From Atopobium sp. oral taxon 810 str. F0209 (lineage in GTDB: Bacteria > Actinomycetota > Coriobacteriia > Coriobacteriales > Atopobiaceae), in NCBI RefSeq assembly GCF_000466405.1, contig NZ_KE952951.1:1-41123 (forward strand): a stretch of DNA of 41,123 nucleotides. The letters run 5' to 3'. The translations under genes were made by a program, and so were the position numbers. Positions 1 through 41,123 of this stretch are shown piece after piece (within the stretch, counting starts at the first letter, position 1; the number at the start of each line of letters is the position of its first letter). The notes under the pieces were generated by a model that saw only the letters and a program-made list of their open reading frames with translations, did not search any database and was not told the DNA's origin.

Positions 1-1411
1 ACTCTCCATGGTGTTTCCATATATGGGGGTGTTTTGCAAGCTGTGACATGGCCTCAATAAGCGCATCACGGGCCTCAGCATTTGCCGCTTCGGCATAAAC
101 GCGCACGTAGGAGCCTGATCGAGATGGACGCAACATCGCCCAAGAGCCATTTTTGAACTGCACGCGCAGTCCCTCAGCATGATTGACCGATATCGGTTCC
201 ATTCCCGCCAGAGTAGGCGGGTTGAGTCCCGGAAGCAGATTGCGCAGAGTTTGGGATGCGGCAGAATCCAGGCGTAAATCACGCCGTATATATGACATTG
301 AACCCAAACGCTCGGAAAGCTCATCTACAAGTTCGGATAGAGGACGCTTCTCCTGTGCCAAAAGCTCCAACACCAAAAGACAACTCAAAAGGCCATCTCG
401 TTCATACAGATGTGCTGGTATGCAGATGCCACCGTATTCCTCTGCAGCCATTACAACATCACCCTGGCGCACTTCAGCATAAAGGCGATCAAAACCTACG
501 GGCACTTGAGTAACTTCTAAACCAAGGCGCTTTGCTTGTGAAACAGTACGCATAGAACTCGCCAACGTTGTAACCACACGGCCACGTAGTCCATGGTATT
601 CAACGAGATAACTCAAGATTAAGGGAGCAAGATTGTGTGCAACAATCAGCCTTCCCTTTTCGTCAATAAGCGATGCACGATCGCCATCACCATCAAGCAC
701 AAAACCCACATCCGCGTGCTGACAGATAACCAGCTGCTCGCACTCATCTACCCAAGGCTCTACAGGTTTGGGATGCAAGCCATCAAAATCTTCACGCCGG
801 TCCCCATGAATCTCAGTAACCGAGCAGCCCATCGTTTCAAGCGCGCTGTATAAAACCCCAGATGCTGCACCATACATGGGGTCAAGCACAATCCTTAACT
901 GCGCTGAGCGAATCAGATCAGTGTCAAAGTAGGACAAAAGATTATCAAGATAAGGTTTTACTAAATCAGCTCGCTCAACCTCACCATAGGTGGGAAGAGG
1001 ATTCGCCAGTACACGCCTCTCAACTTCACGCGCAAATGCAGAGGTCACGGGACCGCCATCTTTACCGCGAGCAATAATGCCGCCGTATTCACAGGGACTC
1101 TCAGAAGCTGTAACCATTAGTGCACCCGCAGCATGGCTATCGTTTGCCGCAGCCCATTCAACAGCCGGCAAAGGACAGGCGCCAAGGGACACCTGTGGCT
1201 GTAGTCCAAAAGCCGCAAGTGCCTTGCCTATAAGCAGTGCAAATGACTCGGCGTGGTAACGCCTGTCGTAGCCCACATACACACGGGCGTCACCATAGCG
1301 CTGAGACCAAATTGCACCAATAGCTCCAGCGACACGCGTGACATTGGCTTCGCTAAAGTCTCCGTCAAAGCGCCCCTGCCAACCGGAGGGAGCAAACCTA
1401 ATGACGGGCAT
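1..1411 (-). CDS. Alpha-D-phosphohexomutase (phosphoglucomutase/phosphomannomutase family), C-terminus cut by window edge
   Basis: The reading frame is open from an ATG at 1409-1411 to the left edge, about 470 residues, and is nearly full length because the last visible part is the C-terminal phosphate-binding region (NGSWAMLRPS, about residues 430-440). The metal-binding loop DGDGDR lies at residues 240-245. The catalytic serine region reads TASESP (Ser103) where the family normally has TASHNP, and the sugar-binding loop reads EEYGG rather than EESGG. Family members interconvert hexose 1- and 6-phosphates in the cytoplasm. It follows galU by 11 bases in the same direction, which fits supply of glucose-1-phosphate for UDP-glucose synthesis. 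The exact sugar cannot be told; GlmM is unlikely from the motifs. The diverged active-site loops make the activity less certain than the fold. Confidence 0.85.
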   Translation of the reverse strand, partial: MPVIRFAPSGWQGRFDGDFSEANVTRVAGAIGAIWSQRYGDARVYVGYDRRYHAESFALLIGKALAAFGLQPQVSLGACPLPAVEWAAANDSHAAGALMVTASESPCEYGGIIARGKDGGPVTSAFAREVERRVLANPLPTYGEVERADLVKPYLDNLLSYFDTDLIRSAQLRIVLDPMYGAASGVLYSALETMGCSVTEIHGDRREDFDGLHPKPVEPWVDECEQLVICQHADVGFVLDGDGDRASLIDEKGRLIVAHNLAPLILSYLVEYHGLRGRVVTTLASSMRTVSQAKRLGLEVTQVPVGFDRLYAEVRQGDVVMAAEEYGGICIPAHLYERDGLLSCLLVLELLAQEKRPLSELVDELSERLGSMSYIRRDLRLDSAASQTLRNLLPGLNPPTLAGMEPISVNHAEGLRVQFKNGSWAMLRPSRSGSYVRVYAEAANAEARDALIEAMSQLAKHPHIWKHHGE

Positions 1412-1422
1412 AATTCTGCCCC

Positions 1423-2319
1423 TTAGACCCTAGCTCCGCCGAGACCCTCAATGAAGGCGTCACGGATCGCGGGATTAGCAAGCGCCATACGGGCATTGGT
1501 AGCAGCCCAAGCAGCGGGAGTACCAGTATCACAGCCTTCGTTGGGATCTACTACAACAGCGTACATTTCTTCTTCTTCAAGAAGACGTGCCATTGCATCG
1601 GTAAGCTGAATCTCACCACCAGCACCAGGACCTTGAGTGCGCAAAAGCTCCATCACCCGGGCAGACAACAGGTAGCGACCAACAATAAAGAGATGGGAAG
1701 GAGCATCTTCTGGGCTAGGCTTTTCTACCAGACCACTAACCTTCCAGACAGCGCCAGGTTCCTCGTCGGCTGCGCCCTCAATACCAGAAAGGCTCTCAAC
1801 ACGCTCGCCAGCGATAATGCCATAGCGGCTCACCTGATCGGCGGGCACAGGCGCAACCGCAATGACAGAAGCACCGCCATGAGCCTCAGATACTTCCTGC
1901 ATATGTACACACATCTGCTTTTCGGGCACAAAATAGTCGCCAAGCAGAACAAAGAAAGACTCATCGCCTGTCTCAGGAGCAGCACAAAGTACCGCATGAC
2001 CCAGACCGCGCGGATCATCTTGATACGCAAAACTTACCGGTAGAGCGCCTGCTTCATGAACAAGCTCTGCTTCTTTACTTTTACCATGCGCGCGAAGATA
2101 TTCCTCAAAATGCTTATCCACCGAAAAGTACTCGTTTATCTGCGGTTTTTCATGAGAGTTAACGATTACAACACCATCAACTGCAGAAGGCGCCAATGCC
2201 TCTTCTACTACGTACTGAATAACAGGTTTATCAAGCACAGGAAGAAGCTCCTTGGGCAGCGCCTTGGTAGCCGGAAGAAAACGGGTGCCAAGACCTGCGG
2301 CAGGGATGACGGCCTTCAT
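1423..2319 (-). CDS. galU: UTP--glucose-1-phosphate uridylyltransferase
   Basis: This 298-residue protein begins MKAVIPAAGLGTRFLPAT, the nucleotide-binding signature of GalU, followed by KALPKELLPVLDKPVIQYVV and, later, LGDYF and the VEKP segment. It makes UDP-glucose from UTP and glucose-1-phosphate for cell-surface glycans. An upstream in-frame ATG exists at 2346, but AAAGGA sits seven bases before the ATG at 2317-2319, and that start matches the family's N-terminus exactly, so the shorter form was chosen. It lies between a metalloregulator gene and a phosphohexomutase, the latter only 11 bases downstream, suggesting a co-transcribed sugar-nucleotide pair. Confidence 0.95.
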   Translation of the reverse strand: MKAVIPAAGLGTRFLPATKALPKELLPVLDKPVIQYVVEEALAPSAVDGVVIVNSHEKPQINEYFSVDKHFEEYLRAHGKSKEAELVHEAGALPVSFAYQDDPRGLGHAVLCAAPETGDESFFVLLGDYFVPEKQMCVHMQEVSEAHGGASVIAVAPVPADQVSRYGIIAGERVESLSGIEGAADEEPGAVWKVSGLVEKPSPEDAPSHLFIVGRYLLSARVMELLRTQGPGAGGEIQLTDAMARLLEEEEMYAVVVDPNEGCDTGTPAAWAATNARMALANPAIRDAFIEGLGGARV

Positions 2320-2399
2320 AACAGAATCCTTTCGTTTGTGCTGCATTTTCTAGCAGATTTCTTTATGTATAAAGCAGAGCGCGAGAGTACCCCTACGAG

Positions 2400-2843
2400 C
2401 TACGACTCGATATTGAGAGAAACGCCCTTCTTCTCTAGGTAACTGACCCAGCGATCCATAGTGTCTGCAGAAAGATCGTGCTCCATGAGACAAGCTTCAT
2501 CGTTTGCCGTCTCGTGGTCGACACCTAACTCTTGCTCAAGGAAAGCACGCAGCGTAAGGTGACGACGCCAGATATCACGACCATACTCGCGACCCTGGGG
2601 CGTAAGCTCGATACGACCATAGCGTACCTGCTCGACCATGCCAGCTTCTCTCAAGGCGGTCAACGCTTTGTTAACACTTGCTTTGGAAACATTCAGCTGA
2701 TCGGCAACATCCACCGAGTGAACACCCTGATCGGGCTTATCGCTTGTCTGACTTAGCCTGTAGATAGATTCGAGGTAGTCCTCACTCGACATAGAAAGGC
2801 TATCAGCACCGTGAGTGTTGACCTTGCCTGACTTTGTAGTCAT
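2400..2843 (-). CDS. DtxR/MntR-family metal-dependent transcriptional repressor
   Basis: A 147-residue protein with an N-terminal winged helix-turn-helix (EDYLESIYRL at about 20-29, VNVSKASVNKALTALREAGMV-type recognition region at 51-71) and a short dimerisation/metal domain. It lacks the SH3-like third domain of DtxR and IdeR, so its length is that of MntR. The metal site looks mixed: Asp/Glu in EDYLES resemble MntR, whereas EACLMEH near residues 115-121 carries the Cys-x2-Glu-His set of DtxR. It therefore probably senses Fe2+ or Mn2+, and the metal cannot be assigned from sequence. A candidate operator lies just upstream at 2866-2884, which would fit autoregulation. Residues before about 17 may be a non-conserved extension. 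Confidence 0.9.
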   Translation of the reverse strand: MTTKSGKVNTHGADSLSMSSEDYLESIYRLSQTSDKPDQGVHSVDVADQLNVSKASVNKALTALREAGMVEQVRYGRIELTPQGREYGRDIWRRHLTLRAFLEQELGVDHETANDEACLMEHDLSADTMDRWVSYLEKKGVSLNIES

Positions 2844-2865
2844 ATGTAAAACCCTTCATTCGACA

Positions 2866-2884
2866 TCAGTTGAGGCTAACTTTA
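2866..2884. promoter_or_regulatory. Candidate DtxR-type operator
   Basis: The 19-base site TCAGTTGAGGCTAACTTTA matches the established DtxR/IdeR consensus (TWAGGTTAGSCTAACCTWA) at 15 of 19 positions, including the central GGCTAAC. It ends about 22 bases upstream of the start codon of the DtxR-family gene, where a bound repressor would block transcription or initiation. Binding is inferred. Confidence 0.5.
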
Positions 2885-2942
2885 CCCACTGAAGCGGTTT
2901 GCCAAACATCACAATACCCGTGAACGGTCAAGCGGATAGAGA

Positions 2943-4229
2943 TTACTCGCTATCAAAACTGGGATCGGGCAAATCAACACGGCGAATGACGGCGCCAACC
3001 GAGGTGAGCTTGGGAACAAAGCCTTCATAGCCTCGATCGATATGATGCACATCGGTAACCGTGGTATAGCCGTCAGCAACAAGACCAGCCATAACAAGTG
3101 CGGCACCACCGCGAAGATCAGGGGCCTTTACCTCGGCTCCCGAGAAACGCGAAACGCCATGCACAATAGCATGATGGCCCTTGATAACAATATCAGCACC
3201 CATACGCTGCAACTCGCTGGCAAACATAAAGCGATTCTCAAAGACATTCTCGGTTACAACACTGCTGCCATTAGCAAGTGCCAATAAGCACATAGTCTGC
3301 GCTTGCATATCGGTCGGAAAACCCGGGAAAGGTAGGGTCTGAATATCCGTCGGTTTAATAGGACCATTTTTGCGCACTACGACACCGTCAGAAAGACGCT
3401 CAATATCAAGCCCTATAAGCTCATATTTGCGCAAAACTAGGTCAAGATGCCGAGGGTCAAAGCCGCGTACGGTTAAAGGACCGCCAGCCAGCCCACCCAT
3501 ACCGATAAAGGTACCAGCTTCAATACGATCACCGACGGTACGATGCTCCACAGGATGAAGAGTTTCTTTGGTACCTGTAATCTCAATGACAGGAGTGCCT
3601 GCACCCTTAATGTGGGCGCCCATTTCATTAAGAAGATTGGCTAGATCGACGATCTCAGGCTCGCGAGCGGCATTGTCAATAACAGTCGTTCCGCGCGCAT
3701 GCACCGACGCCATCATGAGGTTTTCGGTAGCGCCAACACTGGCAAACTCCAAGGCCACCGTCGAACCAATCAAGCCATTAGGTGTTGAAGCATGGATGTT
3801 GCCGTGATCGATATCAAAACTCACACCCAAAGCCTCAAGACCAAGAATATGCATATCGATTTTACGAGCGCCAATGTTACAGCCGCCAGGCATGGCAACC
3901 ACTGCCTTGCCAAAACGACCCAAAAGAGGGCCAAGTACCGCTGTTGAGGCTCGCATCTGAGCTACTAATTGATAGGGTGTTTCCCACTTGTCAACACCTG
4001 AAGTATCAATACGGAGCGTATGCTCATCCGCGACCTCAATCTCAGCACCGAGACGCTTGAGTACCTTGCCCATCACATGCACATCGGCAATATTAGGCAC
4101 ATTGGTAAGTGTCGTTACACCGGAGGCCAAAATGGTAGCTGCCATAAGCTTTAGAGTGGAGTTTTTTGCACCCTCAACGATAACTTCGCCACTAAGGGGA
4201 TGTCCGCCCTCGACTTGTATTGCTTCCAT
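2943..4229 (-). CDS. murA: UDP-N-acetylglucosamine 1-carboxyvinyltransferase
   Basis: A 428-residue enzyme that transfers enolpyruvate from PEP to UDP-GlcNAc, the first committed step of peptidoglycan synthesis, in the cytoplasm. It shows the family's AKNS near residues 21-24 (catalytic Lys22), MRAS at 92-95 and PGGCNIG at 114-120. The active-site cysteine (Cys117) that fosfomycin alkylates is present. The start is preceded by AGAGGG. It follows atpC by 21 bases, the same atpC-murA linkage found in Bacillus and many Gram-positive genomes, and is probably read through from the ATPase operon. A different promoter region separates it from the downstream regulator gene. Confidence 0.96.
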   Translation of the reverse strand: MEAIQVEGGHPLSGEVIVEGAKNSTLKLMAATILASGVTTLTNVPNIADVHVMGKVLKRLGAEIEVADEHTLRIDTSGVDKWETPYQLVAQMRASTAVLGPLLGRFGKAVVAMPGGCNIGARKIDMHILGLEALGVSFDIDHGNIHASTPNGLIGSTVALEFASVGATENLMMASVHARGTTVIDNAAREPEIVDLANLLNEMGAHIKGAGTPVIEITGTKETLHPVEHRTVGDRIEAGTFIGMGGLAGGPLTVRGFDPRHLDLVLRKYELIGLDIERLSDGVVVRKNGPIKPTDIQTLPFPGFPTDMQAQTMCLLALANGSSVVTENVFENRFMFASELQRMGADIVIKGHHAIVHGVSRFSGAEVKAPDLRGGAALVMAGLVADGYTTVTDVHHIDRGYEGFVPKLTSVGAVIRRVDLPDPSFDSE

Positions 4230-4250
4230 GAGGCCCTCTTTCGTCAGCTA

Positions 4251-4691
4251 CTACTCTCCTACTGTAGCAGTCGCATCAGAGGAGGCGGCGTGCTTCAGTA
4301 GCAGGTTGCACCACTTAATCTTTTCGTCATAATACGCATTGCTGTGGTCATCTGCGGCAAGCTGCTCTTTTGCATCAAAAGCTTTTTGACGCGTCTGTCG
4401 CACAACATCGGGTTCAATATCATCCGAGCGACGCGCGTGGTCAGCCAAGATGATGACCGTGTCATTGCTAATTTCGGCATAGCCACCCGAAATAATAACA
4501 TTCATCTGACCACCGCCCTCTTCGTCGACGGGATGCAGGCGCACCACACCGTCACCAAGAGCGCAAATTTCAGCGGCATGCCCAGGCCAGACACCTACCT
4601 CACCCGAAGGGGTGAGGAGGGTCAAATCCTTGGCGTGTCCTTCAAAGAGAAGTTTGTCTGGACGGACAAACTGGCAGGTAATAGAAGACAT
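4251..4691 (-). CDS. atpC: ATP synthase F1 subunit epsilon
   Basis: A 146-residue protein with the epsilon beta-sandwich (ITCQFVRPDKLLFEG, LLTPSGEVGVWPGHAAEICALGDG) and the C-terminal two-helix region (ARRSDDIEPDVVRQTRQKAFDAKEQL). It belongs to the central rotor stalk, linking gamma to the c-ring and damping ATP hydrolysis. It begins seven bases after the atpD stop with an AGGA five bases before the ATG. It ends with a low-complexity tail slightly longer than in most homologues. It is the last gene of the ATPase operon. Confidence 0.95.
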   Translation of the reverse strand: MSSITCQFVRPDKLLFEGHAKDLTLLTPSGEVGVWPGHAAEICALGDGVVRLHPVDEEGGGQMNVIISGGYAEISNDTVIILADHARRSDDIEPDVVRQTRQKAFDAKEQLAADDHSNAYYDEKIKWCNLLLKHAASSDATATVGE

Positions 4692-4698
4692 AGGCGTC

Positions 4699-7100
<2,402 letters not shown>

Positions 7101-7108
7101 AGCTACCT

Positions 7109-8758
7109 TTACGCCTTGCCCTGCTTTTGGGAGTCATCGGTATCCTGTGCATCCTCAGAGATGCTCTCCACATCAATCTCCTCATGGTTGGGATGATTGA
7201 CTAGGAACTTCTCCTTGAAGTGCGCAATATGAATCTTGAGACGCTCTGCTTGCTTGTCGCTGATCTTTCCCTTGATGATCTCACGGCGCAGGTTGTCATG
7301 ACGGTCGGTCATGTACTTTGCCAGCTCGTCACGGAACACTACGACGTTCTCAAGATCAATGTCATCAAGGAAGTTTTCCTTGGCAGCAAAAATCGAGATA
7401 ACCTGGTCGGCAACAGGAAGGGCTGCAAAGCGTTTTTGCTTGAGCAACTCCATCATGTGTGCGCCGTGGTTGAGCTGATAGCGGGTCGTCGCGTCAAGGT
7501 CAGAGCCAAACTGTGCAAAGGCCTGCTTTTCGCGGTAGCTTGCCAAATCCAAACGCAGCGTACCAGCAACCTGCTTCATAGCAGCAAGCTGTGCGGCACC
7601 ACCAACGCGGGACACCGAAATACCCACGTCAACGGCAGGACGCTGACCCTGGAAGAAGAGGCTCGACTGCAGATAAATCTGACCGTCAGTAATCGAAATT
7701 ACATTGGTCGGAATGTAAGCAGAGACATCGCCTTCCTGCGTTTCAATGATGGGGAGTGCCGTCATAGATCCGCCGCCGTTGGCGTCGCTCATCTTTACCG
7801 CACGCTCCAGCAGACGCGAATGCAGGTAGAAAATATCGCCCGGATACGCCTCGCGTCCAGGCGGACGATGTAGTGTCAGGGACATCTGACGATATGCCAC
7901 CGCCTGCTTTGACAGGTCATCGTAGACAACAAGTACGTGTCCGCCGGGATGTTCAGCATCAGCAGGATTGCCATTGGCATCGTTGTACATGAAGTACTCA
8001 CCAATAGCAGCGCCTGCCATAGGGGCAATGTATTGCATAGGAGCAGAGTCAGCAGCGGTAGCAGCGACAATGATTGTCTTGTTAAGAACGCCGCGCTGTG
8101 CCAGCTCCTCGCGAATGGCGGCGACAGTCGATGCCTTCTGGCCGATTGCGACGTAAATACAAATCATGTCGGTCTCGCGCTGATTGACGATGGCGTCAAT
8201 AGCAATGGCAGTCTTGCCCGTTTTGCGGTCACCGATGATAAGTTCGCGCTGGCCACGTCCAATGGGCACCATAGCATCGATGGCCATAAGCCCAGTCTGC
8301 ACAGGTTCGCAAACGGGCTGGCGCTCCATAATGCCCGGCGCCTTAAACTCAATAGGACGACGATGTGCCGTGTTGATGGGACCTTGCCCGTCGATGGGCT
8401 GACCCAAAGGATTCACCACACGACCAAGCATGGCATGTCCTACAGGAATATCCATAACACGACCAGTGGTATGGCACTCATCGCCCTCTTTGATGGTGTC
8501 GACCTCACCAAACAAAACCGCACCGACAGAGTCAGTATCAAGATTTTGAGCCAGACCGTAGACCGAGTGAGCGCTACGAGAGCTGGTAAACTCCAGCAGC
8601 TCACCTGCCATAGCAGTCTTGAGACCATCAATACGAGCAATACCGTCGCCTACCGACGTAACAACAGAGGCCTCATTGAGATCAACTGTTGCACCAATAT
8701 GCGCCAGCTTGTCACGCAAGGCACTCATGACCTCGCTGGAGCTAATGCTATTTGTCAT
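7109..8758 (-). CDS. atpA: ATP synthase F1 subunit alpha
   Basis: A 549-residue non-catalytic nucleotide-binding subunit with GDRKTGKT at residues 176-183, [29 protein letters not shown] and the alpha signature near [17 protein letters not shown]. The frame is open much further upstream, but that part is a shadow of atpH. The start chosen is the ATG at 8756-8758, nine bases after GGAG. It overlaps the end of atpH by 11 bases. An in-frame ATG two codons earlier (8764) sits too close to that ribosome-binding site. The C-terminal tail, rich in Asp, Glu and Ser, extends beyond the usual end. Confidence 0.95.
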
Positions 8759-9227
8759 TGTCATCAACTCCGATAAAGGTAGTTGAGAGCTGCCTGCGGA
8801 TGCTGGTGAGTTGTGCACGCACCGATGCATCAAAACGCTTGCCACGCTGCTCGAGAATAATGCCACCCAAAATCTCAGGCTCTACTCGCTCAACGAGGTA
8901 AATGGGGCAGCCGAGGTCCTTTTCAACCTTAGCCTTAACCTTGGCACGCAGTTCATCATCGAGAGGAACTGCTGTGGTCACCGTAACGTTGACCGTGTCA
9001 TCGCCGCTATCAATGAGTTCTTTATATTCCTTGGAGACAGCATCAATAAGCTCCAAGTCACCTGCGCGGTGCATAGCACCCAGCGCTTCAAGAACCTCAG
9101 GTGAGAACTTTCCTGCATGCAGCCACTGCACGAGGTCAGCATTGGGACGACCCTCTGCGCGACCTGCTTCAATCAGCGCGCGAGCGTACGCCTCAACCTT
9201 CTGCCTGTCGTCGCTACTCTTCGTCAT
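8748..9227 (-). CDS. atpH: ATP synthase F1 subunit delta
   Basis: A 159-residue stator subunit that joins the top of F1 to the b subunit. Recognisable segments are [14 protein letters not shown] near the N-terminus and the C-terminal [26 protein letters not shown], here split by position as [13 protein letters not shown] and [11 protein letters not shown]. The start at 9225-9227 overlaps the end of atpF by 14 bases and is preceded by GGGAAAG. An upstream in-frame extension is an atpF shadow. The length is slightly shorter than the common 170-180 residues. Confidence 0.92.
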
Positions 9228-9816
9228 TATTCTTTCCCACTTCTGCCAGATACTTCTCAGCGAGTGCGCGCTGCTGATCTTGAGAAAGCTCATTGCCGAT
9301 AATCTTGCCTGCAATTTCAACAGACAGATCAACGACAGAACCAGACAGCTCAATCATTGCCTTACGGCGCTCGCCCTCGAGAGCCTCATGGGACTTAGCG
9401 ATAATGCCCGAAGCTTCTTTTTGCGCCTTAGCAAGTACCTCAGAACGCACAGACTCAGCATCCTTCTTTGCCGCAGCAACAATCTCACCAGCCTCACGCT
9501 GAGCTTGGTCAACGCGAGTAGCATATTCCTGCTTTTCCTGCTCTACCTCTGCGCGCGTGCGCTCAGCAGCATCTAGGTCGTCTTGGATCTTTGCCTGACG
9601 ATCATCCAAGGTCTTGATGATTGTGGGCCAGGCGAACTTTGCCAGCAAGAACCAAATGACTAGGAAGGCAATGAGTGCAGGAATAAATTCCGCAGGCTTG
9701 GGGATCAGGATGCTCGCGCTTTCTGGCATGCTGCAACCTGCAAGCGAAACTACACTCAGTGCAGCGACACTCAACGCAGCAAACTTACGGGCGCCCTTCG
9801 GCGTCTTGTTATCCAT
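9214..9816 (-). CDS. atpF: ATP synthase Fo subunit b, with lipoprotein-type signal
   Basis: A 200-residue peripheral-stalk subunit. After a basic start (MDNKTPKGARKF) there is a hydrophobic stretch ending in LAGC (Cys28), a lipobox, then the usual b-subunit membrane segment at about 43-62 (FIPALIAFLVIWFLLAKFAW). A long charged helix with a heptad-like pattern follows (LDDRQAKIQDDLDAAERTRA and on), ending in SVEIAGKIIGNEL. The start at 9814-9816 follows GGAGG by eight bases. A cleaved and lipidated N-terminus on subunit b is known from mycoplasmas; here it is predicted from sequence only. Order and overlap with atpH are as usual. Confidence 0.94.
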   Translation of the reverse strand: MDNKTPKGARKFAALSVAALSVVSLAGCSMPESASILIPKPAEFIPALIAFLVIWFLLAKFAWPTIIKTLDDRQAKIQDDLDAAERTRAEVEQEKQEYATRVDQAQREAGEIVAAAKKDAESVRSEVLAKAQKEASGIIAKSHEALEGERRKAMIELSGSVVDLSVEIAGKIIGNELSQDQQRALAEKYLAEVGKNNDEE

Positions 9817-9856
9817 ATTGCTAGCCTCCGTCCGAAATGTCCGTGTCACCCTGTGC

Positions 9857-10051
9857 TTATTTAGCAATCAAGGTAACGACGAAGCCAATCAGAGCCAGAG
9901 CCTCGACAAATGCGGACGCGAGAATAAATACGGTAAACAAACGGCCCTGTACCTCAGGCTGACGCGCCATTGCGCTCGTAGCACCAAATGCAGCCAGACC
10001 AATGCCCAAACCGGCACCAATAACGCCGAGGCTGTAACCAATAACTCCCAC
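9857..10051 (-). CDS. atpE: ATP synthase Fo subunit c
   Basis: A 64-residue proteolipid with two membrane helices joined by the polar loop ARQPE (29-33). The ion-binding carboxylate is Glu50 in AFVEALALIGF. Na+-binding c subunits normally have Glu followed by Ser or Thr; here Ala follows, so proton coupling is the likelier reading. Translation starts at a GTG with a near-perfect AAGGAGG four bases upstream, fitting the high expression needed for a ring of c subunits. The protein is a little shorter than most c subunits (70-80) at its N-terminus. The mRNA ahead of it carries several hairpins (10081-10157). Confidence 0.95.
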   Translation of the reverse strand: MGVIGYSLGVIGAGLGIGLAAFGATSAMARQPEVQGRLFTVFILASAFVEALALIGFVVTLIAK

Positions 10052-10080
10052 GGTTCCTCCTTATGACTTACGAAAGACGT

Positions 10081-10157
10081 GCGTGTTTTTTTCTTACACG
10101 CTATGCCAAGCGGGTCTTATACCCGCGAAAGGCCAATTTATACCGCGATTTACGGTA
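10081..10157 (-). promoter_or_regulatory. Three tandem hairpins in the atpB-atpE intercistronic leader
   Basis: The 116 bases between atpB and atpE hold three inverted repeats: TACCG/CGGTA (10141-10145 with 10153-10157), GCGGGT/ACCCGC (10110-10115 with 10121-10126, five-base loop) and GCGTGT/ACACGC (10081-10086 with 10096-10101, loop of mostly T on the plus strand). They lie just ahead of the strong atpE ribosome-binding site. A role in mRNA stability or in boosting c-subunit synthesis is inferred. Confidence 0.5.
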
Positions 10158-10167
10158 AAAATGGTGA

Positions 10168-10971
10168 CTAGTCGCCTTCCTCAGCAGAGTTAATATAAAC
10201 GGCAGTCAAAAGCGTAAAGACATATGCCTGAATGGCTGCGACTAGCATCTCTACAAGGTAGATAATGATGAGAACGAGTACCCACGCAATTGACGCAAGA
10301 CTACCTGCAGCGTTTGCAGGATTAAAAGCTGTCAGCAAGGGCTGGAAAAACATTGACGCCAAAACGGCAAAGGTACCCATAACAATATGGCCTGCGTACA
10401 TATTGCAGAACAGACGAATAGCCAAAGTAATGGGACGCAAGAGAGTAGAAAAAATCTCAATAACCCACACAAGAAGAGCTAGGGGCAATGGCAAGCCTTC
10501 TGGTGCGAGACTCTTTAAATAACCCCAGCCACCCTTGGCTTTCACGCCCATCCAAATAAAGTAAATAAAAGATACAAGAGCAAGAGCTGCAGTAGTGCCA
10601 ATGGTACCAGTGCCAGGATGCATACCAGGCACAATACCCACTACGTCATTTACCAAAACAAAGAAAAACAATGTTGCGATATAGGGAAAGTGCTTGCGCC
10701 ACTTATCACGACCAAGCATGCCAATGCAGAGATCATCACGCACAAACTCAATAAGAAGTTCCATACCATTGACAAACTTACCTTTGGGGGCAAGCGATTT
10801 TGCCTGAGCTTTAGTGAAGACTGCCATTAAAATAAGCAACAAAATGCAGGAGAGATACAACCAGAACGAGTACTGAGTAATTCCAAAGCCTAGGTTGCCA
10901 AAAGCCGGCGTAGAATCAAAGCTCTTTACGAGCTCATCTACAACCGCTGGCAGCTTATCAAAGACTTCCAC
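10168..10971 (-). CDS. atpB: ATP synthase Fo subunit a
   Basis: A 267-residue integral membrane protein forming the proton half-channels against the c-ring. The essential arginine is present at about residue 186 in TLAIRLFCNMYAGH, the family's most conserved segment. Several other membrane helices are visible (FWLYLSCILLLILMAVFT, YIATLFFFVLVNDVVGIVPG, IAWVLVLIIIYLVEMLVAAI). The frame is open upstream, but that part overlaps the preceding membrane gene; the GTG at 10969-10971 has AAAGGA six bases ahead and gives the normal length. It is the first standard gene of the operon after the atpI-like gene. Confidence 0.94.
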   Translation of the reverse strand: MEVFDKLPAVVDELVKSFDSTPAFGNLGFGITQYSFWLYLSCILLLILMAVFTKAQAKSLAPKGKFVNGMELLIEFVRDDLCIGMLGRDKWRKHFPYIATLFFFVLVNDVVGIVPGMHPGTGTIGTTAALALVSFIYFIWMGVKAKGGWGYLKSLAPEGLPLPLALLVWVIEIFSTLLRPITLAIRLFCNMYAGHIVMGTFAVLASMFFQPLLTAFNPANAAGSLASIAWVLVLIIIYLVEMLVAAIQAYVFTLLTAVYINSAEEGD

Positions 10972-10997
10972 AGCAAGTCCTTTCCCCAACCCGACCC

Positions 10998-11285
10998 TTA
11001 GCCCTTTTGGGCATCTTGCCAGGCACGTACTGCTTCGACAGTCCAAAGACTGAGATACGCAGCTACTAACGCAATCCCAAAACTCAGCTCTTGTTTTGGT
11101 GCAACCACCCACACGAAAAAAAGAGCAAGTTCAAATACACAAAATGACACAATAACACTCAGTAGCCCTAAAGTGATACTCACTTTCTCGCGCCGTTGTA
11201 TAGCGCGCTCAAACAGATATGCCTGTGGGAGAGCTCCCACTATGCCACATATAGCACCTACAACTGCTGCACTCCATGTCTCCAA
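10998..11285 (-). CDS. Small membrane protein in the atpI position
   Basis: A 95-residue protein with three to four hydrophobic segments (AAVVGAICGIVGALPQAYLF, ITLGLLSVIVSFCVFELALFFVWVV, FGIALVAAYLSLWTVEAV, each cut here to its core). It begins at TTG (11283-11285) with AAGGA eight bases upstream and ends 26 bases before atpB. AtpI-type proteins at this position are thought to help c-ring assembly or Mg2+ handling. The sequence is too diverged for me to call it AtpI by motif, so the assignment rests on size, hydrophobicity and position. Confidence 0.7.
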   Translation of the reverse strand: METWSAAVVGAICGIVGALPQAYLFERAIQRREKVSITLGLLSVIVSFCVFELALFFVWVVAPKQELSFGIALVAAYLSLWTVEAVRAWQDAQKG

Positions 11286-11336
11286 GGCGCTATTCCTTAC
11301 CGTAAATCAAACCAGACGGCAGTATAGTTCTCGTAA

Positions 11337-11364
11337 ATTGTACTCTATCTGAGCTATGCACGAA
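11337..11364 (-). promoter_or_regulatory. Possible promoter of the ATP synthase operon
   Basis: On the minus strand, TACAAT (11337-11342) is a good -10 match, with TTCGTG (11359-11364) 16 bases upstream as a weak -35. It lies about 52 bases ahead of the first gene of the operon. The match is modest and unsupported by other evidence. Confidence 0.3.
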
Positions 11365-11472
11365 CTTACGCCTTCATCACATAAGTCTGAAACTCTTTTA
11401 TGAATTCCTTGCTTACCTTATCATCAAGATTGGGCGCAGATAATAGTAGGCTACCCGAGAACAGGACTTCTT

Positions 11473-11778
11473 ATGCTGCATTGCACAGACTGCGAGTTTG
11501 GCAAATTCGAGCGCAACGAGCACTCTGGCCGCTGGCGTGGAACCTGCATGCGTGGCTATGTTTTGGCAAATCCCCATATAGCTGAGGGTCCCGATCATTA
11601 TTTTGCCGATAGCCCTGAGGAGCTAGTACCCATCACCGACCCGCGCGGCCGTGAATACTTGCGCACCAAGGCCATTTGTGACAAGTATGTGCATATCTCT
11701 GAGGTTGATAAAGCACAGGACGGCCGTGGTGGCATCCTGCGCTTTCTCAAAACCAAATCGCGTAAAAAAGGCCAATAA
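11473..11778 (+). CDS. Hypothetical protein with four cysteines, inverted between upp and the atp operon
   Basis: A 101-residue protein that I do not recognise. It has CxxC at residues 4-7 and further cysteines at 25 and 69, a spacing that could hold Zn2+ or an iron-sulphur cluster, though this is only suggested. The middle is acidic and the C-terminus basic (KTKSRKKGQ). AGGA lies six bases before the ATG. It is transcribed against all its neighbours, divergent from the atp operon and convergent with upp, with which it shares a terminator hairpin. Confidence 0.7.
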   Translation: MLHCTDCEFGKFERNEHSGRWRGTCMRGYVLANPHIAEGPDHYFADSPEELVPITDPRGREYLRTKAICDKYVHISEVDKAQDGRGGILRFLKTKSRKKGQ

Positions 11779-11794
11779 GGCTTGTCGCCTTATT
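11774..11794. terminator. Shared convergent terminator hairpin
   Basis: AATAAGGC (11774-11781) pairs perfectly with GCCTTATT (11787-11794) over a five-base loop. The stem overlaps the stop codons of both convergent genes, the 101-residue protein and upp, and A/T-rich sequence lies on each side. It could serve both directions, though the U-tracts are short. Confidence 0.55.
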
Positions 11795-12441
11795 TACTTG
11801 GTGCCATAAATGCGGTCGCCTGCGTCGCCTAGGCCAGGAAGAATGTAAGCGGCATCATTGAGCTGGCGATCGAGAGCACAGGTGTACAGACGAACCTCAG
11901 GGTCAAAGTCGAGAACAGTCTTGACGCCCTCTGGAGCCGATACAAGGGTCAAAGCGCGGATATCTTTGACTCCTGCATCACGTAGGAACTGAATAGCTGC
12001 GGTAAGTGAGCCACCGGTTGCAAGCATGGGATCCACTATCAGGCAGGTACGGTTCTCGATATCCTGAGGGAACTTGCAGTAGTACTGATGTGGCTCGTGA
12101 GTCTCAGGGTCACGGTACATGCCAACATGGCCAACGCGAGCAGAGGGGACAAGGGATAGGATGCCATCGACCATGCCCAGGCCTGCACGCAAGATGGGAA
12201 TAATAGCAACCTTTTTACCCGAGAGACGCTTGCATACGGCAGTTTCAAGCGGAGTCTCAACCTCAACGTCCTCTAGCGGGAAATCGCGCATAGCCTCATA
12301 ACCCTCAAAAATTGCTAGCTCGCTAACAAGCTCACGGAACTGCTTTGTAGGGGTGTTCTTGTCGCGCAGAATATGCAATTTGTGCTGTACGAGGGGGTGA
12401 TCAATGATGGTAAGACGGCTCTCGTCAAACTCGATTGCCAT
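11794..12441 (-). CDS. upp: Uracil phosphoribosyltransferase
   Basis: A 215-residue salvage enzyme making UMP from uracil and PRPP. The PRPP-binding loop [10 protein letters not shown] (about 130-139) is typical, and the uracil-binding C-terminus [12 protein letters not shown] is present; PILRAGLGM near 80 is also diagnostic. An upstream in-frame extension to 12537 has no family counterpart; the ATG at 12439-12441 follows AAAGGA. In Bacillus the gene sits between glyA and the ATPase operon; here it is next to atp but separated from glyA by a catabolic cluster. Confidence 0.96.
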
Positions 12442-12649
12442 GGGCGATCCTTTCTTTCGCGTGAACTGCAACACACCTGATGGGTTCTTGCAGTCCCCTG
12501 ATACCTCCCAAATTCTAGCGCAGGACAGCATATACATGACACATTCGATAGAAATGGCAGATAGAAATAGCCATGGTCTGGGCCTCTTAGAGCGAAGAGG
12601 GGCATGAACGAACTACCTTAATATCCAAGATGAGCCATAAGGTTTATCT

Positions 12650-12762
12650 ACAGATGGTTCAAGCTTCGGTCTATCCATCCACAAAACAGCTGGTCAGTAT
12701 TTATGAAAACTCGAAGGATGAACCATCTGTGCTGATGGATACCGAAAAATGAACCATCTGAA
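12650..12762. repeat. Degenerate repeat cluster, core TGAACCATCTG, 31/62-bp spacing
   Basis: The core CAGATGGTTCA occurs on the minus-reading orientation at 12651-12661 and as TGAACCATCTG at 12719-12729 and 12750-12760. Core centres are 62 and 31 bases apart. Flanks are also shared: CTTCGG follows the first copy by two bases, and CCGAA or TCGAAG precedes the others. A decayed copy (CAGCTGGTCA) lies near 12687-12696, about halfway along the 62-base gap. The same core, flank and spacing recur at 29178-29259. Confidence 0.65.
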
Positions 12763-12857
12763 ATGTTGGGGCTAAGTCTCATCATAACTACCCGCATAGC
12801 GGATGAACTTCTTGTCTTGCGCATAAAACGCGCGAGACTGGGTTGATGACACGTATA

Positions 12858-12891
12858 AAAACGGACGCTGTCATGAAACAGCGTCCGTTTT
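12858..12891 (-). terminator. Rho-independent terminator of the catabolic operon
   Basis: A perfect 14-base stem, AAAACGGACGCTGT (12858-12871) with ACAGCGTCCGTTTT (12878-12891), closes a six-base loop. In minus-strand RNA the stem is followed by U residues and lies 23 bases after the last gene of the operon. Confidence 0.88.
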
Positions 12892-12913
12892 CTGCGCAGT
12901 GATGATTTTGCTT

Positions 12914-13921
12914 TTAATTTGCTGGCACTTCAACATCATTAATCAATTTAAATAATTTATCTTTATGTCCAAGTAAGAAATTGACGATGTTATTGCATGA
13001 AAAAACTTGGATATCACGCATTGATGAGGTTGAGTAAAACGCTGCATGGGGAGTAATAATAACGTTATCCCTACCTACGAGCGGATGATGAGCAAGGTCG
13101 GGAGTCTCGTCATACAAAACATCGGCACCAAAGGCACGGATTTGACCCGAATCAAGCGCCGCGACTAAAGCTGGTTCGTCAACGCTAAGACCTCGACCCA
13201 AATTAATTAAAATAGGCTGTCGTCTCATTAAAGAAAATGCTGCTGCATCAAAGAAGCCTCTGTTGCCTTCATTTAGACTCATATGGCATACGATTGCATC
13301 TGCTTTTTCATATAATTCCTCGACAGTTTTTGCTTGGGTGACGCTACGCGCCATGAATTCCACCTCATCGACGTAGGGGTCATATGCAATAATGTCATGC
13401 ACTAAATTTTGTGCTTTGCCCGCCGTACAGCGACCTATCTTTCCAAATCCCACAATGCCAAGCGTTTGGTCTTGCAAACGCGGATATTGAGGAGCAGCAG
13501 CAAAATCCCAAACATGATTTTCTTCAATTTGTTTGGAATAAAACTTGAGATGTTTGTTGAGAGCAAAAAGATACGCGATGGCACTTTCCGAAACATCCCA
13601 GGTGCAATACTCCCCTATAGGGCATATACCAATCCCCTGTTTCGTAGCAGCCTCTACATCTATATTGTCCCAACCAGTTGCATTAATGCCAATAACTTTC
13701 AACTTGGGAGCATGCTTACAAGCCTCTTTATTCATGGGGATAAAGGCGGTAAGCAACGCATCCACATTGGAAAGTTTTTCGTAAAACTCCGTTCGCGTTT
13801 CATCGGTATACGGAAAAACTTCTATTTCTAGGTCTTCACCAAGACCTTCTCTTAACGTTTTGATTTCGAGAGAATGCTCAGGCATCATGCTTTCAAAATA
13901 ATCACTGATAAGCACTTTCAT
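12914..13921 (-). CDS. D-isomer-specific 2-hydroxyacid dehydrogenase
   Basis: A 335-residue NAD-dependent enzyme of the D-lactate/phosphoglycerate dehydrogenase family. The dinucleotide-binding GFGKIGR is at 158-164, and the catalytic residues are in place: Arg243 (NLGRG), Glu272 (YDETPD) and His292 (TPHAAF). The family reduces 2-oxo acids to D-2-hydroxy acids reversibly; the substrate cannot be read from sequence. The long upstream open frame is a shadow of the next gene; the ATG at 13919-13921 follows GAGGAGG. It is last in the operon with the amidinohydrolase, permease and carbamoyltransferase genes. That placement suggests it handles a keto or hydroxy acid from the same substrate. Confidence 0.9.
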   Translation of the reverse strand: MKVLISDYFESMMPEHSLEIKTLREGLGEDLEIEVFPYTDETRTEFYEKLSNVDALLTAFIPMNKEACKHAPKLKVIGINATGWDNIDVEAATKQGIGICPIGEYCTWDVSESAIAYLFALNKHLKFYSKQIEENHVWDFAAAPQYPRLQDQTLGIVGFGKIGRCTAGKAQNLVHDIIAYDPYVDEVEFMARSVTQAKTVEELYEKADAIVCHMSLNEGNRGFFDAAAFSLMRRQPILINLGRGLSVDEPALVAALDSGQIRAFGADVLYDETPDLAHHPLVGRDNVIITPHAAFYSTSSMRDIQVFSCNNIVNFLLGHKDKLFKLINDVEVPAN

Positions 13922-13988
13922 GGTAGCCCACCTCCTCAAAAAAGGATGCCCGCCCACACAGGCGAGCATCCAAGAAACTACGACTAAT

Positions 13989-14846
13989 CTAAGGGCGCTC
14001 AATGGGCTGAGTAAGGCAGTGAGGTCCACCACCAGCATGCAAAATCTGATCAAACGGCACATCAATGACCTCAATACCCAAGGCACGCATCTTGTCATTA
14101 ATGTGTTTGTTCTTCTCGATTGCGATGACCTTGTTGTTGCCGATGCACTGCACATTGCAGCCATGTTTGTACATGTCTTCGCTTGCAACGGGGATAAGCT
14201 CAAAATTACGACGCTTGAGCATTTGAAGGAAGTTATATGGCAATTGATCAATGCAAGCCAGCGCCACCTGAGGAGCCACAATATTAAAAATCATATCGAG
14301 GTGCAAATTCTGCGGCGGGCAAGGTACACCTACAACGGTGTAGCCAAACTTTTCAAGCTGATGGCGCAGGCTTGCGACGCCCTGATCGTCGGTTCTGTCA
14401 ACCATACCAAAGGCGAGCGTATGCTCATCAAGCATCCAGAAGTCGCCACCTTCCATGCAACCTGCATTGACACGCGCAATGATAGGGACGCCCATCTCTT
14501 TTAGCTTTGCCTCATACTGTTGAGCCTCAACCTGGCGAACAGGATGGCGGAAGTGTCCCATAATGGCGCCTTCCCTCACCATGCAGCCATAATCACGGGC
14601 AAAAGTCATCACCTGAAACTCGGGTTTTGCTTCGACTTCTACAACCTCAATTCCGTTGTCATGGTAGGCATCCACCAAGGTCTGCCACTCAGCGACCATA
14701 ACATCGTTTTTCTCGGTATCGCCCTTCTTCATCCACTCAGAAGTGATGACGTTAATACCGTTGAAGGTGTAATACTTGGGTGAGCAAACCATAACTTTCT
14801 TCAGCGGGTTTGTAGCATTGGAGACATAGACTTTCTCTTCAGACAT
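13989..14846 (-). CDS. Amidinotransferase-fold hydrolase (arginine deiminase/DDAH superfamily), short form
   Basis: A 285-residue guanidino-modifying enzyme. The superfamily catalytic set is visible: Asp85 (FARD), Glu132 (EGGD), His182 and Asp184 (HLDM) and nucleophile Cys277 (GGGPHCLTQP). It is far shorter than true arginine deiminase ArcA (about 410 residues), lacking the helical insertion, and resembles dimethylarginine dimethylaminohydrolase or the hydrolase domain of arginine dihydrolase. Products would be citrulline (or an analogue) plus ammonia or amine, or, for a dihydrolase, ornithine directly. The operon adds a carbamoyltransferase and a permease, which favours a deiminase-like pathway. 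The true substrate is unknown. Confidence 0.85.
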   Translation of the reverse strand: MSEEKVYVSNATNPLKKVMVCSPKYYTFNGINVITSEWMKKGDTEKNDVMVAEWQTLVDAYHDNGIEVVEVEAKPEFQVMTFARDYGCMVREGAIMGHFRHPVRQVEAQQYEAKLKEMGVPIIARVNAGCMEGGDFWMLDEHTLAFGMVDRTDDQGVASLRHQLEKFGYTVVGVPCPPQNLHLDMIFNIVAPQVALACIDQLPYNFLQMLKRRNFELIPVASEDMYKHGCNVQCIGNNKVIAIEKNKHINDKMRALGIEVIDVPFDQILHAGGGPHCLTQPIERP

Positions 14847-14904
14847 TTCTTTCCCTTCCTGCTCAATTACAAATCTCTAACAAGTCGCGCGCCTTGGTAT
14901 GCAC

Positions 14905-16437
14905 CTATCCGAGAGTCACGCCAATTACGAGCGTTATGCAGCAGATGACAAAAATCATTCCAATAATGGGGAGGATTTTCTTAATCCAGTCGGCATAGCT
15001 AATATGTGCCGCAGAAGTACAGGTCATAACAATGACTGAGGTTGGTGTCACCATCTTTGCCATACCTAGAGCCATGCACATGATCGTGACCATCAGATGC
15101 ACAGGTACATTGGCAAAACGAGCCAATGCGGCCATGATTGCCATAGTTGCAGCAGCCAAACCTGTAGAACTAGGAATAAAGAATGCAATTGCAAAGTAAA
15201 ACACCAGAGACACGATGACAAAGACAATGGGAGGCAATGACGAAAGGGTCATCTCACCAAAGTGAAGAATGGTGGGAGTAATTTGGCCTGCATCCATGAC
15301 CACCTGAATGCCTCGAGCCATAGGAACTACAAAGGCTGTCGACACCAGAGCAGATGCGCCCTTCATAACAATACCGATGATTTTTTCGATGTCATAACCC
15401 ATGACAAAGCCAATAACGATAGTCATAACAAAGACAAGCGTGGTGAGCTCATTGAAATACCAGCTACCAAAGGGGGTGATGTCTTTACCAATGACAGTGC
15501 CAAGCACAGGAACCTCTGCAATGGCTTTTGCAAAATCATCAAAGAAGGTCCAAGATGGATTAATTGATGTCCAGGGAATAAAACCAAAAATCATAATGGT
15601 AAAAACCAAAACAAAAAGAATCAGAGCTGTACGCTGCTTGCTTGTTAACTCTTCGGCAGCACCATCATCAGTACCGGCAAATTCTGCCAAGTCTTTTTCA
15701 CGACGGAAGAACTGGGTAGAAAGTTCAGGGTGCGTCTTAATTTTGTCTGCATAGCGGCAAATCACAAACGAAGCGAGGGCAACAAGTACAATCAACAGGA
15801 TTGCACGCAGAGCCAAGCCCTCACCACTGGAAACACCAGCAATACCTGAGGCAACACCAACTGAAAATGGATTTACCGTTGAGGCAAGGCAACCTACCTG
15901 GGTTCCAATAACAACAATCATGACCGCAACAACGGTGTCTAATCCCAAAGATAAGATGACAGGAACAAACATCATGTAATACACAATGCCTTCCTCATAA
16001 GCACCTTCAAGAGTGCCAAAGAAAGCCATGATAGCAACCAGAGCAATGATCAATACATGCATATTGCCCTGACTCTTGGAAGTCACCTGACCCAAAAAGG
16101 ACTTAATAGCGCCGGTGTTATCCATCATCTCGAGGAAGCTACCAAATGCCATGATGGTTAGCGAAATGGCAATGGCAGCAGATGTACGAGCAGAACCAAC
16201 CATACCGATAATGGGTGCAAGAAAAACATCCCAAATACCTTGGGGATTTGCATCTACCGCATGATACGTACCAGAAATTGCCTGACCAGCTTCATTGAGA
16301 TCATAGGCACCTCCTGGAATGAACCATGATAAAGCTGCGATTCCTAATGTGACAAAGAACAAAATGACATAGGTATTGGGACTCTTAAGCTTGCGAGGTT
16401 TTTTCTCCTCAGCTTGCTGCGTAGTAAGTTCAGCCAC
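14905..16437 (-). CDS. YfcC-family permease (ArcD-like basic amino acid antiporter)
   Basis: A 510-residue polytopic membrane protein with about a dozen hydrophobic segments beginning at NTYVILFFVTLGIAALSWFI. It includes IPGGAYD after the first helix and the family's FIPSSTGLAAATM near the C-terminus. This family, related to C4-dicarboxylate carriers, includes the arginine:ornithine exchangers of streptococcal ADI operons. Here it probably imports the guanidino substrate and exports the product. The GTG at 16435-16437 lies six bases after GGGAGGAGG, a much better start than the upstream in-frame ATGs at 16476 and 16461. The gap to the carbamoyltransferase gene holds a hairpin. Confidence 0.88.
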   Translation of the reverse strand: MAELTTQQAEEKKPRKLKSPNTYVILFFVTLGIAALSWFIPGGAYDLNEAGQAISGTYHAVDANPQGIWDVFLAPIIGMVGSARTSAAIAISLTIMAFGSFLEMMDNTGAIKSFLGQVTSKSQGNMHVLIIALVAIMAFFGTLEGAYEEGIVYYMMFVPVILSLGLDTVVAVMIVVIGTQVGCLASTVNPFSVGVASGIAGVSSGEGLALRAILLIVLVALASFVICRYADKIKTHPELSTQFFRREKDLAEFAGTDDGAAEELTSKQRTALILFVLVFTIMIFGFIPWTSINPSWTFFDDFAKAIAEVPVLGTVIGKDITPFGSWYFNELTTLVFVMTIVIGFVMGYDIEKIIGIVMKGASALVSTAFVVPMARGIQVVMDAGQITPTILHFGEMTLSSLPPIVFVIVSLVFYFAIAFFIPSSTGLAAATMAIMAALARFANVPVHLMVTIMCMALGMAKMVTPTSVIVMTCTSAAHISYADWIKKILPIIGMIFVICCITLVIGVTLG

Positions 16438-16502
16438 GGCAAACCTCCTCCCTTGGCCCATCTTCTGACGAGCCATCTTGATAAAAAATTTGATTTACTG
16501 GC

Positions 16503-16528
16503 ACTTCGCCCCTCGAGGTCGGCGAAGT
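16503..16528 (-). other. Intercistronic hairpin between carbamoyltransferase and permease genes
   Basis: ACTTCGCC (16503-16510) pairs with GGCGAAGT (16521-16528) over a ten-base loop that is itself partly palindromic (CCTCGAGG). No U-tract follows, so it is more likely an RNA processing or stability element than a terminator. Confidence 0.5.
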
Positions 16529-16544
16529 TAAAGACAAGACTTAG

Positions 16545-17561
16545 CTAGACAGAGGGGATATATAGATTCCCCAGCGTTGCAGCCATAATCGCCTTAATCG
16601 TGTGCATGCGATTTTCTGCCTCTTCGAATTGATGTGCATGCCCTGAATAAAAAACATCGTCGGTAACTTCCATAGCAGAGATACCGAACTCCTGTTTGAT
16701 CTTGTCAGCATATTCGGTCTCAGCATTATGGAAGGCAGGTAAGCAGTGCAGGAAAATCCAATCTGGATTTTTAACATGGGAAACAAGTTCTGCATTCACC
16801 TGATAGGGACTCATTTGCCGCACACGCTCTGCAAACTTGGACTCCTCACCCATAGCCGCCCATACGTTGGTATAGATGGCATCAGCATCAACAACTGCTT
16901 CGATAGGGTCGTTCGTAACGCGAATGGTGGCTCCACTTTCCTTGGCAAACTGCTGGGCAGTTGCAACAATCTCGGGGTCAGGCTCGAGCTCAGCTGGTGT
17001 CGCATTGGTGTAATTCACGCCAAGAATTGCAGACGTAATCATCAAAGAATTCTGAACGTTGTTGCGACCCTGACCACAATAGGTAAGGTTAATACCCTCA
17101 AGTTTGCCAAAATGCTCTTTGATGGTCATGAAGTCTGCCAGCATCTGCGTGGGATGCTCACGGTCAGTAAGACCGTTCCACACAACAACACCAGAGTACT
17201 CTGCCAACTGCTCAACATGCTCCTGCTTGAAACCACGGAACTCGATACCGTCAAACATCGATCCCAAAACTTTAGCGGTATCCAAAACTGTTTCTTTGTT
17301 ACCTAGCTGAATATCGTTTTTCCCAAGGTATTCTGGATGAGCGCCCAAATCAATCGAGGCGGTAGTAAAAGCTGCACGGGTACGTGTTGAAGTCTTCTCA
17401 AAAAGCAAAGCGATGTTTTTCCCCTCAAGATAATGATGGGGAATACTGCGTTTCTTCAAATCTTTGAGATGCTCCGCAAAGCCAATAAGCCATTCAAGTT
17501 CGGCACGGCTGAAATCCCTTGTTGAGAGTAGGTGACGACCTTGAAAAATAGATGTAGACAA
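16545..17561 (-). CDS. Ornithine-carbamoyltransferase-like enzyme with altered acceptor loop
   Basis: A 338-residue carbamoyltransferase. Carbamoyl phosphate contacts are intact: STRTR at 58-62, HPTQ at 136-139, HCLP at 272-275. Overall it resembles catabolic OTC (ArcB). The loop that grips the ornithine alpha-amino group, normally DVWVSMG, reads NVWAAMG (232-238): the conserved Asp is Asn and the Ser is Ala. GDGRNN reads GQGRNN at 163-168. These are not the putrescine-carbamoyltransferase residues either. It probably works on a ureido/amino product of the adjacent hydrolase, perhaps not ornithine. Translation starts at TTG, with AGGGG seven bases upstream. No carbamate kinase gene is nearby. 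Confidence 0.88.
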
Positions 17562-17892
17562 AACAAGCCCCTTTCGACTTGGCTAGAGCCCGTCTCTTTC
17601 CCGACGGACATCACCCAAGACAAAAGGCGACCCCTCCTGGCAGACCGAGAACATCTCCCGCCATTGCTGACAGACCGTCCCGAAAACCAGCATGTGCTCA
17701 CGCACATGTGACACAAGCAATTCCAGATTGCTTGTAGCAGAGTCTAAGTGCAAGCCTAGGAGCTCAGCAATGGAGGAACTACATATAAAGCCATCAAGGT
17801 CTTGTTGCTTCTTACAAATATGCTGGTAATTGCTGCGATTTTGATAGCAGAATTCATTTGAAGGGCGAGGTTAAAGACCGCTTAACACTATC
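17562..17892 (-). promoter_or_regulatory. Long structured leader of the catabolic operon
   Basis: This 331-base gap between the regulator and the carbamoyltransferase gene has no convincing gene. Two adjacent perfect hairpins stand out: CATGTGC/GCACATG (17691-17697 with 17702-17708) and CAAGCAAT/ATTGCTTG (17714-17721 with 17727-17734). The region probably contains the operon promoter and the regulator's target. The hairpins could be operators or RNA structures. No T-box or known riboswitch motif was seen. Confidence 0.45.
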
Positions 17893-19053
17893 TTAGCTAC
17901 CGCTCACAGAGAGGGGCAGTAAAGCTATCGAAAGCACGGTCGCCAAGAACCTATCCGACTCGTCTTCCATATTCAGCAAAGCTTTTAGCTTTTTGAGTCG
18001 ATAACGAATAGTGTTGGGATGCTGCCGCAAAGCATATGCGGTTTGAGAAATACTTCCTTGATAAGAAAGGAAAATCCTGAGTGTTTTTATCAGCTCTCCA
18101 TCGGCATCCCCAGCTTCAATTCGGCGAAGCCACGTCTTTGCTTCGCGCTGATACAGAGAATCCGAATTTGCAATCAAAGCAAACTTGTCTGCACCAATTT
18201 CACTCCAAAATGCAAGAGGTTGGCGCTTGATTTCAGCATAGTTTGCTGCAAAAATCGCCGTTTTCAACACTAAGCAAAAATCTGATGCATCGAAGGCTGT
18301 TCCCACTCCACAAGGACTCATAAATAGAGCATGCAACTGTTTTGCAAGTTCTTTTGCCTCATATTCCAGCTTTGCGTTAATGCCATCACGATTTGGCGCA
18401 CAAATGAGCACGAGCGCATAACCATCGAACCGCTGAGCAATATATTTACATTTTTCTACATCAGTCCGACTCATTGCAATGCGATTGCGGATGTCGCTCA
18501 ACATAATTCTCGCTTGAGAAAAGTCTTCTGGCAGCGACAATGCAAGACATATAAGCTGTCCCCCTACCACTCCGCTTATTGATGTCAGCGCAGCGCTAAC
18601 TTCTTTGGAGCTCCGTGGACCAATCAATGCACGCAAAGTGTCTTCGCGTGCTTCCTCTTGTTGATCCTCATGTATGAGTTTCAGCGCATCAAACACAACT
18701 GCTTCGTGATAGCGACCTTCATAAAGATAAACAGGTACGCCGCTTTCGCTGCTTTTCTTTTTTACTGCCTCCCCAATATGGGGTCTATATACCGTCTTTA
18801 CGCCAATCCCCGCTACACCACGATCAATCATTGCAAGCAGGGCACGGTCAGATTCAAGCTCATCGCCGTTTGTAAAACCAAGGTTCGTAAGGATAAACTC
18901 CCCCGGCATATACGCGCTATATCCATTAAATTCTGGCCCTATATCAAGAATACCAACATTAATGACCGTACGGGATTCTGCTTTTTCACAAGGAGCAACA
19001 AGGCGCGCATTGTAAATTGATGGAAGAGAAATAATATCCGCAACGGTAGCCAT
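17893..19053 (-). CDS. PucR-family transcriptional regulator
   Basis: A 386-residue protein with the N-terminal purine-catabolism-regulator domain (MATVADIISLPSIYNARLVA and the GEFILTNLG segment) and the C-terminal helix-turn-helix QTAYALRQHPNTIRYRLKKL. PucR-type regulators usually control catabolism of nitrogen compounds and bind a small ligand. The ATG at 19051-19053 follows GAAGGA; the longer upstream frame has no family match. It sits immediately upstream of the catabolic operon in the same direction, which makes it the likely local activator, responding to the substrate or a pathway intermediate. Confidence 0.87.
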   Translation of the reverse strand: MATVADIISLPSIYNARLVAPCEKAESRTVINVGILDIGPEFNGYSAYMPGEFILTNLGFTNGDELESDRALLAMIDRGVAGIGVKTVYRPHIGEAVKKKSSESGVPVYLYEGRYHEAVVFDALKLIHEDQQEEAREDTLRALIGPRSSKEVSAALTSISGVVGGQLICLALSLPEDFSQARIMLSDIRNRIAMSRTDVEKCKYIAQRFDGYALVLICAPNRDGINAKLEYEAKELAKQLHALFMSPCGVGTAFDASDFCLVLKTAIFAANYAEIKRQPLAFWSEIGADKFALIANSDSLYQREAKTWLRRIEAGDADGELIKTLRIFLSYQGSISQTAYALRQHPNTIRYRLKKLKALLNMEDESDRFLATVLSIALLPLSVSGS

Positions 19054-19131
19054 GTCACATCCTTCCACTACTAGGCAGAATAAAGGGCTAGCCAATAACT
19101 TGATGCCAAAAAAGCGACGCAAAATCTGCAA

Positions 19132-19590
19132 CTACTCTACACCGGGGAAGGCGGGATCATCTTCGCGCATAATTTTGGCCACGCGCTCTGCATGACGACC
19201 GCCAGCGTGCTCTGTAGTCAAGAATGTCTCGACAATGGCACAATTGTCCATCAGGCTCACAAAGCGGCCAGACAGGCAAATGATATTTGCATCATTGTGC
19301 TCACGAGCAAGGCGCGCAAAGGTTGTATCCTGCACGGGCACAGCACGAATACCCGCAACCTTATCAGCAGCAATTGCCATACCCAAACCAGTGCCGCAAA
19401 TCAAAACACCGTACTCCGCCTCACCAGAGGTGACCTTACGGGCAACCTTATCAGCATAGTCAGGATAATCTACCCTACCGTCACTATCAGGCCCTAGATC
19501 CAGCACTTCATGGCCCATACTCTGAATGAACTCAATGACGGGTTTTTTCTGCAGAAAACCTGCATGATCAGAAGCAATTGCAACACGCAT
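19132..19590 (-). CDS. rpiB: Ribose-5-phosphate isomerase B
   Basis: A 152-residue enzyme interconverting ribose 5-phosphate and ribulose 5-phosphate. It shows MRVAIASDHAGF at the start, the catalytic cysteine in ICGTGLGMAIAA (Cys65) and the HNDANIICLSGRF and GGRHAERV segments. Two nearby ATGs are possible; the one at 19588-19590 is eight bases after GAGAGG and matches the family start. It follows glyA by 69 bases. In Bacillus the homologous gene lies in the same prfA-glyA-upp neighbourhood. Confidence 0.95.
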   Translation of the reverse strand: MRVAIASDHAGFLQKKPVIEFIQSMGHEVLDLGPDSDGRVDYPDYADKVARKVTSGEAEYGVLICGTGLGMAIAADKVAGIRAVPVQDTTFARLAREHNDANIICLSGRFVSLMDNCAIVETFLTTEHAGGRHAERVAKIMREDDPAFPGVE

Positions 19591-19659
19591 GAACATATCC
19601 TCTCTTATATTTGCATCATTGGCTATGCATCATAACTACGACGCAAGACCACAATTGAT

Positions 19660-20916
19660 CTAACCCAATTCGGGATACAGCGGATGAGCGGCAAGCAAAG
19701 CGTGAACTTCAGCAGCTATATTAGTCGCTAATTTTTCGTCTTCAAGAGCACTCAACACTTCGCCAATCATCTCTCCCACACGATGACATTCTTGCTCAGT
19801 GAAGCCACGCGTTGTAATGGCAGGCGACCCGACACGCAGGCCAGATGTCTTGAAGGGGCTACGCTTCTCACCTGGAATAGTGTTCTTATTTGCCGTAATG
19901 CCCACCTTATCAAGCGCAAGCTCGGCATCACGACCAGTAACTTCACCTAAGGGAGTTAAATCTACCAACTGCAAATGATTATCAGAACCACCCGATACAA
20001 GCGCAAGCCCGCGGTCAACCATGCCTTGTCCTAAGGCCTGACAGTTAAGAAGCACCTGATCGATGTAGGTTGTGAACTCAGGCTTGAGTGCCTCGCCCAA
20101 AGCAACTGCCTTACCCGCAATAACATGCATCAACGGCCCACCCTGTGTACCAGGAAACACCGCCGAGTTTATCTTTTTGTAAAGCTCTTCATCGTTGGTG
20201 AGAATCATGCCCCCGCGCGTACCGCGCAGAGTCTTGTGCGTCGTTGTAGTAACTACGTCGGCATAGGGGAAGGGACTGGGATGACGACCCGCAGCTACAA
20301 GACCTGCGATATGTGCCATATCCACCATCAGATATGCCCCGACCGAATGCGCAATTTCAGCAAAGCGTTCAAAGTCAATAATGCGTGGATATGCTGAAGC
20401 GCCCGCAATAATTAGCTTTGGTTTGCATTCCTTGGCAAGGTCTTCTACCTGGTCATAATCAATACGTCCATCAATGAAATCTACCCCATAAGGCACATCA
20501 CAATAGAGTTTGCCCGAAAAATTTGCAGGCGAGCCATGCGTCAGGTGACCACCTTCAGAAAGATTCATACCCATAAAGGTATCGCCTGGCTGCATAAGCG
20601 CAGCTTCGGCTGCGTAGTTTGCCTGAGCGCCCGAATGTGGCTGTACATTTGCAAATTTGCAGCCAAAGAGCTGACATGCACGCTCACGCGCCAGTTCCTC
20701 TACCTTATCAACGGCCCAGCAGCCACCATAAAAGCGATGTCCAGGGTAGCCCTCTGCGTACTTGTTGGTAAGAACAGAGCCCACGGCTTCCATTACCGGC
20801 AGTGAAACGAGATTTTCAGAAGCAATCAGCTCAATAGAATCACGCTGCCGCCCAAGCTCTTCCGTGATAATGTCTGCGACTTCAGGGTCTGCCTGACTCA
20901 AATATCTAAAGTTCAT
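19660..20916 (-). CDS. glyA: Serine hydroxymethyltransferase
   Basis: A 418-residue PLP enzyme interconverting serine plus tetrahydrofolate with glycine plus methylene-tetrahydrofolate. The PLP lysine lies in [11 protein letters not shown] (about residue 226). [11 protein letters not shown] and the [15 protein letters not shown] segment are typical. GAGAGGAA precedes the ATG. It follows tsaC by 46 bases and is probably co-transcribed with it. Confidence 0.97.
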
Positions 20917-20962
20917 ATGCAGTTCCTCTCCCCCACCTATCCCACATGCAACCTTTTTGCAA

Positions 20963-21613
20963 TTAAGCAGAGCTCACACCCAAAGCGACCCGCATAATAT
21001 CTGTCGCAGGAATGGCTCCTTCGCGCAAAATAACTGGCTCTGTCCCCATACAAGCAACAATTGTAGACGCGATGGCTAGTGGAGCAGGACCTGAGTCAAG
21101 TGTCAAATCCGCTAATGTAACAATGCGCCCCTCGACTGATGTACCAGAGATAGCCGCATCTGCTCCGTGGGTGTTAGCTGAAGTAACCGCTAGCGGTCCA
21201 ACTCGACGTGCGAGTTCACGTACCAACATAGAATCGGGAACGCGCAGGGCAATGGTGCCACTATCCATACGCTGGTATTCGCTTGGTACCTGCACAGACG
21301 CATTAACAACAAGAGTAAGCGCACCTGGCCAGAACTCTTGCGCCAATGCAGTAGCCCAAGCAGGAATATCAACGCCCAAACGTCCGAGTTCAGATGCATC
21401 CGAAACAAGCCATGGCAGAGTCATATCCGCTGGGCGCTTTTTGATTTCAAAAACCCTCGCACGGGCAGGGTTGCCAGGCGTCGCAAGACAGCCAATGCCA
21501 TATACCGAATCCGTCGGCATCACCAGCACGCCCTCACGTAACAAGACTTCACAGGCGCGTGTCAACACTTCTGCAGACGGACATTGTTGATCTACTTCAA
21601 TCATTGCGCCCAT
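20963..21613 (-). CDS. tsaC: L-threonylcarbamoyladenylate synthase
   Basis: A 216-residue YrdC/Sua5-type protein that makes threonylcarbamoyl-AMP for the t6A37 modification of ANN-decoding tRNAs. Visible features are [12 protein letters not shown] near 33-44, the KKRP segment at 58-61, FWPGALTLV and the SANTHG loop. It lacks the C-terminal Sua5 domain, so it is the short TsaC type, with a modest C-terminal extension. GGGAG precedes the ATG. It is 40 bases after prmC. Confidence 0.93.
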
Positions 21614-21653
21614 ATTGTTCTCCCTGCAACAGGCAAACTATCAGTATGCTTTT

Positions 21654-22535
21654 CTATGCACGCACCGCAACCAAAAAACGCGGGCGATGCGTGTAATCCT
21701 CGTGCACTTCAATCGACTGCCAAATACCCTGCTCGCAAGCGAGCTGTGCTGCTGCCTCAAGTGTCGTCTCGAATAACTCCACCGCAAAGACGCCTCCAGG
21801 AAGCAGCGCGCGCTGAGCAAGCTCCAGCAGACGACGATAGATGTCGAGCCCGTCGGCTCCCCCATCAAGTGCCAGATGTGGCTCAAAACCCGACACCTCA
21901 TAAGGCAGCTCGTCAACAACGGCGGAAGGAATATAGGGAGGATTCGATACCAGCGCATCAAAGTGCCCTAGTAGTCTCTCGTCAACGCCTGTCGCGAGGT
22001 CGCATCCTACGACGTCAACAAGCGCCGTAAGTCCAAGCTTGTCGCGATTATGACGCGCAAGCGCCACGGCATCTGGTGATATGTCAGTAGTAACAACATG
22101 TGTCTTTGCCCGCTCACGTGCCAGCGAGCATGCAACGCAGCCAGTGCCACAGCCCACCTCCAGTACCAGCGCAGGATACTGGTTGTGATCAGCTGACAAA
22201 TGATTAAGCACTTCTTCAACAAGCAGTTCCGTCTCAGGACGCGGAATCAACACACCACTTTTGCAATTGACTACGATATGTCGAAAGGCGGTCTCTCCCG
22301 TGACATACTGCAGCGGCTCTCCTTCTACACGGCGCTCAATAGCAGCATGCATCGCAGCAAGCTCCGAGCTGTCAAGTGGTCTATCAAAGTTGGTATAAAG
22401 CTCAATGCGAGAAAGCCCCAATACACCAGAAAGCAGCCACTCTGCAGAAAGGCGGGGATGCTCATCTCCCTTGCGCTCTAGATACTCACTTGTCCAATCG
22501 AGTATGGCCTTACAGGTCCACTCGTTTTTTGTCAT
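21654..22535 (-). CDS. prmC: Peptide chain release factor N5-glutamine methyltransferase
   Basis: A 293-residue SAM-dependent enzyme that methylates the GGQ glutamine of release factors. The N-terminal helical domain ends in IPRPETELLV, the SAM motif is LEVGCGTGCVA (about 124-134) and the catalytic NPPY is near 197-200. The start overlaps the stop of the preceding hydrolase gene as ATGA. Its target gene prfA lies one gene upstream, a common pairing. Confidence 0.95.
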   Translation of the reverse strand: MTKNEWTCKAILDWTSEYLERKGDEHPRLSAEWLLSGVLGLSRIELYTNFDRPLDSSELAAMHAAIERRVEGEPLQYVTGETAFRHIVVNCKSGVLIPRPETELLVEEVLNHLSADHNQYPALVLEVGCGTGCVACSLARERAKTHVVTTDISPDAVALARHNRDKLGLTALVDVVGCDLATGVDERLLGHFDALVSNPPYIPSAVVDELPYEVSGFEPHLALDGGADGLDIYRRLLELAQRALLPGGVFAVELFETTLEAAAQLACEQGIWQSIEVHEDYTHRPRFLVAVRA

Positions 22536-23479
22536 TGCAATCCTCCAGTAGGCACACAGACCCTCTCAAGAAATTTCACGACATCGGCTCGCACATCTTG
22601 ACGGCAACGTTCATTGTGCAGTTCGTGGCGAGCGTTAGGATAAAGCTTGAATGTTACGTCCAAAAGGCCAGCCTTACGTAAAGCTGCAGCACAGGCGCGT
22701 GGACCCTTACCGTTTTCGCCTACGGGATCTTGCTCACCCGACAAGATCAGCACTGGCAGTTCATGTGGAACACGCATCAAAGCCTCGGGGCGTTCTGCTT
22801 CCTCAAGAAGCTGAGCAATAACGTAATAGCCCGAAACAGAAAACATCCAGCCGCAATCTGGGTCAGCCGCATAACTAATCGGACGCGCAGGATCTGAACT
22901 GAGCCATTCGTAACCTGTATTGGCGCCCGTACCCTCAAAGCTCTTGTTATAACTTCCCGTACCCATACTGTCTACAAAAGCAGAGCGATAGCTCCAGCCA
23001 TGGAAGCGCGCAATAATTGAGGTAATAAACTTTGGAGCGCTGACATTTGCCATCCATGCTGTGCCCATGATAATGGCACCAGCAAGTCCCTCGCCATGGC
23101 GAGCTATATAGCAGCGCACCACAAAAGAACCCATCGAATGTCCCAACATCATATAAGGCAGTTTGGGGAAACGCCCAGAGACAAGCTGCCTGAGCACATG
23201 TTGATCTTCAATGAGATAATCCGCACCATGCTTTGGGTCATACACCCCGCGCTGAGCTACATTAGGCGTCGTTCGCCCATGCCCTAGCTGATCGATGCCA
23301 CAGACGACATAGCCCGCAGATGTCAGCGCTTCAGCAACCTTGTCATAACAGCGGAAATGCTCAACCATGCCATGCACAATTTGCACGATACCCCGCTGTT
23401 CACCTGCTGGCAACCACAAATCTCCAATGCAGGTTGTTTTGCCATCAGCTGAACGTAGCTTGATATCTTCGTGGGTCAT
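22532..23479 (-). CDS. Alpha/beta hydrolase, lysophospholipase/monoacylglycerol lipase-like
   Basis: A 315-residue serine hydrolase with the nucleophile elbow GHSMGS (Ser115), a likely acid in SGEQDPVG and the histidine in NARHELHNE. The oxyanion-side HGMVEH (36-41) and DQLGHGRT segments resemble YtpA/PldB-type lipases acting on lysophospholipids or monoacylglycerols. The substrate is inferred from family only. The frame is open to 23551, but the ATG at 23477-23479 has GGAGG five bases upstream. It is inserted between prfA and prmC, overlapping prmC by four bases. Confidence 0.85.
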   Translation of the reverse strand: MTHEDIKLRSADGKTTCIGDLWLPAGEQRGIVQIVHGMVEHFRCYDKVAEALTSAGYVVCGIDQLGHGRTTPNVAQRGVYDPKHGADYLIEDQHVLRQLVSGRFPKLPYMMLGHSMGSFVVRCYIARHGEGLAGAIIMGTAWMANVSAPKFITSIIARFHGWSYRSAFVDSMGTGSYNKSFEGTGANTGYEWLSSDPARPISYAADPDCGWMFSVSGYYVIAQLLEEAERPEALMRVPHELPVLILSGEQDPVGENGKGPRACAAALRKAGLLDVTFKLYPNARHELHNERCRQDVRADVVKFLERVCVPTGGLQ

Positions 23480-23535
23480 AACCGCCTCCTGCAGACCTGC
23501 CATACACACACCCATTACATAGACCCAAACAAAAA

Positions 23536-23566
23536 ACACCTCTAGCTCCATTCAAGCCAGAGGTGT
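23536..23566 (-). terminator. Rho-independent terminator after prfA
   Basis: On the minus strand a 12-base stem (ACACCTCTGGCT with AGCTAGAGGTGT, one G-U pair) and seven-base loop is followed by a run of six T. It lies 15 bases after the prfA stop and separates prfA from the hydrolase-prmC operon. Confidence 0.9.
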
Positions 23567-23581
23567 CAGACAAATGCTAGT

Positions 23582-24649
23582 TTAGACAGCCTGTGTGAGC
23601 TTCTCTGCTCGGTCAGCGGCGGCAAGAGCCTCGATCACCGAAGGTAGCGTATCGCCCAATAGCACGCCATTGTATGTGCCATTAAAACCTATGCGATGAT
23701 CCGTCACGCGATCCTGAGGTTGGTTGTAGGTACGAATCTTTTCAGATCGATTGCCATGACCAATCTGCGCCAAACGGCTGGCACCCGCCTCTGCCTGCTG
23801 CTTTTCAAGCTCCATCTCATAGAGACGTGCACGCAGCATCTGCATACAAGCTTCGCGGTTTTGAATCTGCGAACGCTGATCTTGTGAAGTAACAACGGTA
23901 TTGGTGGGCAAGTGAGTAATACGTACAGCCGAATAGGTCGTATTGACGCCCTGGCCACCAGGACCCGACGAACAATAGGTATCGATACGAATATCCTCGG
24001 GTGCGATCTGAACATCAATCTCATCTGCTTCGGGCAATACAGCAACCGTTGCCGTCGAAGTCTGGATACGACCCTGACTCTCGGTCTTGGGAACACGCTG
24101 CACGCGATGGACACCACTCTCGTACTTCATTACGGAGTAGACCTTGTCGCCCATAACCTTAAACTCGATGGTTTTGAAACCACCAGCCGTGCCCTCATTA
24201 GAACTCAGTACTTCAATCTTCCACCCTTTAGAAGCAGCAAAACGCTGGTACATAGCAAAAAGGTCACCAGCAAAAATACTTGCCTCATCGCCACCAACGC
24301 CCGCACGAATCTCAACGATGGTGTCCTTCTCATCGTTGGGATCGCCTGGAATGAGCATGATTTTGATCTCATCCTCAAGACCGGGAAGTTTTGCTTCATT
24401 GTCAGCAATATCTGCTTGAAGCATTTCTTTATCCTCAGCATCCGAGGTCTCGCGCAGCATTTCCTTTGCCGCATTGATGTCATCGAGCGCCGTAAGGTAC
24501 TCGCGTGCCTTTTCCACCAAGTCAGACTGGTTTGAGTGCTCCTTGGCAAGACGCGCGTATTCTTTAGGATCCGACACAACCTCAGGATCCATGAGTTTCT
24601 TTTCCAGCTCAAGATAGGCTGCAATGAGTTTTTCGAGCTTGTCCCGCAT
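23582..24649 (-). CDS. prfA: Peptide chain release factor 1
   Basis: A 355-residue factor that ends translation at UAA and UAG. The catalytic GGQ is at about 229-231 in SGPGGQGVNTTYS, and the codon-recognition PxT motif appears as VPKTESQGRI. The length is normal. It begins 71 bases from the accessory island boundary. A short palindrome (ACGCAGTC AA GACTGCGT, 24673-24690) lies just upstream of the start, function unknown. A strong terminator follows. Confidence 0.97.
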   Translation of the reverse strand: MRDKLEKLIAAYLELEKKLMDPEVVSDPKEYARLAKEHSNQSDLVEKAREYLTALDDINAAKEMLRETSDAEDKEMLQADIADNEAKLPGLEDEIKIMLIPGDPNDEKDTIVEIRAGVGGDEASIFAGDLFAMYQRFAASKGWKIEVLSSNEGTAGGFKTIEFKVMGDKVYSVMKYESGVHRVQRVPKTESQGRIQTSTATVAVLPEADEIDVQIAPEDIRIDTYCSSGPGGQGVNTTYSAVRITHLPTNTVVTSQDQRSQIQNREACMQMLRARLYEMELEKQQAEAGASRLAQIGHGNRSEKIRTYNQPQDRVTDHRIGFNGTYNGVLLGDTLPSVIEALAAADRAEKLTQAV

Positions 24650-24719
24650 GATGGCTCCTCAACGCTTTGCTCACGCAGTCAAGACTGCGTTTATTTCTCA
24701 ACTCTCAAATAATACCACC

Positions 24720-24771
24720 GAGGTGGCAAGGCTAAACATTACAGCCCTGCCACCTCGAAACCTATCTATTT
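24720..24771. repeat. Left copy of a 52-bp perfect direct repeat bounding the island
   Basis: This copy is identical over 52 bases to 29277-29328 and in the same orientation. The first 37 bases form a long hairpin: GAGGTGGCA pairs with TGCCACCTC, with a further GGCT/AGCC pairing inside. It lies between prfA and the last gene of the island. No T-run follows in either direction, so it is not a classical terminator. Confidence 0.9.
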
Positions 24772-24773
24772 CT

Positions 24774-24790
24774 GAGTTCTCTCAGAACTC
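24774..24790 (-). terminator. Hairpin after the island's last gene
   Basis: GAGTTCT (24774-24780) pairs perfectly with AGAACTC (24784-24790) over a three-base loop, about ten bases after the last island stop codon. Weak or no U-tract; it may act with the adjacent 52-bp hairpin. Confidence 0.35.
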
Positions 24791-24800
24791 TAGAATGTAG

Positions 24801-25340
24801 CTAATTGAACTTGTCGTGATAAACGATATCAAATAGCCATTGTAGGTTTATCCAAGGCTTTGACTGCGCATCTATGAGAGGCTGTACGCTTTTGTAGATG
24901 TCCTTTTTGATGTCTTGTTCGTTGAAATTTTTTATGTCTAGGTCTTTATAGCCCCTATCTGAATCAAAAGCACTTAACAGTTTAAATTTGTTATTAAATT
25001 CAAAACCTAAGTTTTTGTTAATAAACCTATATCCTCTAGTGCCATCTAAATTGAATGTCGAAAGATATCCCAACTGTTTTCCGTTTTTATCGTAAGTCAA
25101 AATTGCTGGCTTACCATCAAAATCGTAGCCAATTGTCTTGAGATCGTCAGGAGTATAGATGTCTTCGAGATTGTCAATCAGCATCATGAGTACGGGTTCC
25201 GTACCCTTCTTATGAGGGGTGTATTGCGCGTAATATACTGAATGCGATTTAAGGTTGAAGGAGATATATCCAAGTACTACCGACAAAAGCAGCAACCATA
25301 GCAGCAGTCTCTTTACAACACCTTTTATCTTTTTAAGCAT
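24801..25340 (-). CDS. Small membrane-anchored protein, paralogue 1 (lipobox lost)
   Basis: A 179-residue protein of unknown function. A basic start and hydrophobic segment (LLLWLLLLSVVLGYIS) give an N-terminal anchor; where the upstream paralogue has a lipobox Cys, this one has Tyr. The rest is extracytoplasmic by inference. Residues about 25-90 and the last 45 closely match the paralogue, and the final 100 coding bases include a block identical in DNA (24828-24927). The middle, about 95-135, differs. It lies two bases after its paralogue and downstream of the large surface protein. AGG is 11 bases before the ATG, a weak site. Confidence 0.85.
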   Translation of the reverse strand: MLKKIKGVVKRLLLWLLLLSVVLGYISFNLKSHSVYYAQYTPHKKGTEPVLMMLIDNLEDIYTPDDLKTIGYDFDGKPAILTYDKNGKQLGYLSTFNLDGTRGYRFINKNLGFEFNNKFKLLSAFDSDRGYKDLDIKNFNEQDIKKDIYKSVQPLIDAQSKPWINLQWLFDIVYHDKFN

Positions 25341-25342
25341 GA

Positions 25343-25882
25343 CTAGTTAAACCTATCGTGATAAACAAGATCAAATAGCCATTGTAGGTTTATCCAAGGC
25401 TTTGACTGCGCATCTATGAGAGGCTGTACGCTTTTGTAGATGTCCTTTTTGATGTCTTGTTCGTTGAAACCTTTCATATCTATTTTTTTATAACCTTTGT
25501 TTGCATCACGTATGTTCTTCAGTTGAAAACTTTCAGTGAAGTGGAAGATTAGATTCTCATTATCAACCATATACCCTCCATCACTATCTGGCGTCAGAAA
25601 ACCTAACTGCTTACCCTCTTTATCGTATGTAAGGATTGCAGGTTTACCATCGAAGTCGTAGCCAATGGTCTTGAGATCATCGGGAGTATAGATGTCTCCA
25701 AGATTATCGATAAGCATCATGAGTACGGGTTCGGTACCCTTCTTATGAGGGGTGTGTTGTGCGTAATATACTGAGTTCGATTTGAGGTTGTAGTTGATAC
25801 ATCCAGGTATGGCTGAGAGCATCAGTAGCCACACTAATAGCCCGAAACAGCCTTTTACTACGTTCTTTATCTTTTTAAGCAT
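25343..25882 (-). CDS. Putative lipoprotein, paralogue 2
   Basis: A protein of 179 residues starting MLKKIKNVVKG, with a hydrophobic stretch ending LSAIPGC, a credible lipobox; it would be a lipid-anchored protein on the outer face of the membrane. Shared core segments with paralogue 1 are HKKGTEPVLMMLIDNL and DDLKTIGYDFDGKPAILTYD. The middle region diverges while both ends are nearly identical. A start two codons earlier (25888) is equally possible. It follows the large surface protein by about 12-18 bases, so the three genes form one operon. Function unknown. Confidence 0.85.
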   Translation of the reverse strand: MLKKIKNVVKGCFGLLVWLLMLSAIPGCINYNLKSNSVYYAQHTPHKKGTEPVLMMLIDNLGDIYTPDDLKTIGYDFDGKPAILTYDKEGKQLGFLTPDSDGGYMVDNENLIFHFTESFQLKNIRDANKGYKKIDMKGFNEQDIKKDIYKSVQPLIDAQSKPWINLQWLFDLVYHDRFN

Positions 25883-25899
25883 AACCATCTGTCTCGTTT

Positions 25900-28800
25900 C
25901 TATTTCCAGAATCTTTTGAAGAACTTGCCTATCGGTTTGGCTACCTTGTTTTTTACAAATCTGGCAACTGGTTTTATTACTTTCTTTTTGATGAACTTCG
26001 CCGTTGGCTTTATTACCTTGCGATAGAGAGGTTTCACAGCAGGTTTTATCACCTTGTTGTAGAGAGGCTTAATAACTTTTCTATGCACAGGTTTTATAAG
26101 CTTGTTATGTACAAACTTTGCAGCTGGTTTGATTACCTTTTTCGAAATAGGCTTGATGATTTTGTTGCTTACAAATTTGGCTACAGGTTTTACTACTTTG
26201 TTTTTAATGGGACGGATGATTTTGTTCTTAACAAACTTTGCTGCAGGCTTGACTAGCTTTTGTACAACTGGTCTCAGTACCTTTTTCTCTACGACGGAAA
26301 GCGCTGGTTTTATGAGCTTTTGATAAGCTGGTTGAACTAGAGATGTACCTACGGGTTGAAGTATATGTTTGCCAATAGAGGTAGCTGCAGGTCTCAGTAC
26401 ATGAAGATATACCTTCTTACCAAGTGAAGATGCTATCTTGGCTCCGTAAACTACTGCGTTAGAAGCTAGGTTACTCAAAGTCCCCAAAGCTACCCCTACA
26501 AGGGTAAGGGGCGTCGTTGCAATCGCAATGATGCCGGGGCCAATCTTTGAAAGGAAATTTTTAATATAGCTAACAGGATTATCCTTGAATTTCTTAGCTT
26601 CTTTTTTCAACTTATTTTTCAGTGCAAGCAAGATTAATAGCATGCCGCTCAAAGTCAGTGTTGCACCTAGGATATTGTTCCGTTCTTGCACCTCTATGCT
26701 AGCACCACTTTTTGATTGAAGTGCAAGCACCTCTTTGTAGAGACGTTGACGCTCTACCTCAAGGTTTTCTGTGCTGTAATAGCGTTTGATGCATTCATCT
26801 AAGGTGAGATTTTTGAAGTCAGGATGATAGTGAAAGATGATTGCATCTATATCTGTTCTGCGATCTTTGGCATTGATGTTGGTGAGGGTATCTCCTGTTA
26901 GAGAGTTGAGTTGAAAGAAGTTGTCTTCGGGAGAATGTCCAAAAAGATTGCTGATAGATAGCCCAGCCAACCATTTGAGGATTTCTTTTTTTGGGCCACT
27001 GTCTTCTGCGGTGGCAAGGGTGGTGGCAAGATGGGGGAAGTCGGCTAAATAGTGTCCTTTTTGATGTATACGATCCAACAGATCCTTAATGTCACTATAG
27101 TTCTCAACTTCAGGTTTCTTCCCAAAATCATTAGTAAGCGATTGCAGAAAATCTTCGGCATACACGGGATAGGCAATCGCATTTGCTATCGCATGATTGA
27201 TTTTGTTTTTGTCTTTGCCGTACTTTTTCTTTGCTTGGCGAGTAACTTCATCTATGTAGTCTAAAAACTGTTTCTTCTCTTCTGCAGTCATGTTGGTATT
27301 GATCAAAAAGGGATCGATTGCAGCTTTGGGAGGGGTTGGTTTTGTAGGAGTGTTTGTAGGACTGCTTTTATGTGGGACCTGCGATGAGGTGGTTTGAGTT
27401 GTCTGCCCTGTATGAAATGTATTGTTCTTACTGTCATGCTGAGTGGTATTTTTGCCTGCATTTTTATGTTCATGTGTAGGACGGGCTATCTTCTTATATA
27501 CAAAGACATGCTCTAGATCACGGGTAATGATTGCTTGGTAGGTGTTAGGGACTATATAGCCCTCTATTGATTCAGGTTTATATGAGAGCTGCTTTCCTTC
27601 TAATACGCTGTACTGTCTGTCTTTTGCTAGTTTCTTCCCTGCTTCATCGACAAAGCTAAACTTGACTCTGTATTCTGGTGAATATACAAACGTGATAACG
27701 GGATAGTTACTATCACTCTCATCTTTTTTGATATCCACGAGTTGATAGCTGGGAATCAAAAGAGAACTTATTCGGTAGCTTTCATCGGTAAAGCCCCTAT
27801 AGAACTCTTTTGCCTTTATATCATTTCCTGTGGTATCGACATATTGAACGAGAATATGCTGGCTGATTCTGGCTTGTAACTTAGCTTGCAAGCTACTACC
27901 AAAAATGTCGTATCTAACTGCCGTAGGATAGGCATAGGAATCATGCGCTCTTGCGGGTGCTGGAGAATAGAAAATATAGCTAAAGTGAGACAGAAATCCT
28001 GCTCCTAGATATCCCCCTCTAGGCAAATCAGCTGATCCATTAAGATTAAGGGCGCCTTTTGTAGTGTCGTAAATGATGCCATTCTTTTTTGTGAGGTGAG
28101 ACTCTTTAGGGATTATTTCAACAATATTCGCGAGATCAGTTTTGACTCCCTGGGCAGAGTCAATATCGGTTGAAATAAAGCTCACAACTACCAGCTGCTC
28201 TTCGGTAGTGGCGTGTTTTACTATTCTGTAGTTCAATCCAAGCCGACTGGCATTGTTGTATAAGACAACAATTGAATTACCACGAGCACCATCGAAAAAT
28301 TGCTCGCCAATAAATCCTAGACCTTTAATTCGGTGGTCATTGTATCCAGAATGGGCTGCCCAGTCCTCTTTATCAGAACTAATGACTGTCCAGATGAGGT
28401 CCAAATCTATGCCAGATTTAGTCTTGCCTACATAGGTGATTCTTCCTGAGTCCCCATTATTGATACTAAAAGTCTTTACCCGGGCGTGTGGTCTCGCACC
28501 AGAAAAATTCGAGAAATCATAGTTGCCGAGTTCTTTTCCCTTTATTGACTCAACAGTAGTTTTCTCTGACCAATGCAAGCCTTCTTTGGTAAGGAAATGT
28601 GCATCTGTAAGGTTTTCTCCAACTATTGAAATCGTGATATTTCTAAAGTACTCAACACCCTTTTTGCTCGTATCAAGCTCACCTAATACCGTCGCTTCTT
28701 TTACCGTAGGTGTTGTATCCTTTTCAGGCTCTTCTTCTTTAGTAGGAACTTTTGCTTCTGATCCCGTATCACCAATTTCTACTGCGGGCTCCTGAGCTGA

Positions 28801-29088
28801 CACGTTTTCTTTGGTATCAACTTTTGCTTTGGTATCTAAATCTTCATTAGTATTATCGTTTGGTGTAGCGGTAGTGACTTCTTTTGTATCACTACCTGCA
28901 TCATCCTCGCTAGTTTCTTTGTCGTCGGGCTCTTCTTGTATATTTTCTATAGTCTCTTTTGAAGCTGGAGGAATTTCTTCAGCATAGGCAAGAGGTAATC
29001 GTAAAAAGAGGGCCAGCAATAGGAACATGGGTGTCAAGGCTAACGCTCGTGTCATATGAGCAACAGAGCTTGAGAGCTTCTTTTCCAC
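25900..29088 (-). CDS. Large secreted/membrane protein with MucBP-like domains and a K/P-rich 20-residue repeat tail
   Basis: A 1062-residue protein, start GTG with GGGG upstream. Parts in order: signal peptide (1-36, ending AYAEE); acidic low-complexity stretch (37-135); a beta-rich adhesin-like region (about 145-400); two MucBP-like domains (about 410-470, 472-534, starting ILVQYVDTTGND and RVKFSFVDEAGKK); a Thr/Pro/His linker (535-590); a helical domain (590-800); a membrane segment (808-824); a second hydrophobic stretch (849-882); then a cationic tail (890-1062) in which K-P pairs recur at alternating 8 and 12 residues, a 20-residue unit. There is no LPXTG. I do not recognise the helical domain. 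AT-rich relative to neighbours, suggesting transfer. Binding to mucin or host surface is inferred from MucBP. Confidence 0.85.
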   Translation of the reverse strand: MEKKLSSSVAHMTRALALTPMFLLLALFLRLPLAYAEEIPPASKETIENIQEEPDDKETSEDDAGSDTKEVTTATPNDNTNEDLDTKAKVDTKENVSAQEPAVEIGDTGSEAKVPTKEEEPEKDTTPTVKEATVLGELDTSKKGVEYFRNITISIVGENLTDAHFLTKEGLHWSEKTTVESIKGKELGNYDFSNFSGARPHARVKTFSINNGDSGRITYVGKTKSGIDLDLIWTVISSDKEDWAAHSGYNDHRIKGLGFIGEQFFDGARGNSIVVLYNNASRLGLNYRIVKHATTEEQLVVVSFISTDIDSAQGVKTDLANIVEIIPKESHLTKKNGIIYDTTKGALNLNGSADLPRGGYLGAGFLSHFSYIFYSPAPARAHDSYAYPTAVRYDIFGSSLQAKLQARISQHILVQYVDTTGNDIKAKEFYRGFTDESYRISSLLIPSYQLVDIKKDESDSNYPVITFVYSPEYRVKFSFVDEAGKKLAKDRQYSVLEGKQLSYKPESIEGYIVPNTYQAIITRDLEHVFVYKKIARPTHEHKNAGKNTTQHDSKNNTFHTGQTTQTTSSQVPHKSSPTNTPTKPTPPKAAIDPFLINTNMTAEEKKQFLDYIDEVTRQAKKKYGKDKNKINHAIANAIAYPVYAEDFLQSLTNDFGKKPEVENYSDIKDLLDRIHQKGHYLADFPHLATTLATAEDSGPKKEILKWLAGLSISNLFGHSPEDNFFQLNSLTGDTLTNINAKDRRTDIDAIIFHYHPDFKNLTLDECIKRYYSTENLEVERQRLYKEVLALQSKSGASIEVQERNNILGATLTLSGMLLILLALKNKLKKEAKKFKDNPVSYIKNFLSKIGPGIIAIATTPLTLVGVALGTLSNLASNAVVYGAKIASSLGKKVYLHVLRPAATSIGKHILQPVGTSLVQPAYQKLIKPALSVVEKKVLRPVVQKLVKPAAKFVKNKIIRPIKNKVVKPVAKFVSNKIIKPISKKVIKPAAKFVHNKLIKPVHRKVIKPLYNKVIKPAVKPLYRKVIKPTAKFIKKKVIKPVARFVKNKVAKPIGKFFKRFWK

Positions 29089-29177
29089 GGTATTTTCCCC
29101 GAAATAAGCAGCATATGACTTTTTTATAGTAGTCCTTGCAACCGAGTCATATAGGATGCAAAACGCATCTTTTTTAA

Positions 29178-29259
29178 TAGATGGTTCATTCTTCGGACTT
29201 TTGAAAAAACTTACCTGCCCATTTATGCTTGCTTACTTCGAAACTTGAACCATTTGCGG
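29178..29259. repeat. Degenerate TGAACC-core repeats upstream of the island operon
   Basis: TAGATGGTTCA (29178-29188) followed by CTTCGG, and TGAACCATTTGCGG (29246-29259) preceded by CTTCGAAAC, have cores 62 bases apart in opposite orientations. Midway lies ACCTGCCC (29213-29220). The same element lies about 30 bases from a core in the large array (31460-31467). Confidence 0.55.
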
Positions 29260-29276
29260 TTATTTAGAAGAGCTTT

Positions 29277-29328
29277 GAGGTGGCAAGGCTAAACATTACA
29301 GCCCTGCCACCTCGAAACCTATCTATTT
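29277..29328. repeat. Right copy of the 52-bp perfect direct repeat
   Basis: This copy is identical to 24720-24771, 4,557 bases away in direct orientation. It lies immediately after the stop of the M3 peptidase gene and ahead of the island operon on the minus strand. Together the copies look like a duplicated boundary or attachment site; no integrase or transposase lies between them. Confidence 0.9.
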
Positions 29329-29334
29329 TGTTAG

Positions 29335-31038
29335 CTATTCGATGCCAGTCAAATCATAAGACTCAAGCCATTTGCTTGCATGCTCGCAAACACTGCGCAA
29401 GCATGCTTCATCAAAGGGCGAGACAAGCTCGGCCCCAGCCACAAGATCAGTAAATGCTTTGGTGCCACCTTGACGGGTGTATGCCATGTAATGTTTCCAA
29501 GCATTGGCAAAGTCCTCTTGAGAGAGCTCCCAAATCTCAAGCGCCACAGTCTGTGCCAAGCAATAATCGATGTAATACAGCGGCCACTCGTAAATGTGTA
29601 TCTGGCGCTGCCAACCCATGCCGTCACCATAGAAAGGAATATCGCCATCAACAGATATCCAAGGCATATAGATTGCCAGCAAGCGACGCCAAGTAGCATG
29701 GCGCTCGGCAGGAGTCAGCTCGGGCTGCTCGTACATCAGGTGCTGGAAGTGATCGACCATCGTGCCATAAGGAATGAAGGTAAGGGCACCCGCCAAATGT
29801 GCATAGCGATATTTACGTGCATCCTTGCCAAAAAATCCCTCAATCCAAGGCCACGCGAGGAACTCCATACTCATAGAGTGAACCTCACAAGCTTCTGAAC
29901 TAGGCATTGCAAGCGAGCCGGGCACACGCTGAGTATTCATGTAATAACTAAAGGCATGACCCGCCTCATGGGTCATCACGTCAACATCGCCTTGAGTACC
30001 GTTGAAATTAGCGAAGATGAACGGGACTTTATGATCAGGAATTTCGGTCATGTAGCCGCCAGCAGCCTTTCCCTTTGTGGAAAGCAAATCCATTAGCTGG
30101 CCATTGAGCATGGTCTCAAAGAATTCCTTAGTCTCGGGGCTAAGCTCACTGTAGAAGGTACGTGCAGCCGCCACAATGTCATCGGGCGTGCCTTCGGGCA
30201 GAGGATTTCCTGAACGGAAGGTCAGACCCTCATCTGCAAAAGAGAGGGGATACGGGCGGCCAATACGCTTTGCTTGCTCAAGAAAAACTCTATTGGCCAC
30301 AGGCACCACATAGGTACGAACAGCCTTGCGGAAACGCTCAACATCTTCGCGGTTGTAGCTCAAGCGCTCCATGCGGTCGTAGCCTAAAGGAAGATAGTTG
30401 TCGTAGCCAAGTTTTTTGCCCATAGCATCACGGACATGTACCAGTTCGTCGTAAATGCGATCCAGCTCGGATTGGTTGTCTTTGTACCATGAGCCTTCAG
30501 CTTTCCATGCAGCAAGGCGGCGCGCGTCGTCTTTATCGTGTTTCATGGGAGTAAGCTGAGAGAGAGTATACGTACCACCCTCAAACTCAATCTGAGCAGA
30601 GGCGATAAGCTTTTCGTACTCTTGGACCAAGGCGTTTTCGCGCTTCATCTCATCCATAATTGCAGGAGAGAAACAACGGCGCGCCTGCTCGGCTTTGTCA
30701 AAAATAAGCGTGCCATACTTTGCCTCAAACTCAGGACGGAAGGGCGAGGCAAGCAAGGCTGCACTCCAAGCATCATCAGCTTCCTCAATCTCAGGAGATG
30801 CATCATTCCAGAACTGCTGCTCTTTATCGTAAAACTCGTCAAGCGTGTTAATAGAGTGGCGAATCTCAACAAGGGTATTTAAGGTCGAAATGTGCGCTGC
30901 GAGTCGATCTCTTTCTAGGAAGACTTTCTCTGCTTCCTCAAAGCTACTAGCTTTGGCGAAGCGTTCTGTCAATGCGCTGATATCTGCCTTGACCTTTGCC
31001 AAATCGGGACGCTCATAGGGCATATCCTGAAACTTCAT
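29335..31038 (-). CDS. M3-family oligoendopeptidase (PepF-related)
   Basis: A 567-residue zinc metallopeptidase. The HEAGH motif (about residues 354-358) provides two zinc ligands and the catalytic Glu. It lacks a signal peptide, so it acts in the cytoplasm, cutting oligopeptides of medium length. The length and N-terminus (MKFQDMPYERPDLAKVKADI) fit the PepF-related M3B group. AAAGGAG lies six bases before the ATG. It appears monocistronic: an 837-base repeat-rich region lies upstream and the 52-bp repeat downstream. Confidence 0.92.
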   Translation of the reverse strand: MKFQDMPYERPDLAKVKADISALTERFAKASSFEEAEKVFLERDRLAAHISTLNTLVEIRHSINTLDEFYDKEQQFWNDASPEIEEADDAWSAALLASPFRPEFEAKYGTLIFDKAEQARRCFSPAIMDEMKRENALVQEYEKLIASAQIEFEGGTYTLSQLTPMKHDKDDARRLAAWKAEGSWYKDNQSELDRIYDELVHVRDAMGKKLGYDNYLPLGYDRMERLSYNREDVERFRKAVRTYVVPVANRVFLEQAKRIGRPYPLSFADEGLTFRSGNPLPEGTPDDIVAAARTFYSELSPETKEFFETMLNGQLMDLLSTKGKAAGGYMTEIPDHKVPFIFANFNGTQGDVDVMTHEAGHAFSYYMNTQRVPGSLAMPSSEACEVHSMSMEFLAWPWIEGFFGKDARKYRYAHLAGALTFIPYGTMVDHFQHLMYEQPELTPAERHATWRRLLAIYMPWISVDGDIPFYGDGMGWQRQIHIYEWPLYYIDYCLAQTVALEIWELSQEDFANAWKHYMAYTRQGGTKAFTDLVAGAELVSPFDEACLRSVCEHASKWLESYDLTGIE

Positions 31039-31875
31039 GGATGGCTCCTTTGTTTTGCTTGTTATGCGACAGTACTACGCTAGCAAATTTTTACCTTTGA
31101 AAGATTAGCGCCGCATCTTCGCGATAAGAAATACCCTTTTACAGCGCAAATCAGTCCGTCATGAAATAACTCCTTTGCGCGTCTTTGCTCCACCAGCGGC
31201 CCCCTCAACGCCCACCTCCACAGGCGGTTCAATATGCACCCTTTCACCCGTACTTTCCCTGCAGGCGGTTCACGTTGCACCCTTTTCCCACATCGGGTTC
31301 AATAAGCACCCCCATTCTTCAGCCGTTTGGTACGCTTTTGAACCGCCTGCGGAAAAGTGACTACAACGGGTTCATAAAGCACCCTTTTTACCTGCAGGCG
31401 GTTCAATAAACGCCCTTTTCCCTGCAGAGGGTTCAAGAGGCGCCCTCGGAAGAAAATTTACCTGCCCTTTCTCGAGCCGTTTGGTACGATTTTGAACCCT
31501 CTGCATTAAATGGAAGGCATCGGGTTCAATAAACACCCTCGTGGAAATTTTTATCAGGGCTTTGTGGAAGCAGAGCGACGGTTTTGAACCGTTTGCGGGG
31601 ACGTGGGACGGTATTGAACCGCCTGTGGAGGGTTGAGGGCGATGCGGCGCTGTTTGTGTGGGTTGCGACGCTCTTTGAACTGCTTACGGAGGGCCTGAAG
31701 GAGCTTTCGAACCGGCTACAGGAATTGGGGTGTACTGAAACCACCTGCGGTGGATTGCCCATAAAAGCCATAGCCAAGCAGTTGGGCGCGGTGGCACAGA
31801 TGCGTAGCAAGCTCCATAATGGGTAGGGGCTTTGGTTACAATAGCAAGCGACACTACGCAATTTTAGGGATAATG
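31039..31875. other. 837-base gene-free divergent region dominated by a periodic repeat array
   Basis: The region lies between the divergent M3 peptidase gene and the secreted-protein gene. Open frames here are short or read through repeats (for example a minus frame at 31526-31906 with RRFNTV/KRFKTV echoes) and have no ribosome-binding sites. Apart from promoters, which I could not place, the content is the 31-bp-phased array at 31218-31745. Confidence 0.7.
31218..31745. repeat. Array of about 14 degenerate TGAACC-core repeats with helical (about 31-bp) phasing
   Basis: Cores (TGAACC or its complement GGTTCA) are centred near 31229, 31270, 31299, 31341, 31372, 31403, 31433, 31495, 31526, 31587, 31617, 31678, 31711 and 31739. 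Intervals are 41, 29, 42, 31, 31, 30, 62, 31, 61, 30, 61, 33 and 28. The unit reads roughly GGGTGCTTAT then TGAACCGCCTGCAGG. Seven of the first nine units read towards the peptidase gene and the last five read towards the plus-strand gene. Two plus-oriented units (31341, 31495) share the longer upstream flank GCCGTTTGGTACG. Copies are too diverged and too variable in spacing for a CRISPR array. Confidence 0.8.
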
Positions 31876-33285
31876 ATGAGCAAAGACGGACTTCATAACG
31901 ATACAAGTCTGCCTTCTACTGCAGCAACCACTGAGGAGCACAGCGCTACATCAGATATCCTTGAAAAGACTGAAATTACAGCTACGCGCCTTCAAAATCG
32001 CGATTTCCTCAATAAGGGGCCAGAGCAGAGCTCAGAGCCAGCTCCAGATACCTCGCCAAAATCGAAATTAGAGCGTCATCCCTGGCTGCAAGCTCATCTA
32101 CGTAGCCTAGTAGTACTGGGAATAGCTGCGGTCATTCTTCTGTCGATGATCACAATTTCATCAATTCGTGCAACAGACAAGCCATCGCTCAATCAGGTGA
32201 GCAGCGACATTGCCAACCTGTCCGAGGCTCCTGCCTATGACCCTGGCGATTTTGGTCGTGATACGACGCTAACCCTAGATTCTGTGGACTATAGCGAGGT
32301 CATCCGCGATGAGGACCACTGCAATGCAACAGGTGCTGTCATTTACGCAGGCGATGGGATTGCTGCACGCGAGAAGGTTAGCCTTCTATATGACCGCCAT
32401 GGCCACGGCAAGTGGTCTACAGCTGGAAATCTCATCATCCAAGAAGTGAGCTGGTCTGCCAGCAAAGGACCCGATACGGATAAAGTGCTTACACAAGCAC
32501 GCGTTTTTTTGCAGCGTGCAGATATTGCAGAACGTAAATCTGCCAAGACAGACGAAAAATCTAACCAGACAAACACTTCTTCTACGGAGCAAGACTCTCT
32601 TTATTCTCTCTACCGCGATGCTGACTGCACCGTATTCCAAGAAGAATTCGACTCCGAGACCAACAATGCCACAGTTGTGCTGGCTTTTTCCAACAAGGAC
32701 AGTTTTTCCGAGCGCAAGTGCAAGCTCACAATCAAGTTTCATCTCTCATCACAAACAGGTCAGTGGGACATCAAATCCTGCACGCCAGATGCAGATGCAC
32801 GAAAGACAAGCTACGCCCCGCTTGTAGGCACATGGACAGGCAGCTATCAATCACAGAAAAATGACGGCCACGGCTGCTATGGTGCAAACTCTTCGCCGCT
32901 CAAAATCACTATCGGTAGCACGCAAACCGGCGATGATGGCGTTACTCAGTTAACGGGGACATTTTCGGGCCTTGTACACCATCATGGGGCTGTATCCAAG
33001 GATACGGATTCAAGCGAAGGCGACGTACGCATTGAGAACGTCTCGTTTACCAGTACGCTTGAAACAAATACAAGTGGGGCCTTGGTATTAAAGTACACAA
33101 CACCCAAATCTGCTGAGGGCACCATCGAGCTTATGCTGGTTTTTGGTGGAAGCAAAACTCCCAATGCCGCAACTGCAACACTAACAACCCATTATGAAAA
33201 CGAGCAAAACTTCTTAGTCATCCCCTACACCGTCAGAGGCGAATTTGCCGATAGCTATTCACTTAGCAAAGACGGTGCAGACTAA
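31876..33285 (+). CDS. Membrane-anchored extracellular protein of unknown function
   Basis: A protein of 469 residues. The N-terminal 75 residues are charged and Ser/Thr-rich, followed by one membrane segment (SLVVLGIAAVILLSMITISS) and a long outer domain. It has cysteines in HCNATG, DCTVF, RKCKL, SCTPD and GCYGA contexts, and a C-terminal beta-rich part (LVGTWTGSY, ITIGSTQTG, QLTGTFSGLVHHHG) that resembles lipocalin/avidin-like sheets only loosely. I do not recognise the family. The chosen ATG follows AGGG by six bases; an ATG one codon earlier is too close. The long N-terminal extension to 31819 lacks a ribosome-binding site. Confidence 0.8.
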   Translation: MSKDGLHNDTSLPSTAATTEEHSATSDILEKTEITATRLQNRDFLNKGPEQSSEPAPDTSPKSKLERHPWLQAHLRSLVVLGIAAVILLSMITISSIRATDKPSLNQVSSDIANLSEAPAYDPGDFGRDTTLTLDSVDYSEVIRDEDHCNATGAVIYAGDGIAAREKVSLLYDRHGHGKWSTAGNLIIQEVSWSASKGPDTDKVLTQARVFLQRADIAERKSAKTDEKSNQTNTSSTEQDSLYSLYRDADCTVFQEEFDSETNNATVVLAFSNKDSFSERKCKLTIKFHLSSQTGQWDIKSCTPDADARKTSYAPLVGTWTGSYQSQKNDGHGCYGANSSPLKITIGSTQTGDDGVTQLTGTFSGLVHHHGAVSKDTDSSEGDVRIENVSFTSTLETNTSGALVLKYTTPKSAEGTIELMLVFGGSKTPNAATATLTTHYENEQNFLVIPYTVRGEFADSYSLSKDGAD

Positions 33286-33331
33286 ATCGTCTGCCACGGC
33301 AAGCGAATCTACAATCACACTCAGCAAGAAG

Positions 33332-33787
33332 TTACTCTTCGTCGTCACTTTCTTCAGTAAGGCGGATTGGGTGCTCATCCAACCAAGCGTTAAAACCTTC
33401 TGCAGCAGGCATGCTCTTGAGTTTGCGCTTCACCTGGCGAAGTGCCTGAGAATAACTGTTGGTAAATCCCCCAAAATACAGCGTGGCAGCAAGACATAAA
33501 AACGCAGTTGCAACAAATACGGCAACGGGCTGACGCGATGCCATAGCAGCAAGCGCTGCAATTGCTGCCATCACAACAAAAAACTCCGAGCCTTGATTTG
33601 CTTTTTTGCGTTCGTCTTTACTAATCATATGCAAAAGATCATTTTTGTAGAGCAGATAAAACAGCTGTTCATCACCAATATGATCTTCTCGAGCAACCCG
33701 AGCAAGGTCACGACGCCCAGAGGAATCAAGCGCAGAGTAAGTCCTTGTACTTTTAAAATCGGGAATCTTTTCCAATGCCTTGGCCAC
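33332..33787 (-). CDS. Hypothetical membrane protein
   Basis: A 151-residue protein with a soluble N-terminal part (about 70 residues, helical and charged), two adjacent hydrophobic segments (FFVVMAAIAALAAMAS and VAVFVATAFLCLAATLYFGG) and an acidic C-terminus ending in ESDDEE. The family is not recognised. It follows the HPr-like gene by six bases and is the last gene of the PTS operon. It is convergent with the secreted-protein gene, and no clear terminator was seen in the 46-base gap. Confidence 0.75.
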   Translation of the reverse strand: MAKALEKIPDFKSTRTYSALDSSGRRDLARVAREDHIGDEQLFYLLYKNDLLHMISKDERKKANQGSEFFVVMAAIAALAAMASRQPVAVFVATAFLCLAATLYFGGFTNSYSQALRQVKRKLKSMPAAEGFNAWLDEHPIRLTEESDDEE

Positions 33788-33793
33788 GGGTCT

Positions 33794-34057
33794 CTACCTT
33801 CCGATTAGGTATTGCTTAAGTACGCGGGCGCACTCTTCCTCATCTGGACCATCAACCTCAAGCTCGACAAGCTGATTTTGCCATACATCCGCAGCGAGTA
33901 ATTGGGTGGGGCGCTTTGCATTACAAAATTTTCCACTTACACTGGCATTACGCAAATAAACGTCACTTTGGAACTGCTGTGCAAGAGCGGTAAACTCTGC
34001 TGCGGGGCGAGCATGTAAACCCCCCGGAATACCACAGCTAACATGCATCGTAATCAT
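33794..34057 (-). CDS. HPr-like phosphocarrier protein lacking the regulatory serine
   Basis: An 87-residue HPr-fold protein. The active-site histidine is His15 in GGLHARPAAEF. The region that carries Ser46 in Firmicute HPr (NLKSIMG) reads NAKRPTQ here, with Arg49 in place of the serine. It therefore could accept phosphate from enzyme I on His15, but could not be phosphorylated by HPr kinase at the usual place. The ATG at 34055-34057 follows AGGGG by five bases. It lies in the Lac-type PTS operon. It could be the general HPr of the cell or a dedicated one; other HPr genes would have to be sought elsewhere. Confidence 0.85.
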   Translation of the reverse strand: MITMHVSCGIPGGLHARPAAEFTALAQQFQSDVYLRNASVSGKFCNAKRPTQLLAADVWQNQLVELEVDGPDEEECARVLKQYLIGR

Positions 34058-34071
34058 AAACGCCCCTAATC

Positions 34072-36881
<2,810 letters not shown>

Positions 36882-36958
36882 GGAGTTCGCCTTTCTAGAA
36901 GGGCCGCCCCGCTTTTGGAGCGACCCTGCGTGAATCGGTCGTACAAAAAACTTTACAT

Positions 36959-38230
36959 CTATGCCTTTGCAGCTTCGAGCTCAGCTTGCTCCTTCTTGTT
37001 TTCCTGATCCTCATACGCCTTGAAGAAGGGATACCAGATAAGACCAGATACGAGGAAGGTCACGATAGCAAAGATAACGCCCGTAATAGATCCTTGCGTC
37101 GAGATGAAGGTCGAGATGGGATATGGGCAATACCACAGTTCAAACTGAATGCGAGGAATCGGTGCGAAGGGAATAACCTTGGTAAAGAGAATTGTCAGAA
37201 TAGGAAGAATAATACCCTGCAGCCACATGGGAAGCATCAGCAGAGGATTCCAAGCAATCGCACCAAAGACAACAGGCTCGTTGATATTGAAGATACCGGG
37301 AACAAGGCATGCACGCCCGAGAGCCTTAATTCCGCTGTTCTTGGACAGACACATCAAAACAACCAAAGAAAGCGTAGCACCAACGCCGCCAATCCAAAGA
37401 TAGGTTGTGTAGATAAAGGTCTCAGTAAAGATATGCAAAGTAGAAACCGTAGCGGTACCAGCAGCAACCATAGCGAGGTTATCAGCAATGAGCGCAAGCT
37501 TCACAGGCTCAGTAACAGGGGTAAGTACCCAAGTCGAAATGCCCATAGAGTAAATCACGCAGTACAAGAACAACGTCACAACCATGCCACCAGGCGTATC
37601 GAGAATATTCTGCAGTGGCATAAAGACAGTAACGATGATGTTGTAGATATCAAAACCAGCTACATCCACAAGCAACCAGAAAGCAGAAATGGTCAGCATA
37701 ATGGGAAGCAGTGCATCAAACCACTGACGCACAAAATCGGGGATTGCAGAATCTTCCTTAAAGAAGGAGAACTTATTGAAAGCACCAAAAATAAGACCTA
37801 CTGCAATACCAGCAATAATGGCAGCAAACATGCCACCTGCACCGTAAGCGCTGTGTCCCTGACCAAAGGTGCCAGCTGCATTGTCAGCAACAATCTCAGG
37901 CTCAACCATAATCATAAAGACCATCAAGCCCGTGATACCTGCAATAATGCGCTGCTTACGATAACGTTTCTTTTCGCAATAGTTAAAGGGTACAAGGAAG
38001 GCAACCATCAGCGAAAGTTTGCTCATGGTCCATCCAAAAGGCGTCCAAAAACTCGGTAGCCAAGGAATATAGTCATTCAGAATTGCCAAGCAGCAGAACA
38101 GCGAACCCGCCAGAATGAACGGTAGAATCTGCATCAAGGAATCCTTGATTACCACGACCCACTGGAGGTTGGCGACCTTCTGCAGGCGCGGCGCGAAGGA
38201 GTTCTCGAGCCAGCCAATCAACTTCTCCAT
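36959..38230 (-). CDS. celB: PTS Lac-family EIIC permease (cellobiose type)
   Basis: A 423-residue membrane permease with about ten hydrophobic segments. The start MEKLIGWLENSFAPRLQKVA, then LPFILAGSLFCC, and the substrate-binding INEPVVFGA(I) motif are typical of EIIC of cellobiose, chitobiose or lactose systems. It carries and phosphorylates an oligosaccharide during uptake. GAGGAG precedes the ATG. The substrate is probably a beta-glucoside, as the GH1 gene follows. Confidence 0.94.
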   Translation of the reverse strand: MEKLIGWLENSFAPRLQKVANLQWVVVIKDSLMQILPFILAGSLFCCLAILNDYIPWLPSFWTPFGWTMSKLSLMVAFLVPFNYCEKKRYRKQRIIAGITGLMVFMIMVEPEIVADNAAGTFGQGHSAYGAGGMFAAIIAGIAVGLIFGAFNKFSFFKEDSAIPDFVRQWFDALLPIMLTISAFWLLVDVAGFDIYNIIVTVFMPLQNILDTPGGMVVTLFLYCVIYSMGISTWVLTPVTEPVKLALIADNLAMVAAGTATVSTLHIFTETFIYTTYLWIGGVGATLSLVVLMCLSKNSGIKALGRACLVPGIFNINEPVVFGAIAWNPLLMLPMWLQGIILPILTILFTKVIPFAPIPRIQFELWYCPYPISTFISTQGSITGVIFAIVTFLVSGLIWYPFFKAYEDQENKKEQAELEAAKA

Positions 38231-38261
38231 GTCTTCTCCTCTAGTTCAAACTTGCATTACA

Positions 38262-38280
38262 GCCTGCTTACCAAGCAGGC
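38262..38280 (-). other. Intercistronic hairpin between EIIB and EIIC genes
   Basis: GCCTGCTT (38262-38269) pairs perfectly with AAGCAGGC (38273-38280), three-base loop. No U-tract. It may set relative expression of the two genes by mRNA processing or stability. Confidence 0.5.
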
Positions 38281-38292
38281 GAATTGCCTTTG

Positions 38293-38607
38293 CTACTCAC
38301 CAAAAATCTCATGAATATGAGCCAGTGCTTTCTCACCATCAAGATGGGAGTAATACTCAGGTTTCATCACAACGACATGAATGGGATAGCCTTCGCACAC
38401 TTCTTCGAGGCCTTCCTTGGTTGATGCAAGATGGGGCCCAATCATGAGGCAATCGATTTCTTCGACATAGTCCTCAACAGCAGACTCGCTCACTGCCTTA
38501 ACGGAGATTTCTTCACCCGCCTTTTTTGCTGCCTTACGAATGTTTGCAGCCATAAAGCCTGAGGAAGCACCAGAGCCGCATACCAGAAGAACGTTGTGCT
38601 TTGCCAT
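38293..38607 (-). CDS. celA: PTS Lac-family EIIB component
   Basis: A 104-residue cytoplasmic protein that takes phosphate from EIIA on Cys10 (VCGSGASSGFMA) and passes it to the sugar at EIIC. The start at 38605-38607 has GAAGGG eight bases upstream; the in-frame ATG at 38634 is less well placed. It is the first gene of the operon, downstream of the palindromic region shared with the divergent regulator. Confidence 0.94.
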   Translation of the reverse strand: MAKHNVLLVCGSGASSGFMAANIRKAAKKAGEEISVKAVSESAVEDYVEEIDCLMIGPHLASTKEGLEEVCEGYPIHVVVMKPEYYSHLDGEKALAHIHEIFGE

Positions 38608-38703
38608 TTCATGTTCCCTTCGCCCGTGCGTCAAATAATCAGCCGCAGTCTTTTGGTATGGCTCACTATCCTCCTGTCTCTTTCATGGCTCCACCATATT
38701 CCC

Positions 38704-38787
38704 TGCCGCCTAAGCGGCAATAGAAAAGCTTCCGCTTAGGCGGAAAGTTAGCAGGCAAAGTGCTAATTGGCGGAAAATTTTCCGCCA
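38704..38787. promoter_or_regulatory. Operator cluster of the PTS operon and regulator
   Basis: Three palindromes lie in the divergent region: TGCCGCCTAAGCGGCA (38704-38719), TTCCGCTTAGGCGGAA (38730-38745) and TGGCGGAAAATTTTCCGCCA (38768-38787). They share GCGG/CCGC half-sites, and centre spacings are 26 and 40 bases. They are the probable binding sites of the divergent PRD regulator. A TATACT at 38795-38800 could be the regulator's -10; no good -35 is present, which fits activation. Confidence 0.65.
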
Positions 38788-38847
38788 GCCACCCTATACT
38801 TCATGCATTAACAAAAAGCTGAAGAAAGCTGGCTAACGGGAGCTCCT

Positions 38848-40797
38848 ATGAAGGAAGACCGTATTGGACGACTGTTAGATATGTTGCGTGATGCGGACTC
38901 ATGGGTCCCCGCATCTGCTATTTCACGGCGCTTGGGTACCAGCGAGCGCACAGTACGTACCTATGTTAAAGATATCAACCGCCAAGGGTTTGCAAGTATC
39001 GACTCATCTCGTCTGGGCTATCGCCTTGCGGAACGTAAGAAGCTTCCTGATACTGTTCATTCAGATTCTGCAAGCACGGATACAAAGCTTCCCACTCCAG
39101 GACAACGAGTTGCCTATATATTAGCTCGTCTTGTAAATGCGCCCGACCCTGTCTCTATCTTTGACCTGGCTGATGAAATGGGTGTTAGTGAGAGCACCGT
39201 ACAAAACACCGTAATGCCCAAACTCAGAAGACTTCTTGCCCGCTTTGATCTTGAACTTGATGTTCATGACTTTTCCTTAGAGCTGACTGGCAACGAAGTC
39301 GATCTCCGCCATCTTATCGGTCATGCTGCCATGCAGGGCGGCAATGGTTACTTCAGCTCGCCAGAGATTCTCGAGGCAATGTTTCCCAATTACGACGTAC
39401 AGTCCATGCTCGAACAACTAACGAGCATTTGCCAACAGTCGGGGCTCTTTCTCAACAACTACGCCCTCAGCAACCTGCTCATGCACTTAGCTGTCATCAT
39501 GATTCGTCTACAGTCACCTAATACCTTGACAGCAACTCTAACTTCCACAATGCACACTGCTCAAATAGTGGAAAATCTTACACATGCAGATGCTATTCGA
39601 CGTTGTGCAGATGAGATTCAAGCATATGCATCCCAGGCATTTGGCGTTCATATTGGTAAAGAAGATTATCGCCAAATTATTGTCTTGCTTGCCCTCTCTA
39701 CCGAAACATATTCCTACGATGAGTTGTCGCGTGACCGCCTAGTACGTCTCGTTGGTGCTGGCTTTTTTGAAAAGTATATTGGCATGGTGCAATCCTTGCG
39801 CGACCAATATGACCTCGTTGAGTTTGATGAAACGTTCTTATTGCAATTTGCCCTGCACGTACATAACGCATATCAGCGCACGATCTACGGCGCGTCATGC
39901 CCCAATCCGATTGCAAACCAACTCAAGCAGGACTATGCAGCGGTTTACGATATGGGTGTCTATTTTGCGCATCTCGTCCGGCTTGAACTGGGGATTAGCT
40001 TTTCTGATGACGAAATTGGTTTTCTTGCCTTCCACCTAGGTGCATATATTGAACAGCACAAGAAAAATGAGGAAACCGCATCCTGTATTGTTATTTTTGA
40101 GCGCTATCACGACTACGCAAGCAATTTTTTGCAGACACTCGAAGAAAAAACGCATGGTGAACTCAGTGTTATTGGCGTACTCAACGCTCAGGAGTATCTT
40201 GCAGCCCAACCCAGTTGTGACCTTGTCATCACGACCATCGGATTCCCACGCCAACACCCTCATACAGTGCTTGTAAGTCCGCTGCTCTCTGCGCGTAATG
40301 TTCGAAAAATTCGCGATGAACTCGATGAAATTGCACATGAGCGCCGGGCAAATGAGGCACGGACGCACCTACAAGAGGTCATGAGTCCTGAGCTCTACCT
40401 ACGCAATCTTCATGTTTCCAGCGCTACCGACTGTATTCAACGCTTAGGAGACCACTGCATAGCAGAGGGCGTGGCTACACCTGAACTCATTGATGACATT
40501 CTGACGCGCGAGCATCTCTCAAATACAGCATTTACCGATCTGCTTGCCGTGCCCCACCCAATTACAGTATCCGCGCAGCGCTCGTTTGCCTGCATGCTTC
40601 ACAATGATGAGCCAATCCCTTGGAATGGCTCTCGTAAGGTCAATTTTGTTGTAATGATAGGCATGACAAAAGGAGACACACCCTTCTTCCAAGATATACT
40701 TGACCTCGTTATTGATTTGTTTCTCTCGCCAGAAAAAAGCCAGGCAGCTCTACGCACCGACAGCTACGAGGAATTTGTGCGCATATTAACAACCTGA
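38848..40797 (+). CDS. PRD-containing, PTS-regulated transcriptional activator (LicR/MtlR type)
   Basis: A 649-residue regulator with an N-terminal HTH (AISRRLGTSERTVRTYVKDI), a second HTH at about 102-130, two PRD domains (histidines at about 213, 337 and 396), a degenerate EIIB-like region (about 410-480, with no Cys P-loop) and an EIIA-like domain carrying His570 in LLAVPHPI. Such proteins activate a PTS operon when the sugar is present, through phosphorylation by HPr and the specific EII proteins. GGGAG lies five bases before the ATG. It is divergent from the PTS operon across the operator cluster. The missing EIIB cysteine suggests signalling through PRDs and EIIA only. Confidence 0.92.
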   Translation: MKEDRIGRLLDMLRDADSWVPASAISRRLGTSERTVRTYVKDINRQGFASIDSSRLGYRLAERKKLPDTVHSDSASTDTKLPTPGQRVAYILARLVNAPDPVSIFDLADEMGVSESTVQNTVMPKLRRLLARFDLELDVHDFSLELTGNEVDLRHLIGHAAMQGGNGYFSSPEILEAMFPNYDVQSMLEQLTSICQQSGLFLNNYALSNLLMHLAVIMIRLQSPNTLTATLTSTMHTAQIVENLTHADAIRRCADEIQAYASQAFGVHIGKEDYRQIIVLLALSTETYSYDELSRDRLVRLVGAGFFEKYIGMVQSLRDQYDLVEFDETFLLQFALHVHNAYQRTIYGASCPNPIANQLKQDYAAVYDMGVYFAHLVRLELGISFSDDEIGFLAFHLGAYIEQHKKNEETASCIVIFERYHDYASNFLQTLEEKTHGELSVIGVLNAQEYLAAQPSCDLVITTIGFPRQHPHTVLVSPLLSARNVRKIRDELDEIAHERRANEARTHLQEVMSPELYLRNLHVSSATDCIQRLGDHCIAEGVATPELIDDILTREHLSNTAFTDLLAVPHPITVSAQRSFACMLHNDEPIPWNGSRKVNFVVMIGMTKGDTPFFQDILDLVIDLFLSPEKSQAALRTDSYEEFVRILTT

Positions 40798-41123
40798 CTG
40801 CAAATGGTCGGATATGGGCAAAAGGTGCCTGGGGCACTTCTGTCTGGGGTACTTCTTCCCTATATTCCTATACAAGTAACGCAATCGGGCGCTTGTTCGC
40901 CTATACGCTCCGTGCGCCGCCCTAAACACAAGCTCTGGAGGTTGCCAGCCACCAAGTTTCGTTTCACATCCGATGCCAGCCGCCACACATCTTTTCACAC
41001 GAGCATTCAAAAGCCACGTTCTGCTTCACTCTGGGTACCAAACGCCACAAACTATTTCAGCAATAGCGTCCTTGTTTGCCAAAAGCCACGTTCTGAGTCA
41101 CGTCCGTAAAATGGTGTAAAAGA
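40798..41123. other. Gene-free right end of the window
   Basis: The last 326 bases after the regulator show no convincing gene; short open frames lack ribosome-binding sites. The first part has two similar 15-base units, TGGGGCACTTCTGTC and TGGGGTACTTCTTCC, near 40833-40862. The rest is the GCCAC repeat array. Confidence 0.55.
40946..41103. repeat. Second degenerate array, unit GCCAC...TTCAC, about 31-bp spacing
   Basis: GCCAC occurs at 40948, 40982, 41013, 41044 and 41085, giving intervals of 34, 31, 31 and 41 bases. Most copies are followed 11-13 bases later by TTCAC, TCAC or TTCAG. A 16-base identity, CAAAAGCCACGTTCTG, occurs at 41008-41023 and 41080-41095. The spacing mirrors the 31/41-base pattern of the large array, though the core sequence differs. 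It may continue past the window edge. Confidence 0.55.

Follow-up and report, generated by a model that had tools for sequence, protein, structure and literature searches.

Modular repeats whose internal module occurs in variable number are known from streptococci as BOX elements. The repeat family described here is likewise modular with one module in variable number and, as compared by description, differs from BOX in its hosts and in the layout of the module. It also has the terminal inverted repeats, the lack of coding capacity and the multiple copies of a MITE. REPINs consist of a short motif in an inverted doublet of constant spacing, able to form a hairpin, and occur in high copy between genes and in tandem clusters (PMC3116915); the present family resembles them in each of these traits, its doublet spacing being 63 bp compared to 71 bp in the GI REPINs of P. 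fluorescens (PMC3116915). It differs in having no RAYT in the genus or linked to the palindrome elsewhere, and in stacking extra end units outward every 30 bp. Furthermore, REPINs have conserved ends and a variable spacer, whereas here conservation lies in the centre, CCTGC(GGATAT), and it is the arms that differ, a contrast which depends on the inferred homology of the palindromes of two genera. With BIMEs the family has in common an intergenic mosaic of units that alternate in orientation and are evenly spaced (PMC2817692). By description, the present family is set apart by its rigid 30/30/63 grammar and by its unit, which is a TGAACC-N3-TG site and not a self-palindromic REP, a dyad arising only between two units. 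BrickBuilt of Porphyromonas gingivalis is similar in being a dispersed non-autonomous element, the copies of which vary in how many short tandem repeats they contain and whose presence or absence differs by site between strains (PMC4596501). It is built of 23-nt direct repeats with terminal inverted repeats resembling resident IS elements (PMC4596501), whereas in the present family it is the motif of the inverted ends that is repeated, in a stack beyond the core, and no matching IS was found.

A preliminary description of the locus had stated that no described element matched it. That holds for the sequence: literature searches on the Coriobacteriia, with most subscription papers outside their scope, did not find an element of this sequence, and the relatives of the array across the Atopobiaceae fit no catalogued repeat found. 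The kind of element (REPIN, BIME, MITE) is already known, and the array is probably a member of a dispersed, non-coding, REPIN/MITE-like family of mobile palindromic repeats in which recognition units are stacked.

The window, ie the whole stretch of DNA analysed, comprises 41,123 nucleotides of contig NZ_KE952951.1 from Atopobium sp. oral taxon 810 str. F0209. The array lies between an M3 peptidase gene and its right neighbour, and its features are as follows.

29335..31038, minus strand: left neighbour, M3-family peptidase
31218..31750, no strand: whole array, three cores plus outward-pointing units
31221..31231, minus strand: outer unit TGAACCGCCTG
31262..31272, minus strand: second unit TGAACCGCCTG, one 41-bp step beyond the unit at 31221..31231
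31296..31344, minus strand: core A, of the 69-bp type shortened to 49 bp, GGTTCA ... TGAACC, 43-bp step
31311..31539: tandem repeat of core plus units, 75-bp copies at 31311-31385 and 31465-31539, 154 bp apart
31364..31374, minus strand: unit TGAACCCGTTG
31395..31405, minus strand: unit TGAACCGCCTG
31430..31498, minus strand: core B, full-length 69-bp array type, GGTTCA-N57-TGAACC, with the GTACC side on the minus strand
31523..31590, minus strand: core C, 68-bp variant with arm GCAGAGCGACGGTTTTGAACC
31615..31625, plus strand: unit TGAACCGCCTG
31676..31746, plus strand: three degenerate outer units, TGAACTGCTTA, CGAACCGGCTA and TGAAACCACCTG
31819..33285, plus strand: right neighbour, predicted 488-aa protein with no Pfam match
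Two-unit form of the motif: TGAACCCGATG

Eleven exact copies of TGAACC/GGTTCA are found in 31218-31745 (528 bp), compared to a mean of 0.38 and a maximum of 4 in 5000 first-order Markov simulations. They start at 31226, 31267, 31296, 31369, 31400, 31430 and 31523 on the minus strand and at 31339, 31493, 31585 and 31615 on the plus strand. Degenerate versions are present on the plus strand at 31676 (TGAACT) and 31708 (CGAACC), and at about 31736 (TGAAACC). The 14 units of the preliminary description were all recovered, 11 as exact and three as weak ones, and the spacings it listed agree within 1-2 bp with those measured, which for the exact units are 41, 29, 43, 30, 31, 30, 63, 30, 62 and 30. 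Three bases past TGAACC there is a TG in 11/11 exact units, although TG was outside the search pattern, and the unit is therefore TGAACC-N3-TG; the preliminary description does not mention this TG. The 63, 62 and 43-bp steps are palindromic cores, and the array is made up of three of these in tandem, all of the array type (one 20 bp short, one of 68 bp), with units on both sides. It contains no N in the assembly.

A blastn search with the window array matched 62 places across the same genome. Recurrence of the spacings at other loci had been set beforehand as a test, and they were found in approximately 28 arrays, read from the genome stretches around the matched loci and all with one spacing grammar. 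Taking all arrays together, the distance between neighbouring units on the same strand is 30 bp for 67 of 96 pairs and 40-42 bp for 12; a plus unit is followed by a minus unit at 30 bp in 39 of 42 cases, and a minus unit by a plus unit at 63 bp in 44 of 54. The 63-bp step corresponds to a 69-bp palindromic core, GGTTCA-N57-TGAACC, of which there are 66 exact copies in the window genome, compared to one in the sister species and none in three other congeners. Blocks of core plus units are repeated in tandem with periods of 93, 123 or 153 bp. The reading as a regulatory array peculiar to this locus is not supported, since the genome has about 28 arrays and at least 66 cores. Over the longer blastn matches, the identity of the array copies to that of the window is 67-88%, and their spread is therefore not recent. 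The assembly is a draft in which several contigs end inside arrays and some arrays contain runs of N, so that lengths elsewhere are uncertain. A scan of genome contigs for three units 30 bp apart, in which records of the window genome or very near ones may be missing, returned unrelated organisms, apparently through chance or other repeats.

Many of the spacings, such as 30 and 63, are divisible by three, as might be left by a decayed coding gene or the remnant of an insertion sequence. Such an origin is nevertheless highly improbable. None of the open reading frames spanning the array gave a significant match in Pfam, so that the decayed gene which the earlier account had kept in view was not found and a coding remnant was rejected; the orientation of the motif alternates, and a Pfam scan of 95 neighbouring proteins gave mostly housekeeping families, with no gene or transposase family recurring in the tally. 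Viral-contig, phage and plasmid collections contained no match, and a phage or plasmid origin was rejected likewise.

The core occurs as two sequence types, the array type (eg core B, 31430-31498) and a solo type. Two of the latter are in the window.

12656..12724, minus strand: solo-type core, with one more unit beyond it at 12750
29183..29251, plus strand: solo-type core, a short way downstream of the M3 peptidase gene

In the solo cores the inverted ends are lengthened to AGATGGTTCA...TGAACCATCT and enclose a centre, GAAAAATSTGACCTGC, which is conserved, and several solo cores also have outward units at 30-31 bp, on the same plan as the arrays. With the solo-core model, 29 matches are listed in the window genome (29 candidates having been scored), and for the sister species there are 27 rows, some of which are one site on both strands; solo cores are thus common in both. 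Near-identical solo cores are present at five unrelated loci, having the core in common and the first flanking unit partly in common, which suggests that the core moved relatively recently, presumably by transposition. At one intergenic site the solo core is in opposite orientations in the two sister species (L208:2875-2973 and L223:9440-9538), suggesting either inversion between the arms or independent insertion. A 6.5-kb segment of the window (12577-19046), one edge of which adjoins the solo core at 12656, has no syntenic counterpart in the sister species.

In the sister species the M3 peptidase is 97% identical as protein, and DNA identity is about 90%. The site of the array comprises 14 bp there, compared to 584 bp in the window genome, the extra DNA spanning approximately 31218 to 31790. 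No target-site duplication was recognised at this empty site, where about 14 diverged bases distinguish it from a clean insertion, and the absence of the array may reflect gain in the window species or loss in the sister. At two further array sites (L026 and L023) the sister has no recognisable array, with 23 and 44 bp instead, and at a third (L018) a possible degenerate unit is kept. A similar array is present in both species at L032, and the 12-unit array at L016 is a single eroded core in the sister. Some sites are occupied in both species, so at those sites the family predates the split, and the erosion of an orthologous array to a single core means that part of the species difference is loss. 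Array-type cores are all but restricted to the window genome, with at least 31 rows there and four in the sister, one of these strong; no other genome of the family has them, ie they are found in 2 of 140. In the first six solo cores read in the sister, the left arm (in the orientation of the centre) is GGTTCG in five, with CGAACC opposite in four.

The same comparison showed that approximately 4.5 kb of the window (24720-29330), bounded by direct repeats of about 50 bp, GAGGTGGCAAGGCTAAACATTACAGCCCTGCCACCTCGAAACCTATCTATTT, are absent at the sister's corresponding place. This segment encodes a 1062-aa MucBP-domain protein (25900-29088) with C-terminal repeats. Within the coding region of this surface protein there are 24- and 60-bp tandem repeats (26040-26261, KPVAKFVKNKIIKP-like).

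Gene context was tabulated for 66 elements from the window genome (G000) and the sister species (G001), with simple longest-ORF gene calls and the background measured in G001. Every classified element fell in a gap between genes. Convergent gaps hold 29 of the 66 elements compared to 25 of 136 background gaps (Fisher p = 2e-4), and divergent gaps hold five compared to 28 of 136 (p = 0.02); the divergent gap of the window is an exception to the convergent preference. According to the preliminary description, most units on either side point the same way as the neighbouring gene. Orientation set by the genes is not supported: the order left-minus, right-plus is built into the core and is also seen at convergent and tandem genes, so the direction of the units relative to the window's genes is a by-product.

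The solo-core model gave one weak match (E ~2e-4) in another genus of the Atopobiaceae, g33, and this led to palindromes of about 80 bp, in multiple copies, in most g33 genomes (L261-L285). With a model built on the g33 palindromes, 11 of 11 scored candidates match in many g33 genomes, and there is no match in the window genome. Model R2 also has hits outside g33, in a small number of genomes from other genera and from a different family of the same order; a match of G130/L243 to model R1 was unconvincing by eye and was left out. The g33 palindromes have a conserved asymmetric centre, CCTGCGGATAT, and species-specific arms (ATTAACGCGCA..., AATAACACGCAGAATT, AGTACGCACAGTTC) which nevertheless remain complementary. 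Their centre, CGAAAAnnnnnnCCTGCGGATATAYG, resembles that of the window-genome core. They are flanked by TTCTCG/CGAGAA pointing outward (62 outward compared to 12 inward, p = 3e-9), which is the layout of GGTTCA/TGAACC in the window genome with a different motif, and the flank units are irregularly spaced, with no fixed 30-bp step. Across an alignment of both genera the arms change in concert, with a covariation of 0.46 compared to 0.20 when shuffled and 0.07-0.14 when slid. The similar centre, length and asymmetry suggest that the two sets of palindromes are homologous, while the weakness of the linking match and the lack of hits by the g33 model in the window genome count against the link. 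It is possible, though somewhat less likely than not, that RAYT-independent palindromes extend across the Atopobiaceae, their centre fixed across genera and their arms and outward motif replaced together in each species, as if tracking a fast-changing recognition protein, with the arm motif multiplied into 30-bp arrays in the window species.

Constraint on the motif was measured by anchored sampling, in which middle units were taken between two exact units 60 bp apart, avoiding selection for the motif. Sampled by position in this way, 15 of 18 middle units keep TGAACC exactly. Information is 1.4-2.0 bits in the TGAACC columns, about 0.5 in N3, 1.4-1.7 in TG and 0.2-1.5 in most others; TGAACC-N3-TG is conserved above the neighbouring columns, as would be expected for a recognised site. 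This part of the earlier proposal of a protein-binding array stands. The motif is intact in old arrays, which selection would explain equally well and which counts against the mobile-repeat reading. The main rival is accordingly a binding array that works for the host, since the same constraint also fits it: a nucleoid-associated or regulatory protein would bind cooperatively to TGAACC-N3-TG, and so shape the chromosome or insulate convergent genes. In addition to the conservation of the motif over its surroundings in old, diverged arrays, and in all 11 exact units of the window, the rigid spacing of the units would suit such a protein, and it seems to be the site that is constrained and not a hairpin. 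We consider this explanation unlikely, because array cores are restricted to the two genomes, several sites are eroded or missing in a sister approximately 90% identical, and the array has no promoter or terminator signal except for one weak promoter match at its edge.

The helical geometry also argues against a host array. With 10.5 bp per turn a 30-bp step covers 2.86 turns, a drift of -0.14 turn per unit, so after two steps the drift exceeds a quarter turn. Phase coherence at 10.5 bp was no better than at 11 bp, and was similar at 31.5 bp. The 41-bp steps, compared by eye, have a related insert sequence in common, so they look like one inherited event and were counted once. The case for phasing then comes down to some three inherited lengths (30, 41 and 63 bp), and phasing is not established. 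The placement of all units on one face of the helix, offered as one reading in the preliminary description, is not borne out by these few inherited intervals, by steps which are not whole turns or by the irregular flank spacing in g33. Its further suggestion, the remains of a tandem repeat kept in phase, came close as regards the tandem repeat, and the evidence for a kept phase is weak.

A third explanation is that the elements act as RNA or single strands, with hairpins in 3'-UTRs, or read in both directions, blocking or processing transcripts between convergent genes. The bias towards convergent gaps is in its favour, as are the concerted arms of the two genera and the folding of the window array at -229 kcal/mol compared to -196 ± 7.5 for shuffles; most of the solo cores tested also fold, as DNA, better than shuffles. 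Long inverted repeats, however, fold well regardless of role. In the array cores there is no covariation beyond the invariant motif: the N3 positions of opposite arms (columns 10-12 and 82-84) are mostly unpaired, with pairs in 6-9 of 31 sequences, which does not exceed chance, and the constraint looks like that on a recognised DNA site, not on a hairpin kept for pairing. The tandem gaps have no orientation bias relative to transcription (11 compared to 6, p = 0.33) and the array has no U-tract terminator. The Rfam 15 covariance models matched nothing in the window at the gathering score; the palindromes at nine other loci had no match either, with E values up to 1 allowed, and a structured RNA was rejected. 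A hairpin function is improbable on this evidence.

The inverted doublet at a fixed 63 bp, intergenic, hairpin-capable and clustered in tandem, would be accounted for by a true REPIN/REP family, once moved by a RAYT (Y1) transposase which has since been lost from the genus. The genome-wide search for transposase families covered Y1_Tnp. Such proteins occur in 95 of the 140 genomes of the family, frequently in g33. The window genome and four congeners have none, and at 20 Y1_Tnp loci of g33 (L290-L309) the palindrome was within about 2.5 kb at 0/20. Most of the flanks read at the g33 Y1_Tnp genes carry other palindromes, of different sequence, often GGGGAC...GTCCCC (eg TTCAAAAGGGGTCTGTCCCCTTTTGAA). 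A RAYT was rejected as mobiliser on these grounds, and with the centre conserved and the arms diverging between species, the reverse of what is described for REPINs, we regard this origin as quite improbable.

The mobile-repeat reading can be set out as a sequence of steps. The basic element would be the 69-bp core, in which an asymmetric centre lies between the inverted ends, GGTTCA...TGAACC, these being lengthened by N3-TG. The end motif is probably read by a sequence-specific protein, which could be a transposase, a recombinase or a host DNA-binding protein. In the window lineage, further copies of the end unit of about 30 bp would have been added outward on both sides, and whole blocks of core plus units repeated in tandem to give the arrays, the units having presumably multiplied by slippage or recombination. 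The array would not be expected to have an essential role at the window locus.

A repeat family which looks and spreads like REPINs with no linked RAYT implies that something else must copy or maintain it. With about 90% DNA identity between the sister species, one of which has intact arrays where several sites of the other are eroded, reduced or without an array, gain, loss and maintenance can be compared site by site. The conserved centre, together with the concerted turnover of the arms, provides a handle for finding the protein that recognises the element.
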